64,000 nucleotides of DNA from Brevibacterium atlanticum (lineage in GTDB: Bacteria; Actinomycetota; Actinomycetes; Actinomycetales; Brevibacteriaceae), in assembly GCF_011617245.1 (NCBI RefSeq), contig NZ_CP050152.1:930001-994000 (forward strand), read 5' to 3'. Both the position numbers and the translations under genes were made by a program. Positions 1 to 64,000 of the stretch are shown piece after piece. The first letter of the stretch is position 1, and the number at the start of each line of letters is the position of its first letter. The notes under the pieces were generated by a model. That model was not told the origin of the DNA. It saw nothing but the letters and a program-made list of their open reading frames with translations, and searched no databases.

Positions 1-1
1 G

Positions 2-76
2 TCGAACACCATCCAGTACTGGAAGAACATCGACGCCGAGGTCGGACAGGCCATCGAGTCCCGCGTCAAAGGCTGA
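2..76 (+). CDS. C-terminal end of an unidentified protein (cut by window edge)
   Basis: One open frame runs from the window edge to a TGA at 74-76 and gives 24 residues ending in IESRVKG. The tail has the pattern YW-N-D-G-IE, which loosely recalls some catalase C-termini, but this is too short to assign. Codon use fits a real high-GC gene. It is followed 14 nt later by a palindromic repeat, as are several other genes here. Confidence 0.5.
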   Translation, partial: SNTIQYWKNIDAEVGQAIESRVKG

Positions 77-90
77 ACCCACCTCAATTA

Positions 91-120
91 CTACCTGACG
101 GGTGCCCAGATACCTCGCGC
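91..120. repeat. Left half of 56-nt intergenic palindrome, split by IS110 copy 1
   Basis: The sequence from CTACCTGACGGG to ACCTCGCGC is the left arm of the palindrome seen intact at 3137-3192 and 10241-10296. Its right arm resumes at 1528. Joining 120 to 1528 restores an almost perfect palindrome whose apex reads CCTCGCGCGAGG. This copy has GGTGCCC in place of the usual CGGCCC in the arm, with the compensating change GGGCACC in the other arm. Confidence 0.93.
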
Positions 121-174
121 TGTGAGTATTGACAGTGGCTGGTCTGGGACTGGCTGGCAGAGTAGGTGTTGGCC

Positions 175-355
175 TCTCCATCCAGTGATCGTGACTCCAC
201 CTCGCGCTGACCCACACAGTGGTGTCTTGACGTCGATTTGTCCGATCACATGGATGGTGCGGCCGGCACCAGCTCGGCCCACATCGGTAACTTGATCAGA
301 AGGCTGTCCACCCCCTAGTAACCAAGGAGGTGTGACTCATCACAGTGTTGTTCCG
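175..355 (+). ncRNA. Predicted bridge RNA of IS110 copy 1
   Basis: Non-coding left-end region with a bridge-RNA layout; the transcript ends are guesses. A stem pairs 178-191 with 243-257 (14 bp, one bulged base). Inside it the left target guide at 199-207 reads ACCTCGCGC, identical to the flanking target at 112-120. The right target guide near 230-235 (ACGTCG) fits the complement of the right target (ACCTCG) at five of six bases. The donor guides are AGAAGG at 298-303, matching the right end of the element, and TCACAG at 340-345, the complement of CTGTGA at the left junction (120-125). Confidence 0.8.
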
Positions 356-434
356 AAGTGACCTTCAACCCGGACCGGTACCGGCCGCAAGCGGCCGCAC
401 AACCTATCGGTCAAACAGGGAGCTTCGAACCGCT

Positions 435-1510
435 ATGTCCATTGTCGCGCACTTATACAGTTTCTTCATCGGCGTCGATACACACGCCAGAAACCACGTC
501 TACACGATCATCGCCAACACCGGTGCCCTCATCGACACCGGCACCTTCCCGACCACGCAGGCGGGCATCAAACGAGCACTGAGCTGGGTCGGTCGACGCA
601 CCTACGGTGACCTCGACACACTCTTCGTCGTCGAAGGTGCCGCCTCCTACGGGGCAGTACTCACCGGGCACATCACCATGGCCGGATACCCCGTCGTCGA
701 AGCCGGGCGCATGGACGCCAAAGCCCGCCACGGAGTGGGCAAGAGCGACGAACTCGATTCCCACCGAATCGCTGAATCCGTACTGCGGTTGGAAGCCGAT
801 CAACTGCGGTGGCCGCGCCAGGGCGAAGGCGTGCGTCAGGCACTTCGCGTGCTGTTGGCAGCCCGGGACGCGATGTCCAAGGAACGTACCCGTGAGATCA
901 ATGCTCTACCGCGCTGGTGCGCACCAACGACCTGGGCATTGATGCCCGCACGTCACTGACAGCTGACCAGGTTGCTGAGATCTCGAGGTGGCGAGACAGG
1001 AAGGAAGACATCGGGTTAGCCACTGCCCGGGAGGAAGCGATTCGCCTGGCTAAACGTGTTCTCGCCCTTGATGAGGAGCTGGCAGGCAACCTCGCGAAAC
1101 TCGCCGAACTCGTCAAGGCCAGCCCGGCGGCTGCCTTGCTGGATGAGCCCGGGTTCGGGCCCTTCAGTGCCGCGGTGTGCTTCACCGCGTGGTCCCATCC
1201 CGGCCGGGTCCGCAACGCAGCAGCATTCGCCGCTCTGGCGGGAGTGAATCCGATTCCTGCCTCGTCGGGCAACACGCATCGTCACCGGTTGAATCGGGGC
1301 GGGGACCGGCAATTAAACCGGGCCCTGCACACGGTGATCATGAACCGGATGATCCATGATGAACGGACCCGAGACTATGTCGCCAAGCACTACGGTGAGG
1401 ACCCGACGAAGAAGTCGAAGAAGGAAATCCGACGCAAACTCAAATGGTATCTAGCGCGTCGGGTCTACAAGATCCTCAACGCGCTAGATACCGTTCCTCA
1501 ACCCGCTTGA
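435..1510 (+). pseudogene. IS110-family transposase, frameshifted
   Basis: The product would be a DEDD (RuvC-like) plus serine (Tnp20) recombinase that moves the element. Frame 1 from ATG 435 (MSIVAHLY) carries GVDTHARNH and the ELDSHRIAE segment, then goes out of frame at about 907. Frame 2 resumes with LRTNDLGID and holds the C-terminal Tnp20 part, including NPIPASSGN, to the stop at 1508-1510. Copy 2 reads INALTALLRANDLG across this point. Here the DNA has CTCTACCGCG where CTCTCACCGCG is needed, so a single C is missing. A frame open upstream to 345 is just read-through of the non-coding end. Confidence 0.92.
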
Positions 1511-1527
1511 CAAGACATAGAAGGATC

Positions 1528-1553
1528 GAGGTAGCTGGGCACCCGTCAGGTTG
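1528..1553. repeat. Right half of the palindrome split by IS110 copy 1
   Basis: GAGGTAGCTGGGC followed by ACCCGTCAGGTTG completes the repeat whose left half is 91-120. It sits 27 nt beyond the stop of the convergent AtoE-type gene, the usual gene-end position for these repeats. Confidence 0.9.
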
Positions 1554-1579
1554 TTTGGGGTGATGCAGGGGAGGGGACG

Positions 1580-3040
1580 TCAGGGCATGACTGGGGCTTC
1601 GAACGTGAACGTCGTGCCGAGGATCCAGCAGAGGATGAGCACGATCGGCAGATGGAAGACGAACTGCACGCCGGTGAAGCCGACGAGGTCTCGCGCCCGG
1701 ATCTTCAGCAGCGCGAGCAGCGGCAGCATGAAGAACGGGTTGATCATGTTCGGCAGGGCCTCGGACATGTTGTAGATCTGTACCGTCCAGCCGAGATTCA
1801 TATCGACGTCGTGTGCGGACTGCATGACATACGGCGCCTCGACGAGCCACTTGCCGCCGCCAGAGGGGACGAGCAGACCGAGCAGCGCTGAGTAGAGGGC
1901 GATGATCACGGCGAAGAGTCCGCCGGCGCCGACGGTGGTGAAGAACTCCGAGATCCGGTCGGCCAGAGTGATCCCGCCGAACCCGGGCGCACCGGAGAGC
2001 ATTCCCGCCATCGCCGCGTAAAGCGGGAACTGGACGAGGATCGCCGCCGTCGTCGGCACCGCTTTGGCCACGGCGTTGAGGAAGTTGCGTGGGGTCCCGT
2101 GGAGAACGAGGCCGAGGATGAGGAACACGAGCAGATAGTTGTTCAGCGAGGATGCGACCGTGAGGAACGGCTTTTGGATGAACTCGTTGATCAGCCACAG
2201 CAGGGTGATCACTCCGATGAGGATCGGCAGGATCCGCGAGTACTCGAGCCACTCGCCGGGTCGCTCCGGGCTGCCTACAGGTTCGGGATCGTCGGCGAGG
2301 TCGACGCCCATCTGCTGGGCGGTCCGGATCGACCCGCCGCGCGGGGCCGAATAGAAGGCGATGATGACGGTGGCGATGATGAGGATGACCACGGAGAGCA
2401 TCGACTGCCACGTGAAGATCGTCTTGCCGAAGTCGAGCACACCGGTGATCTTGAGCAGGGCAGGCGGAATCGACTCTGCGGTTGCCTGCAGCTGCGCGGC
2501 CGACGACGACAGGCCGAGCGCCCACACCGCACCGAGGCCCATGAACGCCGCGGCGCCGAGTGCACGGTAGTCGATGAGCAGATCCTTGCGGCGAGCGACT
2601 GCCCGAGCGAGCAGGCCGCCGAAGACGAGGCTGAGACCCCAGTTGAGCAGGGAGACGACGCAGGCGAGCAGCGCGACCCACGCCACCGCACCGCGCGGTG
2701 TCTGCGGCAGCTGGGCGAGTCGGTCGATGAGTTTGGCCACCGGCGCCGAGGTGGCGACGACGTAGCCGGTGAGCACGACCATGGCCATCTGCAGGGTGAA
2801 GGCGGTGAGCTCCCAGAATCCCGTGCCGAACGCCTCGGCGACGGAGATCGGGCTGGCGCCGTTGATCATCGCGAGGACGGCGACGAGGACGACGCCGACG
2901 GCGGCGAAGATGTAGGCGTCGGGGAACCATTTCTCCGTCCACGCTGCCAAGCCCTGGGCGAAGCGGGCGAGACCGCGTTCCTGCGCGGCGTCGGGTGAGC
3001 CGCCGGTCGCGGATCCGGGTGAAGCGTGTGGGGTGCTCAT
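1580..3040 (-). CDS. atoE: Short-chain fatty acid transporter, AtoE family
   Basis: A 486-aa hydrophobic protein with about a dozen membrane segments and the AtoE-type stretches TEKWFPDAYIFA near residue 35 and GGGKWLVEAPY in the second half. Known members take up short-chain fatty acids such as acetoacetate or butyrate across the cytoplasmic membrane. Length and N-terminal layout fit the family. The ATG at 3040 is preceded by GGAG-rich sequence. No catabolic partner genes adjoin it; the next gene upstream is aconitase beyond a palindrome. The substrate is inferred from the family only. Confidence 0.85.
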   Translation of the reverse strand: MSTPHASPGSATGGSPDAAQERGLARFAQGLAAWTEKWFPDAYIFAAVGVVLVAVLAMINGASPISVAEAFGTGFWELTAFTLQMAMVVLTGYVVATSAPVAKLIDRLAQLPQTPRGAVAWVALLACVVSLLNWGLSLVFGGLLARAVARRKDLLIDYRALGAAAFMGLGAVWALGLSSSAAQLQATAESIPPALLKITGVLDFGKTIFTWQSMLSVVILIIATVIIAFYSAPRGGSIRTAQQMGVDLADDPEPVGSPERPGEWLEYSRILPILIGVITLLWLINEFIQKPFLTVASSLNNYLLVFLILGLVLHGTPRNFLNAVAKAVPTTAAILVQFPLYAAMAGMLSGAPGFGGITLADRISEFFTTVGAGGLFAVIIALYSALLGLLVPSGGGKWLVEAPYVMQSAHDVDMNLGWTVQIYNMSEALPNMINPFFMLPLLALLKIRARDLVGFTGVQFVFHLPIVLILCWILGTTFTFEAPVMP

Positions 3041-3136
3041 AGGGTCGAGGCTCCTTTACCAGTGGATGAACACAATGCGAGAATTCTAACTCAGGGTTTT
3101 CTCAGCAAGTGCGCGACCCGGCTTCACCCCTTCGTA

Positions 3137-3192
3137 CTACCTGACGGCGGCCCAGCAACCTCGCGCGAGGTTGCTGGGCCGCCGTCAGGTAG
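3137..3192. repeat. Intact 56-nt intergenic palindrome
   Basis: CTACCTGACGGCGGCCCAGC, then AACCTCGCGCGAGGTT, then the inverted arm ending GTCAGGTAG. This is a perfect inverted repeat with a GCGC centre. It lies 7 nt past the aconitase stop, where it could act as a strong hairpin terminator, although no T-run follows. It is the reference copy for the repeat family. Confidence 0.96.
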
Positions 3193-3199
3193 CAGGGGA

Positions 3200-5137
3200 T
3201 CAGTTGTCTTGTGCTGCGCGCTGGGCGATGCGTCCGCCGGCGAGGACCATCTCGACCTGACGGGGCGAGAGACCATGGCGGAAGTCGAACGTCCGTCCGG
3301 CCGCCTCGGCGGTGATGGTCGCGCTCTCTGACAGCCCATCGCGCAGGCCACGGAACTCGAGGACATCCCCCTGGGACAGTGCCTCGTAGTCGGCATCGTC
3401 GGTGAACTCGAGGGCGAGCACACCGAAGTTCGCGAGGTTCTGCCAGTGGATCCGCGCCAGAGACTTCGCCACCACGACGCGCAGTCCGAGGTAACGGGGC
3501 GCGATGACCGCATGCTCACGGGAGGAGCCCTGACCGTAATTGTCCCCTCCCACGATCGCGTGACCGCCCTCGTGCTCGGCGGCACGGGTGGCGTACGTGT
3601 CGTCGATCTGGATGTAGACGAACTCGGATATCTTCGGAATGTTCGACCGGTACGGCAGCACACGGGAACCTGCGGGCATGATCTCGTCGGTGGATACGTT
3701 GTCGCCGACCTTGAGCAGGATCTCCAGATCGATGTCGTCCGGCAGAGGGTCGAAGTCCGGCAGCGTCGAGATATTCGATCCCTTGACGAGTTCGACCTCT
3801 CGCGCCTGCGCCACAGGCAGCGGAGGGACGAGCATCTTCCGATTCGCCGAGAACTTCGCCGGCAGCCTCACCTGCGGACAGTCCATCTCAAGTTCGCGCG
3901 GGTCGGTGATCCGGCCCGTCAACGCGGCAGCCGCCGCAGTTTCCGGGGAGCACAGCCACACCGAGTCCTCATCGGTGCCGGACCGGCCGGGGAAGTTCCT
4001 CGGCATGGTCCGCAGACTGTTGCGACCGACCGCCGGAGCCTGACCCATTCCGATGCAGCCCATGCAGCCGGACTGATGGATGCGGGCACCCGAGCCCACC
4101 AGCGAACTCAGCCACCCACCGGCGATGAGATCAGCCAGGACCTCACGCGATGTCGGATTGACGTCGAGAGAGACTTGGGGGTGGATCTGGCGGTCGGCCA
4201 GAGTCTCGGCCACCATGGCGAAGTCGCGCAGCCCCGGGTTCGCCGAGGATCCGACGACCACCTGGAAGACATCCTCCCCGGCGACCTCGCGCACGGCAGT
4301 GACATTTCCCGGTGACGACGGTGCAGCGATGAGTGGTTCGAGCTGCGAGAGATCGATGGAATCGGTGAGATCGTATTCGGCGCCCTCGTCGGCGCCGAGG
4401 CGGGTGAAATCCTCAGCGCGGTCGCTGGCGTCGAGATAATCGCGGACTGCATCATCGGCAGGAAAGACTGTGGCCGTGGCCCCGAGTTCGGCTCCCATGT
4501 TCGCGATGACGTGCCGGTCCATGGCAGTGAGGGTCTTCAGTCCCTCGCCGTGGTATTCGATGATCTTCCCGACTCCGCCCTTGACCCCGTGGCGACGCAG
4601 CATCTCAAGGATGACGTCTTTGGCCGACACCCACTCCGGCAGCTGACCGGTGAGTTCCACACCCATGATCTTCGGAGCACTGATGTAGAGGGGCTCACCG
4701 GCCATGGCCATGGCGATCTCGAGGCCGCCGACGCCGATGGCCAACATTCCCAACGCCCCGGCGGCGCAGGTATGGGAGTCCGAACCGATGAGCGTGGTGC
4801 CCGGCCTGCCGAACCGTGACTGGTGGACCGGGTGGGAGACGCCGTTGCCAGGCGGAGAGAACCACAAGCCGAACCGCTGTGCCGCCGAACGGAGGAACTC
4901 GTGATCCTCCGGGTTCTTCTCATCGGTCTGCAGCAGATTGTGATCGACGTACTGGACTGACAGATCCGTGCGGACCCGATCAAGGCCCAGAGCCTCGAGC
5001 TCGAGCATGACCAGCGTGCCCGTCGCATCTTGAGTCAGAGTCTGGTCGATCCGGATTCCGAGCTCATTTCCGGGCGCGAGATCCCCGGACTCCAGGTGGG
5101 ATCGAATGAGCTTCTGCGCGACATTCTCGGGCATCAT
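3200..5137 (-). CDS. acn: Aconitate hydratase (short, 645-aa type)
   Basis: Isomerises citrate to isocitrate in the TCA cycle using a [4Fe-4S] cluster. Visible features are SDSHTCAAGALG near residue 120, the cluster motif HQSGCMGCIGMG near 355, and the C-terminal swivel domain with GGDNYGQGSSREHA near 530. The length (645 aa) is that of the short aconitase group (Aquifex/mitochondrial-like) rather than the ~900-aa AcnA of most actinobacteria. It starts at ATG 5137; a second ATG follows directly. A related hydro-lyase substrate such as homoaconitate is possible but less likely. Confidence 0.88.
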   Translation of the reverse strand: MMPENVAQKLIRSHLESGDLAPGNELGIRIDQTLTQDATGTLVMLELEALGLDRVRTDLSVQYVDHNLLQTDEKNPEDHEFLRSAAQRFGLWFSPPGNGVSHPVHQSRFGRPGTTLIGSDSHTCAAGALGMLAIGVGGLEIAMAMAGEPLYISAPKIMGVELTGQLPEWVSAKDVILEMLRRHGVKGGVGKIIEYHGEGLKTLTAMDRHVIANMGAELGATATVFPADDAVRDYLDASDRAEDFTRLGADEGAEYDLTDSIDLSQLEPLIAAPSSPGNVTAVREVAGEDVFQVVVGSSANPGLRDFAMVAETLADRQIHPQVSLDVNPTSREVLADLIAGGWLSSLVGSGARIHQSGCMGCIGMGQAPAVGRNSLRTMPRNFPGRSGTDEDSVWLCSPETAAAAALTGRITDPRELEMDCPQVRLPAKFSANRKMLVPPLPVAQAREVELVKGSNISTLPDFDPLPDDIDLEILLKVGDNVSTDEIMPAGSRVLPYRSNIPKISEFVYIQIDDTYATRAAEHEGGHAIVGGDNYGQGSSREHAVIAPRYLGLRVVVAKSLARIHWQNLANFGVLALEFTDDADYEALSQGDVLEFRGLRDGLSESATITAEAAGRTFDFRHGLSPRQVEMVLAGGRIAQRAAQDN

Positions 5138-5264
5138 GCCTCCTTCGGCGGTGTGCGATCCACCGGCACCACTCGGATTCCGGTGGTCCGTCCACGCTAG
5201 TCCTGGGGGCCTGCGTTCTCAAGGGTGCTATCGGTTGGCCAGGGTGGAGGAGCATACTGGTGCC

Positions 5265-6110
5265 ATGCCGGAACTGCCCGAGGTCGATGCGCTCGTCGCT
5301 GACCTGCGTCCGCGGATCGTCGGAGACTTCGTCGAACGCGCCATGGTCGCCGAACTGAGCATCCTCAAGACCGTCGACCCGCCGCTCGAGGCCCTCGCCG
5401 GACTCGAAATCACCGACGTCTCGCGTCAGGGCAAGGCCCTCATCATCAGATTCGACGGCCTCTTCATCGTCTGCCGCTTCGCCCGGGCCGGCTGGTTGGT
5501 GTGGCACGACGAGGCGCCGCTCGGACCGGTGAAGATGGGCAAGGGACCGCTGGGTCTGCGCGTCAGGTTGGCTTCCGGGGCCGGTTTCGACCTCACCGAG
5601 GCGGGGACGAAGAAGAATGCCTCGGTGGCCCTCGTCCGCGACCTCGCCGAGGTGCCCGCGCTCGCCCGCCTCGGCCCGGATGCGCTCACCCTCGACGCGG
5701 AGGCGCTCGCCGATATTCTCAGGTTGACGAAGGCGCACATCAAAACCGTCATCGAAGACCAGTCGCTCATCTCCGGCATCGGCAACGCCTTCTCCGACGA
5801 GATCCTCCACACCGCGCAGCTCTCGCCGTTCGCGCCGGCCGAACGCGTCGACTCGGAGAGCCTGCACGCGGCGATCGAGCAGGTGCTCGGTGGTGCGCGT
5901 GAGGCACTCATCGGCCTGCCCGCTGCGAAGATCAAGACCGCGAAGAAGCGCCTGATGGGCGTCCACGGGCGCACCGGCCAGCAGTGCCCCGTCTGTGGGA
6001 CGACCATCGCCGAGGTGTCGTTCGCCGACAAGTCCCTCAACTACTGTCCCGGCTGCCAGACCGGCGGGAAGCGGCTGAGCGACCGCCGGATGGATCGGCT
6101 GCTCAAGTAG
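5265..6110 (+). CDS. Fpg/Nei-family DNA glycosylase
   Basis: A 281-aa base-excision repair enzyme. The mature N-terminus PELPEV, with the catalytic proline right after Met, fixes the start at ATG 5265; the longer open frame from 5106 overlaps the aconitase start and is rejected. The C-terminus has a four-cysteine zinc finger, CPVC near 245 and CPGC near 263. The family excises oxidised purines or pyrimidines and cleaves the strand by beta/delta elimination. Several typical Fpg residues are replaced (for example KNASVALV in place of the usual FG-W region), so whether it acts as Fpg, Nei or a divergent paralogue is uncertain. Confidence 0.88.
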   Translation: MPELPEVDALVADLRPRIVGDFVERAMVAELSILKTVDPPLEALAGLEITDVSRQGKALIIRFDGLFIVCRFARAGWLVWHDEAPLGPVKMGKGPLGLRVRLASGAGFDLTEAGTKKNASVALVRDLAEVPALARLGPDALTLDAEALADILRLTKAHIKTVIEDQSLISGIGNAFSDEILHTAQLSPFAPAERVDSESLHAAIEQVLGGAREALIGLPAAKIKTAKKRLMGVHGRTGQQCPVCGTTIAEVSFADKSLNYCPGCQTGGKRLSDRRMDRLLK

Positions 6111-6250
6111 CCCGACGCGGCGTCGACCTCCACCCGGATGCTCGCTGATCGCATCCTGAGACAGGGGAATGAACCTCGAAGCTCGACCGGTTATGCCTGG
6201 TGGGTGGTTCGGACAGAACCACGACCCAGTACGACGATTCCAGGAGCACC

Positions 6251-7216
6251 ATGACGCAGCAGACAGCGTTCCCCGGCACCGATCTGACCATCTTCCCGAT
6301 CAATCTGGGCACGAACACCTTCGGCTGGACGGCAGACGAGGCGCAGTCCCACGCCGTCCTCGACGCCTTCGTCGCCGCCGGCGGCAACTTCCTCGACACT
6401 GCCGAGTCCTACCCGGCGTGGGTGCCGGGGAACACTGGACGCGAATCCGAGACCATCATCGGCACCTGGCTGGCCGCCCGCGGCAACCGCGATGACGTCG
6501 TCATCGCCACGAAGGTCGGTGATCATCCCGATCACCAGACCCAGGACCCCGATTACATCCGCACAGCCATCGATGCTTCGCTCGAACGCCTCCAGACCGA
6601 CCATGTCGACCTCTACTATGCCCACCGTGACGATGAGGTGACCCCCATCGCCGAGGTGGCCCGAGTCTTCGACGAGATCGTGAGGGCGGGAAAGGCCACG
6701 CACATCGCCGTGTCGAACTATTCGCCGGCGCGCCTGGCTGCATGGTTCGCCGCCTGTGAGGACGAAGGGCTGGTCAAGCCGGTGGCCATCCAGCCCCAGT
6801 ACAGCCTCGTCTACCGTCACGAGTACGAGACCGATCTGCGCCCGGAGGCTCAGCGCCGTGACCTCGCCGTCTTCTCCTACTTCAGTCTCGCCGCTGGATT
6901 CCTCACCGGAAAGTACCGTACGGAGGCCGATCTCGAAGGGGCCGATCGCGGCGGAATGGTGCAGGGATACTTCAACTCCGCAGGGCTCAAAGTCGTCGAT
7001 GACCTCGTGGCGATCGCGAAGTCCCATGATGTGCAGCCGACGACGGTGGCTCTGTCCTGGCTGCTGGCCAAGGGGGTGACAGCGCCGATCGTCTCAGCTC
7101 GCACGCCCGAGCAGCTTGAGACGCTCATGGCTGCACCGGCGCTCGAGCTCAGCGCGGATGAGATCGAACGCCTCGACCAGGTGTCGGCTCCGTTTGCCGA
7201 GGAAGAACCCTCCTGA
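6251..7216 (+). CDS. Aldo/keto reductase
   Basis: A 321-aa TIM-barrel NADPH oxidoreductase. The motifs are NLGTNTFGW near the N-terminus, the catalytic-site segment FLDTAESYPAW (Asp and Tyr), VVIATKVGD (Lys), and VDLYYAHRDD in place of the usual H-D segment. The C-terminal VSARTPEQLE belongs to the cofactor site. ATG 6251 is chosen because CAGGAG lies just upstream at 6241. The physiological carbonyl substrate cannot be inferred. It is followed by a palindrome disrupted by an IS element. Confidence 0.87.
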   Translation: MTQQTAFPGTDLTIFPINLGTNTFGWTADEAQSHAVLDAFVAAGGNFLDTAESYPAWVPGNTGRESETIIGTWLAARGNRDDVVIATKVGDHPDHQTQDPDYIRTAIDASLERLQTDHVDLYYAHRDDEVTPIAEVARVFDEIVRAGKATHIAVSNYSPARLAAWFAACEDEGLVKPVAIQPQYSLVYRHEYETDLRPEAQRRDLAVFSYFSLAAGFLTGKYRTEADLEGADRGGMVQGYFNSAGLKVVDDLVAIAKSHDVQPTTVALSWLLAKGVTAPIVSARTPEQLETLMAAPALELSADEIERLDQVSAPFAEEEPS

Positions 7217-7242
7217 GGATCCCTCCTTCCGCACTCCCAGAA

Positions 7243-7285
7243 CTACCTGACGGCGGCCCAGCTACCTCGCGCGAGGTAGCTGGGC
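7243..7285. repeat. Left part of palindrome disrupted by the IS481-like element
   Basis: Carries the left arm, the apex CCTCGCGCGAGG and part of the right arm. The last 14 nt (7272-7285, CGAGGTAGCTGGGC) recur at 8908-8921 and form the target-site duplication. Removing the element and one duplicate restores a perfect 56-nt palindrome. Confidence 0.94.
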
Positions 7286-8907
7286 TGTGTTGCCTCAATA
7301 GGTTGCTGACAACCTGACTCAATACGTTGCTGACAGTATGTCTCAATACGTTGTTGACACACTTCGGGCTATGCCTGAAGCACTTTCAATAGCCCAACGC
7401 CGCGCAATCATCGACTTCGACCCCAACGCACCAGACTCACCATCGATCACCGAGTTCTGCCGTCAACACAGCGTTACTCGAACGTCGTTCTACGCGATCC
7501 GCAAACGCTACAAAACCGAGGGGCTGCAGGCACTCCACGCCCGTTCATCGGCACCGAAGAACACCGTGCGAATCTACGACCAAGAAACCACCGATCTCGT
7601 CTTGAAGATCCGTGCCGAACTCGAGTCCACCGGGTGGGATGCCGGACCGAAATCGATCTGGTACGAAGGCGTCGATACCGGCCGATTCACCGAACCCATC
7701 CCATCGGTGGCCACGATCGGGCGGATCCTTTTCGACGCTGGACGGGTGAAGGCGAACCCGAAGAAGCGTCCCCGATCATCATTGATCCGATTCGTCCGTG
7801 CCAACGCCATGGAACTGTGGCAACTCGACGCTTTCGAATTCGAACTCACCGGCAGCACCACCAAGATCACGGTGTATCAGCTCCTCGACGATTCCACCCG
7901 CCTCGACGTCGGCACACAAGCCTTCCACGGAGTGGAAAACGGCAATCATGCGATCACGACGATCTCTGATGCCTTCGCCAACTATGGGGTGCCCCAAGAG
8001 ATGCTGACCGATAACGGCAACGCCTTCAACGGCAACAGGCAGGGTTGGGTCGTGGCCACTCAGCTCTTCCTCGCCGACCATGGGTGCCGAGGAATCTCCG
8101 GCATGCCCGGACACCCACAAACCCAGGGAAAGAACGAACGTGGCCACCAAACACTGCTCAATGTCCTCAGGGCCCACCGACCCCGCAGCCTCGCTGAAGC
8201 ACGGAAAGTGATCGCGATGTTCCGCGACCGCTACAACTATCGGCGACGGCATCAGTCACTGCCAGGAGACATGAATCCTCACCAAGCCTGGCAAGCAGCA
8301 ATCCACACTCCTTCAGACGGCACACCGATCCCGCATGCTGAAGTCGAAGCGATCGCACGTGAGTACGCTCAACGGCGACGCGTTCTAGCCGCAATGAACC
8401 AACCACACGTCGATGACGAGAAATCGGCCGGTGAACCTCTCCCGACCGCAGCTGACTCAGTACCGGACCGAGTCGTCATCGCTGCGGGCAATCCACAGAT
8501 CTACTTCCAGGCCGTCGGACTCGGAGTACCGAGAACATTGGCCGGAACTTATCAATCAGTCGTCACTGACGACTTCTACGCACTGTTCGACACGACCACT
8601 GGCGAGGAAGTGGTGTACTTCCCGCTCCCCATCCGCACCGCGGAAACGTCGAGACGATACCCGCTGTGGAGAGTCATCGGCGCCAGAATGCGTGGAGCCA
8701 CGAGCATGTGGTTGAAGAAGCAGCGCGACTACATGCTCAAGCACTTCCCCAACGAGGCTCCGTCTGATCGAACCGTCACGAAATGCCACTGACAACCCCA
8801 CTCATTTAGTGTGAGCAACCTATGGAGTCAGGTCGTTCACAACCTGGTGAGCGAGGTTGTCAGCAACGTATTGAGTGAGATTGTCAGCAAGGTCGCGAGT
8901 TTCCACA
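7286..8907 (+). mobile_element. IS481-like insertion sequence
   Basis: A 1622-bp element with TG...CA ends, flanked by a 14-bp direct duplication (7272-7285 and 8908-8921). Its ends are long imperfect inverted repeats built of tandem units of the type CTCAATACGTTGCTGACA: three units at 7291-7362 and inverted copies at about 8850-8900. The units are probably transposase-binding sites. One intact transposase gene fills the centre. TSD length and transposase type fit the IS481 family. Confidence 0.88.
7338..8792 (+). CDS. IS481-like DDE transposase
   Basis: Up to 484 aa with an N-terminal helix-turn-helix (VTEFCRQHS-like FCRQHSVTRTSFYAIRKRY) and an rve integrase core. The presumed DDE residues lie in WQLDAFEF, LTDNGNAFNG and GKNERGHQ, followed by the NYRRRHQSL segment typical of this group. 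ATG 7338 lies inside the third terminal repeat unit, so its first residues encode a binding site. ATG 7371 (MPEALSIAQRR) is an equally plausible start. No interruption is seen, so the element may be active. Confidence 0.88.
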   Translation: MSQYVVDTLRAMPEALSIAQRRAIIDFDPNAPDSPSITEFCRQHSVTRTSFYAIRKRYKTEGLQALHARSSAPKNTVRIYDQETTDLVLKIRAELESTGWDAGPKSIWYEGVDTGRFTEPIPSVATIGRILFDAGRVKANPKKRPRSSLIRFVRANAMELWQLDAFEFELTGSTTKITVYQLLDDSTRLDVGTQAFHGVENGNHAITTISDAFANYGVPQEMLTDNGNAFNGNRQGWVVATQLFLADHGCRGISGMPGHPQTQGKNERGHQTLLNVLRAHRPRSLAEARKVIAMFRDRYNYRRRHQSLPGDMNPHQAWQAAIHTPSDGTPIPHAEVEAIAREYAQRRRVLAAMNQPHVDDEKSAGEPLPTAADSVPDRVVIAAGNPQIYFQAVGLGVPRTLAGTYQSVVTDDFYALFDTTTGEEVVYFPLPIRTAETSRRYPLWRVIGARMRGATSMWLKKQRDYMLKHFPNEAPSDRTVTKCH

Positions 8908-8934
8908 CGAGGTAGCTGGGCCGCCGTCAGGTAG
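8908..8934. repeat. Right part of palindrome beyond the IS481-like element
   Basis: Begins with the second copy of the 14-bp duplication and continues CGCCGTCAGGTAG. It lies 14 nt from the end of the ThrE-type gene. Confidence 0.92.
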
Positions 8935-8947
8935 TACGGGGATGGAC

Positions 8948-10183
8948 TCAGGCGACGATTTCGTCCTTGGGTTCAGCAGCGTGGGCCAGCGCTGAGCCGA
9001 TGACGGTGCCGATGGCGATCGTGAAGAACGTCGTCGCGGCGGCAAGCAGACTGCCGGCAACTCCGGATCCGTCTCCGAATTCGACCTGCGAGGCGTTGAG
9101 CAGCCCGAACGACCCGGGTGCCACGACGAGGAATGCGGGCACGAAGCTGATCCGCCAGATCGGTCCTGTCGGCACCCGTGAGAGTAGGACGGCCACCAGC
9201 GAAGCAGTCAGAGCCCCGGCGAGACCGCCGATGGCCGCGCCGAACACCGCGCCGAGACCCAGCTGGGCGAGGGCCGCGGCGGCGATGGTGGCCACGATCG
9301 GCACGGTGTGCTCGAGCGGGGTGTGCAGGTAGAGGATGAGACCCAGGGTCGCCGCGGCGACTCCGAGGGCGGAGAGCCACCACGTGGAATGGGTCAGCTG
9401 GGAGTTCGCGAGCGCCTCGGCGCCGGTGCCCGTGACGACGGCGGCCCCGGCGACACCGGCGATGAACATCGCCAGCTGCACCGTGGAGGACACGAGCCGA
9501 GAACTGCCGGCGGACAGGGCGCCGGCGGAGATCTCGGTCAGCCCGGTGACCACGGCGCTGCCGGGCAGCAGCAGCGCCAGTGTGGCGACGATCGTGCGCA
9601 GGGGGCTCTCCAGCCAGCCGAGGCGGTAACCGATGAGCATGAGGACGCCGACGATGAACGCCGAGGCCACGGGCAGCAGCGGGCCGAGGGTGGAGTGCCG
9701 GCTGTTGATGGCGAGCACACCGGCGACGATGAGTGAGCCGATCGCGGCGAAGGCGAGATTGACGAGTCCGGGTTCGAGCAGCAGGCACAGTCCGATGCCG
9801 ATCGGGATCGCGCCGAGGTGGGAGAGCCAGACCGGCCAGCGTGGGGCGGTGCCGTAAACTTCCGTGTCGATCATTCTCCGGGCGGCGTCGATGCCGAGTC
9901 GGCGGGCTCGGAGGGCATCGACGATGTCGAGCAGCTTCGCGGTCTGGTCGAAGCGCAGATCCGGGCCGATGCGTTCGAAGCGAGTCGTGCTGTCGGATCC
10001 GACCGTGAGGAACAGTCCCTTGGGCAGAGCTGCGACATTGATGGGCCTGAGACCGACGGCGGGTGCAAGTCCGGTGAGGGCGTCTTCGACATCGACTGAA
10101 GAGATCCCGCCGGCGAGCAGACCGGCGCCGATGGTGACTAACAGGTCCTGAGCGGGAATGCTCGCTTCGCTTGCCTCGTCCAC
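8948..10183 (-). CDS. Threonine/serine exporter, ThrE family
   Basis: A 411-aa membrane protein. The N-terminal soluble domain (about residues 10-130) carries GAGLLAGGISSVDVEDAL. About ten membrane segments follow in two blocks, matching the fused DUF1212/DUF3815 arrangement of ThrE from Corynebacterium. Members export threonine or serine by proton motive force. The ATG at 10183 starts MDEASEAS. Palindromes flank it on both sides. The substrate is inferred from the family. Confidence 0.82.
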   Translation of the reverse strand: MDEASEASIPAQDLLVTIGAGLLAGGISSVDVEDALTGLAPAVGLRPINVAALPKGLFLTVGSDSTTRFERIGPDLRFDQTAKLLDIVDALRARRLGIDAARRMIDTEVYGTAPRWPVWLSHLGAIPIGIGLCLLLEPGLVNLAFAAIGSLIVAGVLAINSRHSTLGPLLPVASAFIVGVLMLIGYRLGWLESPLRTIVATLALLLPGSAVVTGLTEISAGALSAGSSRLVSSTVQLAMFIAGVAGAAVVTGTGAEALANSQLTHSTWWLSALGVAAATLGLILYLHTPLEHTVPIVATIAAAALAQLGLGAVFGAAIGGLAGALTASLVAVLLSRVPTGPIWRISFVPAFLVVAPGSFGLLNASQVEFGDGSGVAGSLLAAATTFFTIAIGTVIGSALAHAAEPKDEIVA

Positions 10184-10240
10184 GCGGTCCCTCTTCTCTG
10201 CTCGTGACCCACTCGACGGTCACGAACCTACCAGCCCGCG

Positions 10241-10296
10241 CTACCTGACGGCGGCCCAGCAACCTCGCGCGAGGTTGCTGGGCCGCCGTCAGGTAG
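10241..10296. repeat. Intact 56-nt intergenic palindrome
   Basis: A perfect copy with the AACCTCGCGCGAGGTT centre. Its right arm overlaps the 3' end of the LysR gene: the last codons GCT ACC and the stop TGA are read from the palindrome on the minus strand. Confidence 0.95.
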
Positions 10297-11185
10297 CAAA
10301 TGGGGAGGGGAGGAGGGCGCGAACGATGTCGATGACCCGGGCTAAGGCTTCGGATGGGTTGTTCCGCCGCCACCCGAGCGCGAGAGTGAAGGCTTCTGCA
10401 CCCTCGTCCAGACGGACGTAGGCCACCCCGTCGATACGGATGTGCTCCGAGGGCTCGACGACGATAGCCATACCGACCTGGGCACCCACCAGAGCCAGGA
10501 GACTGTAGGGGTCAGGGGCCTCCTGGACGATACGAGGCAGGAAACCGGCCTCATCTGCCAGACGCATCATCACCTCTCTCACCTGCGAACCATGGGACGG
10601 AGCGTAGGAGATGAACGGCTGCCCGGTGAGTTCGGCCATGCCGATCGACTCGCGACCGGCCATAGGGTGATCTGAGGGTACCGCGAGCATGACGCTCTCC
10701 TGACGGATGACGTGGACGTCGACCCCGGCCGGTGCGGGCGGGCTGACGACCGCGAGGTCCATCTCCCCATCGCGCAAGGCGATCGCGGCTTCCCCGCAGT
10801 ACATCTGCGGTCGCAGGTCGAGGTTGATGCCAGGATGCCGCTGCCCGACCTCTCTGGCCAGACGGGAGAGGATCGAATAGCCGCTCGTGCCGCCGAAGCC
10901 GATGCGAACCCGACCCGCGAGTCCCTGCTGGGCGGCACGGGCAATGCGCCGGGCACCGTCGACCTGGGTGCCGATCGCCGCAGCCGGTTCGAGCAGCGCC
11001 TCACCGGCCGGTGTCAGCCGCACCCGCCTCGTCGTCCGCTCGAAGAGTTCGACGTCGAGGTCACGCTCGAGCGCCCGAATGATCTGACTCAGCGCCGGCT
11101 GGGCGATGTGCAGCCGCTCTGCTGCCCGTCCGAAATGCAGCTCCTCGGCGACGGCAAGGAATGCCGTGACCTGTCTGAATTCCAT
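10289..11185 (-). CDS. LysR-family transcriptional regulator
   Basis: A 298-aa regulator. The winged helix at residues 1-60 (MEFRQVTAFLAVAEELHFGR, then AQPALSQIIRALE) is classic LysR, followed by a periplasmic-binding-like effector domain from about 90. ATG 11185 starts at MEFRQ; the longer frame to 11527 overlaps the divergent gene and is rejected. It is divergent from glutaryl-CoA dehydrogenase across a LysR-type box, so it probably controls that gene and itself. The stop codon lies inside the palindrome at 10241-10296. Confidence 0.92.
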   Translation of the reverse strand: MEFRQVTAFLAVAEELHFGRAAERLHIAQPALSQIIRALERDLDVELFERTTRRVRLTPAGEALLEPAAAIGTQVDGARRIARAAQQGLAGRVRIGFGGTSGYSILSRLAREVGQRHPGINLDLRPQMYCGEAAIALRDGEMDLAVVSPPAPAGVDVHVIRQESVMLAVPSDHPMAGRESIGMAELTGQPFISYAPSHGSQVREVMMRLADEAGFLPRIVQEAPDPYSLLALVGAQVGMAIVVEPSEHIRIDGVAYVRLDEGAEAFTLALGWRRNNPSEALARVIDIVRALLPSPFAT

Positions 11186-11205
11186 ATGGCACCTCTCGAA
11201 TCTGA

Positions 11206-11228
11206 ATTGATAAGAATAGAGAATCAAT
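11206..11228. promoter_or_regulatory. Candidate LysR operator, ATTGAT-N11-ATCAAT
   Basis: A 6-bp inverted repeat with an 11-nt spacer has the T-N11-A geometry of LysR-type sites. It lies in the 124-nt gap between the divergent LysR and gcdH starts, in an AT-rich patch. Confidence 0.7.
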
Positions 11229-11309
11229 CGATGCGATATTACCTCTTGGACTCGGAGTAATTCTGGTGGCACTGTGGAACACGGCCCGATCAACCGCTGA
11301 GGAGATGCT

Positions 11310-12506
11310 TTGACCACCACAACCACCGCCACCCCCGCAACCACTGCCGACCCCTCGGACCTCCTCGACCTCGCAGGACTCTTCACCGACACCGAGCTCG
11401 AATTCCGCGACAAGGTCAGGGCGTTCGTCGACGAGAGGATCCGCCCGAACATCGCCGACTGGTACGAGAACGCGGTCTTCCCGACCGAGATCGTGCCGGA
11501 GATGGGCGCCCAGGGGCTGCTCGGCATGCACCTGAAGGGCTACGGCTGCCCGGGTCGGTCCGCCGTCGAATACGGGCTTGCCGCACTCGAACTCGAGGCC
11601 GGCGACTCCGGCCTGCGCACCTTCGTGTCCGTGCAGGGATCGCTGGCGATGTCGGCGATCCATAAGTTCGGCTCCGAGGAGCAGAAGAACCGGTACCTGC
11701 CCGGAATGGCCAAAGGTGAGATCATCGGCTGCTTCGGACTGACCGAACCCACCGCCGGCTCCGACCCCGCCTCGATGGCGACGACCGCGAACCGGAACGC
11801 CGACGGAACCTGGACCCTCAACGGGGCCAAACGGTGGATCGGGCTCGCCTCGATCGCGCAGATCGCCGTCATCTGGGCCGCCACCGACGACGGCATCCGC
11901 GGATTCCTCGTCCCCACCGACACCGAAGGGTTCACCGCCACCCCGATCGCGCGGAAGCTCTCGATGCGGGCCTCCATCCAGTGCGACATCACCCTCGACG
12001 ATGTGGCCCTCCCGGCCGAGGCCCTCCTTCCCGGAGCGGAGGGGCTGAAGGGGCCGTTCTCCTGCCTCAACGAGGCACGCTACGGGATCATGTGGGGTGC
12101 GATGGGCGCGGCCCGCGACTCCTTCGAAGTCGCACTTGACTACGCCCAGAACCGTCTGCAGTTCGACAAGCCGCTCACCTCCTACCAGATCACGCAGGAG
12201 AAGCTCGTGAACATGGCCATCGAGATCCAGAAGGGCACTCTGCTCGCGATCCAGACCGGGCGGCTGAAGGACGCCGGCACGCTCGATCCCGTGCAGATCT
12301 CCGTCGGCAAGCTCAACAACTGCCGAGAGGCCATCCAGATCTGCCGCGACGCCCGCGCGATGCTCGGCGGCAACGGCATCACGCTCGACTACTCACCGCT
12401 GCGGCATGCGAACAACCTCGAATCCGTGCGCACCTACGAAGGCACCGACGAGGTCCACACCCTCATCCTCGGCCGCCACATCACCGGCCAGCAGGCGTTC
12501 CGGTAA
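11310..12506 (+). CDS. gcdH: Glutaryl-CoA dehydrogenase-like acyl-CoA dehydrogenase
   Basis: A 398-aa FAD enzyme expected to convert glutaryl-CoA to crotonyl-CoA in lysine/tryptophan or glutarate breakdown. Features point specifically to the GcdH branch: FGLTEPTAGSDPASM, the substrate-loop region KLSMRASIQC, FSCLNEARYGIMWG and the C-terminal TYEGTDEVHTLILGR, which holds the catalytic Glu. The start is TTG 11310, supported by GAGGAG at 11299-11304. It is divergent from a LysR gene, which probably regulates it. Confidence 0.88.
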   Translation: MTTTTTATPATTADPSDLLDLAGLFTDTELEFRDKVRAFVDERIRPNIADWYENAVFPTEIVPEMGAQGLLGMHLKGYGCPGRSAVEYGLAALELEAGDSGLRTFVSVQGSLAMSAIHKFGSEEQKNRYLPGMAKGEIIGCFGLTEPTAGSDPASMATTANRNADGTWTLNGAKRWIGLASIAQIAVIWAATDDGIRGFLVPTDTEGFTATPIARKLSMRASIQCDITLDDVALPAEALLPGAEGLKGPFSCLNEARYGIMWGAMGAARDSFEVALDYAQNRLQFDKPLTSYQITQEKLVNMAIEIQKGTLLAIQTGRLKDAGTLDPVQISVGKLNNCREAIQICRDARAMLGGNGITLDYSPLRHANNLESVRTYEGTDEVHTLILGRHITGQQAFR

Positions 12507-12512
12507 GAGGGC

Positions 12513-13587
12513 TCACGCGAGCCGACGTCCGCCGACGACCACCTCGGCAGGCGTGCTCAACACCGAGAGATCCGCGACCGGATCTCCGTGAACAAGAACG
12601 AGGTCCGCGCGTCCTCCCTCGACGATGCGACCGCGATCGCCCAGCCCGAACGCGTCCGCAGCCGCCGATGTCGCTGCCCGAATCGCCTCGGCGCTGGTCA
12701 TCCCTGCCTGCACGAGGTAGCCGAGCTCGGAATGCAGAGAAAGACCGTGCGGCACCGGGGCGAACGGAGTCTCGTTCGCGTCCGTCCCGGCGATGACCCT
12801 CGCCCCGCCCTCGAGCAGGGCGCTGACGTTGCCGATCGCCAGCTCCATCGCACCTTCGGCATGGTCGCCGAGGCGGGCGTCGGCGATCGCGCGCATCATC
12901 ACCAGGGTGGGGGGAGACGAGAGTACCGGAGTCGACGATCCGTGCGATCGTCGCCTCCGACAGGGGTCGATCGAAGGGGATGTGGGTGAGGACGTCGACC
13001 CCGGCGTCGAGGCCGCGATCGAAGGACGCGGCCGTCACCGCGTGGGCGACGGTGAGCAGGCCCCGCTTCCGGGCACCGTCGACGATCGCCTGCAGCGTCG
13101 GGATGTCGAGGGCGGGCGTCTCCGTTGCGTCGGGGTCCTCGATGATGATCTTGATGAGATCGACGCCGTTGTCAGTGCGCCAGTCGAGGAACCGCTGCGC
13201 ATCCTCGGGACCGGTGACACCGGACTCGGCGGGAAATCCCATCACCGCGATCTGCGTGCTCCCCGGCGCCGAGGCGGCCGACCCGGCACTGAGGATCGCC
13301 GGGACCTCAGCGTCGGCCCGGTATCCGTCGACGACGGAATCGGGGTGTGTGCCCAGATCGATCACGGTCGTCAGCCCCGACCGCACGGCGTCAAGCAAAC
13401 GCGAACGTTCGCCGAGGTGGACGTGGGTGTCGATGAGCCCCGGAAGCACGGTCGCCGCCGAGGTCGGGTCCGGCTCCTCGGCCGGGCGGATCGCGGTGAT
13501 CGTGTCGTCGAATTCGATATCGACGGGCGAGGCTGACGATGTGGGGGAGTCGGGGTCGAGGATGCGGACATTGCGCAGAACAGTCAC
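12513..13587 (-). pseudogene. Metal-dependent amidohydrolase, frameshifted
   Basis: An imidazolonepropionase/prolidase-like amidohydrolase. The first part (GTG 13587, VTVLRNVRILDPD) has the metal motif DTHVHLGER and reads to IVDSGTLVSP. The frame then breaks at a run of six Gs at 12909-12914; with five Gs it continues VMMRAIADARLGD to the normal end, including AGTDANETPF and ADLVLVHGDP. Either the gene is inactivated by a homopolymer slip or the assembly has an error there. It converges on gcdH with a 6-nt gap. Its substrate is unknown. Confidence 0.85.
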
Positions 13588-13737
13588 AGCGCCACGATAC
13601 CCACCGCGACTGCGATCGGTCTGCATTGCGCTGATCGATTGCCAGCTGAGTCCCGGGTACTGTTCGATCCATCGTTGCGGCAACGGCTGCAGGAGTCTCT
13701 GACGAGCACCGAAACTGATCACCAGTGTGAGGGCAGC

Positions 13738-14733
13738 TCAGAGTCGGAGCAGTCGCTCAGCATTGCGGTGGGCTACGTCGTGTTGGGCGTCCTCCTGCAG
13801 TTCGGAATTCTCCAGAAAGGCTCTCGCTCCCTCGTTGCCGATGAACGGGTAGTCGACGGAATAGATCATCCTGTCAGTGCCGAGCATGTCTGTGCAGAAA
13901 CGCATGTGGGCCGCGGTGAACATTCCGCTGGGTGTGTAGTAGGCATTCGAGCGCATGTAGTCGCCGATGGTGCGCTCAAGTCCGGTGATCTGTCTCGGCA
14001 GAGCTTCGTCGAGTCGGTCAAGGAACCAGGGGACCATCTCACCCCAGTGACCCAGAATGATCTGCAGATCCGGGAACCGGTCGAAGACTCCGTTGAGGAC
14101 CAGCTGCAAGAAGTGGATGCCCGACTCGTTGTGCCAGCCCCATGCTGCGGTCGCGAAACGTGCGGCTACTGCGGAATCCAGTCCGCGTTCGTAATTGTCG
14201 GCGCTGGTGATTCGAGTCGGAGGGGCCGGATGCAGGTAGATCGGTACCTCGAGATCTGCGGCGGTTCGCAGCAGCGGTTCGAACCGCGGTGCGCTCAGAA
14301 AGTCGTCCTCGGTGCGCCCATAGATGAGTGCGCCGACATGCCCCAGTTCCTCGACTGCCCGTTGCAGCTCCGCAGGTGCAGCGTCCGGAGCGGAAGTCGG
14401 CACGGACGCGAATGCCGCGAACCTGTCGGGATGGCGGCGCACTGCCGCGGCAAGCCTGTCGTTCACGTATCTGACGAGATCGGGAGCGACTTCGGGCGGC
14501 AGGTATTGAGTCGAGAGGTTGGACAGCACCTGCATGTCGATCCCATGCTTATCCATGTCGGAGATGCGACCATCGTCGAGATCCTCGAGCTGTTCCGCAG
14601 TCGGACTGTACGACAGTCCGGCATTGGGCGCATAGGCTTCGTTGAAATGAGGAGAGACCAGCTGGGCTCGTTGTGAGCTCGAGCGGGCGACATCCGCGTA
14701 CAGTGTGTGCTCTTCGATGGTGATCAGTCTCAT
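13738..14733 (-). CDS. Amidohydrolase-2 family decarboxylase/hydrolase
   Basis: A 331-aa TIM-barrel protein. It starts MRLITIEEH, where the glutamate and histidine replace the usual HxH metal pair, as in gamma-resorcylate decarboxylase and ACMSD relatives. It also has VPIYLHPAPP, ILGHWGEMVPW and the late metal Asp region YSVDYPF. The family performs non-oxidative decarboxylation of aromatic or muconate-like acids, or hydrolysis. ATG 14733 is followed directly by the conserved N-terminus. Neighbours do not indicate the substrate. Confidence 0.82.
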   Translation of the reverse strand: MRLITIEEHTLYADVARSSSQRAQLVSPHFNEAYAPNAGLSYSPTAEQLEDLDDGRISDMDKHGIDMQVLSNLSTQYLPPEVAPDLVRYVNDRLAAAVRRHPDRFAAFASVPTSAPDAAPAELQRAVEELGHVGALIYGRTEDDFLSAPRFEPLLRTAADLEVPIYLHPAPPTRITSADNYERGLDSAVAARFATAAWGWHNESGIHFLQLVLNGVFDRFPDLQIILGHWGEMVPWFLDRLDEALPRQITGLERTIGDYMRSNAYYTPSGMFTAAHMRFCTDMLGTDRMIYSVDYPFIGNEGARAFLENSELQEDAQHDVAHRNAERLLRL

Positions 14734-14813
14734 TGCGTCCTCCAGTTATTCCACGATGGCTCGGCTGCGGTGCGGCGACCTGACAGTCGCCGCTGCCAGC
14801 AGCTCACCCCTCT

Positions 14814-15707
14814 TCACAAGGCAGGGAACCTGACTCCCGTCAGTTCCTCCGATTCCTCCCACAGCCGCCGCGCGACGTCCGGATCGAGCGAGGCCGGCGT
14901 CCGGCTGGCGAAGATGGGTTCGCCGCGGGTCTCGAACGCCTTGCCCGGACCCAGGTAGGAATTGCCCGGCACATCGGCCACCGCTGCGTTCAGGGTCGGT
15001 GCGGCACCAGCCGTGTCACGCTGCGCGATGAGTCGTGTGAACGCCCTGCTCAGTCCCCGCCGCAGCGGCGAACCCTCGGCGGAGTGGAAGAGGTTCGTCG
15101 CCGCCAGTCCGGGATGGGCTGCGGTCGCGATCACCTCGGAACCCGCCTCCGCCAGCCGCCGATCGAGCTCGGTGGTGAAGAGCAGGTTCGCAAGCTTCGA
15201 CTGGGCATAGGCAGTCATTGCCCGATACCGCCGGCGCTGCCAGTTGAGGTCGGAGAAGTCGATGGCACCCTGCTTGTGGGCGAGTGAGGAGACGGTGACC
15301 ACCCGAGAACGGGTCTGCGGCAGAAGCAGGTTGGTCAGCGCGAAGTGTCCGAGGTGGTTCGTTCCGAACTGGGACTCGAAACCGTCGACCGTATAGCCCA
15401 GGGGCGGGATCATAATGCCCGCATTGTTGATGAGGACGTCGATCGGGCCATCGAGGTCGGCGGCGAAGCGTCGCACCGAGGCGAGGTCCGCGAGGTCGAG
15501 TTCCCGGACCTCGACCGACCCGCGCATCGCCTTCGCAGCGGCCTCACCTTTCTCCCGGTTACGCACCGCGAGGATGACATGGGCTCCGTGAGCGGCGAGA
15601 GCACTCGCGCTTACCCGCCCGAGTCCGCTGTTGGCTCCGGTGACGACGAAGGTCTGAGAGTCGAGGGACGGAAAACCGTGCTCGAGGTCGGCAGTGATGG
15701 GCAGCAT
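14814..15707 (-). CDS. Short-chain dehydrogenase/reductase (retinol-dehydrogenase-like)
   Basis: A 297-aa SDR with the NAD(P) motif TGANSGLG near residue 22, NNAGIM near 100, and the catalytic Tyr-Lys in YAQSKLAN. Its length and the GTNHLGHFALTNLLLP segment are typical of the RDH/WW-oxidoreductase-like branch. ATG 15707 is chosen; the longer frame to 15971 overlaps the divergent ABC gene. The substrate is unknown. Confidence 0.87.
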   Translation of the reverse strand: MLPITADLEHGFPSLDSQTFVVTGANSGLGRVSASALAAHGAHVILAVRNREKGEAAAKAMRGSVEVRELDLADLASVRRFAADLDGPIDVLINNAGIMIPPLGYTVDGFESQFGTNHLGHFALTNLLLPQTRSRVVTVSSLAHKQGAIDFSDLNWQRRRYRAMTAYAQSKLANLLFTTELDRRLAEAGSEVIATAAHPGLAATNLFHSAEGSPLRRGLSRAFTRLIAQRDTAGAAPTLNAAVADVPGNSYLGPGKAFETRGEPIFASRTPASLDPDVARRLWEESEELTGVRFPAL

Positions 15708-15756
15708 AGTGGGCAGTGTAGTCCCAGGCGCTGCCCGTGATGTTAGGGTATCCTTC

Positions 15757-17457
15757 GTGCCGACCATTCCTTCGTCAGGTTCGACCCTTCTGCGCAGAGC
15801 CGCTCGTCGGCGCCTCTCCCTCCTCATCCCGGGTGCCATCACGCTGTCGATGTGGCAGGTCTGTGAGGCGCTCGTGCCCGTGGCCATCGGCATCGTCGTC
15901 GACCGCGCGATCATCCCGCTGTCGTGGCCGATGCTCATCGTCTCGATCATCGGCGTCGGACTCCTGTTCACCGTGCTCAGCCTCGGCTACCGGTTCGGTT
16001 CCCGCTTCTGCAACGCCGCCCGTGAACACGAGGCACACGCACTGCGCGTCGAGATCACCCACGCCGCGCTCACCTCGGCGAACCTGCCTGCCGACCGCGC
16101 CTCGGGAGAGGTCCTCTCGATCGCCTCGGCCGATGCCGACACCGCAGCCATGTCCTTCCAGCAGGCCGGCCGTGGCATCGCCTCGGTGCTGGGCATGCTC
16201 ACCGCCGCCGTCTTCCTCCTCGTCGCCGATCCGGTGACCGGACTCGTCGTCCTCATCGCCGTGCCCATCGGGCTGATCATCGTCGCCCTGCCCGGCCGCT
16301 CGGTCTCGGCCAAGGCCGGCGCCCAGCTCGAGGCCGTGGCCCGTGCCGGACGGTCGGCCTCCGACCTCATGCACGGTCTGCGCGTGATCAAGGCGATGGG
16401 CGGCGAGCCGTGGGCGATCCGCCGCTACCGCATCACCTCCGACGAGGCGGCCACCGCAGGAATCGCCACCGGAGAACGCACCGGCCGCCTCGCCGGCCTC
16501 GGCGCCCTCGTGATGTCGATCGTCCTTGCCGCAGTCCTCATCGGCGCAGGCCTGCGCCTCATCGAAGGTCAGATGAGCGTGGGTGCCCTCATCGGCATCC
16601 TCGGCATGACCGCATTCCTCACCGAACCGATGCGGGCGCTCGCTGACATCGTCGGACAGTTCGCCCAATCCCACGGCGCCGCCTCCCGGATCGCCACACT
16701 CCTTCACGACATCGACGCCGCCGACGCCACCTCGGCGACCGCCCGCCCGGACGGTACGGACCGACCGGCCCCGCCGACCGTCACCCTCGACGACTCAGGT
16801 CTCTCCGTCAGAAACTGGGCCGTCGGAGCCGCTCGCAGCGTCGACTTCACCACCGCTTTCGGGGGACTGACCTGCATCGTCACCGAGCAGGCCGATCCCG
16901 CGGCGCACCTCCTCGGCGCTCTGGGTGGCCATGCCCGCGGGACGGGACCCGACCGGATGATCGTCTCCCCGCATACCGTCGACCTCTTCGAAGGGACGAT
17001 CCGCTCGAACATCACGATGATCGTCGGCACCACCGACCACCCGGTCACCGAGGATGTGCTCACGGCTTCGGGCACCGACGAACTCCTCGGCCTCGTCGAC
17101 GGCGGCCTTGACCACCGGATCCAGGAACTCGGCGGCAACCTCTCCGGCGGGCAGCGGCAACGCGTCGCGCTCGCCCGCGCCCTCGACGCCGACCCTGCCG
17201 TCCTCGTCCTTCACGAACCCACGACCGCCGTCGACGCCGTCACCGAGGCGCGCATCGCCGCGGGCGTGACCCGGCTGCGACGCGGCTCCGAGGCGACCGT
17301 CACCCTCATCCTCACCAGCTCACCGGCCTTCCTCGCCGCCGCCGACACCGTCGTTTACGTGCCCGCGACCGGGCCCGTGCTCGTCGGCGGCCACCATGAG
17401 CTGCTCGCCGCAGCGGACGGCACTGCCGAGGCCTACCGACAGGCAGTGACCCGGTGA
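15757..17457 (+). CDS. ABC exporter half-transporter with degenerate Walker A
   Basis: A 566-aa membrane domain plus nucleotide-binding domain. The signature LSGGQRQRVALARAL near residue 462 and the Walker B region AVLVLHEPT are intact. Where Walker A should lie (about 365-385) the sequence reads IVTEQADPAAHLLGALGG, with no GxxGxGKS/T. The H-loop His is also missing (LILTSSPAF). GTG 15757 is the likely start, because the frame upstream overlaps the divergent SDR. It overlaps the next gene by 4 nt (GTGA), so the two products probably form one heterodimeric exporter. Confidence 0.88.
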   Translation: MPTIPSSGSTLLRRAARRRLSLLIPGAITLSMWQVCEALVPVAIGIVVDRAIIPLSWPMLIVSIIGVGLLFTVLSLGYRFGSRFCNAAREHEAHALRVEITHAALTSANLPADRASGEVLSIASADADTAAMSFQQAGRGIASVLGMLTAAVFLLVADPVTGLVVLIAVPIGLIIVALPGRSVSAKAGAQLEAVARAGRSASDLMHGLRVIKAMGGEPWAIRRYRITSDEAATAGIATGERTGRLAGLGALVMSIVLAAVLIGAGLRLIEGQMSVGALIGILGMTAFLTEPMRALADIVGQFAQSHGAASRIATLLHDIDAADATSATARPDGTDRPAPPTVTLDDSGLSVRNWAVGAARSVDFTTAFGGLTCIVTEQADPAAHLLGALGGHARGTGPDRMIVSPHTVDLFEGTIRSNITMIVGTTDHPVTEDVLTASGTDELLGLVDGGLDHRIQELGGNLSGGQRQRVALARALDADPAVLVLHEPTTAVDAVTEARIAAGVTRLRRGSEATVTLILTSSPAFLAAADTVVYVPATGPVLVGGHHELLAAADGTAEAYRQAVTR

Positions 17458-19265
17458 GCGCGCCCACCACACACACGACGCTGACGATCGCCTCACGCCG
17501 TCGTTCTTTCTCCCACCTCGCCCCGCTGCTGCGGGCGAGAGCCGGATGGGTCGTCCTCCTCGTCGTCGCCGGACTCGCCAACGCCGGAGCCGGACTCGTC
17601 GGCCCGTGGGCGATCGGTCGCCTCGTTGACGAACTGCCCGCAGGGGCCGGAGAAGACGTCGTCTGGTTCTGCGCGATCGCCGTGGCCGTGGCCGGAATCG
17701 TCATGGCTCTCGGTACGTGGATCGGGGCGTGGGCGCTCGCCCACATCGCCATGCCCGTCGTCGCCGAGCTGCGCACTGACGTCGTCGACGCCGCGATGTC
17801 GCTGGAGTCCCAGCGGATCGAATCGACGGGCACCGGCGACCTCGTCTCCCGCGTCGCCGACGACTCCCGCAAGATCAGCGAGGCCGCCGCCCAAGTGCTG
17901 CCGCTCGTCGTCGAATCCCTCCTCGTCGTCATCGTCTCCGCCGCCGGGCTGGTCGCCATCGATTGGCGACTGGGCCTCGTCGGGCTCGTCGCCCTGCCGA
18001 TGTACTGGCTCACCCTGCGCTGGTATCTGCCCAGGTCAGAACCGATCTACAAGGAAGAGCGAGCCGCGTTCGGCCGCCGCGCCGGACGTCTCCTCGGAGG
18101 GCTGACAGGGGCACAGACCCTGCGCGCCTACCGCGCCGAAGAAGGGGAGATGACCCGCATCGACGCGGCCTCGGGCGAAGCCCGCGACCTCTCGATCCAT
18201 GTGTTCCGGTTCCTCACCCGCGCCTTCGGCCGCAACAACCGCGCCGAGGCGGTCGTGCTGTCCCTGCTGCTCATCGCCGGGTTCGCGCTCGTCTGGTTCG
18301 GCGAATCCACGGCCGGAGCCGTGACCACCGCGGCTCTCGTCTTCCACCGCCTGTTCAACCCCATCGGTGCGCTCGTCGGACTCTTCGACCAGGTCCAATC
18401 CGCCGGGGCCTCGCTCACCCGCATGGTCGGTGTCATCGACGAAGCGACAGCCTCGCCGAGGCGGCCGCGGACCGCCATCGATCGCGGCGCGACCGCGGCG
18501 CCTGCCCTCGTGATCGAGGACGTCTGGTTCACCTATGAGGAGGATCCGAACTCGGACAATCACGTGCTCACGGGCGTCGACCTGCGCATCGACTCCGGTG
18601 AGGTCGTCGCCGTCGTCGGCACCACGGGCGCGGGCAAGTCGACGTTGGCCCGCATCGCTGCGGGACTCTCGGCCCCCAGCCGGGGCCGGGCGATGCTGGC
18701 GAACGGTGGGACCGCCTCGGCGGGGGAAGAACCGGGGGAGGACCTGACCGCGCTGCCCGAATCCGTGCTCCGCGGACATATCGCCATGGTCGCGCAGGAG
18801 GTCCACACCTTCGTCGGAACCCTGCGGGAGAACATCGCCCTGCCCGTCGACGAGGCCCCTGACGACGCGATTCTCTCGGCCCTCGACACCGTCGGTGCCG
18901 ACTGGGCGCGCACCCTGCCGCAGGGTCTCGACACGGTGATCGGCGATGGCGGCCAGCGGCTGAGCCCGGTCCAGGAACAGACGATCGCCCTGGCCAGGCT
19001 GGTGCTCGCGGACCCGGACTTCGCGATCCTCGACGAGGCCACCGCCGAGGCAGGATCGGCCGGAGCGCATGTCCTCGAAGGATCGGCACGGGCGGCTTTG
19101 GCGGGCCGCGGCGCGCTCGTCGTCGCCCACCGTCTCAGCCAGGCTGAGACCGCCGACCGGGTGCTCGTCATGGACCACGGTCGCGTCGTCGAAGCCGGTA
19201 CCCATGCCGAACTCGTCGCCGCCGGCGGACGATACGCCGAACTCTGGGAAGCCTGGTCGGCTTAA
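17454..19265 (+). CDS. ABC exporter half-transporter with degenerate signature motif
   Basis: A 603-aa partner of the preceding protein. Walker A GTTGAGKST near residue 389, Walker B FAILDEAT and the H-loop VVAHRLS near 559 are all present. The LSGGQ signature is replaced by LSPVQEQ near 503. In a heterodimer, one ATP site would combine this Walker A with the partner's intact signature, and the other site would lack both. The start GTG 17454 overlaps the upstream stop. The exported substrate is unknown; drug, peptide or lipid export are all possible. Confidence 0.9.
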   Translation: MSAPTTHTTLTIASRRRSFSHLAPLLRARAGWVVLLVVAGLANAGAGLVGPWAIGRLVDELPAGAGEDVVWFCAIAVAVAGIVMALGTWIGAWALAHIAMPVVAELRTDVVDAAMSLESQRIESTGTGDLVSRVADDSRKISEAAAQVLPLVVESLLVVIVSAAGLVAIDWRLGLVGLVALPMYWLTLRWYLPRSEPIYKEERAAFGRRAGRLLGGLTGAQTLRAYRAEEGEMTRIDAASGEARDLSIHVFRFLTRAFGRNNRAEAVVLSLLLIAGFALVWFGESTAGAVTTAALVFHRLFNPIGALVGLFDQVQSAGASLTRMVGVIDEATASPRRPRTAIDRGATAAPALVIEDVWFTYEEDPNSDNHVLTGVDLRIDSGEVVAVVGTTGAGKSTLARIAAGLSAPSRGRAMLANGGTASAGEEPGEDLTALPESVLRGHIAMVAQEVHTFVGTLRENIALPVDEAPDDAILSALDTVGADWARTLPQGLDTVIGDGGQRLSPVQEQTIALARLVLADPDFAILDEATAEAGSAGAHVLEGSARAALAGRGALVVAHRLSQAETADRVLVMDHGRVVEAGTHAELVAAGGRYAELWEAWSA

Positions 19266-19281
19266 GCCGACGTGCCAGCCC

Positions 19282-20649
19282 TCAGCGCAGGCCGAGCACC
19301 GTGGTCGCGATCGTGAAGTAGAGGATGAGCCCGGTCGCATCGCAGAACGTGGAGATGAACGGGTTGGAGAACACTGCCGGATCCGCGCCGACCTTCTTCG
19401 CGATGATCGGCATCAGCCCGCCGACGGTCGCGGCCATTATGCACACCGACAGCAGGGTCAGGCCGATGACCAGGCCGATCGGCCACCCGTAGACGAGTCC
19501 GGCGATGATGAAGCCCAAGGTTCCGAGCACCGCCCCGAGCACGGCACCGACCCGCAGCTCTCGCCAGATCACCTTCCCGAGGTCGCGGATGCGCACCTCG
19601 CCGACGGCCAAGGCGCGTGTGACCGTGGTCGCTGCCTGGTTGCCGGTGTTGCCGCCTGTGCCGGTGAGCAGCGGGATGAAGAGGGCGAGGACGACGACCT
19701 GATCGAGCCGGTCCTCGTAGACCTCGAGCACTTGGACGGTGAGGATCGCGGACACGGCGAGGACGAGCAGCCACACGATGCGGCTTTTGACCAGCCGCAG
19801 GATCGTCGAGGACAGGTAGGAGCGGTCGAGCGGCTCCGTACCGGATCCGCGGGCGAAGTCCTCCGCGTCCTCCTCGTCGATGATGTCGAGGACATCGTCC
19901 ATGGTGAGGATCCCGACGAGGCGGTCCTCCTGATCGGTCACCGGCATGGCGATGAGCCGGTGGGAGAGGAACTCACGGGCGGCCTGCTCACGATCGGTCA
20001 GTGCGTGCGTGCTGATCGAATCCCGGACCATATCCCCGATGACGGTGTCACCGTCGGCGGCGAGGAGATTGCGTAGGGACACCACCCCGCGCAGCACCCG
20101 ACCCGGGCCGACCACGGGCAGAAGGTAGACGGTCTCGGGTCCGTCGATGCGGGCGTGGACGACCTCCATCGCCTCGGCGGCGGTCCAATCCTCGTGCAGA
20201 CCGAGCACCTCGGGGGACATATAGCGCCCGATCGCGGACTTCGGATAACCGAGGACCGCCGAGGTCATCGCCCGCTCCTCGGCGGTCAGGCCCTTCATCA
20301 GGCGGCTGGCCACGCTCGCGGGCAGTTCGCCGAAGAGCTCGGCACGGTCATCGGGGTCGAGGCCTTCGACGATGCCGGCGACCTCGGGTTCGCGGAGGTT
20401 GCCGATGAGTTCGGCCTGATAGGCCGGCGGAAGATCTTCGAAGACGTCGAGGGCTTCGGCCTTCGTCAGCACCCGAAACAGCATCGCCGACTGCAGCGGC
20501 GTCGACGTGTGGACGAGGCGGGCGATCTCGGCCTGCGGCACCTGCCGGGCCAGGTTCGCGATCTCGTCGAGGGCGGTCGGATCGATCCTGCCGGTGAGGG
20601 CGGATTCGAGTCGATCGGCCGCCGCCGGATCAGTGGTCATCTCCTCCAC
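19282..20649 (-). CDS. mgtE: Magnesium transporter MgtE
   Basis: A 455-aa Mg2+ channel. In order: an N-terminal superhelical domain (about 20-135), a CBS pair (MSPEVLGLHEDWTA near 142 and MVRDSISTHA near 205), then five membrane segments holding GGNTGNQAATTVTRALA near 335 and the PFIST-CD region at the end. It starts at GTG 20649, with GGTGGAGGAG upstream; ATG 20640 is an alternative. It follows the universal stress protein and sugar porter genes on the same strand with short gaps, a possible operon. No M-box fits in the 64-nt leader. Confidence 0.93.
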   Translation of the reverse strand: MEEMTTDPAAADRLESALTGRIDPTALDEIANLARQVPQAEIARLVHTSTPLQSAMLFRVLTKAEALDVFEDLPPAYQAELIGNLREPEVAGIVEGLDPDDRAELFGELPASVASRLMKGLTAEERAMTSAVLGYPKSAIGRYMSPEVLGLHEDWTAAEAMEVVHARIDGPETVYLLPVVGPGRVLRGVVSLRNLLAADGDTVIGDMVRDSISTHALTDREQAAREFLSHRLIAMPVTDQEDRLVGILTMDDVLDIIDEEDAEDFARGSGTEPLDRSYLSSTILRLVKSRIVWLLVLAVSAILTVQVLEVYEDRLDQVVVLALFIPLLTGTGGNTGNQAATTVTRALAVGEVRIRDLGKVIWRELRVGAVLGAVLGTLGFIIAGLVYGWPIGLVIGLTLLSVCIMAATVGGLMPIIAKKVGADPAVFSNPFISTFCDATGLILYFTIATTVLGLR

Positions 20650-20713
20650 GGGCGCTCCTCCACCTCGACGGTCCGCTGGTCGAGGTCCACCCTATGCCAT
20701 GGGTGCTTAAGCG

Positions 20714-21082
20714 TCAGAGACGGGTGCGGTCGGTGCGCACGGCGAGCACCGGAACGGGGGAGCGGAGGATGAGCCGTTGAGCGACGGAGCCGAGGACGGC
20801 CTTGCCCACCCGCGAGCGTCCGCGGACGCCGAGGACGAGCCGATCCACTTCGGGGTGCTCATCGATCTCGTCGATGACCGCGGTCACGGGGTCACGGTCG
20901 CCGCGACCGGACCGGTTGATGACGGTGATCTCGAGTCCGGCAGGGACCTCCTCGTCGTCGAAGTCATGCAGGGTGAGATTGATGAGAAGCAGTCCGGTGC
21001 TGCGTGACTGCGCTTCGGCGACGGCGGACTCGAGGGCCTTCCTGCCCTCGGGGCTGTCGGTGACGGCGACGGCGACTGACAT
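20714..21082 (-). CDS. Universal stress protein, UspA family
   Basis: A 122-aa single-domain protein. It begins MSVAVAVTDS and has the ATP-binding-type loop LVLGVRGRSRVGKAVLGSVAQRLIL and the terminal SPVPVLAVR strand. Members bind ATP or AMP and support stress survival. It lies 9 nt after the sugar porter stop, suggesting co-transcription. Confidence 0.9.
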   Translation of the reverse strand: MSVAVAVTDSPEGRKALESAVAEAQSRSTGLLLINLTLHDFDDEEVPAGLEITVINRSGRGDRDPVTAVIDEIDEHPEVDRLVLGVRGRSRVGKAVLGSVAQRLILRSPVPVLAVRTDRTRL

Positions 21083-21091
21083 GGTGGTTCC

Positions 21092-22537
21092 TCACTTCCG
21101 TCCGTACTCGGCTTTGAATTCGCGCTCGAACTGCGCGAGGTCCTTGTCCTTCGTCTCCGGCAGCAGGAAGGCGAGGAAGACGAAGGCGATCACGGCGATG
21201 CCGGCGAACATGCCGAAGGTCGCGGTCATGCCCATGCCCTGGATGAGCGGTGGGAAGAACTGGGCGACGACGGCGTTCATCATCCACAGGACGAACACGC
21301 AGATGCCCATCGCGAAGCTGCGGATCTTCATCGGGAAGATCTCCGAGAGCATCAGCCACGTCAGCGGACCGACGGTGCCCTGCATGCAGAAGACGAAGAG
21401 GACGAGGAAGGCGAGCACCGTCCAGGCCTGGCCTGGGCCAGCCGGAACGACGACCGCAGTGAGCGCGACGAGGGTGTGGAAGAGCGCGATGAGTGCGTAC
21501 CCGGTGAGGAACATGACCCGCCGAGGCAGCTTGTTGAGCAGGTACATGCCCAGGGAGATTCCGGCCAGGGAGAACACGCCGTTGGCGATGTTGCCGATGA
21601 TCGCGACCCCGGAGTCGAGGCCGGCGTTCGTCAGCAGCTGGGTGCCGTAGTACATCACAGAGTTGATGCCGGTGAGCTGCTGGAAGAACCCGATGCCGAC
21701 GCCGATGATCACCAGTCGCATCACCCAGCGGGTGCCGAGGTCGGACAGTCCGCCGGTGGACTCCTTGGCATCCTCGGCGGCGAGGTGGGTGACCTCGGCG
21801 ACCTCGGCCTCGGCGCGTTCGGGGGAGCGAACCTGTCTGAGCACGGCGAGGGCCTCGTCGGAGCGGCCCTGGGAGATCAGCCAGCGGGGACTCTCGGGTT
21901 GGAAGAGCATGCCCACGAGCAGGGCGATCGCCGGGGCGAGGGCGACGACCAGCATCCACCGCCAGATCGAGTCGACGTGGCCGAAGAAGTTGAAGATCAC
22001 CGCGTTGATGATGAAGGCCGCGAGCTGACCGCCGACGATCATCAGCTCATTGCGGGTGACGAAGCTGCCGCGCTTCTCCGAGGGTGCGATCTCGCCGAGG
22101 TAGACGGGCACCGTCGCGGAGGCGCCGCCGACGGCGATGCCGAGGACGAAACGGGAGCCGATGAGGAACTCGGCACCGGGGGCGAGGACGCAGCCGAGGG
22201 TGCCTGCGATGAAGACGCAGGCCAGCAGCAGGATCGTCTTCCTACGGCCCTGGGCGTCGGCGACGCGACCGCCGAAGACGGCACCGAAGGCCGCTCCGAC
22301 CATGAGGGAGGCGACGACGAGACCTTCGCTGAGCGGGCTCAGCCCGAAGTCCTCGCTGAGCGGTTCGAGGGCACCGTTGACGACTCCGGTGTCGTAGCCG
22401 AAGAGCAGACCGCCGAAGGTCGCGACCGTGGCGATGACGCCGAGGCGGTGGACCGGGCGGCCCGATCCCATGTGCGGGAGATCGAACTTCGTGTTCGGGG
22501 TGGATGTCGACTGGCGACGCGGATATCCGGTTGACAT
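21092..22537 (-). CDS. Sugar porter (MFS, SP family)
   Basis: An 481-aa, 12-TM proton-coupled sugar or inositol transporter. It has FGYDTGVVNGAL in TM1, GGRVADAQGRRK in the first loop, PESPRWLISQGR at the mid-loop, QQLTGINSVMYYG in TM7 and a PETKDKDLAQFE tail. These match the XylE/AraE/IolT group. ATG 22537 is preferred over TTG 22543 because GAGAGGAG needs the extra spacing. It leads a possible operon with usp and mgtE. The exact sugar is not determinable. Confidence 0.9.
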   Translation of the reverse strand: MSTGYPRRQSTSTPNTKFDLPHMGSGRPVHRLGVIATVATFGGLLFGYDTGVVNGALEPLSEDFGLSPLSEGLVVASLMVGAAFGAVFGGRVADAQGRRKTILLLACVFIAGTLGCVLAPGAEFLIGSRFVLGIAVGGASATVPVYLGEIAPSEKRGSFVTRNELMIVGGQLAAFIINAVIFNFFGHVDSIWRWMLVVALAPAIALLVGMLFQPESPRWLISQGRSDEALAVLRQVRSPERAEAEVAEVTHLAAEDAKESTGGLSDLGTRWVMRLVIIGVGIGFFQQLTGINSVMYYGTQLLTNAGLDSGVAIIGNIANGVFSLAGISLGMYLLNKLPRRVMFLTGYALIALFHTLVALTAVVVPAGPGQAWTVLAFLVLFVFCMQGTVGPLTWLMLSEIFPMKIRSFAMGICVFVLWMMNAVVAQFFPPLIQGMGMTATFGMFAGIAVIAFVFLAFLLPETKDKDLAQFEREFKAEYGRK

Positions 22538-22707
22538 GGACAACTCCTCTCCCCTTCAGTCCTAGCACACGGCGACCTGCGGCCGGGATCGGTGCTGCCG
22601 ATGAGGACCGGGAGACGCTCACAGCGATGGCCGGACTGATCAGAACGTTGCGGGCGACACTGCCGGAGGGGCTGCTCACCCGCATCGAGACCTACTCCGA
22701 AGCGAAC

Positions 22708-23193
22708 TCAGTCCTCGTCGTAGGAGTCGTCGATGACCTCGGGCATCCCGTCGATGACGGAGACCTCCTCGACGCCATCATCGGACAGGGCATCGACATC
22801 GAGGTCATCGCCGTCGAGTTCGGCGACCTCGGCATCATCGTCACCGGAGGAGACCATCTCATCTCCAGGGCGGTTGCCCTGTTCGGCCGCGGTCGTCGGA
22901 TCTGTATCGAGCTCACCATCGAGACCGGGGGCGTCATTCTCATCGTCCCAGCCGGCATCCTCGATGAGCGCATCGTCGGCTCCCTCGATGCCCGTGCCCT
23001 CGGGGCCGTCGGCGCCGGGCTCGACGAATGGCTCGTCCTGTCCGTCGGGGTCATCGTCGAGGTCGGCATCGAGATCCTCGGCATCTGCCTCGACCGCGTC
23101 GAGTTCGGGGTCGTCCAGTTCGTCGGCGGTCGGCTCGTCGACGGTGAGGTCGTCTTCCTGCCACTGGGTCGGGTCAGTTTCGAATTCGCTCAT
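22708..23193 (-). CDS. Highly acidic hypothetical protein
   Basis: A 161-aa protein, about one third Asp/Glu, with almost no basic residues and no cysteine; likely soluble and largely disordered. AAGGAG five bases before ATG 23193 supports the start over GTG 23199. Acidic Asp-rich proteins of this kind are common in actinobacteria (some carry DUF5709), but no domain is recognised with certainty. It stands alone between the sugar porter and an SDR gene, and its function is unknown. Confidence 0.75.
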   Translation of the reverse strand: MSEFETDPTQWQEDDLTVDEPTADELDDPELDAVEADAEDLDADLDDDPDGQDEPFVEPGADGPEGTGIEGADDALIEDAGWDDENDAPGLDGELDTDPTTAAEQGNRPGDEMVSSGDDDAEVAELDGDDLDVDALSDDGVEEVSVIDGMPEVIDDSYDED

Positions 23194-23296
23194 GGTCACT
23201 CCTTGCGACGACGTCGGCTGAGGGAACTTGTCGGGCCCTCATTCTTGCACGGGGTCCGGGGTCCCGGCCATGGGTCCGACGACAGGGTCGCGAGCG

Positions 23297-24178
23297 TCAG
23301 CGAGTACCGGCGGGCTGGCGGCCGCGCGCCGATCCGCGCTCACGCCGCAGCTGTGCGCGACCCGCTTTGCCTGTGCGACCGGTGAAGTGGTCCATCGTCT
23401 GATTCACTCCGAGGAAGTCCATGACCTTGTCGAAGGCTCGGGTCGGCAGCAGCCGCGCGCCGGGAACCCAGCGGACGAGCGAGGGCATGACGAGCTGTTC
23501 GCGTCCGGCTTCGATGGAGTCGAGGACGCGAGTGGCCACATCGGTCTCTTCGAGGATCGGCAGCAGCCGTGGGAACTTCGTCTGCACGCCCGCGAACATG
23601 CCGGTGTTGATGTAGAAGGGACACACGGCGAGAGTGTTGACGTGGCTGCCGTCGGCGCGGAGTTCGCCGCGCAATGATTCGGTGAAGCCGACAGCCGCCC
23701 ACTTGCTCGCCGAATAGTCGGTCTGCTTCGCCACCCCGGTCAGGCCAGCTGCACTGGCGATGGTGACCACGGAGCCGCGATCGCGTTCGATCATGCCCGG
23801 CAGGAAGGCCTTCGTCGACCAGTACAGGGCGAAGGTATTGACCTCGAAGACGCGCCTGATCGCCTCTTCATCGTTGTCCAGGAGCTTCTTGCCGGTGACG
23901 ACGCCCGCGCAGTTGATGAGGATGTCGATCGGACCGGTCTGGACCGCAGCGGCATCGACCTGGTCGGCGTCACCGACATTGAGGGCGAAGGCCCTGGCGG
24001 CCGTACCGCGAGCGGTGATCTCGCCCTGCACGGCCTCTCCGCTGTCGGAGGAGAGATCCCAGATGATGATCTCAGCGGCCCCGCGGGCCGCGGATTCGAG
24101 GGCCATGAGTCGGCCGATTCCGCTGCCGGCTCCGGTGATGAGCACCCGTGCGCCGGAGATGTCGGTTCCACGCTTCAT
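23297..24178 (-). CDS. Short-chain dehydrogenase (DHRS/SDR16C-like)
   Basis: A 293-aa protein with TGAGSGIGRLMA near residue 14, NCAGVV near 90, and the Ser plus Tyr-Lys triad in IASAAGLTG and YSASKWAAVGF. The C-terminal extension after about 240 (VPGARLLPTRAFDKVMDFLGV) is typical of long-chain alcohol or sterol-type SDRs. It starts at ATG 24178 with AAGGATG upstream. The basic tail RRERGSARGRQ is variable. The substrate is likely a hydrophobic alcohol or ketone, by inference. Confidence 0.86.
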   Translation of the reverse strand: MKRGTDISGARVLITGAGSGIGRLMALESAARGAAEIIIWDLSSDSGEAVQGEITARGTAARAFALNVGDADQVDAAAVQTGPIDILINCAGVVTGKKLLDNDEEAIRRVFEVNTFALYWSTKAFLPGMIERDRGSVVTIASAAGLTGVAKQTDYSASKWAAVGFTESLRGELRADGSHVNTLAVCPFYINTGMFAGVQTKFPRLLPILEETDVATRVLDSIEAGREQLVMPSLVRWVPGARLLPTRAFDKVMDFLGVNQTMDHFTGRTGKAGRAQLRRERGSARGRQPAGTR

Positions 24179-24332
24179 TCTTGTGCATCCTTGCAGTCGA
24201 TGTCGGTTCGGTTGCTTCCGGTCGCGGACACCGAAACGGTGACCCACGCAGAAGTTACTCAACAGTACATCAGTATGACGTGGGTCACCGCAAGGGGTGG
24301 GGTGTTCGGACCTGATACCCCACCGGTCGTGG

Positions 24333-26282
24333 TCAGCCCTCCGAGATGCCCTTCTGGATGAGATCCATCACCGAGGAGTCCGCGAGCGTCGTGACATCGC
24401 CGACCTCGCGCTTCTCCGCCACATCCTTGAGGAGGCGGCGCATGATCTTGCCCGAGCGGGTCTTCGGCAGATCGGGCACGAGCATGATCGAGCGCGGGGT
24501 CGCGATCGCACCGATCGAGGACCGCACATGGCCCCGCAGCTCGGCCACAATGTCGTCCCCACCCTCGGCGGCACTCTCTCGGAGGATGACGAAGGCCTCA
24601 ATGGCCTGCCCGGTCAACTCATCGCGCGCCCCGACCACAGCCGCCTCGGCGACCTTCGGATGCGCGACGAGCGCGGATTCGATCTCCGCGGTCGACATCC
24701 GGTGACCGGAGACGTTGAGGACGTCGTCGACGCGACCGAGGACCCAGAAATCGCCGTCGCGGTCGATCTTCGCTCCGTCACCGGCGAAGTAGACGCCCGG
24801 GTACTGCGACCAGTAGGTCTTTGTGAACCGTTCCTCGTCACCCCACAGGGTCCGCAGCATCGACGGCCATGGTTCCTTGATGACGAGGTACCCGCCGTTG
24901 CCCGGTTCGACGGAGTTGCCGTCGTCGTCGACGACGTCGGCGACGATCCCCGGCAGCGGCCGCATCGCCGATCCCGGCTTCGTCGCGGTCACGCCAGGCA
25001 GGGGGCAGATGAGGATGCTGCCGGTCTCCGTCTGCCACCAGGTGTCGACGACGGGGCACCGATCGCCGCCGATGTGCTCGCGGTACCACATCCACGCCTC
25101 GGGGTTGATCGGTTCGCCCACGCTGCCGAGCAGCCGCAGACTGCTCAGGTCGTGCTCGGCGGGGATGTCGTGACCCCACTTCATGAACGAGCGGATCGCG
25201 GTCGGTGCGCAGTAGAGGATGGAGACGTGGTACTTCTCGACGATCTCCCACCAGCGGCCGCGATGCGGGGTGTCGGGAGTGCCTTCGTAGAGCACCGAGG
25301 TGGCCCCATTGGCCAGCGGACCGTAGACGATGTACGAATGCCCGGTCACCCAGCCGATGTCCGCGGCCGTCCAATAGACGTCCGTCTCGGGTTTGATGTC
25401 GAAGACAGCCCAATGGGTGAATGAGGTGCCGACGAGGTAGCCGCCGGTGGTGTGCATGATGCCCTTGGGCTTTCCCGTCGTTCCCGAGGAGTACATGATG
25501 TAGAGCGGATGTTCGGAGTCGAAGGCCTCCGGCGTGTGGGTCTCCGGCTGCCGATCGACGACCTCGTGCCACCACAGGTCCCGCTCGTCATTCCACTCGA
25601 CGTCCTGGCCAGTGCGGCGGACGACGAGGACATTGCGCACCTCGGGGCAGTCGTCCATGGCTTCGTCGACGACGGACTTCAGACCCGAGGCCTTGCCCTT
25701 GCGGTAGCCGCCGTCGGCGGTGATGACGAATTCGACGCCGCAGTCCTTGACGCGGTCGGTGATCGCCGAGGAGGAGAATCCGCCGAAGATGACGGTGTGC
25801 GGGGCGCCGAGGCGGGCGCAGGCGAGCATCGCGAACACCGTCTCGGGGATCATCGGCATGTAGATGGCGACCCGGTCGCCGGTCTTCACTCCCAGTTCGG
25901 TGAGCGCGTTGGCGGCCTTGGAGACCTCGCGGAGCAGGTCGGAGTAGGTGATGGTGCGGGTGTCTCCGGGTTCGCCTTCGAAGTGGTAGGCCACGCGGTC
26001 GCCGAGCCCGTTTTCGACATGGCGGTCGACGCAGTTGTAGGCGGCGTTGAGCTTGCCGCCGACGAACCATCGGGCGACGGGTTCGTTCGACCAGTCGAGG
26101 ACCCTGCCGAAGGGGGTGTCCCAGGTGATCCGCTTCGCCTGCTCCTCCCAGTAGCCGAGGCGGTCGGCGGCTGCCTTGTCGTATTCGTCGGCTTTGGCAT
26201 TGGCCTGTGCTGCGAAATCGGCAGGCGGATCGAAGGTCCGCTCCTCGTAGCTCAGCTCTTCGATGCTCGGATTGGTGGCCAT
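24333..26282 (-). CDS. acs: Acetyl-CoA synthetase
   Basis: A 649-aa AMP-forming ligase activating acetate to acetyl-CoA. Motifs are YSSGTTGKPKGIMHT (P-loop-like), DTWWQTETGSI, YFAGDGA, and the C-terminal acetylation-site segment PKTRSGKIMRR, whose lysine is the usual Pat/CobB switch. Length is full. It is transcribed alone, with a 107-nt gap to the DUF418 gene upstream. Confidence 0.95.
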   Translation of the reverse strand: MATNPSIEELSYEERTFDPPADFAAQANAKADEYDKAAADRLGYWEEQAKRITWDTPFGRVLDWSNEPVARWFVGGKLNAAYNCVDRHVENGLGDRVAYHFEGEPGDTRTITYSDLLREVSKAANALTELGVKTGDRVAIYMPMIPETVFAMLACARLGAPHTVIFGGFSSSAITDRVKDCGVEFVITADGGYRKGKASGLKSVVDEAMDDCPEVRNVLVVRRTGQDVEWNDERDLWWHEVVDRQPETHTPEAFDSEHPLYIMYSSGTTGKPKGIMHTTGGYLVGTSFTHWAVFDIKPETDVYWTAADIGWVTGHSYIVYGPLANGATSVLYEGTPDTPHRGRWWEIVEKYHVSILYCAPTAIRSFMKWGHDIPAEHDLSSLRLLGSVGEPINPEAWMWYREHIGGDRCPVVDTWWQTETGSILICPLPGVTATKPGSAMRPLPGIVADVVDDDGNSVEPGNGGYLVIKEPWPSMLRTLWGDEERFTKTYWSQYPGVYFAGDGAKIDRDGDFWVLGRVDDVLNVSGHRMSTAEIESALVAHPKVAEAAVVGARDELTGQAIEAFVILRESAAEGGDDIVAELRGHVRSSIGAIATPRSIMLVPDLPKTRSGKIMRRLLKDVAEKREVGDVTTLADSSVMDLIQKGISEG

Positions 26283-26389
26283 CGGCTGCTCCTTTCGCGA
26301 AGCCTCACTGCGTTGTGATCCGCTGATGCGAACGTGATTTCAACGTACTCCAGTTGTCGGTGAAATCAAGGGGGCAACGTGCAGGAGGG

Positions 26390-27481
26390 TCACGGCCGAG
26401 GTGTCTCGGCGATGCGCAGCGGAGTGATCTGCCAATAGGTGCCGCAGCGCCACACCCATTCCAGCGGGCCATAGCGGAAGTGCCGCAGCCAGAACGTCGA
26501 GAAGGCGCATTGGAAGACGACGATGACGGCCCAGATGCCGAGGCCCAGCGGGGCGGAGATGTATCCGAGGGCGGTCAGCAGTGGGAAGACGAGGACACAG
26601 ATGACGGTCTGGCCGAGATAGTTCGAGAATGCCATCCGTCCGTAGAGGCGCAGGAATGACAGGCAGATTCTCCCGACCTCGGTGCGCAGCAGGAGGATCA
26701 GCCCGGTGACGTACATGAAACCGGGAATCATTGCGGTGCGGAAGGCGATCTCGTGAGCATCGGTCGAGCCGACTCCGGCCGAGTTGGTCCAGATCCAGAG
26801 GGGAATCGAGCCGACGAGGCTGAGAACGAAGAGGGCGGCGACGGGCACACGCGTCGTCGCCGAATACAGTCCGAGACCCGCCAGCCAGAATCCGAGCATC
26901 ATGTGGCCGAGGGTTCTGGCGAACGACAGCAGCGGCAGCAGCAGGGAAGGAAGGTGGAGGTCGACTCCGCCGACGCTGGTGATCAGCTGCAGCAGGTCGG
27001 GAATGACCGCGGCCAGGACGCCGAGGGAGACGAATGACCACCTCGGTAAGAGGGTCAGCGGCAGCAGGAGGAGAGCGAGGACGCCGTAGGAGGCGAGCAC
27101 GTCGATGCCGCCGAGGGCCGAATTGATGAGTCCGGCGATGACCAGGATGACCATCCGGCGGACGTAGACCCACCTCGATCTGCCCTTCGCGCGCAGTCGG
27201 GTGAGGAAGATGTGGACGCCGGTGCCGAAGAGGAAGGCGAAGACGAAGTGGAATTTACCGAGGGCGACATCGTCGACGATCTGCCAGATCACCGCGTCCG
27301 TGCCGGCGGGGTCCTCTGTCTGCCCGGCCTGGCGGAGGAAGAAGTTGATGTTGATGAGCAGAATGCCGGCGATGGCGATGCCGCGGATGACATCGATGGA
27401 GACGATGCGATCCGCCGGGTTCGACGGCTGCGTTCGGTCGTGGGGAGGGTGTGCCGGCTGGGGAGTATGTTCGTCTGTCAC
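26390..27481 (-). CDS. DUF418/YeiB-type membrane protein
   Basis: A 363-aa, roughly ten-TM protein. The N-terminal segment RIVSIDVIRGIAIAGILLINI is the DUF1624-like start of this family, and the C-terminal half (GRMAFSNYLGQTVICVLVF to PLEWVWR) is DUF418. Members may be membrane acyltransferases or transporters, but none is well defined. The start is taken as GTG 27481, with a weak RBS. The final residues reach AETPRP. Confidence 0.82.
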   Translation of the reverse strand: MTDEHTPQPAHPPHDRTQPSNPADRIVSIDVIRGIAIAGILLININFFLRQAGQTEDPAGTDAVIWQIVDDVALGKFHFVFAFLFGTGVHIFLTRLRAKGRSRWVYVRRMVILVIAGLINSALGGIDVLASYGVLALLLLPLTLLPRWSFVSLGVLAAVIPDLLQLITSVGGVDLHLPSLLLPLLSFARTLGHMMLGFWLAGLGLYSATTRVPVAALFVLSLVGSIPLWIWTNSAGVGSTDAHEIAFRTAMIPGFMYVTGLILLLRTEVGRICLSFLRLYGRMAFSNYLGQTVICVLVFPLLTALGYISAPLGLGIWAVIVVFQCAFSTFWLRHFRYGPLEWVWRCGTYWQITPLRIAETPRP

Positions 27482-27536
27482 GCCAGGTCACGCTATCAGA
27501 CCAGGTTGCTTGCCGTATACGGTGTCCGGATATGCG

Positions 27537-27563
27537 AAAACCCCTGCCGCAGCAGGGGGTTTT
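27537..27563 (-). terminator. Intrinsic terminator after tRNA-Phe
   Basis: AAAACCCCTGC-CGCA-GCAGGGG-G-TTTT forms a GC stem flanked by A/T runs. On the minus strand it lies 4 nt past the tRNA-Phe CCA end and is followed by TTTTCG. The symmetric A/T flanks allow two-way action, also serving the DUF418 side. Confidence 0.8.
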
Positions 27564-27566
27564 CCT

Positions 27567-27642
27567 TGGTGGCTCCGACCGGCGTCGATCCGGTGACCTT
27601 TCGATTTTCAGTCGAACGCTCTACCAACTGAGCTACAGAGCC
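27567..27642 (-). tRNA. tRNA-Phe (GAA), CCA encoded
   Basis: A 76-nt cloverleaf on the minus strand: acceptor GGCTCTG/CGGAGCC, D-arm GCTC-AGTTGGTA-GAGC, anticodon arm with CTGAAAA (GAA), and T-arm with GGTTCGA-type loop (GGATCGACGCC). The discriminator A is followed by an encoded CCA. Confidence 0.95.
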
Positions 27643-27678
27643 TGGTCGCCGACGCACAAACGTGCGCCGAGAGAAACA

Positions 27679-27702
27679 AAGGCTCTTCCGAAGAAGAGCC
27701 TT
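27679..27702 (-). terminator. Intrinsic terminator after tRNA-Asp
   Basis: AAGGCTCTT-CCGAAG-AAGAGCCTT is a 9-bp stem. On the minus strand it lies 8 nt past tRNA-Asp and is followed by TGTTTCTC. It separates tRNA-Asp from tRNA-Phe, so these are not one simple tRNA transcript. Confidence 0.75.
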
Positions 27703-27710
27703 ATGCTCCG

Positions 27711-27784
27711 CGACCCTGACGGGACTCGAACCCGCGACCTCCGCCGTGACAGGGCGGCGCGCTAACCAACTGCGCCACAGGGCC
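27711..27784 (-). tRNA. tRNA-Asp (GTC)
   Basis: A 74-nt cloverleaf: acceptor GGCCCTG/CAGGGTC, D-loop GCGC-AGTTGGTTA-GCGC, anticodon loop CTGTCAC (GTC), and T-loop GGGTTCGAGTCCC. Discriminator G; CCA is not encoded. Confidence 0.95.
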
Positions 27785-27824
27785 TTGCTGTTGTTGCGAT
27801 GTGGAACCTCTCGATCCTACACCG

Positions 27825-27897
<73 letters not shown>

Positions 27898-28075
27898 CTA
27901 GTTTGCTCTCGGATTCCCCGTGGGCAACGACGTTAAGCTTATCCCACCCGATTCGCGGAATGCAAAACGAGAACGAGTGTCCTCGGTCACAGGCCCGGGA
28001 CGGTGTTTTCCGACCTTCGGGAGGGCCGCCTCGGCGAGGGAAATCGGCCTTCCCGTGACGACTAGAGTGGAGGGT

Positions 28076-28423
28076 ATGGAGTCCCTGACCGAAGACGAGT
28101 TCGAGGCGATCCTCGACGAAGCCCTCGACCTGCTGCCGGCAGGGGTGACCGAACAGCTCGACAACGTCGCCCTCTTCGTCGAGGGCCGGCCGGAGAACGG
28201 CGACCGACACCTGCTCGGCCTCTACGACGGGACACCGATCGGCGAGCGTGGGGTCTCAGGACTGGAGATGCCGGACAACATCTTCATCTATCGCGACAAT
28301 CTCATCGACTTCGCCGAGGACGTCGATCATCTGCGCGAGGAGATCGTCATCACCATCGTCCACGAGATCGCCCACTTCTACGGCATCGACGACGACCGGC
28401 TCCACGAACTCGGCTGGGGGTGA
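28076..28423 (+). CDS. Small zinc metallopeptidase-like protein (DUF1025 type)
   Basis: A 115-aa protein with a late zincin motif VHEIAHFYGID (HExxH) near residue 98, followed by DDRLHELGWG. This compact form matches the metallopeptidase family formerly called DUF1025, whose substrate is unknown. ATG 28076 has GTGGAGGG just upstream; the frame open from 27920 has no RBS. Confidence 0.85.
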   Translation: MESLTEDEFEAILDEALDLLPAGVTEQLDNVALFVEGRPENGDRHLLGLYDGTPIGERGVSGLEMPDNIFIYRDNLIDFAEDVDHLREEIVITIVHEIAHFYGIDDDRLHELGWG

Positions 28424-28631
28424 GGAGGCGTCGGCGTTGACGCTACCGGCAGGTTACATCCGATGAACGAAATTGGCGCTCGCGACTCCACTTCGCCTAT
28501 TGTGGGCGGGTAACCCATCAGCACAGATACAACGATTTCCGTCCGTATCGACGCGTGGACGCAGGGTCGAACCGGCCCGGGGCAGCGCCCGAGTGTTCCG
28601 CGTTTCTGCGGGCAGGAGGCACTACCCCCTT

Positions 28632-29132
28632 ATGACAGTTGCATCAAAATCGACAGGCGCGGCTACCCCGGCCGTGCGCGTGCTCAACCTGGCAGGCATC
28701 GACTACAGCCTGCGCAGCTTCGATCACGATCCCGCCACTCGCCGGTACGGTTCGGAGGCCGCCGATAAGCTCGGCGTCAGCTCCGACCAGGTGTTCAAGA
28801 CCCTGATGATCCAGGTCGACGGCGATCCCGTGACTGCGCTCGTTCCGGTCTCCGGACAGCTCGACCTCAAGGGCCTCGCCTCGGCGCGGGGAGCGAAGAA
28901 GGCACAGCTGGCCGGTGTCGCCGAGACCGAACGTCGCACCGGCTACCCCGTCGGAGGGGTCTCCCCGTTCGGGCAGCGCCACGCCGTGCCGGTCGTCATC
29001 GACCGCACCGCACTCGACCACTCCGCTGTGTTCGTCTCCGCCGGCCGTCGCGGCCTCGAGATCGAGATCCGTCCCGAAGACCTCGTCATGCTCACCAACG
29101 CGCAGGTCGCGAAGATCGCCGCGCTCGACTGA
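28632..29132 (+). CDS. ybaK: Cys-tRNA(Pro) deacylase, YbaK/EbsC family
   Basis: A 167-aa aminoacyl-tRNA trans-editing protein that clears misacylated Cys-tRNA(Pro). Features are DYSLRSFDHDPATRRYG, the conserved KTLMI segment with its lysine near residue 57, and GYPVGGVSPFGQR near 105. ATG 28632 gives the standard length; there is only a poor RBS (AGGCACTACCCCCTT). The 208-nt region before it holds nothing recognisable. Confidence 0.9.
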   Translation: MTVASKSTGAATPAVRVLNLAGIDYSLRSFDHDPATRRYGSEAADKLGVSSDQVFKTLMIQVDGDPVTALVPVSGQLDLKGLASARGAKKAQLAGVAETERRTGYPVGGVSPFGQRHAVPVVIDRTALDHSAVFVSAGRRGLEIEIRPEDLVMLTNAQVAKIAALD

Positions 29133-29157
29133 TCACCCAGCCGAGTCCGCCGCGTTC

Positions 29158-29769
29158 TCAGACCCATTCGACCTCACCGACCGCCGGTTCTGCCCGACCG
29201 GCGGTGAGGTCGGCGTACATCGCCAACGCCAGCTCCACCTCGGCGACGGGGACGAGGATGTCGAGCCCCACCTGACCGCCGTAATCGGCCCGCGTCGTCC
29301 ACCCCCGGTTCCCAGCCGCACGTTCGAGGGCGTTGGCCTGGGCATAGTCGACGTCCGCGCGCACCGGCACGAGTTCGTGCCGGGTGATGATCGACGCCCG
29401 CCCCACCGCCTCCGAGGTGGCCTGACCGTATGCGCGCACGAGCCCGCCCGCACCGAGCAGGGTCCCACCGAAATACCGGGTGACGATCGCGACGACGTAC
29501 GTGAGATCGTGCCCGGTGATGACGTCGAGGATCGGGGCACCGGCGGTCCCGGCCGGCTCCCCGTCGTCGCTGAAGCGGTGCGTCCGGGAGTCCGGGTCGA
29601 GGACGAACGCCGTGCAGTGGTGGCGGGCCTTCGGATGGGCGGCGCGCACCTCGGCGATGGTCTCCCGCGCGTCTGCCTCGTTGGCCGCGGGGGAGAGGCG
29701 GGCGAGGAATCGGGACTTCTTGATCTCGATCTCGGCTTCGGCGCTGCGGGCGATCGTCCGGTACGACAT
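29158..29769 (-). CDS. yigZ: YigZ/IMPACT family protein
   Basis: A 203-aa protein. Motifs are EIEIKKSRFLARL near residue 14, HHCTAFV, FSDDGEPAGTAGAPIL near 70, and YFGGTLLGAGGLVRAYG near 100. This is the UPF0029 N-domain plus a C-terminal DUF1949-like domain; the family affects ribosome-linked or stress processes, and its precise role is unclear. ATG 29769 (MSYRTIA) is preferred to GTG 29778. It converges on ybaK. Confidence 0.9.
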   Translation of the reverse strand: MSYRTIARSAEAEIEIKKSRFLARLSPAANEADARETIAEVRAAHPKARHHCTAFVLDPDSRTHRFSDDGEPAGTAGAPILDVITGHDLTYVVAIVTRYFGGTLLGAGGLVRAYGQATSEAVGRASIITRHELVPVRADVDYAQANALERAAGNRGWTTRADYGGQVGLDILVPVAEVELALAMYADLTAGRAEPAVGEVEWV

Positions 29770-29872
29770 GGTCGCCACTGTAGTCGAATGTCCACCGCAG
29801 TCGAATGTGTTCTACGATGTGCCCACGAGTGCGGATCACGCGCTCATTTCCCTCCCCGGCGAAAGGGCGACA

Positions 29873-31237
29873 ATGGTGCACCAGGCAGGCGACGACGAAC
29901 TCGCAGCGATCAGAGACGAATCCGCCCGAGCCCGTGAGCTCGACCGTGCGCACGTCTTCCACTCGTGGTCGGCGCAGCGACTCATCGACCCACCTGTCGT
30001 GGCCCGAGCGTACGGGTCGACGATCGTCGACGGCGAGGGCAACGAACTCCTCGACTTCTCCTCGCAGCTGGTGAACACGAACATCGGCCACCAGCATCCG
30101 GCCGTCGTCGCCGCGATCAAGGACCAGGCCGACGTGCTGTGCACGATCAGCCCGGCCACCGTCAACGCCGCACGTTCGGAGGCCGCGCGGCTGATCACCG
30201 AACGCACCCCGGCCGGACTCGACCACGTGTTCTTCACCAACGGCGGAGCCGACGCGAACGAACACGCCATCCGCATGGCCCGCCTGCACACCGGACGTCG
30301 CAAGGTCCTCTCCCGCTACCGGTCCTACCACGGCGGCACGCAGACCGCGGTCAACGTCACCGGCGACCCGCGCCGCTGGGAGAACGAGACCGGCGAATCG
30401 GGGATCGTCCACTTCTTCGGACCCTTCCTCTACCGCTCGGAGTTCCACGCGACCACCGAGGCCGAGGAGACCGAGCGGGCGCTGCAGCACCTGCGGCGGA
30501 CCATCGAACTGGAAGGCCCGTCGACGGTTGCCGCGATCATCCTCGAGTCCATTCCCGGAACCGCTGGCATCATGGTGCCCAGTGCTGCGTACATGCAGGG
30601 AGTGCGAGCGCTGTGCGACGAGTTCGGGATCGTGTTCATCGCCGACGAGGTGATGGCCGGGTTCGGTCGCTCGGGCAAGTGGTTCGCCTTCGAGCATTTC
30701 GACATCGTCCCCGACCTCATCACCTTCGCCAAGGGTGTGAACTCCGGGTATGTGCCGCTCGGCGGAGTCGTCATCAGCGACGACATCTTCGAGACCTTCG
30801 CCGAGCGCGTCTACCCCGGCGGGCTGACGTACTCGGGCCATCCGCTGGCCTGCGCGGCGGCCGTGGCGACGATGACCGCGATGGCCGACGAAGGCATGAT
30901 CGAACACGCGGCACACATCGGCGAGACCATCATCGGACCGCGCCTGGCTCAGATCGCGGAGAACTCGAAGCATGTCGGCGAGGTCCGCGGCACCGGGGCG
31001 TTCTGGGCGATCGAACTCGTCTGGGACAAGGAGTCCAAAGAACCGCTGGCCCCCTATGGCGGAGGATCACCCGAGGTCGCCTCGGTCGTGGCCGCGCTCA
31101 AGGAGCACGGAGTCGTGCCGTTCAACAACTACCACCGGCTGCACGTGGTCCCGCCGATCAACATCAGCGAAGAGGACCTCGAACGTGGCCTCGGCATCTT
31201 CGAGAAGGTCCTCACCGACCTCGACTTCTCCCGCTAG
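29873..31237 (+). CDS. Class III PLP-dependent aminotransferase
   Basis: A 454-aa fold-type I enzyme of the omega-aminotransferase group. Features are FFTNGGADANEHAIRMA, the PLP-phosphate region RSYHGGTQTA, IADEVMAGFGRSGKWF near 275, and the Schiff-base lysine in ITFAKGVNSGYVPLG. Such enzymes transfer amino groups from beta-alanine, taurine, polyamines or similar to pyruvate or 2-oxoglutarate. ATG 29873 follows GAAAGGG by 5 nt; the long upstream open frame overlaps yigZ. The 3' end is followed by a palindrome hit by IS110 copy 2. Confidence 0.9.
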   Translation: MVHQAGDDELAAIRDESARARELDRAHVFHSWSAQRLIDPPVVARAYGSTIVDGEGNELLDFSSQLVNTNIGHQHPAVVAAIKDQADVLCTISPATVNAARSEAARLITERTPAGLDHVFFTNGGADANEHAIRMARLHTGRRKVLSRYRSYHGGTQTAVNVTGDPRRWENETGESGIVHFFGPFLYRSEFHATTEAEETERALQHLRRTIELEGPSTVAAIILESIPGTAGIMVPSAAYMQGVRALCDEFGIVFIADEVMAGFGRSGKWFAFEHFDIVPDLITFAKGVNSGYVPLGGVVISDDIFETFAERVYPGGLTYSGHPLACAAAVATMTAMADEGMIEHAAHIGETIIGPRLAQIAENSKHVGEVRGTGAFWAIELVWDKESKEPLAPYGGGSPEVASVVAALKEHGVVPFNNYHRLHVVPPINISEEDLERGLGIFEKVLTDLDFSR

Positions 31238-31252
31238 CACTCCCTGCTATTA

Positions 31253-31304
31253 CTACCTGACGGCGGCCCAGCAACCTCGCGCGAGGTAGCTGGGCCGCCG
31301 TCAG
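31253..31304. repeat. Palindrome interrupted near its edge by IS110 copy 2
   Basis: CTACCTGACGGCGGCCCAGC...GGGCCGCCGTCAG is complete except for the last four bases. GTAG resumes at 32690-32693 on the far side of the element. The restored junction reads TCAGGTAGTAATTAG. The centre is asymmetric (AACCTCGCGCGAGGTA). Confidence 0.94.
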
Positions 31305-31320
31305 GATCCTTCTATGCTTG

Positions 31321-32388
31321 TCAAGCGGCCTGCCCAACCACGCTCGTCGCCTCGAGAAGCCGATAAACTCTCCGGGCCACAAACCGCTTGATACACCGGA
31401 TAGCCTCCTTCTTCGACTTCCCTTCCCCAAGTCGTTTAGCCATGTACGCTCGGGTCTCCTCATCGAAGGACAGCTTCGTGATGGCCACCATGTACAACGC
31501 GGAGTTCAACCGGCGGTCCCCGCTGCGGTTGAGTCGGAATCTCACCACATTGCCCGACGATGCTGGGATCGGATTCACCCCCGCCAGCTTCGCGAACGCA
31601 GCCTCGGAATGCACCCGTCCTGGATGAGACCACGCCAGATAGAACACGGCGGCAGTGATCGGTCCGATCCCCGGCTGGGCCAGCAGCACAGCGGCAGGAC
31701 TGTCCTTCACCAGAGCCAGAATCCGTGTGGCGTAATCCTTGATGTCGGCATCGAGTTCGATGACGCGTTTGGCTAACCGGATCGCTTCCCGACGTGCTTC
31801 ACAACGGGCCACAGGCTCGTTCCGGCCCCGCCATTTCGACACCGTGCGGATCTTGGCGACTGACAGTTTCCGTCGGGCATCGATACCGAGATCGTTCGCC
31901 CGCAACAACGCGGTCAGCGCGTTGATGGTGCGGGTCTTCTCCCGCGTCATGGACTCGCGGGCACCCACGAGGATCCGCAGTCCCTGACGCGGCCCATCGG
32001 CCTGTCTGGGCACGCGCAGCCGCGACTGCTCCAAGGGCAGGACGGTGGTCGCGATTCTGCGGGCGTCGATCTGGTCATCCTTACCCGTGCTGTGACGGTC
32101 GCGGGCACTCATGCTCGCGGCCTCGGCGACCGTATACCCAGCCTCAGCGACGTTCTCGGCCAGGATCGCTCCGTAGGTGCCGATGCCTTCGATCACCCAC
32201 AGGGTGTCCAGGTGCCCGCCGGTGCGACGCCCGACCCAGTCCAACGCGCGTGCCAGGCCAGTATTCGTGGTCGGGAATTCGCGGGTATCGAGGTGCTCAC
32301 CGCGGTTGGTGAGTATGGCGTAGACGTGGTTCTTCGCGTGTGTGTCGACGCCGACGACAAACGCGTACAAGTGCGAGATGATAGTCAT
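31321..32388 (-). CDS. IS110-family transposase (DEDD plus serine recombinase)
   Basis: A 355-aa recombinase that inserts and excises the element, in known relatives guided by a bridge RNA. The RuvC-like part shows Asp15 in GVDTHAKNH, Glu67 in WVIEG, and Asp105/Asp108 in DDQIDAR. The Tnp20 part shows QPGIGPITA, then NPIPASSGN with the presumed nucleophilic Ser at 277/278. ATG 32388 is followed by the conserved N-terminus MTIISHLYAF. The frame is intact, so this copy is probably active and could act on copy 1 ends as well. Confidence 0.95.
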   Translation of the reverse strand: MTIISHLYAFVVGVDTHAKNHVYAILTNRGEHLDTREFPTTNTGLARALDWVGRRTGGHLDTLWVIEGIGTYGAILAENVAEAGYTVAEAASMSARDRHSTGKDDQIDARRIATTVLPLEQSRLRVPRQADGPRQGLRILVGARESMTREKTRTINALTALLRANDLGIDARRKLSVAKIRTVSKWRGRNEPVARCEARREAIRLAKRVIELDADIKDYATRILALVKDSPAAVLLAQPGIGPITAAVFYLAWSHPGRVHSEAAFAKLAGVNPIPASSGNVVRFRLNRSGDRRLNSALYMVAITKLSFDEETRAYMAKRLGEGKSKKEAIRCIKRFVARRVYRLLEATSVVGQAA

Positions 32389-32474
32389 GACGGTTCGTGA
32401 TTCTCCCGTGTTAGAGCGGATGATGTCCGACCGTCGAACGGTCGGCTCCGGTCCGGGAGATAGTCACGTCGGAA

Positions 32475-32636
32475 CACTACTGTGATGAGTCACGTTCGGT
32501 CAGGAACGGACAACCTTCTGATCAAGTTACCGATGTGGGCCGAGCCGGGGCCGACCGCCCACCGATCATCAGACAGATCCTGACGATGACATCGTCTGAG
32601 TCAGCAGTAATTCGAGTCATGATGATCGATGGGACG
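32475..32636 (-). ncRNA. Predicted bridge RNA of IS110 copy 2
   Basis: Non-coding left-end region, read on the minus strand; ends are approximate. Arms at 32620-32633 and 32558-32571 pair over 14 positions. They differ in sequence from copy 1 yet enclose the homologous loop. The left target guide at 32604-32612 (AATTACTGC) matches the flank AATTACTAC (plus-strand 32690-32698), with one G/A difference that a G-U wobble tolerates. The right target guide at 32579-32585 (CGTCAGG) is the exact complement of CCTGACG across the other junction. Donor guides are at 32514-32519 (AGAAGG) and 32480-32485 (TCACAG). Confidence 0.82.
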
Positions 32637-32689
32637 GTCAGTTCCTACTCTGCCAGCCAGTCCCAGACCAGCCACTATCAATCCTCACA

Positions 32690-32693
32690 GTAG
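32690..32693. repeat. Last four bases of the palindrome beyond IS110 copy 2
   Basis: GTAG completes the repeat begun at 31253. It is followed within 4 nt by the TAA stop of the amidohydrolase gene (minus strand), so the insertion just missed that gene. Confidence 0.85.
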
Positions 32694-32696
32694 TAA

Positions 32697-34328
32697 TTAG
32701 GGGAGGTGGTGGGTGTAGGTGCCGCCTAGGACGGTGGCCCGGATCGGGATCGTTGAGATCTCTTCGGGGGCGACGTTGCCTGGGTGCGTCTCCAGGGCGA
32801 CGAAGTCCGCGAGCTTGCCGCGGCTGAGCGTGCCCTTGTCCGCACCCTGCCCCGAACCGACCGCGGCATCGACCGTGTAGGCCGCGATCGCCTCGTCGAC
32901 GCTCAGGCACTCCGCGGCCGATCCCATGACATCGCCCTCACGGGTGGCGCGGGTGACGAAGGCTTCGATGCCGCGCAGCACGTTCCCATCCGCGCACGGC
33001 CGGTCCGAACTGCCGGCCAGCAGCACACCGGCATCGACGAATGACTTCGCGCGATAGAGCAGCCTGCGCCGCTGCGGCCCGAGCGACCTGTTCATTCCGT
33101 CGCCGATGCCGTCGGCGAACGCGGACTGCGGGGTGACGACGATGCCGTGCTCGGCCAGTGTGGCCAGATGCTCATCGTGGACCATCGCGGCATGTTCGAT
33201 CCGGTTGGGCACGGCCCGCCGACCGTACCGGTTCTGCGCGTCGACGATGTTCTCAATCGCCGCATCCACGGCGGCATCGCCGATCGCATGCACCGCCACC
33301 GACCAGCCGGACGCATAGGTGTCAAGGATCTGCTGGCGGAGCACCTCGGCATCGTCCTGCAGGTACCCGGGATGATCCTTGCCCGCATAGTTCTCCCGCA
33401 GCGCCGCGGTCTCCCCGGACAGGGCCCCGTCCATGAAGAACTTCACCGGACCGATCGAGAGCAGATCATCGCCGAGGCCGGTGCGCAGTCCCGCATCGAG
33501 ACCGATGCCGAATCCGTCGGCCGAGTTCGCCGCGATCGGATGGAGACCGTCGGCCTGCGGCATGAGCTGGGCCCGCGCCCGCAGCTTGCCTTCCTCCCGG
33601 GCCCGCAGGTACGCGGAGATCTCGATGGGGGAGTGCCCGATCCACCCGTAGGCGATCCCGCACTCGCCGAACGAGGTGAGGCCCTCCTTCGCGTAGTACG
33701 CGGTGGCCAGATCGATCGCCTCGACGAGCGTGTCGAGCGAATACGGCCGGATGAGATCCTGGACGAGCGCCTGAGCGGTCTCCTCGAGCAGACCCGTCGG
33801 ATGCCCCGCCGCATCACGGACGACCTTGCCGCCGACAGGCTCTTCGAACCCGTCCGCGAGGATGCCCGCCCGGCGCATCGCCTCGGTGTTGACGATCGCG
33901 GCATGACCCGAGGTCTGCCGCATGAACAGCGGCCGGTCCCCGGTGATCTCGTCGAGGCGGGCCAGGTCCGGGTACTGACCGTCATAGTCGCGGTGGGCAT
34001 ACCCGGTGGCGTTGATCCATTCCCCGCCCGGCGTCGTCGCCGCGGCCTGTTCGAGGGCGGCATAGACATCGGGCAGCCCGCCCGGCAGCGCCGTGACGTC
34101 GACCGATGCGAGGGTGAGCCCGAACCAGGCGGTGTGGCAGTGGGCGTCGTGGAAGCCCGGCAGCACCGTCGCCCCGCCGAGCGATTCGACCCGGTCGGCG
34201 CTGATGCCGTCGAGTTCCTCGTCGAAGCCGACGATCCGGGAGCCCAGCACCCCGATCTTCCTCGCCCGCGGCCTGGCCGGATCGAGGGTGTGTGCGTCGA
34301 GGTCGGTGAAGATCGCGTCGATTCTCAT
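32697..34328 (-). CDS. YtcJ-like metal-dependent amidohydrolase (amidohydrolase-3)
   Basis: A 543-aa protein. Metal-site motifs are GFHDAHCH near residue 57, a lysine/histidine region near SIGPVKFFMDGAL, AVHAIGDAAVD near 340, RIEHAAMV near 370 and GSSDRPCADGN near 435. The family contains N-substituted formamide deformylases and other exoenzyme-type deacylases; the substrate is unknown. It starts at ATG 34328. The neighbouring ThDP enzyme upstream is on the same strand 48 nt away, a possible pair. Confidence 0.85.
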   Translation of the reverse strand: MRIDAIFTDLDAHTLDPARPRARKIGVLGSRIVGFDEELDGISADRVESLGGATVLPGFHDAHCHTAWFGLTLASVDVTALPGGLPDVYAALEQAAATTPGGEWINATGYAHRDYDGQYPDLARLDEITGDRPLFMRQTSGHAAIVNTEAMRRAGILADGFEEPVGGKVVRDAAGHPTGLLEETAQALVQDLIRPYSLDTLVEAIDLATAYYAKEGLTSFGECGIAYGWIGHSPIEISAYLRAREEGKLRARAQLMPQADGLHPIAANSADGFGIGLDAGLRTGLGDDLLSIGPVKFFMDGALSGETAALRENYAGKDHPGYLQDDAEVLRQQILDTYASGWSVAVHAIGDAAVDAAIENIVDAQNRYGRRAVPNRIEHAAMVHDEHLATLAEHGIVVTPQSAFADGIGDGMNRSLGPQRRRLLYRAKSFVDAGVLLAGSSDRPCADGNVLRGIEAFVTRATREGDVMGSAAECLSVDEAIAAYTVDAAVGSGQGADKGTLSRGKLADFVALETHPGNVAPEEISTIPIRATVLGGTYTHHLP

Positions 34329-34376
34329 GGCTCCACCTTAGTCAGAAACGCACTCGCTCAGGCACTGAGTCCACGT

Positions 34377-36119
34377 TCACGGCAAGCGGGCGCCGCGGAT
34401 GTCCGGGTCGGTGAGGCAGTGGACGAGCGAGAGCCCCTCGTGCTCGAGAGCGCGAGCGAACGCGTCGCGGAAGTCCTCTGTCTTCTCGACCCGGATCCCG
34501 AGCCCGCCGAAAGCCTGAGCCATGGCGGCGAAGTCCGGGTTGACCAGCCCCGTGGCGGTGGCCCGGCCCGGGTATTCGCGGTCCTGGTGGCCGCGGATCG
34601 TACCGTAGACCGCATTGTCGTTGACGACGACGGTGATGTTCGCCCCGTACTGCACGGCGGTGGCGATCTCCTGGCCGTTCATGAGGAAGTCCCCGTCCCC
34701 GGCGATGCAGAACACCGCCCGTTCGGGGTGGACGAGCCCGGCGGCGACCGCGGCCGGCAGACCGAATCCCATCGATCCGTTCCGCGGTCCCAGCGCTGAG
34801 GGGAATCCGTGCGTGGGCAGGAAGCGCGTTGCCCAGCCGGAGAAGTTCCCCGCCCCGTAGGTGATGATCGCATCGTCCGGCAGCAGGTCTCTGACGTGGA
34901 CGAATGCTTCGTCCATGTCGACATACCCGGTGCCCGACGAGCCCGAACCCGCCGAGGCGGCCGACCCTTCCGGCGGCACCTGCGGTTGCCGCCAGGCGTC
35001 GAGTTCGGCGCGGGCCCCGACCACCCAGTCCGGCAGCGGCACCGCGTCCTCGGCCGCCTCGGACAGGGCGTCGCCGAGCGGGGGTTCGTCGATCGAACCG
35101 TCCGAGGACACCGAATAGGTCCGTGTCCCGTCCTCGGTGAACAGGGCCCGGGCGAAGCGGGACACCGAGGTGACGATGTGCTGATCGAGGCGCCCGAAGT
35201 GGCCGTGGGCGTCGGGGTCGGGGCCGATGACGACGGTGCGCTGATCGGTGCCGATGCTGAATCCGTTCGTGGCCACATCGGTGCGCACACAGCCTAAGAA
35301 GATGTGCAGGTCCGCCTCGGCGAGGGTCTGTGTGGCCACCGGGGCAGCACCGAAGCCGAGGATGCCGAGGAAGTTCGGACAGTCGTGGTCGATGCCGTCG
35401 TAGGCACGGAAGGTCCCGAGCACCCCGAGCCCGCGATCGCGGGACCACTGCGCGATCCGCCGAGACGTCGACGGGGACCAGTCCTCCCCGCCGATGATGA
35501 GCACGGGACGGTCGGCGGCGGTGATGCGGGCCCGCAGCTCGGTGACATCCCCGGCGTATGGGGAGGCCGAACCGTGCACCCGCGGCGGCACCACGGTCCC
35601 GGCACTCGGGCGCACGAGCACATCCTCGGGCAGGCCGACGACGACGGGACCCGGCCGGCCGGTCACGGCGGTGTGCATGGCGTCGGCGACCACCTCGGCG
35701 GCCTTGTCCGGGTCATCGAGGGTGAGCACCTTCTTCGCGGTGGTGGCGAACCAGCCGTGCAGGTCGAATTCCTGGAAGGCCTCCCGGTCGCGATGATCGG
35801 TGGGGATGAGCCCGACGAAGACGACGAGCGGGGTCGCGTCCTGATAGGCAGTGTGGATGCCGACCTTGACGTTGGCGGCACCGGGCCCGCGGGTGACCAT
35901 GGCGATGCCGGGGATCCCGGTCATCCGGCCCTCGGCCACGGCCATATAGGACGCCCCGCCCTCCTGGCGGCAGACTACGGGCACGATGGAGGAGTCGTGA
36001 AGGCCGTCGATGACGTCGAGATAGGATTCGCCGGGAACGAGATAGGCACGGCGGACCCCGTGCGCTTCGAGCTCCTCGACGATGAGGTGGCCGGCGGAAG
36101 GCGACGCTGAGGTGTCCAT
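34377..36119 (-). CDS. Thiamine diphosphate enzyme, acetolactate-synthase-like
   Basis: A 580-aa protein of the AHAS/benzoylformate decarboxylase superfamily. The catalytic Glu lies in VVCRQEGGASYMA near residue 50. A central domain runs about 190-330, and the ThDP-binding motif GDGDFLMNGQEI continues to NDNAVYGTIR near 480-510. An insertion rich in Glu, Gly and Ser lies around 325-400. It is not clearly IlvB: no small subunit is adjacent. Decarboxylase, oxo-acid ligase or sulfoacetaldehyde-type functions remain possible. Confidence 0.83.
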   Translation of the reverse strand: MDTSASPSAGHLIVEELEAHGVRRAYLVPGESYLDVIDGLHDSSIVPVVCRQEGGASYMAVAEGRMTGIPGIAMVTRGPGAANVKVGIHTAYQDATPLVVFVGLIPTDHRDREAFQEFDLHGWFATTAKKVLTLDDPDKAAEVVADAMHTAVTGRPGPVVVGLPEDVLVRPSAGTVVPPRVHGSASPYAGDVTELRARITAADRPVLIIGGEDWSPSTSRRIAQWSRDRGLGVLGTFRAYDGIDHDCPNFLGILGFGAAPVATQTLAEADLHIFLGCVRTDVATNGFSIGTDQRTVVIGPDPDAHGHFGRLDQHIVTSVSRFARALFTEDGTRTYSVSSDGSIDEPPLGDALSEAAEDAVPLPDWVVGARAELDAWRQPQVPPEGSAASAGSGSSGTGYVDMDEAFVHVRDLLPDDAIITYGAGNFSGWATRFLPTHGFPSALGPRNGSMGFGLPAAVAAGLVHPERAVFCIAGDGDFLMNGQEIATAVQYGANITVVVNDNAVYGTIRGHQDREYPGRATATGLVNPDFAAMAQAFGGLGIRVEKTEDFRDAFARALEHEGLSLVHCLTDPDIRGARLP

Positions 36120-36293
36120 ACTCCATGCTTATCATTCTTTTGTCTCATGTGGTCCCCGCCCGGCGCATTCGACCGCCCAAGGCCGTAAGATCGGGCAACA
36201 ACGGAATCAGTGCGGGCACCCGCCTGAGCCCGTGAGCATGGAATCGTCGCCGATCAGGCGGCGAATGACGATTGACAGCCAGGAGGCTCACGC

Positions 36294-39116
36294 ATGACCG
36301 GCATCGACTCCGACCATCCATCGGCTTCGGCGATCTCCACCACCGGCGACGGTGCGGGAAGTCGGCGCGGGCGGGCAGGATTCCAGTCGAAGCCGCGCAA
36401 GGCCAAGCTCGAACGGGATCCGGGGATGCCGGCGAGCACCTGGCGACTGCGCTCGGACGCGTGGGAGTACCTGAAGTTCGCGATCAAACGTCTGGCCGCC
36501 AGCGGCGGGGACTTCTCGATGATCGCCGAGGACGGAGAGGTCTGGCGGTCGCTGCGGTCGCTGAAGACCATCGAACTCTACTGGGGCGGATTCGGGCAGC
36601 GCTACGTCGAGGACATCACAGATCTGCTCTCTGACGGCGAATTCGACCGGGCGCATGACATGATCACCCGCGCGGTCAACCGCCTGCGCGGGACTACCGT
36701 GCCCGATGTCGGCGAGGATGACCTCACCGAGGAGGAGCGCGCCGAACTCAAGGACAGGCAGGACCCCCGCCCCCGCTTCGAGGTCCTCATCGTCGACGAG
36801 ACCACCGAGGGCGGACGCGATGAACTCCACTCCGATCTGCTCAAGCTGCGCAACCCCTCCGACCAGTTCATCTACGACTACGTCATCGTCCCGACCGCCG
36901 ACGACGCCGTCGCCGCGGCCCTGACGAACCCGAACCTGCTCGCCTGCGTCATCCGCCCCGGCTTCACCGACGAGACCCGCGAAGTCCTCAGCCGCGACCT
37001 GCGCGATGCCGTAGCCTTCGCCCACGAGACGACGAAGGCCCTGCCGACGGGCCCGATGAGCCCGCTGAACTCGGTGCGACGAGTGCTGCGGCTGGCCGAT
37101 ACGCTGGCCAACCTGCGGCCCGAACTCGACCTCTACCTCATGGCCGGTGCGCACATCGAAAGCCTCGCCGGCGCTCTGACGCACCGGTTCCGGCGGGTCT
37201 TCCGCCGGGAGGACCAGTTCGAACTCCACCTGTCGCTGCTGCGCCGGCTGCAGCATCTCTACGACACCCCGTTCTTCACCGCGATCCGTGAGCACGCCCG
37301 CCGACCGGCTGGTGTCTTCCACGCCCTGCCCGTCTCCCGCGGCGGATCGGTCGTCGGTTCGAAGTGGATCGGGGACTTCATCGACTTCTACGGGCTCAAC
37401 CTGCTGCTCGCCGAATCCAGCGCCACCTCGGGGGAATTGGACTCCCTGCTGGCTCCGGTGAACACGCTGAAGAAGGCGCAGCTGCTGGCCGCGCGCGCCT
37501 TCGGAGCCAAGCGCACCTACTTCGTCACGAACGGAACATCGACGGCGAACAAGATCGTCCACCAGGCCGTGGTCTCACCCGACGAAGTCGTCATGGTCGA
37601 CCGCAACTGCCACAAATCCCACCACCATGCGCTCATGCTCACCGGCGCCAGGACCGCGTACCTCGAGGCCTACCCCCTCAACGACTTCGCGTTCTACGGG
37701 GCGGTGCCGCTGAGCCGGATCAAACAACTCCTGCTCGACTACCGGGCTGCCGGCCGCCTCGACGAAGTGCGGATGATCACCCTGACCAACTGCACATTCG
37801 ACGGCATCGTCTACGACCCGTACAAGGTCATGTCCGAATGCCTGGCGATCAAACCCGACCTCGTCTTCCTCTGGGACGAGGCCTGGTTCGCCTTCGCCCG
37901 CTTCCACCCGGTCACCCGCAAGCGCACCGCGATGGTCGCGGCCGAACGCCTCGAGGAGACCCTGTCCACCGACGCCCATGCCGCGGCCTACCGGGAACAG
38001 CGCGAGCGCCTGTTCGACCCCGAGACCGGGGCTTCGGCACCGGATGAGGTGTGGCTGGCCGAGGATCTGCTGCCGCCTCCGGACGCGACGATCCGCGTGT
38101 ATGCGACGCAGTCGACGCATAAGACGCTGACCGCTCTGCGGCAGGGTTCGATGATCCACGTCTACGATCAGGACTTCGCCGCCGGCGCCGAGGAGGCCTT
38201 CCACGAGGCGTACATGACACACACCTCGACCTCGCCGAACTATCAGATCCTCGCCTCCCTCGACCTCGGCCGTAGGCAGGTGGAGATGGAGGGCTTCGCG
38301 CTCGTGCAGAAGCAGCTCGACCTGGCGATGAGTCTGTCCTCGGCGATCGCGCGGCACCCGCTGCTGAAGAAGACGTTCAAGGTCCTCACCGCCGCCGACC
38401 TCATCCCAGCCGAGTACCGGGTCACCGAGCGGACGATGCCGCTGCGCGACGGCCTGGCGACGATGTGGAACGCGTGGGTCAAGGACGAATTCGTCGTCGA
38501 CCCCAGCCGTATCACTGTCGAGATCTCCGGCACCGGCGTCGACGGGGACACGTTTAAGCACGAGCACCTCATGGACCGCTACGGCATCCAGGTGAACAAG
38601 ACGAGCCGGAACACGGTGCTGTTCATGACGAACATCGGCACCTCCCGGTCGGCCGTGGCCTACCTCATCGAGGTCCTCGTCAAGCTCGCAGGGAAGTTCA
38701 CGGACCCACATGAGCTGCAGGCCCAGGACGCACTGACCGAACCGGCCGCTGTGATGCCGCCGCTGCCGGACTTCTCTGCCTTCGCTCCCGACTACGCCGC
38801 CGAGGTGCCGACCGCCGATCCGTCGAAGCAGCTGCCGGACGGCGACCTGCGCACCGCCTACTACGCGGGCCTGCGTCGGCAGAACATCGAACATGTGCTC
38901 CCACATGAGCTGCGCCGTCGCATCGATGGAGGGGAGCAGCCGGTCTCGGCCGGGTTCGTCACCCCCTACCCGCCGGGGTTCCCCGTGCTCGTGCCCGGGC
39001 AGGTCATCACCGCCGAGGTGCTCGACTTCATGTCCGCGCTCGACACCCGCGAGATCCACGGCTACGAGGCCAGGTTGGGCTACCGCGTGATCCTGCCGGA
39101 CGCCCTCGAGAGCTGA
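36294..39116 (+). CDS. Large Orn/Lys/Arg decarboxylase-family protein
   Basis: A 940-aa fold-type I PLP enzyme. An N-terminal receiver-like wing (about 60-300) precedes the catalytic core: VTNGTSTANKIVHQA near 410, MVDRNCHKSHHHA near 430, FLWDEAWFAFARF near 530 with the cofactor Asp, and the Schiff-base lysine in QSTHKTLTALRQGSM near 610. The C-terminal domain ends near ILPDALES. It is longer than the 710-755-aa inducible decarboxylases because of an extended N-terminus and linker. AGGAGG precedes ATG 36294 by 7 nt. It is likely an amino-acid decarboxylase; substrate unproven. Confidence 0.87.
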   Translation: MTGIDSDHPSASAISTTGDGAGSRRGRAGFQSKPRKAKLERDPGMPASTWRLRSDAWEYLKFAIKRLAASGGDFSMIAEDGEVWRSLRSLKTIELYWGGFGQRYVEDITDLLSDGEFDRAHDMITRAVNRLRGTTVPDVGEDDLTEEERAELKDRQDPRPRFEVLIVDETTEGGRDELHSDLLKLRNPSDQFIYDYVIVPTADDAVAAALTNPNLLACVIRPGFTDETREVLSRDLRDAVAFAHETTKALPTGPMSPLNSVRRVLRLADTLANLRPELDLYLMAGAHIESLAGALTHRFRRVFRREDQFELHLSLLRRLQHLYDTPFFTAIREHARRPAGVFHALPVSRGGSVVGSKWIGDFIDFYGLNLLLAESSATSGELDSLLAPVNTLKKAQLLAARAFGAKRTYFVTNGTSTANKIVHQAVVSPDEVVMVDRNCHKSHHHALMLTGARTAYLEAYPLNDFAFYGAVPLSRIKQLLLDYRAAGRLDEVRMITLTNCTFDGIVYDPYKVMSECLAIKPDLVFLWDEAWFAFARFHPVTRKRTAMVAAERLEETLSTDAHAAAYREQRERLFDPETGASAPDEVWLAEDLLPPPDATIRVYATQSTHKTLTALRQGSMIHVYDQDFAAGAEEAFHEAYMTHTSTSPNYQILASLDLGRRQVEMEGFALVQKQLDLAMSLSSAIARHPLLKKTFKVLTAADLIPAEYRVTERTMPLRDGLATMWNAWVKDEFVVDPSRITVEISGTGVDGDTFKHEHLMDRYGIQVNKTSRNTVLFMTNIGTSRSAVAYLIEVLVKLAGKFTDPHELQAQDALTEPAAVMPPLPDFSAFAPDYAAEVPTADPSKQLPDGDLRTAYYAGLRRQNIEHVLPHELRRRIDGGEQPVSAGFVTPYPPGFPVLVPGQVITAEVLDFMSALDTREIHGYEARLGYRVILPDALES

Positions 39117-39156
39117 GCGACACGGCAGGGCTGATCACTTTTCTGCCTCCTGCCGC

Positions 39157-39224
39157 CGAGCGGACCCTGGAGCGACGAAACCACCTCTTGTATGGGGTGG
39201 TTTCGTCGCTCCAGGGTCCGCTCG
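39157..39224. terminator. 29-bp-stem hairpin between decarboxylase and nuclease-like gene
   Basis: A perfect inverted repeat with arms 39157-39185 and 39196-39224 and a 10-nt loop; the arm contains GAGCGGACCC and GACGAAACCACC. It lies 40 nt past the decarboxylase stop. It is too large for a simple terminator and resembles the hairpin at 40295-40350. Confidence 0.8.
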
Positions 39225-39315
39225 TTGTATGTCGGGGTTGACGGGAACCTGACAGACCAGAAAAATATCTACAGTTTGCTTGTGTTTAATGGCATTTGAT
39301 ATGCATTATTGATCT

Positions 39316-40275
39316 ATGGTGACTGTATTCAGCGCGAGTGAGCTTCACTCTCTCGGGTACTCCGACGGTGACATCGGTGGTGCGTTGGACTGCTGTCTGG
39401 AGAAGGTGAGGCGTGGGCGGTTCGTTCTGCGCCGCGCCTGTGAGAATCGGGCACATGTGTCCCTTCATGAGATCCACATGGCGGCGGGTTCTCCGTACCC
39501 GGCGAACTTCGGCGACATCCGCGACAAAATCGAGACGGTGAAGATCCGCATTCGGTCACACGCTGGTGAGCTCCCTGAGGGCACTGTCTTCTCGCACGTG
39601 TCGGCGGCGATCATCCATGGGTTCGATCCGCCGGCCCTGGAAGCAGAATGCGCCGAGGTGGTCAGGCGCGGAATCAGCAAAGTCCGGCCGACTCTCGTTA
39701 TCAGGGATCGCGAGATCTCAGAGACCGATCGAACGCTCGTCGGCGACCTGCCCGTGACGACGATCCGCCGGACGCTGCTCGATATCGCCTATGACTACCC
39801 ACTGGAGACCTCGGTTCCGATCATCTCCGAGGCGCTGCGACGCGGCGACGCCTCGACGAATGATTTGGCGAAGCGAATCATTGCCAGCCGGCGAGGCTGC
39901 CGAGACGCTCGCCTGGCCCTCGAGCTCGCCGATGCCAGGCACGAATCGGCGGGGGAGTCCTTGTGTGCGGTGAAGTTCCATCGTTTCGGCATCACCGGAA
40001 TGATCCCGCAGGTCAATACGCGCGACAGTGCAGGAAGATGGATCGCTCGCAACGACTTCCGCCATGAGGATCTCGACGTCATCGTCGAATTCCACGGTGT
40101 GGGCAAGTACTACCTCAACGCAGGAGGTCCGGATCGAGCCAGTTCGGCCAATCACGAGCGGCACATGAAACTGCTCAACGCCGGATTCCGGGTCTTCAAC
40201 TTGGTGTGGGCCGACCTCTTCCGCGCCGAACCCTTCAGGCAGATCAAGGCCGTTCTGACAGCGTTGGGTGGCTAG
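39316..40275 (+). CDS. AbiEi-like/DUF559-type putative nuclease, orphan
   Basis: A 319-aa protein of a kind common in actinobacteria: an N-terminal winged-helix-like part (FSASELHSLGYSDGDIGGAL, then RRGRFVLRRA), a middle with FSHVSAAIIHGFDPP, and a C-terminal Vsr/PDDEXK-like fold (HESAGESL, RNDFRHEDLDVIVEFHGVGKY, with Asp, Glu and Lys). The preceding 90 nt are AT-rich compared with the surroundings. Large related hairpins flank it on both sides. It could be a nuclease or AbiEi-type regulator; no toxin partner is adjacent. Confidence 0.72.
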   Translation: MVTVFSASELHSLGYSDGDIGGALDCCLEKVRRGRFVLRRACENRAHVSLHEIHMAAGSPYPANFGDIRDKIETVKIRIRSHAGELPEGTVFSHVSAAIIHGFDPPALEAECAEVVRRGISKVRPTLVIRDREISETDRTLVGDLPVTTIRRTLLDIAYDYPLETSVPIISEALRRGDASTNDLAKRIIASRRGCRDARLALELADARHESAGESLCAVKFHRFGITGMIPQVNTRDSAGRWIARNDFRHEDLDVIVEFHGVGKYYLNAGGPDRASSANHERHMKLLNAGFRVFNLVWADLFRAEPFRQIKAVLTALGG

Positions 40276-40294
40276 GGGAGAGTGCGGGTGAGCG

Positions 40295-40350
40295 GACCCC
40301 GTGGCGGCGAGACCACCCTGTCCTGAGGGTGGTCTCGCCGCCACGGGGTC
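40295..40350. terminator. 25-bp-stem hairpin between nuclease-like gene and glnQ-type gene
   Basis: Arms 40295-40319 and 40326-40350, perfect, with a 6-nt loop. It sits between convergent genes and can terminate both. The left flank GAGCGGACCCC and the arm segment GCGAGACCACC echo the hairpin at 39157-39224. Confidence 0.85.
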
Positions 40351-40370
40351 GGCTCGGCGAAGAGTGGCAC

Positions 40371-41153
40371 CTACCCCAGCTGTCCGGGGTGGAGGACGCG
40401 GGAGAGGAAGTCCTTCGTCCGCTGCTCCTGCGGGCTGCCGATGACGTCCTTGGCAGGTCCGGCTTCGACGACGACTCCTCCGTCCATGAAGACGACACGG
40501 TCGGCGACCTGCCGGGCGAACTCCATCTCGTGGGTGACGACGACCATCGTCATTCCCGCCTCGGCGAGGTTGCGCATGACCTGGAGGACGTCACCGACGG
40601 TCTCGGGATCGAGCGCCGAGGTGGGTTCGTCGAAGAGCATGACATCGGGGTCCATGCTCAGTGCCCGGGCGATCGCCACCCTCTGCTGCTGACCGCCGGA
40701 GAGTGATCCGGGCTTGGCCTCCATCTTCTCGGACAGGCCGACCTTCGCGAGGTTCGTCTCGGCGACCTTGTTCGCTTCGGCCTTCGACCGGCCCAGCACC
40801 TTGGTCTGGGCGATCGTGAGATTCTCGCGCACCGTGAGGTGGCCGAAGAGGTTGAAGGACTGGAAGACCATGCCGATGCGGGTGCGGGCGGCGTCGATGT
40901 CGAGGTCCAGATCGGTCATGTCCATGCCGTCGACGACGATCGAACCTCCCGTCGGGGTCTCGAGCGTATTGATGCACCGCAGCATCGTCGACTTTCCCGA
41001 GCCTGAGGGCCCGATGACGCAGACGACCTCGCCCTTGTCGACGTCGAGGCTGATGTCGGTGAGGACCTGGTTCGTGCCGAAGCTCTTCTGCAGGTTGCGG
41101 ATCGCGATGATCGGGGTTGCGGTCGTCGCCGAGGTGGTGGGAACGTTCATCAT
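40371..41153 (-). CDS. Polar amino-acid ABC importer, ATPase
   Basis: A 260-aa GlnQ-type ATPase. Walker [10 protein letters not shown] near residue 45, [15 protein letters not shown] near 150, Walker [15 protein letters not shown] and H-loop VVVTHEM are all intact. The start is ATG 41153, overlapping the permease stop by 4 nt (ATGA), so the two are translationally coupled. Last gene of a three-gene operon with the permease and binding protein upstream. Confidence 0.94.
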
Positions 41154-42025
41154 TTCACTCCAGAATCTGCGGAACCGTATTTGCGTTCGAGCACGCGTGA
41201 GAGATAGGACAGCGGGACTGTGATGATGAGGTAGCACAGCGCGATGACGATGAAGGGGGTGAGGTTCGCGGTGTTGACGATCTCTGCTCGGCCGAGTGCT
41301 GCGAGCTCACGGCCGTCGACCGAGGAGCCGAGGATGTAGGCCAGCGAGGAGTCCTTGGCGAGCAGGATGAGCTCGTTCGTCAGCGGCGGCAGGATGATCC
41401 GCATCGCCTGCGGCAGGACGATCGTGAACATCGCGCGCGAGGAGGACATGCCCAGTGATCGGGCGGCCTCGATCTGTCCCTTAGGCACCGCCTGAATGCC
41501 GGCGCGGATGGTCTCGGCCATATACGCCGAGGACACGAGGCCGAGGGCGATCATGATGATGACCAGCTGCGGCATGTTGAATCCGGGGAAGGCGACGGGC
41601 ACGCCGAATCCGAGGACGAGGAAGACGACGAGGGCGGGCAGCCCGCGGAAGAACTCGATGTAGATGGTCGCGAGCCAGCGGTAGACGCCGACCGAGGACA
41701 GTCGCATGAGGGCGACGAACAGGGCGATGATCAGCCCGAGAGCGAAGCCGAGGAACGTGTAGACGACGGTGTTCTTCAACGCCATTGTGATGACGTCGGG
41801 GAACATGCCTGTGGCGATGTCTATGCGACCGAAGGAGTCGATGAGCGTCGGCCAGTCGGCGAAGATCGCGATGAGGGCCGCGATGACGACGAGGATGGCG
41901 TACTGGATACTACGGGAGAGCTTCGCCTTCTGGCGTTTGCTCATCTTCGCTTTCGGAGTGGCGGTGGCGGCCGGGACGGCTGAGCCGGTCTGGCGGCCGT
42001 CCTCACTCGCAGTGGGAACTGACAT
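41150..42025 (-). CDS. Polar amino-acid ABC importer, permease
   Basis: A 291-aa membrane protein with a Lys-rich N-terminus ([11 protein letters not shown]) and about five membrane segments. The EAA-type loop [24 protein letters not shown] near residue 180 contacts the ATPase. [17 protein letters not shown] is typical of the HisM/GlnP group. It lies between the binding protein and ATPase genes. Confidence 0.93.
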
Positions 42026-42115
42026 GGTGTTGTCCTTCGGAGACGGTGGCGGGGGCGCCCGCCGGATTGCGTGCCGTGAGAGGCGGGTGGGACTGGGCTG
42101 TCGAACTCAAGTGAA

Positions 42116-42157
42116 CGGGCGGTCGCCTGCGACCTCGTCGTCGCAGGCGGCCGCCCG
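42116..42157 (-). terminator. Intra-operon hairpin between binding protein and permease
   Basis: Arms 42116-42132 and 42141-42157 pair with one G-U; the loop is CCTCGTCG. It lies 12 nt past the binding-protein stop on the transcribed strand and has no T-run. It may partly terminate or protect the upstream mRNA, raising binding protein over membrane parts. Confidence 0.7.
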
Positions 42158-42168
42158 ATCGGGTGCGA

Positions 42169-42963
42169 TCACTTCGGAGCGTCGCCGAACCACTTCTCGT
42201 AGATCTTGTCGTACTCGCCGTTGTCCTTGATCTCCTTGATCGTGTCGTCCACGGCCTTCTTCATCTCCGAATTGCCCTTCTTCATCGAGATGCCGTAGTG
42301 CTCATCGGTCTTGATGTCGAAGCCGACCGCGAAGCCCTTGTTCTCGGTGTTGTAGTTGTACAGCACGCCGTTGTCGTTGATGACGGCGTCGACCTGACCG
42401 GTCTTGAGCGCCTCGAGTGAGAGCGGCAGGTCCTCGTAGGTGATGACCTCCGAATCCTTGAAGTTCTCGGTCGCGTAGTCGAGACCGGTGGTTCCGGCCT
42501 GCGCGGCGATCTTGAAGCCCTTGAGCCCGGCTTCGTCCTTCGCGGTCTTGTCGGCCTTCGTGAGGATCGCCTGATTCGCGTCGAAGTACGGCTCGGAGAA
42601 GTCCGTGGCCTCCTGTCGCTCGTCGGTGATCGTCGTCGCGGCAGCGGCCACATCGCACTTGTTCTGGTTGAATTCCGCGCCCGAGGTGATCGTCTCGAAG
42701 GAGGTGTTGATGATCTCCTGTTCGACGCCGAGCTTCTTGGCCACGGCGTCGACGATGTCGACGTCGAAGCCGACGACCTCGCCGTCCTTCTCGAACTGGA
42801 ACGGTTGGTAGGACAGGTGGGTGCAGGTCGTCAGCTTGCCCTCCTTGACGAGAGGGACACCGCCTTCCGCCGTCGCTGCGGGTTCCGAATCGCCTCCGCC
42901 GCAGGCGGACAGGGCGAGCATGGCGCCGACGGCGACAGTGGCCAGGGTCAAGCGTCGTTTCAT
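42169..42963 (-). CDS. Polar amino-acid ABC importer, substrate-binding lipoprotein
   Basis: A 264-aa SBP-family-3 protein. The signal peptide ends in the lipobox LSAC (Cys21). The start MKRRLTLATV gives the usual n-region. YQPFQFEKDGEVVGFDVDIVDAVAKKLG and the later QAGTTGLDYA are family hallmarks. It is anchored outside the membrane and delivers an amino acid, probably polar, to the permease. First gene of the operon. Confidence 0.93.
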   Translation of the reverse strand: MKRRLTLATVAVGAMLALSACGGGDSEPAATAEGGVPLVKEGKLTTCTHLSYQPFQFEKDGEVVGFDVDIVDAVAKKLGVEQEIINTSFETITSGAEFNQNKCDVAAAATTITDERQEATDFSEPYFDANQAILTKADKTAKDEAGLKGFKIAAQAGTTGLDYATENFKDSEVITYEDLPLSLEALKTGQVDAVINDNGVLYNYNTENKGFAVGFDIKTDEHYGISMKKGNSEMKKAVDDTIKEIKDNGEYDKIYEKWFGDAPK

Positions 42964-43136
42964 GGTTCCTCCAGTGAGTCGGTGACGGGTGTGTCACGCA
43001 TTCGCAGGCTGCCAGGTGGTCGTACCTGAGCAACGTCTGAGAGGAATCCTACCGTGAACTGAGTCACACTTCGGACCATCCGATGACCGCCGAGGCGGTT
43101 GTGACGAAATCGTAGTTCTTCCGCCGTGTGGGGATG

Positions 43137-43178
43137 AGACAGGGCCCGACCATCGCGAACGATGGTCGGGCCCTGTCT
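43137..43178 (-). terminator. Terminator after the MHS-type transporter
   Basis: A 19-bp stem (arms 43137-43155 and 43160-43178) with loop CGAA. It lies 23 nt past the transporter stop on the minus strand. No clear T-run, but the stem is strong. Confidence 0.8.
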
Positions 43179-43201
43179 GAGCTCGGTTCAGTGGCAGCCG
43201 C

Positions 43202-44644
43202 TCAGCTCAGCTGATCCTCCATGTCGAGGTCGCTCGTGTCCTTGGCCAGCCACAGGGCAGCGAAGGTGAGGACTGCGGCGGCGATGATGTAGAGGCCGCA
43301 GTAGAAGATCGTCCCACCCTCGGCCTGCCACAGCGCGACCATCGCGAAGGGAGCCGGGCCTGCGCCGATGACGCTGGCCATGTTGTAGGACACTGCCGAG
43401 CCGGTGTACCGGACGTTCGCTGGGAACAGCTCCGGCAGATAGGCAGCCATCGGCCCGAACGTCAGTCCCATGAGGATGAACCCGACGATGAGGCCGATGA
43501 CGACGCCGGCGGTGCCCGCGTTGAACAGGGCGTTGACGACGAGGCCGTAGACGGCGATGGCGACCGTCACGCCGAGCAGCATCTTCCGTCGACCCAGCTT
43601 CTCCGCCAGAGGACCGGAGACGACGGTGAAGATGCCGAAGAAGACGACGCCGATGATGAGGTAGGTGAGGAACTCGCTCTTCGTGTAGCCGAGCCCCGCG
43701 ACGAACCCCGCGGGGTCGAAGGACGTTCCGGCCGCCTCGGCGACGGTCTGTGCCTGTTCGACGGTGGCCGGTGAGGTGCCGTAGGTCAGGGTGAACGCGG
43801 TCATGAAGTAGAAGATCACGTAGGTCGCGAGCATGATGAAGGTGCCGAGGACCAGCGGCTTCCAGCTCGTGGCGAAGACGCGGCCGATGGGTGCCTTCGA
43901 GATCTGCTGCTTCTGCGCGACCAGCTGGAAGGCCGGGGTCTCCATGAGGGAGAGGCGGACCCAGAGCCCGACGGCGACGAGGATCGCCGAGAGCAGGAAC
44001 GGGATGCGCCAGCCCCAGGCGAGGAAGGCCTCGGGCGAGGTCCACGAGTTGAGGCCGACGAAGAGCAGGTTGGCGATGATGAAGCCGACCGGGGCACCGA
44101 GCTGCGGGAAGGTGCCCCAGATGGCGCGTTTGCCCTTCGGGGCGTTCTCGGTCGCCAGGAGCGCTGCACCTGACCATTCGCCGCCGAGGCCCACGCCCTG
44201 GCAGAAGCGCAGGAGGACGAGCATCGCGGGAGCGAGGACGGCCCAGCCCGGCGCCGAGGCGGTCGGGAGAAGGCCGATGAGGAACGTGCCGATGCCCATG
44301 ATGAGCAGGGAGGCGATGAGTGTCTTCTTCCGGCCGACACGGTCACCGAAGTGGCCGAAGATGATCGAGCCCAGGGGGCGGGCGACGAAGGCGACGCCGA
44401 AGATCGCGAACGAGCTCAGCAGCTGCGTCGTCGAGGTCTGGTTGGGGAAGAAGAGGGCCGGGAAGACCAGTGACGAGGCGGTCGCGTAGGCATAGAAGTC
44501 GAAGAATTCGATCGTGGTGCCGACCATCGAGGCGGTCAGGACCTTGCCGCGGGTGTTGTTCTTCCGAGTCGCTGCGATGGCGTCGGACTCGACGTCGGCG
44601 TCGGGTGAGGGGTTCGGGTTCCCCGGTTGTGTTTCGGTGGACAT
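43202..44644 (-). CDS. MFS transporter, metabolite:H+ symporter (MHS) type
   Basis: A 480-aa, 12-TM protein. GTTIEFFDFYAYATAS in TM1, GHFGDRVGRKKTL in the loop, RFCQGVGLGGEWSGAAL in TM4 and ENAPKGKRAIWG are marks of the ShiA/ProP/KgtP group, which imports organic acids, betaine or shikimate. ATG 44644 is used. It stands alone between two hairpins. Confidence 0.9.
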   Translation of the reverse strand: MSTETQPGNPNPSPDADVESDAIAATRKNNTRGKVLTASMVGTTIEFFDFYAYATASSLVFPALFFPNQTSTTQLLSSFAIFGVAFVARPLGSIIFGHFGDRVGRKKTLIASLLIMGIGTFLIGLLPTASAPGWAVLAPAMLVLLRFCQGVGLGGEWSGAALLATENAPKGKRAIWGTFPQLGAPVGFIIANLLFVGLNSWTSPEAFLAWGWRIPFLLSAILVAVGLWVRLSLMETPAFQLVAQKQQISKAPIGRVFATSWKPLVLGTFIMLATYVIFYFMTAFTLTYGTSPATVEQAQTVAEAAGTSFDPAGFVAGLGYTKSEFLTYLIIGVVFFGIFTVVSGPLAEKLGRRKMLLGVTVAIAVYGLVVNALFNAGTAGVVIGLIVGFILMGLTFGPMAAYLPELFPANVRYTGSAVSYNMASVIGAGPAPFAMVALWQAEGGTIFYCGLYIIAAAVLTFAALWLAKDTSDLDMEDQLS

Positions 44645-44713
44645 GGTGTCGTTGTGCTCCGCTGTTTCGTGAGTGCAGGCACGGGCGGGTGGTGCTCGTG
44701 TCAGTGGAAAAGG

Positions 44714-44747
44714 GCCGTCGATGCTGTGTGGGCACAGCATCGACGGC
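44714..44747 (-). terminator. Hairpin with T-run downstream of the cyclophilin gene
   Basis: A 15-bp perfect stem with loop TGGG. On the minus strand it is followed by CCCTTTTCC. It lies 135 nt past the cyclophilin stop and 70 nt before the MHS transporter start, so it could terminate the former. Confidence 0.7.
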
Positions 44748-44881
44748 GACGGATAGACACTACGCCCGTCTCACGAGATGCGCTTTCCGCGTCTCGAAAG
44801 TCGAGATTGCTCGGTCATCCGAATATTTTCGCGGGCGGGTGACCAGCAGGGATGCGGTCGGGCCTCTTCTGTGGGCACGGC

Positions 44882-45613
44882 TCAGTCGTCGACGGAGACT
44901 CCGGTGATGGTGACCTTCTCCTTCGGAGCGCCGTCGCCGGCACCGGAGTCCGTGCCCTTGTCGGCGATGTCGGACACGGTCTTCGTGCTGTCCTCGTCGA
45001 GGGAGCCGAAGACGGTGTAGTCCGGCGGCAGCGAACTGTCGTCGTAGACGACGAAGAACTGGGAGCCGTTGGTGTCGGGTCCGGCGTTGGCCATGGCCAG
45101 TGTCCCGGCCGGATAGGTCTCGGAGCCGTCGACCTCGTCGGCGAACGAGTAGCCGGGTCCGCCCGAACCGGTGCCGGTGGGGTCGCCGCACTGGAGGACG
45201 AAGATGCCTTCGGTGGTCAGGCGGTGGCAGTCGGTGTCGGCGAAGTACTTCTGCTTCGCCAGGGACAGGAAGCTGTTGACGGTGCAGGGGGCTCCGTCGG
45301 CGTCGAGGGTCACGGCCAGATCGCCGGCGTTCGTGGCGATCGTGGCTGTGACCTTGCCCTTCGCCTGCGGCTTCTCATCAGGGGTGTCGACGTCCTTGGC
45401 CCCGGACTGGGAGTCCTTGAGGTAGGAGCAGGTGCCGGCTGCGGCTTCGGTCGAGGTCTCCGCGCTGGTCGCACCGTCATCTTCCGAATCGGACGATCCG
45501 CACCCGGTCAGCAGCAGAAGGGCAAGCACAGCGAGGGCTGCCAGGGCCAGCAGCGCGGCTGACTTCGGTCGATGGGTGAGGGCATGAGAGCGACTGCGCG
45601 CAGGGTGATCCAT
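44882..45613 (-). CDS. Lipoprotein cyclophilin-type peptidyl-prolyl isomerase
   Basis: A 243-aa secreted lipoprotein. The signal peptide ends LLTGC (Cys38). An acidic, Ser/Thr/Ala-rich linker (about 40-65) leads to a cyclophilin fold with TVNSFLSLAKQKYFADTDCHRL, FVLQCGDPTGTGSGGPGY and LAMANAGPDTNGSQFFVVY. It is expected to speed proline isomerisation in exported proteins. The start at ATG 45613 has GAAGG upstream. The longer frame to 45931 overlaps the next gene. Confidence 0.9.
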   Translation of the reverse strand: MDHPARSRSHALTHRPKSAALLALAALAVLALLLLTGCGSSDSEDDGATSAETSTEAAAGTCSYLKDSQSGAKDVDTPDEKPQAKGKVTATIATNAGDLAVTLDADGAPCTVNSFLSLAKQKYFADTDCHRLTTEGIFVLQCGDPTGTGSGGPGYSFADEVDGSETYPAGTLAMANAGPDTNGSQFFVVYDDSSLPPDYTVFGSLDEDSTKTVSDIADKGTDSGAGDGAPKEKVTITGVSVDD

Positions 45614-45662
45614 GCCTTCATCGTAGCGGCCGCGCGAACGACCGCGATCGCGGTCGCCGTGA

Positions 45663-45732
45663 TCGAGACAACGCCGCAGGGCCGAGACACCTGTGCACAC
45701 ACAGTGGTCTCGGCACTCGGCCGTTGTCTCGA
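45663..45732 (-). terminator. Two-tier hairpin after the DHA1-type MFS gene
   Basis: Outer arms TCGAGACAACG at 45663-45673 and CGTTGTCTCGA at 45722-45732, with an inner stem CCGAGAC/GTCTCGG (45682-45688, 45707-45713). It lies 24 nt past the MFS stop on the minus strand. Confidence 0.75.
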
Positions 45733-45755
45733 CAGGGTCCCGGGTGGAGGTGCGC

Positions 45756-46973
45756 TCAGGTCTCGACGGAGGTGCGGGTGCTCTTGTCGGGGGAGCCGCC
45801 TCGACGGAGGAAGATCGCGACGGAGATGACGATGAGTCCGGCCAGACAGAGCCCGACGCCGACCCAGGCGGGTGCACGGTAGCCCAGGCCTGCGGTGATG
45901 ACGATGCCGCCGAGCCACGCGCCGAGGGCATTGGCGAGGTTGAAGGCGGCGTGGTTCATGGCTGCGGACAGGCTCGGGGCGTCGTGGGATTCGCGGAACA
46001 GGCGCATCTGCAGGGCTGTGGTGATCATCGATCCGGAGATGCCGATGAGGAAGAGGGCGACGATCGCGATCGCCGCGATCTGGGTGAAGGCACCGAAGGC
46101 GGCGAGCACGAGGGCGGAGAGGATCATGCCGCCGGTGGACGCGCGTTCGATGGACTTGTCGACGAGTGGTCCGGCGATGAGGGAGCCGGCGGTCATGCCG
46201 AGTCCGTAGACGGCGAGCACCCAGGGGATCGCGATCTCGGGGACACCGGCAACGTCGGTCATGGTCGGGGTGATGTAGGTGTAGACGGCGAACATGCCGC
46301 CGAAGCCGACGGATCCGGCCACGAGCGTGAGGATGATCTGCACGCGACCGAGCGCCTTGATCTCCCCGCGAGCCGAGGGCACCTCTCCGGCGCCGATGCT
46401 CACGCGGGGGACGGCGAGGGCGACCATGATGACGGTGAGGACGCCGAGGGCGGCGACGAGGGCGTAGGCGCTGCGCCAGCCGAGCATGTTGCCCAGTGCC
46501 GCGGCGAAGGGGACGCCGAAGATGTTCGCGATGGTCAGGCCGAGCATCACCCGGGACATTGCGCGTCCGCGGCGGTTGGCCGGGACGAGGGAGGCGGCGA
46601 CGACCGCTCCGATGCCGAGGTAGGCGCCGTGGGGCAGGCCCGAGACGAAGCGGGCGATGTTGAACAGGGTCGCGGTCGGTGCGAGCATCGAAGCGAGGTT
46701 GCCGAGGGCGAAGAGTCCCATCAGGCACAGGAGCAGGATCTTGCGGTCCATATGCGCCGCGATGGTCGTGATCAGGGGTGCTCCGACGACGACGCCGATC
46801 GCGTAGAACGACACCGCGTGGCCGGCCTGGGGGACCGTGATGCCGAGTTCGTCGGCGATCATCGGCAGCAGACCCATCGTCGCGAATTCGGTCACGCCGA
46901 TGGCGAAGGCGCCGATCGCCAGGGCGAAGACGGCGAATTTATAGACTCCGCGGGAGACCGGGGCATCGCTCAT
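45756..46973 (-). CDS. MFS transporter, DHA1/AraJ type
   Basis: A 405-aa, 12-TM protein. FAIGVTEFATMGLLPMIADEL in TM1, a conserved MDRKILLLCLMGLFALGN loop and RFVSGLPHGAYLGIG in TM4 mark the arabinose-efflux/purine-efflux group. The role is likely small-molecule efflux. It lies 144 nt downstream of the pca genes on the same strand, so aromatic-related transport is possible but not shown. Confidence 0.87.
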   Translation of the reverse strand: MSDAPVSRGVYKFAVFALAIGAFAIGVTEFATMGLLPMIADELGITVPQAGHAVSFYAIGVVVGAPLITTIAAHMDRKILLLCLMGLFALGNLASMLAPTATLFNIARFVSGLPHGAYLGIGAVVAASLVPANRRGRAMSRVMLGLTIANIFGVPFAAALGNMLGWRSAYALVAALGVLTVIMVALAVPRVSIGAGEVPSARGEIKALGRVQIILTLVAGSVGFGGMFAVYTYITPTMTDVAGVPEIAIPWVLAVYGLGMTAGSLIAGPLVDKSIERASTGGMILSALVLAAFGAFTQIAAIAIVALFLIGISGSMITTALQMRLFRESHDAPSLSAAMNHAAFNLANALGAWLGGIVITAGLGYRAPAWVGVGLCLAGLIVISVAIFLRRGGSPDKSTRTSVET

Positions 46974-47117
46974 AGGACTCCTTCGGAGACATGGGGTGTG
47001 GGGGACGACCGCACCAGCCTATTGCCCATCGCGGCTCCTCGGAAGTGCAGAAGGACGCAATGTGACGATTCGAACAGGCGTCGGCCCGACGTCGGACACC
47101 CTCGCCGAGGAGACCGC

Positions 47118-48446
47118 TCAGTCCGCGTTCTCCTCCGCATCGACCTCGGCGAGGGCCTGGGAGGCGACGGAGAACGCGGTGTTCGCGCTCGGCACCGAGC
47201 AGTAGATGGCCGACTGGAGGAGGACTTCCTTGATCTCGTCGCGGGTCAGCCCGTTGCGCAGTGCCGCCTTGACGTGCATCGCGAGTTCGGCTTCGTGACC
47301 GCCGGCGATCATGGCCGTGAGCGTGATCGCCGAGCGCATGCGACGTTCCAGACCGGGCCGCGTCCAGATCTCGCCCCACGCATAGCGGGTGATGAGGTCC
47401 TGGAAGTCGGCAGTGAAGTCGTCGACCTTCGCATTCGCCCGATCGACGTGGGCGTCGGAGAGGACTTCGCGGCGCACGGTCATCCCGGCCTCGCGGACCT
47501 CGTCGCGGCTGGCCCCCCGCGGTCCCGAAGCGGTGGGCAGCGCGGCTGCACCTGGGGCAACCCCCGCACCGGCGGATCCTCCGGCACCCGCGGCACCGCC
47601 GGCTCCGGCGCCGAGGCCCTTGCCGCCGAAGAAGTCCGCGAGCAGTCCCGCGGTCACCTCCGGTGCCTCGGCGGGCACCAGGTGGGCGGCTCCCTCGATG
47701 ACCTCGAGGAGGGCGCCGGGAACGGCGTTAGCGATCTCGGCGAGCTTCGTGGGCGGGGTCGGCTGATCCTCGGAGCCGGCGACGGCGAGGACCGGGCGGG
47801 TGATCTCGGGCAGGCGCTCGCGGACATCGAAGTCGGCCAGCGCATAGCAGAGGGAGGCGTAGGAGAACCGGTCGGCATCCTGGAGCGAGTGCAGCAGTGC
47901 GGCCGAGGCCTCCGGCTCGCGGTCCATGAAGCCCTCACCGAACCAGCGCTGTGCCGAACCGATGATCTGAGTCGGTGTGCCCGAGGTGGCCACAGTCTGA
48001 GCGCGCTCCTCCCAGGCGGTGGTCTCACCGATCTTCGCGCCGGTGCAGAACACGGAGATGCGTCCGAAGCGGTCGGCGTGGTCGAGGGCCAGCTGCAGGG
48101 CAATGGCTCCGCCGATCGAATCGCCGGCGAGGTCGACTGGCACGGAAGGGTTCGCCACGTCGGGGAGGACCCGTTCAAGGGTGGACAGGACCGCCTCGGC
48201 GAGGTCGGCCATCGTGATCCGCGGAGCCACCGAGGCCTCCGCTGGAACCGTGACCGGGGTCGAGCGGCCGTGACCGGGCAGGTCGATGCCGATGACCGTC
48301 GTCTCCGGACTCACCGCCGCGAATTCGGTCGCGGCCCGCTGCCACAGCGCGGCCACGGAGGTGCCCAGCGAGGGCAGGACGACGAGGACCCGGGCCTCGC
48401 CGGTCGGGGTCGTGGGGGCGGCGAGAACGGATGCGGTGAGCTCCAT
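47118..48446 (-). CDS. pcaL: Bifunctional 3-oxoadipate enol-lactonase/4-carboxymuconolactone decarboxylase
   Basis: A 442-aa fusion catalysing two successive steps of protocatechuate breakdown. The N-terminal alpha/beta hydrolase (about 1-265) has VDLAGDSIGGAIALQLAL, where the nucleophile elbow Ser is in GDSIGG, and a late AAHLVP histidine. A Gly/Ala/Pro-rich linker (about 270-310) follows. The C-terminal CMD domain has RREVLSDAHVDRA and TLTAMIAGGHEAELAMHVKAALRNG. The start is ATG 48446 rather than GTG 48455. It lies 27 nt after pcaB. This fusion is usual in actinobacteria. Confidence 0.95.
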   Translation of the reverse strand: MELTASVLAAPTTPTGEARVLVVLPSLGTSVAALWQRAATEFAAVSPETTVIGIDLPGHGRSTPVTVPAEASVAPRITMADLAEAVLSTLERVLPDVANPSVPVDLAGDSIGGAIALQLALDHADRFGRISVFCTGAKIGETTAWEERAQTVATSGTPTQIIGSAQRWFGEGFMDREPEASAALLHSLQDADRFSYASLCYALADFDVRERLPEITRPVLAVAGSEDQPTPPTKLAEIANAVPGALLEVIEGAAHLVPAEAPEVTAGLLADFFGGKGLGAGAGGAAGAGGSAGAGVAPGAAALPTASGPRGASRDEVREAGMTVRREVLSDAHVDRANAKVDDFTADFQDLITRYAWGEIWTRPGLERRMRSAITLTAMIAGGHEAELAMHVKAALRNGLTRDEIKEVLLQSAIYCSVPSANTAFSVASQALAEVDAEENAD

Positions 48447-48473
48447 GGATGTCACTTTCTCAGTCGGGATGTG

Positions 48474-49844
48474 TCAGTCGAAGGGCGGCAGGTCGATCTC
48501 CTGCGGTCCGGATTCGTCGATGGTGGCAAGGATGGTCCGGCGGATGTCCTCGGCCTCTCCGAGGTAGGACTCAGGAGTGAAGAACTCGGTGATGCCGTCC
48601 TCGTCACCGACCGCCTCGCGCAGCGCAGCCACGGGGTCGGAGTCGGGGGCGATGATGGCGGCGACCTGGTCCTTGGTCAGTCGGTCGCCGAAGACGATGG
48701 CGAGCTTCTCCCCGAAGATCCCGGGGGAGGCGGCATCGAGGTTCGCCCGCATGGCCTCGGGGTTCACCTGCAGGCCCACGATCATCTCATCGAGGATGGT
48801 CAGGGACGAGATCGCCAAGGTCATGAGTTCGGACAGCGCCGGCCATTCGGCATGCCAGGCACCGTCGGAGCGTTCTTCGACCGCTTCGGCGGCGGCCGTG
48901 GTCAGCGTGGACAGCGCTCCGGGCACGCGCATGCCGTTGCGGTGGAGGAGCACCGCCGAGGTGGGGTTCGATTTGTGCGGCATCGCTGATGATCCGCCGG
49001 TCGACGACAGCGACAGCTCCCCGATCTCGGGGCGGACGCCGACGAGGACGTCGCGGGCGATCGAGGCGCCCACGGTCACGCATTGGGCGAGGTGGGATCC
49101 CCAGGAGAGGATGCGCACGCGGTCCGTGTGCCAGGGGACGGGGATCTGGGTGAGCGCGGCATCGGGGCCGACCATCTGGACGTGGAATTCGCGCAGCAGC
49201 GAGTCGGTGGACTCTCCGGCGAACCAGCGGATGGCGGCCCGTGTGCCCGCGGCCCCGCCGACCTGCACATAGTCGACATAGGGGGCCTGGCCTTGGACTT
49301 CGTTGACCTCGGCGGCCCATGTGGCTGCCTTGAGTCCGAACGTCGTCGGCAGCGCCGGTTGGGTGAGAGTGCGCGCCAGGCACAGGGTCTCGGCATGGGA
49401 GTTCGAGAGGTCGACGAGGGAGGCGCCGATGACCTCGAGCCGGGCCTGGAGTTGGCGCACCACGCGGGAGACGAGCAGCCCGATGGCCGTGTCGATGACG
49501 TCCTGACTGGTCAGGCCCCGGTGCAGACACCGTGAGGCCTCCGGGCCCAGCCGTTTGCGAACGAGGCCGAGAAACGGGATGAGCGGGTTGCCGCCGGACT
49601 CGGCGGCCTCACCCAGGGACTCGAGCTCGGTGTGATCGTCCGTGAGCGATCGGACGGTGGCATCGATGGCGGCGGCCACCTCGGCGCGGGTCTCCGACGG
49701 CACCAGCCCCACCCGTCCCTGGGCGACGATCCACGCGGTCTCGACCTGCCCGATCGCGGAGATGAGCGCGGTGTCGTCGATGGCTTCGGCGCCCCTCAAG
49801 TCGCCGGGGGCGAAGAGGAAGCGGGTGTGGGTGGTGTCGGTCAT
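48474..49844 (-). CDS. pcaB: 3-carboxy-cis,cis-muconate cycloisomerase
   Basis: A 456-aa fumarase/aspartase-superfamily enzyme forming 4-carboxymuconolactone. HRGLTSQDVIDTA near residue 105 and the signature GGSSAMPHKSNPTSAVLL near 280 are diagnostic. ATG 49844 begins 4 nt after the pcaG stop, so the genes are coupled. The frame open to 50279 is antisense-like overlap inside pcaG and is rejected. Confidence 0.95.
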   Translation of the reverse strand: MTDTTHTRFLFAPGDLRGAEAIDDTALISAIGQVETAWIVAQGRVGLVPSETRAEVAAAIDATVRSLTDDHTELESLGEAAESGGNPLIPFLGLVRKRLGPEASRCLHRGLTSQDVIDTAIGLLVSRVVRQLQARLEVIGASLVDLSNSHAETLCLARTLTQPALPTTFGLKAATWAAEVNEVQGQAPYVDYVQVGGAAGTRAAIRWFAGESTDSLLREFHVQMVGPDAALTQIPVPWHTDRVRILSWGSHLAQCVTVGASIARDVLVGVRPEIGELSLSSTGGSSAMPHKSNPTSAVLLHRNGMRVPGALSTLTTAAAEAVEERSDGAWHAEWPALSELMTLAISSLTILDEMIVGLQVNPEAMRANLDAASPGIFGEKLAIVFGDRLTKDQVAAIIAPDSDPVAALREAVGDEDGITEFFTPESYLGEAEDIRRTILATIDESGPQEIDLPPFD

Positions 49845-49848
49845 TGCG

Positions 49849-50433
49849 TCAGTCCTCGTGGCCGGGGAATCGGAGGAAGGGGGTTTCCTCCTCACCCTGC
49901 AACCGTATGTCGAAGTGCAGCGATCCGTCAGCCCCTCGGGTGGCGATGAGGCGTCGACGGTCGGCCTCGTCGAGTGAGGACAGGAGCGGGTCGGCGGCCA
50001 GCGCTTCGGTGTCCTCGGGCAGGTAGATTCTGGTGAAGAGGCGGCTGAGGAGGCCTCGGGCGAAGATGACGACGCTGATGAATGGGGCCTTGCCGGCCTC
50101 GGTGGTGCCGGGGTTGACGGTGGAGAAGCTGAACTCGCCCTCGGGGTCGACGGCGGCGCGACCGAAGCCGGTGAAGGTGAAGCCGTTGCGGCGCAGCGAA
50201 CCCGTCTGACGGGGAACCTCGCCGTTCTCGTCGGGCTGCCAGATCTCGAGGATCGCGTCCGGGACTCGCTCGCCCGCACCGTCGTAGACGGCTCCGGTCA
50301 GCTGCACGGCCCGTGCGGAGCCGGCGGGCACGAGTTCGTTGTCGTGGTCATACGGCAGGGCATAGCCGTAGAACGGGCCGACGGTCTGGCCAGGGGTGGG
50401 TGTCAGGTCCGGGGTTCCGGTGAGATCAGTCAT
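49849..50433 (-). CDS. pcaG: Protocatechuate 3,4-dioxygenase, alpha subunit
   Basis: A 194-aa intradiol dioxygenase subunit. TPGQTVGPFYGYALPY opens the protein, and LEIWQPDENGEVPRQ and FSFSTVNPG are family features. The alpha chain lacks the full iron ligand set of PcaH. ATG 50433 lies within the last codons of pcaH (8-nt overlap), supporting equal translation of the two subunits. Confidence 0.95.
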   Translation of the reverse strand: MTDLTGTPDLTPTPGQTVGPFYGYALPYDHDNELVPAGSARAVQLTGAVYDGAGERVPDAILEIWQPDENGEVPRQTGSLRRNGFTFTGFGRAAVDPEGEFSFSTVNPGTTEAGKAPFISVVIFARGLLSRLFTRIYLPEDTEALAADPLLSSLDEADRRRLIATRGADGSLHFDIRLQGEEETPFLRFPGHED

Positions 50434-51286
50434 CGTCCTCTTCCTCCATCCAGGTCCGGTTGGCTCCGGTGAGCACGATGTCCCAGTTGTAGCCCATGAG
50501 GAATTCGTGCTCGGTGATGTTGTGGTCATACGTCGCGACCAGGCGGTCGCGGGCCTTCTGGTCGGTGATCGACTGGTAGATCGGGTCGAGGGCGAAGAGC
50601 GGATCCCCGGGGAAGTACATCTGGGTGATCATGCGCTGGGTGAACTCGGATCCGAAGAGTGAGAAGTGGATGTGGGCGGGCCGCCACGCGTTGTGGTGGT
50701 TCTTCCACGGGTAGGGGCCCGGCTTGATCGTGGTGAACGAATACTCGCCGTTCGGCCCGGTCAGAGTGCGACCGACGCCGGTGAAGTTCGGGTCGATCGG
50801 GGCCGGGTGCTGGTCGCGCTTGTGGATGTAGCGGCCGGCCGAGTTCGCCTGCCAGATCTCGACGAGCTGGCCCTTCACAGGTCGGCCGTCACCGTCGAGG
50901 ACGCGTCCGGTGACACGGATGCGCTCGCCGATGGGCTCGCCGTCGGCCTGGATCGTCAGGTCCGATTCGAGGGTTCCGATGTCGCGGTGGCCGAAGGCGG
51001 GGGAGAAGAGTTCGATCGTCTCCGGGTCGGTGTGACGGGGATCCTTCGTCGGGTGGCGCAGGATCGATGACCGGTAGGGCCGGTAGTCCAGGCGCGGCTG
51101 GGTCTCGGGCTTCTTCCCGGCGGCCACCTCCTGCTTGTACTGCGATTCGATGCTGTCGATCTCCGCGGACAGGGTCGCCTGGGATTCGGCGGCGTCATCG
51201 GGACCCTTCACTGCCTCGTTGATGACGGTCGGGGAATCGAAAGCCTCGGTGGGCTCATCGGTGTCCGAGGTCTGGTGCTGACTCAT
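50426..51286 (-). CDS. pcaH: Protocatechuate 3,4-dioxygenase, beta subunit
   Basis: A 286-aa catalytic subunit cleaving protocatechuate to 3-carboxymuconate. The iron-ligand regions are visible: GRYIHKRDQHPAPIDPNFTG (Tyr) and PYPWKNHHNAWRPAHIHFSLFG (Tyr and two His). An acidic N-terminal extension of about 45 residues precedes the core. ATG 51286 has AAAGG upstream. It is 65 nt downstream of pobA. Confidence 0.95.
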   Translation of the reverse strand: MSQHQTSDTDEPTEAFDSPTVINEAVKGPDDAAESQATLSAEIDSIESQYKQEVAAGKKPETQPRLDYRPYRSSILRHPTKDPRHTDPETIELFSPAFGHRDIGTLESDLTIQADGEPIGERIRVTGRVLDGDGRPVKGQLVEIWQANSAGRYIHKRDQHPAPIDPNFTGVGRTLTGPNGEYSFTTIKPGPYPWKNHHNAWRPAHIHFSLFGSEFTQRMITQMYFPGDPLFALDPIYQSITDQKARDRLVATYDHNITEHEFLMGYNWDIVLTGANRTWMEEEDDD

Positions 51287-51351
51287 CGTCGAACCTTTCT
51301 CTTGTGGTGCTGATATGTGTGTGGGGTGCGCGGGCTGGGTGGGGGAGCGGC

Positions 51352-52536
51352 TCAGCCGTGCGGCCACCCTGTGTAGCACTCGGCCAGGTAGCGCCGCCCG
51401 TGCTCGGAATCGAGGATGGAATGGAGCTCGCCGAGGCTGCGCTTCGTTTCGAATGCGTCCTGACTGGGGTCGGTGTGGAGCATCCGGGTCATCTGGTAGG
51501 AGAAGTTCTGCGCCTTCCAGACCCGCTTGGTCGCGGTCTGCGAGTAGGCGGCAAGCGCCTCGGTGTCGGATTCCCTGATTGCTGTGATGAGAGCCGGAGC
51601 AAGCACGGAGACGTCGGCGAAGGCGAGGTTGAGACCCTTCGCGCCGGTCGGTGGGACGGTGTGTGCGCTGTCGCCGGCGAGGAAGAGGGAACCGTGCTGC
51701 ATCGGCTCGGTCACTGCCGAACGGAACGGAAGGACGGTCTTGTCGATGATCGACCCGGTCTTGAGTTCGAAGCCGTCGGGTCCGTCGACGCGCTGCTGGA
51801 GTTCGGACCAGATGCGGTCGTCGGACCAGTCGTCGACATCCGTGTCAGGCGAGGTCTGGAAGTACATGCGTTGGACGGCGTCGCTGCGCTGGGAGATGAG
51901 GGCGAAGCCGTGGTCGGAGCGGGAGTAGATGAGGACTTCATGGCTGGGTGGAGCTTCGCAGAGGATGCCGAACCAGGCGAAGGGGTATTCGTGGAAGAAG
52001 CGCTGGCGGGTGCCCTCGGGGATCATCGCGCGACAGGGGCCGCGGGAACCGTCGGAGCCGACGATGTAACGGGCGGTGACGCGCAGCTCTTCGCCGTCTG
52101 CGGTGGTGGCCGTGACCCAGGGCGTCTCGGATTCGATATCGCCGAGGCGGGTGTCCGTGACCGAGTAGAAGATGGGTTCGCCTGTGCGTTCGCGGGCGGC
52201 GGCGAGATCGACGAAGATCTCGTTCTGCGGGTAGAGCCAGACGGATTCGCCGACGAGTTCGGGGAAGTCGAAGGCGTGGGAGATGCCGTTGACGCGGATG
52301 TCGATGCCGTCATGTCGGTGGCCCGAGGTGTGGACGCGGGATTCGACGCCGGCGGATTCGAGCATCCGCACGGATCCTGCTTCGAGGATCCCGGCGCGGT
52401 GGGTGTGCGCGATGTCGTCGTGACTGCGGTTGTCGATGACGACGGATTCGATGCCGGCATTGTGCAGCAGGTGGGCGAGCATGAGCCCTGCGGGTCCTGC
52501 GCCGACGATCGCGACGTCTGTCTGAAGTTCTGGCAC
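51352..52536 (-). CDS. pobA: 4-hydroxybenzoate 3-monooxygenase
   Basis: A 394-aa FAD monooxygenase making protocatechuate from 4-hydroxybenzoate. GAGPAGLMLAHLLHNAGI near residue 12 is the FAD fold, HRAGILEAGSVRML near 47 is the substrate-linked motif, and GDSAHTVPPTGAKGLNLAFAD near 285 is the second FAD motif. GTG 52536 is chosen because AAGGAGG lies 5 nt upstream; the frame to 52608 is not needed. It leads the aromatic operon. Confidence 0.94.
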   Translation of the reverse strand: MPELQTDVAIVGAGPAGLMLAHLLHNAGIESVVIDNRSHDDIAHTHRAGILEAGSVRMLESAGVESRVHTSGHRHDGIDIRVNGISHAFDFPELVGESVWLYPQNEIFVDLAAARERTGEPIFYSVTDTRLGDIESETPWVTATTADGEELRVTARYIVGSDGSRGPCRAMIPEGTRQRFFHEYPFAWFGILCEAPPSHEVLIYSRSDHGFALISQRSDAVQRMYFQTSPDTDVDDWSDDRIWSELQQRVDGPDGFELKTGSIIDKTVLPFRSAVTEPMQHGSLFLAGDSAHTVPPTGAKGLNLAFADVSVLAPALITAIRESDTEALAAYSQTATKRVWKAQNFSYQMTRMLHTDPSQDAFETKRSLGELHSILDSEHGRRYLAECYTGWPHG

Positions 52537-52602
52537 CGTGGCCTCCTTGCCTACTCTCGTCTCTTCAGTGTGCGCCTGGTCACTGACACGGTGCGATGGC
52601 GT

Positions 52603-52617
52603 TCTCAATGAATGAGA
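52603..52617. promoter_or_regulatory. Candidate operator TCTCA-N5-TGAGA upstream of pobA
   Basis: A short inverted repeat 66 nt before the pobA start. No regulator gene lies in the cluster, so a distant IclR- or MarR-type protein would have to bind. Weak evidence. Confidence 0.35.
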
Positions 52618-52708
52618 GGTTGGGTGCTGAGGCGGGTGGTGCTGGTGATGTGGTCGTCCGGAGGGTTGTCCTCGTGGTTACTTTTCTATAACAGATCACA
52701 GAAGTGAT

Positions 52709-52723
52709 GAAGAAAAGTTCTTC
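52709..52723. promoter_or_regulatory. Inverted repeat GAAGAA-N3-TTCTTC before the SipW operon
   Basis: Lies about 88 nt upstream of the first exported-protein gene in a patch of AT-rich sequence (from 52680) that should hold the operon promoter. TCAC-AGAA-GTGA just before it is a second small repeat. Confidence 0.4.
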
Positions 52724-52810
52724 GAAAGTAATTCATCGGTCATCATGAAGTCATTCCCCACCACTCTTCATTGTGATCGGTGCTCATGCACCCCTGGACT
52801 AGGAGTCTCC

Positions 52811-53416
52811 GTGACCGCTTCCACAACCCGCTCTCGCAAGTTCAAAGCCATCCTCGCCGGCGGCATCGTCCTCGGCATCGGTGCGGCAGTGACCCTCGCT
52901 GCCTGGACCGACGACGAATGGGCCGAAGGTGTCTTCGGCGCCGGTTCGTTCAATGTCGAGGGCAGTACGGACGGTACAGCCTTCACCGACCACGAGAGCG
53001 CGGATGGTGCGGCATCCCTGGACTTCGAACTCCCGGCCAGTGACAACCTGTCTCCCGGGGATGCCGTGGCTGCTCCGTTCGTGCTTCGTCTCGATGAATC
53101 CACCACATACGACGCGACGGTCGACCTCACCAGCGCGGCCGGAACGGGATCCAATGCGACCAACCTGTCCTACGGGATCGTTCAGGTCGCGAATGCCGGA
53201 GCCTGCACTGTCGGTGCAGCCGGTACACAGATCGTTCCCTCCGGCACCCCACTGAGTTCAACGACGGGGAAGCAGGGCTTCAGCCTCACGGCCGGTGCCG
53301 ACGATGCGGCGGGCGAGCCCGTGACACTGTGTTTCACAGTCACCGCGGGCAACGACCTCACCGAGGGCGAGAACGCGACCGCGCAATGGCAGTTCACCGC
53401 AACTTCGGTCGACTGA
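52811..53416 (+). CDS. SipW-type (alternate signal peptide) exported protein 1
   Basis: A 201-aa protein. The N-terminus RKFKAILAGGIVLGIG with AVTLAAWTDDEW and FGAGSFNVEG is the TasA/camelysin-like alternate signal peptide used by SipW-family peptidases in actinobacteria. The rest is a beta-rich secreted domain with a Cys pair (about 140 and 180). GTG 52811 is preferred because AGGAG lies 6 nt upstream. It is likely processed by the peptidase encoded two genes downstream and may be a surface or matrix protein. Confidence 0.85.
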   Translation: MTASTTRSRKFKAILAGGIVLGIGAAVTLAAWTDDEWAEGVFGAGSFNVEGSTDGTAFTDHESADGAASLDFELPASDNLSPGDAVAAPFVLRLDESTTYDATVDLTSAAGTGSNATNLSYGIVQVANAGACTVGAAGTQIVPSGTPLSSTTGKQGFSLTAGADDAAGEPVTLCFTVTAGNDLTEGENATAQWQFTATSVD

Positions 53417-53433
53417 CCGTGTCGAGCTGATCG

Positions 53434-54147
53434 ATGCACCTCTCATTGTCGCGACTGCGCCTTCTCTTCTCAGGAGGGCGGGCACCGTCGAGTGCCCGCC
53501 CGCCGAGTCGACGGCAGATGCGACAGCGGCGTCGGCTGCGCAACCAACGCATCAAAGCGATTCTCGCCGGTGGGCTCGTCTTCGGCGTCGGTTCGGCTGC
53601 GACCGTTGCCGCGTGGACGGACAGCGAGAACACTGAGGGCTCGTTCGCCGCGGGCACGTTCGATATCGAACTGTCGATCGATAGCCAGTGGACCAGCACC
53701 AATGAGATGACCTTCGATGCCGCGCCGATGTTTCCGGGATCGAAGGTCTACGCTCCCGTGTTTGTGAGGACCAGCCCGGACACGACAATTGGGGGCGCTC
53801 TCACCGTCAAGGGCAATGGAATCGGGTCCCCGAATGCCATGGCGAATGCTCTGGTCTATCGGGCTGTCACACAGGAGATCACCAGCGGTGAGGTCGGCGG
53901 ATATGCCTGCGACGAGGGCAGATTCACCGGCTCGGCGGCTTATGCCTTCGGCGGAGCGTCGAGCACCGTCGGGCTGAAGTCTCCGATCACCAGCCCGAAT
54001 GAGCCGACACTCGATTCGGTCGGAGGTTCGATCCAGGCCTATTGCTTCGAAGTGAGCCTTCCGAGTGATGCCTCGACCAACGCGCAGGGACAGTCGGCAA
54101 CACACACGTGGACTTTCGAAGCCGAGTCCGTCTCTCCGGAGAATTGA
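53434..54147 (+). CDS. SipW-type exported protein 2
   Basis: A 237-aa protein. After an Arg-rich n-region (RRQMRQRRRLRNQRIK) it has ILAGGLVFGVGSAATVAAWTD followed by SFAAGTFDIELS, the same alternate signal motif as protein 1. The mature part is beta-rich, with two Cys. The start may be ATG 53434 or ATG 53518, since the RBS is weak. It lies 17 nt after protein 1 and 2 nt before the peptidase gene. Confidence 0.83.
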   Translation: MHLSLSRLRLLFSGGRAPSSARPPSRRQMRQRRRLRNQRIKAILAGGLVFGVGSAATVAAWTDSENTEGSFAAGTFDIELSIDSQWTSTNEMTFDAAPMFPGSKVYAPVFVRTSPDTTIGGALTVKGNGIGSPNAMANALVYRAVTQEITSGEVGGYACDEGRFTGSAAYAFGGASSTVGLKSPITSPNEPTLDSVGGSIQAYCFEVSLPSDASTNAQGQSATHTWTFEAESVSPEN

Positions 54148-54149
54148 TC

Positions 54150-55484
54150 ATGGCGAGTAAGCGGAACGTCAGCGCGTGGATGGGCGGAGTTGTGCTCAAC
54201 ATCCTCGCCGTTCTCGGAGTGGTGTGCATCGTTCTCGTCATCCTCAGCGTCGTCTTCAATGTTTCGATCATGATGTTCAAGACCGGGTCGATGAGCCCGA
54301 CTATTCCGGCTGGGTCGATCGCCGTCGTCCGGGAGACCCCAGCTGCACAGATGAAGGTCGGTGACGTGGTCACCGTCGACCGTGGGGAGAAGATCCTGCC
54401 GGTCACCCACCGGGTGGTCTCCATCCTCGACACGGATGCCCAGACGGGGAGAGTCGCGTTCGAACTGCGCGGTGACGCCAATGAGGAGAAGGACCCGGAG
54501 CCGTACACGGCGACGACTGTGCGCACGGTGATGTTCTCGATTCCCGGGGTCGCACCGATTCTCCAGCAGTGGCGCAACCCGTTCCTGCTCGGAGGCATCA
54601 CGATCGCGGCGAGCCTCCTCGTCGTGTGGGCATTCTGGCCACGGCGTGGTGATGAATTGGATGGGCTCGACCGATTGCGAGCCGCCCCGCGCTCGCCCAA
54701 GCACGCCGTGGCAGCTCCTCTCATCGTCGCGCTGCTTCTCGGTGGAGGAGTCTCAGGGGACGGATTCGGAGTCGACGCGCTTGCGAGCGGAAGCGTAGGA
54801 AGTGTCTCAGCCCAGTCCACGTCGGAGGTTCACGGTCAGTATCTGCGATTGCGGGCCTTCGGCGACGACACGAAGATGCTCGGTCTCAGCCCGGGTGCAT
54901 CAGCGAATTGGACCGTCGACGTGTGGGTCGAGGATGCCGATCCCGGTACGGTCGACCTCGAGATCGGTGCGGGACAAGTAACTGAACCGCTCGCCTCGGC
55001 GCTGGTTGTCGATGTGCACAGCTGCGATCGGACCGCGATCGACGAAGGGTGCCCGGAGGGATCGCAGAGCTTGCTGAGAGGAGTGCCACTGACCGACTTG
55101 GGTCGTGTGCCGGACGATAATCGAGTGCTCGACGAGATGCCGAGTGATGACGAACGCCGCATCGATGTCACCGTCTCGCTGCTGCCCGATGCCGACGTGA
55201 AGGAGGTCGAAGGGCAGACGAGCAGCGTCAGAATCACCGCCTTGGGACAGGGGGAGGAGCTCTCCGTGGGGCCAGGGGAGCCGGGGCCGGACAATCCGGG
55301 CGAAGCTGACGCAGGGTCCGACGGGTCGGGCTCGGACGATCCCGGTGCAGAACGGCCTGGTGGGTCGGGAGAACTGCCGTGGACCGGCATCGACGGATGG
55401 CAGTGGTTCCTGTTGGCTGCGTTCGTGCTCATCCTCGTGGGGTCAGTTGCCGTCTCGCGGACGCGGAGGTCGAGGCAGCCATGA
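54150..55484 (+). CDS. sipW: SipW-type signal peptidase I fused to an LPWTG-anchored ectodomain
   Basis: A 444-aa protein. Residues 1-170 form an S26B signal peptidase: one N-terminal membrane segment, the catalytic Ser47 in TGSMSPT, His87 in VTHRV (Ser-His rather than Ser-Lys type), and GDANEEKDP. A second membrane segment is at about 150-170. Residues about 186-225 look like an internal signal sequence ending VSAQS. The rest is an exported domain that ends Gly/Ser/Asp-rich, then LPWTG at 409-413, a hydrophobic stretch and RRSRQP, a sortase signal. ATG 54150 has GGAG upstream. Confidence 0.85.
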   Translation: MASKRNVSAWMGGVVLNILAVLGVVCIVLVILSVVFNVSIMMFKTGSMSPTIPAGSIAVVRETPAAQMKVGDVVTVDRGEKILPVTHRVVSILDTDAQTGRVAFELRGDANEEKDPEPYTATTVRTVMFSIPGVAPILQQWRNPFLLGGITIAASLLVVWAFWPRRGDELDGLDRLRAAPRSPKHAVAAPLIVALLLGGGVSGDGFGVDALASGSVGSVSAQSTSEVHGQYLRLRAFGDDTKMLGLSPGASANWTVDVWVEDADPGTVDLEIGAGQVTEPLASALVVDVHSCDRTAIDEGCPEGSQSLLRGVPLTDLGRVPDDNRVLDEMPSDDERRIDVTVSLLPDADVKEVEGQTSSVRITALGQGEELSVGPGEPGPDNPGEADAGSDGSGSDDPGAERPGGSGELPWTGIDGWQWFLLAAFVLILVGSVAVSRTRRSRQP

Positions 55485-56014
55485 CTCGAACGGTTTCTTG
55501 GAAACGAGTCCGAATCGTTCTCGCTGTAGTCGCGCTGTCGGCGATCGTCCTCGTGCCTTCGGTGGTCAATGGGACCGTCGCTGGGTGGAAGGACGACGAA
55601 ACGAGTGCAGGACAGTTCAAAGCCGGCACGGTTCCGGCACCAGTATTGACCAGGGACTGCACCTACATACCGGGAGTCCTCGGACTCGGTGCTCGCGTTC
55701 GAATCTTCTGGAAACCACCGGTCGGTTATCAACTCAGCAATATCGACGTCACTGCATCGACCAGCGGCCTCGGCTCCGTTCTGGCTCCGATCACGGGGTT
55801 CAGCCTTGCGTCGAACACCACGTCGAATGGTGACGGCTCCTATACGACAGATGTCCCCACAAATCTCCTCGGCGGATTGCTGGGTCTCGGTTCAGAACTG
55901 GAGATAGCCTTCCAGGCCCGGCACGAGACTGGGTGGATATCTGTGCCCGCCTCCGTAGCGAGCAACGCTGGGCTGATCGGTGGACTCGGTGGAAACTGTC
56001 GCAACCTCCCGTGA
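55481..56014 (+). CDS. SipW-type exported protein 3
   Basis: A 177-aa protein. RVRIVLAVVALSAIVLVPSVV then GTVAGWKDDETSAGQFKAGT gives the W-x-D-x-E...G-F-AG pattern of SipW substrates. The mature part, with repeated Gly-Leu-Gly segments (LLGGLLGLGSE, LIGGLGGN), is likely beta-rich. ATG 55481 overlaps the sipW stop by 4 nt (ATGA), so expression is coupled to the peptidase. Confidence 0.84.
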   Translation: MTRTVSWKRVRIVLAVVALSAIVLVPSVVNGTVAGWKDDETSAGQFKAGTVPAPVLTRDCTYIPGVLGLGARVRIFWKPPVGYQLSNIDVTASTSGLGSVLAPITGFSLASNTTSNGDGSYTTDVPTNLLGGLLGLGSELEIAFQARHETGWISVPASVASNAGLIGGLGGNCRNLP

Positions 56015-56085
56015 TCCGATTCGGCCGACATGTTTGAGTATGGCTGGTCGCGGCTCCGGACGAGTGGCGTCAGTGCCAGAAGGAA

Positions 56086-56123
56086 GAGCTCGGGGCGCCC
56101 TCCTGAAAGGACACCCCGAGCTC
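56086..56123. terminator. Hairpin between convergent SipW operon and comA-like gene
   Basis: GAGCTCGGGG at 56086-56095 pairs with CCCCGAGCTC at 56114-56123; an inner TCCT-GAA-AGGA strengthens it. It can terminate both converging transcripts. Confidence 0.75.
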
Positions 56124-56146
56124 GATGCCAGCTATGCCGCTCCACC

Positions 56147-56983
56147 TCACGGAGCCGGGTTGATCACCCGTCCCCAGGTGGACTTGTTGCCCCAGATGTT
56201 CTGGCGCAGGCCCTCGAGCTGGAGGATCTGCGAGTGGTCGACGAACAGGTTGCATTCGTTTCCGTAGTTCTTGATGTACCACTCGAAGACCGGGCCGTCC
56301 GCGGCTTCGAACATGACGTTCTCCAGCCCCAGCCCGTTGATGATCGAGGCAGCCGCGGCGGTGTTCCACTCATCGACGTTCTCCGTGATGCCCTCGGACT
56401 CGATCATGATGATCGAAGCCCCGGCATCCAGGGCACGCTTGCCGCGGTCGACGAGGTCGCCGATGTCCTTCGCGGACTCCGCTGCCAGCTCGGCCTCACC
56501 CGAGTCTCCGCCGGAGCCGATCTGGATGCCCAGTTCCGGCTTCGCCTTCAGCCCGGCCTTGACGACCTTCTCGACCAGCCGCTCGAGACCTGAGGTCGGC
56601 AGCATGATGAAGCCGGTCGAAATCTCGATGACGTCGAAGCCGACCTCTTTAGCCTCCTTGAGGTACTGGTCGACAGCGTCGTCTCCGTAGCGCAGGACCG
56701 TCTCGATCCAGCCGCCCGAAGACACATACGCCCCGTTCTCATGGGCGATGTCGCTGAAGGCCTTCACCTGGTCGGCAGGGACGAGCGAGAACGATCCGCC
56801 CGCCCACTTGATGCCGTCGACCCACTGTCCGGCGACGTCGAAGACGTCCTGAAGATGCCGGGTGCCGAAGGTCGAATAGTAGGGTGCGCGGATCTCGGTC
56901 ATCCCGATGGTGCGGGGCTTGGCCGGGCGGTAGGCGCGGGGAACGAAGTTCATGGACACATCGAAATCGATGGCGTTCGACAT
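56147..56983 (-). CDS. Phosphosulfolactate synthase (ComA) family protein
   Basis: A 278-aa TIM-barrel protein. GIKWAGGSFSLVPADQVKAFSDIAHENGAYVSSGGWIE, GFDVIEISTGFIMLP and MIESEGITENV are ComA-family segments. ComA adds sulfite to PEP, the first step of coenzyme M synthesis; bacterial homologues also serve other sulfonate routes. ATG 56983 follows AAGGAATCACC. It lies 94 nt downstream of the MmgE/PrpD gene on the same strand, suggesting a shared pathway. The reaction is inferred only from the family. Confidence 0.82.
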   Translation of the reverse strand: MSNAIDFDVSMNFVPRAYRPAKPRTIGMTEIRAPYYSTFGTRHLQDVFDVAGQWVDGIKWAGGSFSLVPADQVKAFSDIAHENGAYVSSGGWIETVLRYGDDAVDQYLKEAKEVGFDVIEISTGFIMLPTSGLERLVEKVVKAGLKAKPELGIQIGSGGDSGEAELAAESAKDIGDLVDRGKRALDAGASIIMIESEGITENVDEWNTAAAASIINGLGLENVMFEAADGPVFEWYIKNYGNECNLFVDHSQILQLEGLRQNIWGNKSTWGRVINPAP

Positions 56984-57077
56984 GGTGATTCCTTTCTTCG
57001 GATGCCGACGATTCGTCGGCGGGTTTGCCGACCTCCTGTCGGCAGGGGTGCCGGGATCTCCGGCGGGTGACGCAGCC

Positions 57078-58502
57078 TCAGCTGCGAGTCTGGCGGACCT
57101 GAGCCAGCACTCGGGTGAGCTCGCGGACCTGATGGTTCTCAAGATCGCGGACGAGGTCGGCGATCTCATCACGCAGCTCCGCCTCGGCGAAAGGGGAGGT
57201 CAGGGCGTCGAACTTCCGACGCGCGCCTTCCCAGTCGAGGGGATTCGTGGTGAAGCCCTCGTAGTCATCGGTGCTCGCGCGGAACTGCGTCCCATCGCCG
57301 AGGGTGACGACCAGGTCGGCGCACATGTGCTCGGGGAAGCGATCGCTGAACTCCGGCGAGGGCGTGATCGTCACCTTGTGCATGAGGTCCTGCACATCGT
57401 CATCGACGATGCGCTCCGGCTCGTACTGGGCCGGGTTGAGCTCCCCGTCGAGGAGGACGACCGCGACCATCCACGGCAGCGAATGATCCGCCTCCTCCTT
57501 CGTTCGGATCGAGCGCTTGTCGCCCTCTTCGCCGCCGCCGATGATCGAATAGGCGACGTCGAAGGTCGTCAACTCCACGCTGGCGATGGCATCGGCACGG
57601 AAGCCTTCCTGACGTCGGATCTCCTGCGCGGCGTCGAGTGCCGACTGCGAGTGGATCTCCGCATTGTGCTTCTTGATGATCGTGCCCGTGACCTTCTCGA
57701 GGTCCTCTCTCGACCAATCGAGGTCGAAGTCCCCGGCCAGGGCCTTGAAGCCCTTGTTGCCCTCGAAGACCTCGGCCGGGCCGGTGATTCCGTGTGCGGC
57801 GAGCAGGGCGTCGAAGACTCCCTCCTTCGACACGTGCGGATACGCCAGGCCCTTCCAATGGCTGAGGTCCCCGGTCCGGGTCACGCGCAGCGCCACATTC
57901 GCTGTGCCGGCCATGGCAGCGGCGTTCGCGATCTGCTCCGGGCTCAGACCCAGGGCCTTCGCCGAGGCGGCGCCGGCGGCGAACGCGCCTTGCGTCGTAT
58001 GGTCGAAGCCCAGGTCACGGACCGGAGCGACGTCCGAGAGACGCGCGTGGATCTGGTAGGCCACGGCGAAGGCCGTGAGGAAGTCCTCACCGCTGGCATC
58101 GGCGTGCTCGGCGGCGGCGAGGACCGCGCCCATATTGTCCGAGGGGTGATTCGTCTCGCCCTTGGCCAGGTAGGCATCCATGAAATCGAGATACCTGCTC
58201 AGGGCCGAGTTGTAGAACGCCGCATGGTCCGGACTGGCGTGGCCGCCGCCGATGAGTGTGGCGCCGTGCCCGGCGTCGAGATCCTCGATGAGAGATCTGA
58301 TCTCCTGCAGCGGGGGAGCGTCGAGGGCGCCGATGGCGACGCCGATCGTGTCGAGAACGCGGATCTTCAGCTGTTCGAGAGCCTGCTCGATGAGCATGTC
58401 CAGCGAGGCCCGGTCGACGAATTCTGCGAGTGACTGGACTTCTGTCTGTGCTGCCTCCGCTGTCGCTGTCTGAGCTGCGCGGGGCGTGATTGTCGTTGTC
58501 AT
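57078..58502 (-). CDS. MmgE/PrpD family protein
   Basis: A 474-aa protein of the 2-methylcitrate dehydratase fold. RVLDTIGVAIGALDAPPL near residue 48, ALSRYLDFMDAYLAKGETNHPSDNMGAVLAAAE near 105-135, and KKHNAEIHSQSALDAA near 270 are diagnostic. Members dehydrate 2-methylcitrate or related hydroxyacids, including iminodisuccinate and itaconate-like compounds. No prpB or prpC is adjacent, so methylcitrate is doubtful. Upstream lie an iron-box-like site and a 26-bp palindrome. It probably works with the ComA-like protein. Confidence 0.85.
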   Translation of the reverse strand: MTTTITPRAAQTATAEAAQTEVQSLAEFVDRASLDMLIEQALEQLKIRVLDTIGVAIGALDAPPLQEIRSLIEDLDAGHGATLIGGGHASPDHAAFYNSALSRYLDFMDAYLAKGETNHPSDNMGAVLAAAEHADASGEDFLTAFAVAYQIHARLSDVAPVRDLGFDHTTQGAFAAGAASAKALGLSPEQIANAAAMAGTANVALRVTRTGDLSHWKGLAYPHVSKEGVFDALLAAHGITGPAEVFEGNKGFKALAGDFDLDWSREDLEKVTGTIIKKHNAEIHSQSALDAAQEIRRQEGFRADAIASVELTTFDVAYSIIGGGEEGDKRSIRTKEEADHSLPWMVAVVLLDGELNPAQYEPERIVDDDVQDLMHKVTITPSPEFSDRFPEHMCADLVVTLGDGTQFRASTDDYEGFTTNPLDWEGARRKFDALTSPFAEAELRDEIADLVRDLENHQVRELTRVLAQVRQTRS

Positions 58503-58517
58503 TGTGACCTCTCCTAG

Positions 58518-58536
58518 TTAGGTTAGGTATTCCTAA
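58518..58536. promoter_or_regulatory. DtxR/IdeR iron-box-like site
   Basis: TTAGGTTAGGTATTCCTAA agrees with the 19-bp consensus TTAGGTTAGGCTAACCTAA at 15 positions. It sits 16 nt upstream of the PrpD-type start codon, where binding would block transcription under iron repletion. Confidence 0.55.
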
Positions 58537-58547
58537 GCATGCGCTCG

Positions 58548-58573
58548 AAAGTATCTTGACGTCAAGATACTTT
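58548..58573. promoter_or_regulatory. Perfect 26-bp palindrome, MarR-type operator candidate
   Basis: Half-site AAAGTATCTTGAC followed directly by its inverse. The core TATCTTGACGTCAAGATA resembles operators of MarR-family repressors in actinobacteria. It lies between the divergent PrpD-type and YeeE-type genes and could control either. Confidence 0.7.
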
Positions 58574-58707
58574 TAGTGAGATCCATGTCACATCGAGGCC
58601 GCTGCGTGGTGGTGCGCGCGATTACGGTTGACGGAATCTGGATTGTTGAGCAAAATGGGCCGTTGTTGTGGTCGCCTGCGACCCTGTCTCACAGAGAAAG
58701 CGGTTCT

Positions 58708-59763
58708 ATGATCATCACCGGACTCGTCGTCGGACTGGTTCTCGGCTTCGTCTTCCAGCGCGGACGCTTCTGTGTCACAGGGGCGTTCCGTGACCTCACC
58801 CTGACGGGGAACACGCGCTGGTTCTCCGCGCTCATCGTGCTCATCGCCGTGCACTCCATCGGCCTGTTCCTGCTCAACAGCTTCGGAGTCATCACCCTTG
58901 AGGCCGAGCCCTTCCCGTGGCTCGCTTCGATCGTCGGCGGCCTCATCTTCGGCTTCTCGATGGTCTTCGCCGGCGGCTGCGCGACGGGCACCTACTACCG
59001 GGCCGGCGAGGGCCTGGTCGGCAGCTGGTTCGCGCTGATCTTCTATGCGCTGTTCTCCACGATCATGAAGCTCGGTCCCGCCGCCGGATTCACCGACGGC
59101 ATCCGCGGGATCACCCTGGACAACGGCAGCCTGCAGGCGAGCACGGGGCTGAGTCCCTGGGTCTTCGTCGTCATCATCTCCGCCATCGCGATCTGGCTGA
59201 CCGTCCACCATGCGCGCAAACTCAAGACCCCGATGGCCACCCTGCCCCCGCGCAAGACCGGCCTGGCCCACCTGCTCACGGAGAAGCGCTGGAACCCCTT
59301 CGCCACGGCGGTGGGCATCGGCATCATCGCCACGATCGCCTGGCCGCTGTCTGCCGCGACGGGACGCAACTCGGGCCTGGGGATCACGACCCCCTCGGCG
59401 AACCTCGTCGGCTACCTCAGCACGGGCGACACCGAACTCATCGACTGGGGCGTCATGCTCGTCATCGGCATCCTCGTCGGGTCGTTCATCGCAGCGAAGG
59501 CCTCCGGGGAGTTCCGGATCCGCGTTCCTGATCAGGCCACGATCATCAAGTCGATCGTCGGCGGCATGGGCATGGGCGTCGGTGCGGCCATCGCCGGCGG
59601 CTGCACCGTCGGCAATGCCATGGTCTCGACCGCCCAGTTCCAGTACCAGGGCTGGGTCTCCATGGTCTTCATGATCGCCGGCGCCGGAATCGCGGCCAAG
59701 GCCACCATCAAACCCAAACAGTCGCAGGCCGCAGCGCCCGCGGCGGAAAGCAGGACGCTATGA
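58708..59763 (+). CDS. tsuA: YeeE/YedE (TsuA-like) thiosulfate transporter
   Basis: A 351-aa membrane protein with the three cysteine sites of the TsuA family: GRFCVTGAFRD near residue 20, GGCATGTYYRAGEG near 90, and GGCTVGNAMV near 300, within about nine membrane segments. Known members take up thiosulfate. ATG 58708 is preferred. It overlaps the next gene by 4 nt (ATGA), pairing it with a TusA-like protein. Confidence 0.88.
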   Translation: MIITGLVVGLVLGFVFQRGRFCVTGAFRDLTLTGNTRWFSALIVLIAVHSIGLFLLNSFGVITLEAEPFPWLASIVGGLIFGFSMVFAGGCATGTYYRAGEGLVGSWFALIFYALFSTIMKLGPAAGFTDGIRGITLDNGSLQASTGLSPWVFVVIISAIAIWLTVHHARKLKTPMATLPPRKTGLAHLLTEKRWNPFATAVGIGIIATIAWPLSAATGRNSGLGITTPSANLVGYLSTGDTELIDWGVMLVIGILVGSFIAAKASGEFRIRVPDQATIIKSIVGGMGMGVGAAIAGGCTVGNAMVSTAQFQYQGWVSMVFMIAGAGIAAKATIKPKQSQAAAPAAESRTL

Positions 59764-59984
59764 AGCAAGTACTCGAAACAGACGGTCAGGTCTGCCCCTT
59801 CCCGCTCGTCGAAGCGAAGGAGGCCATGACCGGTCTCAACGCCGGAGATGAGCTCGTCATCAACTTCGACTGCACCCAGGCCACCGAGGCGATCCCGCAG
59901 TGGGCAGCTGAGAACGGCTACCCGGTCACTCACTTCGACCGCGTCACCGACGCCAGCTGGACCATCACCGTCCAGAAAGCCTGA
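59760..59984 (+). CDS. tsuB: TusA-family sulfur carrier (TsuB-like)
   Basis: A 74-aa protein with the active-site motif CPFPLVEAKEAM (Cys12), the TusA fold, and a C-terminal WTITVQKA strand. In the TsuAB pair it helps thiosulfate uptake by accepting sulfur. The ATG overlaps the tsuA stop. Confidence 0.92.
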   Translation: MKQVLETDGQVCPFPLVEAKEAMTGLNAGDELVINFDCTQATEAIPQWAAENGYPVTHFDRVTDASWTITVQKA

Positions 59985-60003
59985 GCTTCACAGACTGACC
60001 CAC

Positions 60004-60054
60004 CCCCGCAGCCCTGGCCCGGCCCCGCAGCCCATCGACCCGGCCCCGCAGCCC
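60004..60054. repeat. Three direct copies of CCCCGCAGCCC
   Basis: Copies at 60004, 60023 and 60044, spaced 19 and 21 nt, in the non-coding gap after tsuB. No hairpin of note. Function unknown. Confidence 0.6.
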
Positions 60055-60136
60055 AGCTCATTCGGCGCCCTCGGTGGGCGTGCGGAACCGCGCGACCGCC
60101 CCGGTGCGAATGGCGGCGTCCAGTGTAAGTGGGTTC

Positions 60137-60178
60137 GACTGTTACTAACAGATACGGATCTAAGTGTTAGTAACAGTC
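60137..60178. promoter_or_regulatory. 14-bp inverted repeat upstream of the macro-domain gene
   Basis: GACTGTTACTAACA at 60137-60150 and its exact inverse at 60165-60178, with a 14-nt spacer. Much more AT-rich than the surroundings. It ends 29 nt before the start codon, a likely operator position. Confidence 0.65.
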
Positions 60179-60207
60179 ATCGGGGAGCAGGTGACTAGAC
60201 TCGAGGC

Positions 60208-60741
60208 ATGAAGATCACGGTTCTCGAAGGCGATATCACCGAGGTGGCCGTCGACGCGATCGTCAACGCGGCGAATTCGGGCCTGCTCGGAGGGGGCGGG
60301 GTCGACGGAGCCATTCATCGTGCGGCCGGTCCCGCACTGCTCGAGGCCTGCCGCGAGGTCAGGCGGACCACCCACGTGCGCGGGCTGCCGCCGGGGCAGG
60401 CGGTGGCCACGATTGCCGGTGACCTGCCCGCCCGCTGGGTGATCCACACGGTCGGGCCGAACCGGAATGCCGGTGAAGCCGATCCCGAGGTGCTCGAATC
60501 GTGCTTCGAATCGAGCCTCAACCTCGCCGAGGAGGTCGGTGCCACCTCGATCGCGTTCCCTGCTATCGGTGGCGGCGTCTATGGGTGGTCACCGAGGGAC
60601 GTCGCCGAGGCGGCCCATGCCGTCATCGTCGAAGGACGGTCGCGCGGGCGCTGGGACGCGATCGATGAGGTTCAGTTCGTCCTCTTCAGCGAGCAGATGA
60701 CAAGCGTGTTCTGCCAGGTATTCGATCACGATCAGTGGTGA
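60208..60741 (+). CDS. Macro-domain protein, O-acetyl-ADP-ribose deacetylase type
   Basis: A 177-aa protein. DAIVNAANSGLLGGGGVDGAIHRAAG near residue 20 is the ADP-ribose-binding loop of the MacroD/YmdB group, with later GVYGWSPRDVAEAA. It removes ADP-ribose from proteins, or acetyl from O-acetyl-ADP-ribose, in the cytoplasm. It starts at ATG 60208. An inverted repeat upstream suggests regulation. Confidence 0.93.
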   Translation: MKITVLEGDITEVAVDAIVNAANSGLLGGGGVDGAIHRAAGPALLEACREVRRTTHVRGLPPGQAVATIAGDLPARWVIHTVGPNRNAGEADPEVLESCFESSLNLAEEVGATSIAFPAIGGGVYGWSPRDVAEAAHAVIVEGRSRGRWDAIDEVQFVLFSEQMTSVFCQVFDHDQW

Positions 60742-60967
60742 GGGTTCGGCCGTTGACGCCGCGCGGGCGTTCTATTCCGGCTTCCTCGGTCTCAGCACTG
60801 AGGAGTTCACCCCCGGTCGAGTCGTCCGGTTCAGCTCTCCCGATGCCGAAGCGAGCGTGCAACTGCGCACCGGCGATGCGACCGGGCATGCCGATCCTGT
60901 GGCCTCGGTGGGAGTGAACTCCATCGAACTGTGCACAGATATACGAATGCCGTATATTCGTGCATAG
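60719..60967 (+). pseudogene. Truncated glyoxalase/VOC-fold remnant
   Basis: A frame read across 60719-60967 gives AVDAARAFYSGFLGLSTEE, then VVRFSSPDAEASVQLRTG and VASVGVNSIEL, the first half of a VOC (bleomycin-resistance/glyoxalase) protein. It has no usable start codon, overlaps the macro gene end, and stops at TAG 60965 after about 75 residues, about half the family length. Confidence 0.65.
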
Positions 60968-61040
60968 TACGCAGGCACGTGCAGAAGGTGCGAGGAACTT
61001 GAGTCTGCCGTCCTCGTTGCACTGTCCGCCGCAGTGAACC

Positions 61041-61805
61041 TCACACCGCGGTATAGCCGCCGTCGATGAGGTAGTACGCGCCGGTGACGAAGGAGGCGTC
61101 GTCGGAGAGCAGGAAGCTCACGACCTTCGCGACCTCCTGGGCGGTACCGAGGCGGCCGAGGGGGTGCTTGGCCTTGAGGCCCTCGAGGGTCTCGGCATCG
61201 AGGCTGTTCTCCAACAGAGGCGTCGTGATGTAGCCCGGTCCGACCGCGTTGATGCGCAGACCCTCGGCACCGTATTCTGCGGCGGCATTCTTCGTGATGC
61301 CGACGACGCCGTGCTTGGCGGCCGTGTAGGCGCCGTTGTTGATCGCGGCGACGGTGCCGTGGATTGAAGCCATATTGACGATCGCGGAGTCCTTCGCGCC
61401 CGCCTCGAGCATGGCCGGGATCTGGTGGCGCATCCCGTAGAGGACGCCGTTGAGGTTGACGTCGATGACTTTGTCCCACGAGTCGAGGTCGGTCTCTCCG
61501 GCGGGTGCCTGGACGCCGCCGATGCCGGCGTTGTTCACTGCATAGTTGAGGCCGCCGTAGGTGTCGAGGGCGAACTTGACGACCTTCTCGGAGTCGTCGC
61601 GCGCGCTCGTGTCCTGCTGGATCGCCGAGGCGGTTCCGCCGACTTCGGTGATTTCGCCCGCGACGCGCTGCGCGGCGTCGAAGTTGATGTCGGTGACGAC
61701 GACCTTCGCGCCCTTGGCTGCGAGGTCCTTGCTGATGGCTTCGCCCAGTCCGGAGCCTCCGCCGGTGACGAGAGCGACCTTGCCTGTGAAGTCTGCCATT
61801 GCCAT
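61041..61805 (-). CDS. Short-chain dehydrogenase/reductase (classical)
   Basis: A 254-aa SDR. TGGGSGLGEAISKDL near residue 14, NNAGIGG near 92, and the catalytic Ser and Tyr-Lys in NMASIHGTV and YTAAKHGVVG, then INAVGPGYITTPL. It resembles cyclohexanol- or 3-hydroxybutyrate-type dehydrogenases; the substrate is unknown. It starts at ATG 61805, or 61799 as an alternative. Confidence 0.9.
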   Translation of the reverse strand: MAMADFTGKVALVTGGGSGLGEAISKDLAAKGAKVVVTDINFDAAQRVAGEITEVGGTASAIQQDTSARDDSEKVVKFALDTYGGLNYAVNNAGIGGVQAPAGETDLDSWDKVIDVNLNGVLYGMRHQIPAMLEAGAKDSAIVNMASIHGTVAAINNGAYTAAKHGVVGITKNAAAEYGAEGLRINAVGPGYITTPLLENSLDAETLEGLKAKHPLGRLGTAQEVAKVVSFLLSDDASFVTGAYYLIDGGYTAV

Positions 61806-61998
61806 TGCCTTCTTTCATCTGCTGTGACGGGCCGGGAACTTGTGGCCCTCACCAGGAATAACGTTATTCGGGGCGTTGGAATTTCTTCTCAGTGATCTTC
61901 GAACAGCGCGCAATGCGTCTTTGCTGAACGTCCCTGCCCACGAGCTTCGCGGCCCTGCTTCGCGCAATCAGTGCTAAATGCAGCCGGAAGAACCCGAA

Positions 61999-62238
61999 CT
62001 ACGTATTGGTCGGCGGCAGTCCCTCGAGTCGGCGATACTCAGCCTTGGATAGATCGCCTCGGACGCGTGCTGCCAGTCGCGCAGTATGCTCTCGTTCGGG
62101 TTCCCGACCTTCGTGCCAGCTTGAAGCAACGATCTCCGAAACGGTGTGTATCTGGCGTGATGTCATGCCTTCGAAGATCTCTGGCCATCTTGCCTCGAGG
62201 TTCATTCCCGTTGCTGGTTCATCAAAATCCTTCGCCAC
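61999..62238 (-). CDS. VbhA-like antitoxin-domain protein, orphan
   Basis: A 79-aa, helical, charged protein. The segment VSEIVASSWHEGREPEREHTARLAARVRGDLSKAEYRRLEG resembles the VbhA-type antitoxin helix bundle that inhibits Fic toxins. No fic gene is seen nearby. It starts at GTG 62238. GC content is lower than average and a repeat-rich AT patch lies upstream, suggesting a transferred or decaying toxin-antitoxin remnant. Confidence 0.6.
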   Translation of the reverse strand: MAKDFDEPATGMNLEARWPEIFEGMTSRQIHTVSEIVASSWHEGREPEREHTARLAARVRGDLSKAEYRRLEGLPPTNT

Positions 62239-62241
62239 GAT

Positions 62242-62334
62242 CTATCCAATCTTTGCCTGCTGCTCTGGTGTCAGTTGCGCCCATGTTGACGTGTTCGGAA
62301 GCTTAAGGCAATAGCGATTTGTCCACACGCCCAT
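62242..62334 (-). CDS. Possible 30-aa leader ORF before the VbhA-like gene
   Basis: ATG 62334 to TAG 62242 encodes MGVWTNRYC...LTPEQQAKIG. It ends 3 nt before the next start, an operon-like spacing. It could equally be the remaining 3' end of a lost gene. Coding is uncertain. Confidence 0.35.
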   Translation of the reverse strand: MGVWTNRYCLKLPNTSTWAQLTPEQQAKIG

Positions 62335-62470
62335 CGAGGGTCTATAAACTCTATAAACGTGTATAAACTCTATAAATTGGCATAAGCTCGAATGGGGTCG
62401 ATGCAATTGCAAATCAGATAATCTAGCACTACATGGTTTATGGGTTCCATGATTATTGTACGGCGATAGC
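62335..62470. repeat. AT-rich patch with tandem TATAAACTC units
   Basis: Between 62340 and 62380 the motif CTATAAACTCTATAAA appears, then TATAAACTCTATAAA again. The patch is far below the local GC level and holds no clear gene; it could be the promoter/operator of the VbhA-like gene or a scar of transfer. Confidence 0.55.
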
Positions 62471-62551
62471 TGTTTCCGCAGTCTCGTCGGTCGTCACTTC
62501 ATGCGGATCGGCCGAGGCCAGGTATGCATCGAATCCGCTCGAGGGGGAGCG

Positions 62552-63115
62552 ATGGGGAAAGTGGCATGGGGTTTCACCTGTTCGATCGACGGGTTCATCG
62601 CGGGGCCGGGGCACGATATGTCCTGGCTGTCGGCCTCGGAGCCGATGGCCGAGGACTCCACCGAGGACATGGCTGCGAAGGTCGGGGTGATCATCTCAGG
62701 ACGCCGCGGCTACGACGCGGCCAGGGCTCAGGTTGACGAACGCGACGAACTGACCTCGGAAGCGTACGGCGGGGCTTGGTCGGGGACGGAGTTCATCCTC
62801 ACCCATCGTCCCGAGGAGCTCGCCGGGGACGCCTCGGTGACGGCTCTCGACTGCACCATCGCCGAGGCGGTCGACCGGGCCCGGGTCATCGCCGGCGATC
62901 GCGACATCCAGATCATCAGCGCCGATATCGCGCGGCGGGCCCTCGAAGCCGACCTCATCGACGAACTTCAGGTCTACGTCGACCCGGTCTTCCTCGGCGA
63001 CGGAACCCGGATCTTCGATGTCCCCGGCGGCAGACGCGTCGATTGGGAACTCGTCGAGATCGACGACGCCAACCGCAGCAGTTTCGGACGCACGTACCGG
63101 CCGAAGCGGCCGTGA
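62552..63115 (+). CDS. Dihydrofolate-reductase-family (RibD C-domain-like) protein
   Basis: A 187-aa protein. FTCSIDGFIAGPGHDMSWL near residue 6, ISGRRGYDA near 50, and IQIISADIARRALEADLIDELQVYVDPVFLGDG near 115-145 are the typical actinobacterial YyaP/RibD-C-like family. The function is undefined. ATG 62552 has GAGGGGGAG upstream. Confidence 0.88.
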   Translation: MGKVAWGFTCSIDGFIAGPGHDMSWLSASEPMAEDSTEDMAAKVGVIISGRRGYDAARAQVDERDELTSEAYGGAWSGTEFILTHRPEELAGDASVTALDCTIAEAVDRARVIAGDRDIQIISADIARRALEADLIDELQVYVDPVFLGDGTRIFDVPGGRRVDWELVEIDDANRSSFGRTYRPKRP

Positions 63116-63118
63116 ACC

Positions 63119-63850
63119 TCAGCTCTTCCGCTGACTGAGCTCCCACAGGATCCGCAGAGTCTCCTCGTTGAAGTCTTCGCCGGAATCGACATCGGGGTCT
63201 CCGCCGTGAACCTCGGAATGGAGCCGCTCCATCTGTCTGTCGAGCTGATCAGAGGCCTCGGCGGCAGCGGTGAGTTCGTCGATGAGGCGATCAGGGACGG
63301 CGCCGTTGTACTTGTAATGGATCTTGTGTTCGAGACTGGCCCAGAAGTCCATCGCGATCGTGCGGATCTGCACCTCGCAGATGACCGGCACCGGGCCGTC
63401 GCTGAGGAACACGGGGACTTCGAGGATCGCGTGCAGGCTGCGGTAGCCGTTGGGCTTCGGGCGGGCGATGTAATCCTTGATCTCGACGACCCGGATATCG
63501 TTCTGAGCGGTGAGCAGCTCGAGAACCTGATAGGTGTCGGAGATGAAGCTGCAGGTGATGCGAATGCCCGCGATGTCGGTGATCTGCTCACGGATGGTGT
63601 TGATGTCGAGCGGCAGCCCGCGACGGTGCACCTTCTCAAGCAGACTCTGCGGTGACTTCACGCGCGAGGAGATGTGTTCGATCGGGTTGTAGCTGTGCGC
63701 CTGAGCGGACTCCTCGCGCAGGATCGAGATCTTCGTGAGCACCTCGTCGATGACGAAGCGGTGCTGCATGATCAGCCGGGAGAAGTCCTGGCGCAGGGTA
63801 CGGAGACTTTCGATCTGCTGCGGCGTCAGTGTGGGTTCGCCTGGCGACAT
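63119..63850 (-). CDS. Small alarmone synthetase, RelA/SpoT-domain protein
   Basis: A 243-aa (p)ppGpp synthetase-type protein without hydrolase or TGS domains. The synthetase motifs are visible: RVKSPQSLLEKVHRRG (ATP site), DIAGIRITCSFISDTY (catalytic Asp), YIARPKPNGYRSLHAIL (G-loop Tyr), and CEVQIRTIAMDFWASLEHKIHYK (Glu). A coiled C-terminus may mediate oligomerisation. ATG 63850. It converges on the DHFR-family gene with a 3-nt gap. Confidence 0.92.
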   Translation of the reverse strand: MSPGEPTLTPQQIESLRTLRQDFSRLIMQHRFVIDEVLTKISILREESAQAHSYNPIEHISSRVKSPQSLLEKVHRRGLPLDINTIREQITDIAGIRITCSFISDTYQVLELLTAQNDIRVVEIKDYIARPKPNGYRSLHAILEVPVFLSDGPVPVICEVQIRTIAMDFWASLEHKIHYKYNGAVPDRLIDELTAAAEASDQLDRQMERLHSEVHGGDPDVDSGEDFNEETLRILWELSQRKS

Positions 63851-63932
63851 GATCCTCCCGATGAACGAATTTCACCCAGTTTATCGACCTGATTCCTGTT
63901 CTCGCGTCAGTGCCGCCGCGTAGTGTTTGAGC

Positions 63933-64000
63933 ATGTGCAGGAATATCAGGACACTCCATAACTTCGAACCCGCCGCCACCTCCGATGAAGTCCATGCTGC
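63933..64000 (+). CDS. DUF2277 protein, N-terminal part (cut by window edge)
   Basis: Starts MCRNIRTLHNFEPAATSDEV, the invariant opening of the small DUF2277 family (about 90 aa, function unknown). Only 22 residues are in the window. Confidence 0.9.
   Translation, partial: MCRNIRTLHNFEPAATSDEVHA

What the first reader, a model, noticed from the sequence alone, without database searches (positions are those of the whole stretch)
32579..32698. IS110 copy 2: homologous guides differ and match its different target
At the position homologous to copy 1, copy 2 reads AATTACTGC (32604-32612, minus). Its flank is AATTACTAC (32690-32698, minus); the one mismatch is G-U compatible. The right guide CGTCAGG (32579-32585) is the exact complement of CCTGACG at the other junction. 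So two related elements have different guide loops, each fitting its own site: a natural case of target reprogramming within one genome.
Basis: partly seen in the sequence, partly recalled or inferred. Interest (0 to 1): 0.93.

Follow-up and report, generated by a model that had tools for sequence, protein, structure and literature searches.

The report
RNA-guided jumping elements retargeted in nature
Two related jumping DNA elements on one Brevibacterium chromosome each carry a predicted guide RNA whose short guide stretches match the different spot, in the same repeated palindrome, where that element sits, and across relatives the guides change together with the sites, so this RNA likely steers where each element inserts.

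Summary
Copy 2 (31306-32690, minus) is an IS110-group element whose left end encodes a predicted bridge RNA: left guide AATTACTGC (flank AATTACTAC, one wobble mismatch), right guide CGTCAGG (exact complement of CCTGACG). Seven copies with this guide sit at AATTACTA|C in the genome. Copy 1's type (two copies) reads ACCTCGCGC in guide and flank. Both targets are addresses in one genome-wide palindrome, edge and apex; relatives add a mid-stem one.

Over 25 distinct guides, 186 of 200 guide bases match the flank (shuffled mean 86, maximum 119). The consensus RNA of 24 left ends has two guide-bearing internal loops; 31 of 56 pairs show compensatory change. Of 29 edge insertions in eight genomes, 26 took the site variant written in the guide (7.3 expected). 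Sharper within-genome cases: 97%-identical recombinases with different guides in Brevibacterium sp. S111; left ends differing by one guide base, agreeing with the flank in 6 of 7 copies, in draft genome G041.

Bridge RNAs and natural retargeting are published, so this is a clean new member of a known kind. No bench test; 6 of 99 loci match the flank at fewer than 7 of 8 left-guide bases.

The parts
31306..32690 (-). Copy 2, whole IS110-group element (one shared C at 32690/31305 leaves the exact ends ambiguous by 1 base)
   Evidence: Ends set by seven copies at seven sites in the same genome
31321..32388 (-). Copy 2 recombinase, 355 aa (P0001)
   Evidence: Pfam DEDD_Tnp_IS110 and Transposase_20; matches the sequences of the IS621 and ISCro4 structures, E about 5e-14
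32450..32669 (-). Predicted bridge RNA of copy 2 (structured part, ends approximate)
   Evidence: Consensus fold of 24 left ends, 31 of 56 pairs with compensatory change; single fold z -3.5
32604..32612 (-). Left target guide AATTACTGC
   Evidence: Matches flank 32690-32698, wobble at one base; unpaired in the consensus target loop
32579..32585 (-). Right target guide CGTCAGG
   Evidence: Exact complement of CCTGACG at 31299-31305; unpaired in the consensus, partly paired in the single-sequence fold
32690..32698 (-). Left target half AATTACTAC
   Evidence: Same in all 7 copies in the genome; also at 5 edges without this element, one of them copy 1's own palindrome
31255..31305 (.). Palindromic repeat whose edge is the target of copy 2; right target half CCTGACG at 31305-31299
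   Evidence: genome-wide repeat
32514..32519 (-). Predicted left donor guide AGAAGG (same letters as the element's right end)
   Evidence: Sequence; unpaired in the consensus donor loop
32480..32486 (-). Predicted right donor guide ATCACAG (6 of 7 complementary to the element's left end CTGTGAG)
   Evidence: Sequence
120..1526 (+). Copy 1, second IS110-group element, at the palindrome apex
199..207 (+). Copy 1 left guide ACCTCGCGC
   Evidence: Identical to its flank 112-120
230..235 (+). Copy 1 right guide ACGTCG (one mismatch to the complement of CGAGGT at 1527-1532)
   Evidence: relatives L035 and L047 read ACCTCG
345..1510 (+). Copy 1 recombinase, broken into two overlapping frames (204 and 197 aa)

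Best explanation
Copies 1 and 2 are IS110-group insertion sequences whose left ends encode a predicted bridge RNA, and the two guide stretches of its target loop likely pair with the two strands of the insertion site and so choose it. The seven copies of copy 2's type use one guide pair (AATTACTGC / CGTCAGG) and sit at the edge of a host palindrome; copy 1's type uses another (ACCTCGCGC / ACGTCG) and sits at the palindrome's apex. The RNA would bring the circular element and the palindrome together for the DEDD recombinase. Shown: elements, ends, sites, guide-flank match, covarying RNA fold, guide change tracking site change. Inferred: RNA expression, RNP formation, a circular intermediate, recombination in vivo. 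Evolution is best read as change in the fast-changing guide (single substitutions, and in one pair a block of changes) followed by spread to sites that fit, with wobble-tolerant guides (for example AATTGCTAC, found in one genome at AATTGCTA, AATTACTA and AATCGCTA) possibly bridging neighbouring site variants.
For: Pfam and IS621/ISCro4 homology. Seven copies of copy 2's type and two of copy 1's in the genome, 9 of 9 in the palindrome. Left guides: 186 of 200 bases over 25 distinct guides, shuffles mean 86, max 119, 0 of 20,000 as high; right guides 56 of 70 over 14, mean 23, max 43, 0 of 20,000. RNA fold: 95% of cells paired, 31 of 56 pairs with two-sided change, 0 of 500 shuffles as high, slid controls 33-45% paired. 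Target guides lie in unpaired parts of the consensus. Edge variant used: 26 of 29 against 7.3 expected by availability, 0 of 20,000 draws as high. One-base tracking: apex 18/0 against 1/5, P 1.4e-4; mid-stem 4/0 against 0/9, P 0.0014. Brevibacterium sp. S111: recombinases 97% identical, guides CAGAACTAC and AATTGCTAC each equal to own flank, 5 of 9 left-end differences fall in the 10-nt guide, P 3e-6. G041: six copies differ from a seventh, over the 95-211 nt compared, only at one guide base, and guide and flank agree there in 6 of 7.
Against: 6 of 99 loci match fewer than 7 of 8 left-flank bases, two of them (L044, L052 in G053) only 5 of 8. Six further combinations carry a non-wobble mismatch. 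Copy 1's right guide has a mismatch. Right guides of L014-L018, L021, L019 and L070/L071 match only 2-3 of 5 beyond the shared C. The single-sequence fold of copy 2 pairs part of the right guide. No expression or activity data. Many relatives lie at contig ends of draft assemblies. Copies are not all independent: some insertions are shared between species (L033 and L034 have the same flank).
Confidence: 0.93

Rival explanations
1. The recombinase itself recognises the palindrome (shape or sequence) and the guide resemblance is incidental or inherited.
For: All nine copies in the genome sit in one palindrome family; hairpin targets invite structure recognition.
Against: 97% identical recombinases sit at different edge variants matching their guides; left ends differing by one guide base mostly track the flank base; relatives at flanks other than the palindrome also match them.
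Confidence: 0.03
2. The guide is copied from the flank after insertion (short-range conversion), so the match records where the element sits and does not choose it.
For: Guide and flank lie about 80 bp apart and share the following CTG; in S111 the left-end differences cluster in the guide.
Against: One guide serves many sites: 7 sites in this genome, all AATTACTA although 27 of 40 element-free edges of the three counted variants are AATTGCTA; G041's T guide is also found at a C site; G043's guide sits at three site variants.
Confidence: 0.05
3. The matching flank is part of the element (a terminal repeat).
For: The same AATTACTA borders all 7 copies.
Against: The same edge sequences occur at palindromes without this element, copy 1's own among them; the right side continues into the palindrome.
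Confidence: 0.01
4. Chance resemblance of short stretches.
For: For 11 of 14 right guides a 6-mer elsewhere in the left end matches as well or better.
Against: 0 of 20,000 shuffles reach the observed left or right guide match.
Confidence: 0.01

Closest known systems
IS621 and the IS110 bridge-RNA system (Durrant 2024, PMC11208160: outline, sections 6, 12, 13 and passages seen; Hiraizumi 2024, PMC11208158: search listings only)
   Same: DEDD plus Transposase_20 recombinase, long left end with an RNA of two internal loops, left guide like the top strand, right guide complementary to it, REP-type palindromic targets, and the same G-for-A wobble (IS621 loop ATCGGGCCTAC, natural target ATCAGGCCTAC; passage).
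   Different: Only about 55 bits to IS621. Only one shared C is resolved at the junction here (IS621 core CT). Three guide programmes address three positions of one host palindrome.
ISEc11/ISXne4 and ISEc21/ISMch6 natural re-direction (Siddiquee 2024, PMC11187229: passages seen)
   Same: Natural change of guide with change of target between relatives.
   Different: Those pairs have 72% identical transposases, and no shared genome was stated in the passages seen. Here 97% identity, or a single base, within one genome, with counts of untaken sites.
ISPpu9 and ISPpu10 in P. putida REPs (Tobes and Pareja 2006, PMC1525189: passages seen)
   Same: Two IS110 elements in one genome, all copies in one repeat family.
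   Different: Those two insert at the same point of the repeat. Here copies 1 and 2 use different points.

Membership tests
IS110 group | DEDD_Tnp_IS110 and Transposase_20 domains | tested here: met
   79.1 and 68.9 bits, above the curated cut-offs
IS110 group | DEDD acidic residues and C-terminal serine | tested here: met
   D15, E67, D105, D108 and the second Ser of PASSGN align to D, E, D, D and S of IS621 (positions); that these IS621 residues are the catalytic ones is recalled
IS110 group | Long left end holding the RNA, short right end | tested here: met
   About 300 nt left, about 15 nt right
IS110 bridge RNA | Conserved RNA with two guide-bearing internal loops | tested here: met
   (24 left ends)
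IS110 bridge RNA | Target guides pair with both strands of the insertion site and covary with it | tested here: met
IS110 bridge RNA | Donor guides pair with the element's own ends | tested here: inconclusive
   AGAAGG 6 of 6 and ATCACAG 6 of 7 by eye; highly conserved, so no covariation test was made
IS110 bridge RNA | Two-base core shared by donor and target | tested here: inconclusive
   Only one C is common to donor and target junctions
IS110 bridge RNA | RNA expressed and bound by the recombinase; circular intermediate | not testable with these tools
   No expression data
Rfam families | Match to a curated RNA family | tested here: not met
   Only three tRNAs in the window reach a gathering score
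REP/RAYT system (for the palindrome) | A Y1 (RAYT-type) transposase in the genome | tested here: not met
   No PF01797 match in this genome; the control rings in 5 of 14 genomes

The most novel reading that the evidence does not exclude
Brevibacterium holds a natural retargeting series of an RNA-guided recombinase. Two well-separated IS110 lineages home on one host palindrome and between them occupy three addresses (edge, mid-stem, apex), with the mid-stem address nested in the apex lineage. In the edge lineage the guide overlaps the most variable stretch of the RNA, and guides follow the local dialect of the palindrome by substitutions with wobble-tolerant intermediates, so the evolution of guide specificity can be read from copies within a single genome.
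Probability: 0.6. Interest if true: 0.75.

Novelty: new member of a known kind. Interest (0 to 1): 0.6.

Why it matters
How bridge RNAs change target in nature is little explored in what I could read. Here near-identical elements in single genomes differ most strongly in the guide, with taken and untaken sites both countable, so specificity and wobble tolerance can be measured without engineering. It also gives several new actinobacterial recombinase/bridge-RNA pairs with natural targets known from their sequence.

Tried and rejected
Chance match: rejected by shuffles. Protein-only recognition, terminal repeat and flank-to-guide copying: see rivals. RAYT-driven REP: no PF01797 protein in this genome. 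Rfam: no bridge-RNA family hit in the window. Wobble excess among guide mismatches: 7 of 17 against 1 in 6 expected, P 0.015, suggestive only (skipped there: L044/L052 with 5 of 8, and degenerate L095; four of the ten non-wobble mismatches come from L022 and L070/L071, which fit better with a gap). The first diversity count included the degenerate L095 and was misaligned; it was repeated without it. Its top 10-nt windows start 2-4 nt before the guide and overlap it; the guide itself ranks just below. No covariance model and no structure prediction were made. The plasmid search found only relatives at 60-80% identity (11 records).

Rows dropped before counts. One search merged loci sharing 120 nt of left flank; one of its 100 loci (L072) has no readable guide. 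One search used one row per guide/flank combination (32), the first-listed row per guide (25) and per right guide (14). One search left out three occupied edges with other variants (two CAGGA, one TAGAA, G013), one AATCG (G043) and the degenerate L095 (G053), and counted L034, which one search had merged with L033. Element-free edges were counted for three exact variants only, and include the far edges of occupied palindromes.

Full report
What is there. The window lies at 930001-994000 of a 4.157-Mb one-contig genome. Its genus is Brevibacterium: two same-genus genomes hold the same contigs as named records of B. iodinum ATCC 49514 and Brevibacterium sp. S111. Copy 2 (31306-32690, minus) encodes a 355-aa recombinase with both IS110 domains and sequence similarity to the IS621 and ISCro4 structures. 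Copy 1 (120-1526) is a 56% identical relative whose ORF is broken into two frames. The genome holds seven copies of copy 2's type (six with identical recombinase, one with a single difference) and one more of copy 1's type, intact at 358 aa. A remote fragment (31% identity) was not followed.

Both targets are one repeat. All seven copies of copy 2's type read C[CT]AATTACTA | element | C[CT]GACGGCGGCCCAGC, that is, the edge of a palindrome of about 50 bp. Both copies of copy 1's type sit at its apex, ACCTCGCG | element | CGAGGT. The palindrome is genome-wide: 71 + 71 half-site hits with up to 2 mismatches and 0 of the backwards control (an intact palindrome gives two hits).

The RNA. In 24 aligned left ends RNAalifold finds 56 pairs, 31 with compensatory change. 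On the named structure (8 helices) 95% of cells pair, each of the five measures exceeds all 500 shuffles, and sliding the partner by 1-3 columns drops pairing to 33-45%. The left target guide lies unpaired on the 5' side of one internal loop and the right target guide on its 3' side; a second internal loop holds the donor-like stretches AGAAGG and ATCACAG. In the single-sequence fold of copy 2 part of the right guide is paired. This is the anatomy described for the IS110 bridge RNA (PMC11208160, section 6).

Guides track sites. Survey size: 14 of 57 genomes of the genus, this one included, carry a similar left end, and 18 of 396 genomes of the order, this one included, carry the left-end motif. 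With one row per distinct guide, 186 of 200 bases match; shuffled pairs give a mean of 86 and at most 119. The guide site beats every other left-end position tried in 28 of 32 combinations. Right guides: 56 of 70 against a mean of 23 and at most 43; alone they are weaker, since for 11 of 14 an equal or better 6-mer match exists elsewhere. Examples: CGTCACG at CGTGACG (L044, L052), GGGCCG at CGGCCC (L036), CTAGGG at CCCTAG (L038).

Choice among available sites. Three edge variants of the palindrome are present in 12 of 12 Brevibacterium genomes examined. This genome has 5 AATTACTA, 8 CAGAACTA and 27 AATTGCTA edges free of this element, yet all seven copies of copy 2's type are at AATTACTA (P 1.3e-5). 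Over eight genomes 26 of 29 insertions took the guide's variant, against 7.3 expected, 0 of 20,000 draws as high. Exceptions: one wobble-compatible site in G043 and two true misfits in G053. Copies are not fully independent, since some insertions are shared between species.

Natural retargeting at close range. S111 carries two edge elements with 97% identical recombinases and guides CAGAACTAC and AATTGCTAC, each equal to its own flank; 5 of their 9 left-end differences lie in the 10-nt guide. In G041 six copies differ from a seventh by a single base over the 95-211 nt compared; that base is in the guide, and guide and flank agree there in 6 of 7, the exception being wobble-compatible. Mid-stem guides differ at one base that agrees with the flank in 13 of 13, though at another base all 13 carry G against A, a wobble. 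Among eight distinct edge-type left ends the guide is about six times as diverse as the rest (0.268 against 0.044). G013 (B. iodinum) carries edge, mid-stem and apex types. In S111 an edge and an apex element share one palindrome (L013). On the recombinase tree (31 distinct proteins, quick method) edge elements form one clade (99) and the one mid-stem row nests with apex rows (97); the deeper forks between the edge and apex lineages are weak, so separate origins are not shown.

Known or new. The principle is known: bridge RNAs covary with targets across IS110s (PMC11208160, sections 6, 12, 13), REP-type targets are classic (PMC1525189, passages; IS621), and natural re-direction between 72% identical transposases was reported (PMC11187229, passages). 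I found no report of IS110 elements using several addresses of one repeat, or of this Brevibacterium palindrome, in the search listings and in passages of two Brevibacterium genome papers. Preprints and most subscription journals are not in that library.

Limits. No expression or activity data. Donor guides and the core are not resolved. Many G013, G035, G025 and G041 copies end at contig ends. The order survey sampled 396 genomes of a larger group.

Noticed in passing
3139-3190, 10243-10294, 31255-31306: Three copies of the palindrome in the window, each close to the end of an ORF of the mechanical list; likely a terminator-like or REP-like repeat without a RAYT gene in the genome.
   Followed up: partly
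L013 (Brevibacterium sp. S111): An edge-type and an apex-type element inserted in the same palindrome copy, right ends towards each other.
   Followed up: partly
L044 and L052 (genome G053): Left guide does not match the flank (5 of 8) although the right guide does; perhaps inserted with another copy's RNA or before the guide changed.
   Followed up: no
917-959: Copy 1's recombinase frame is broken here (204 + 197 aa, overlapping frames); its sister copy L008 in the same genome is intact.
   Followed up: partly
31319-31324 (minus) and right ends of relatives: TTGACA overlapping the stop codon at the right end; in a circle it would lie upstream of the left end and could be part of a junction promoter. 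Spacing not tested.
   Followed up: no
27570-27897 (minus): Three tRNA genes in a cluster.
   Followed up: no
7294-7360 and 8809-8875: A 67-nt inverted repeat pair (73%) around an ORF of 484 aa.
   Followed up: no
L011 (genome position 2640301-2640678): A remote IS110-like match (31% identity) with an internal TAG.
   Followed up: no
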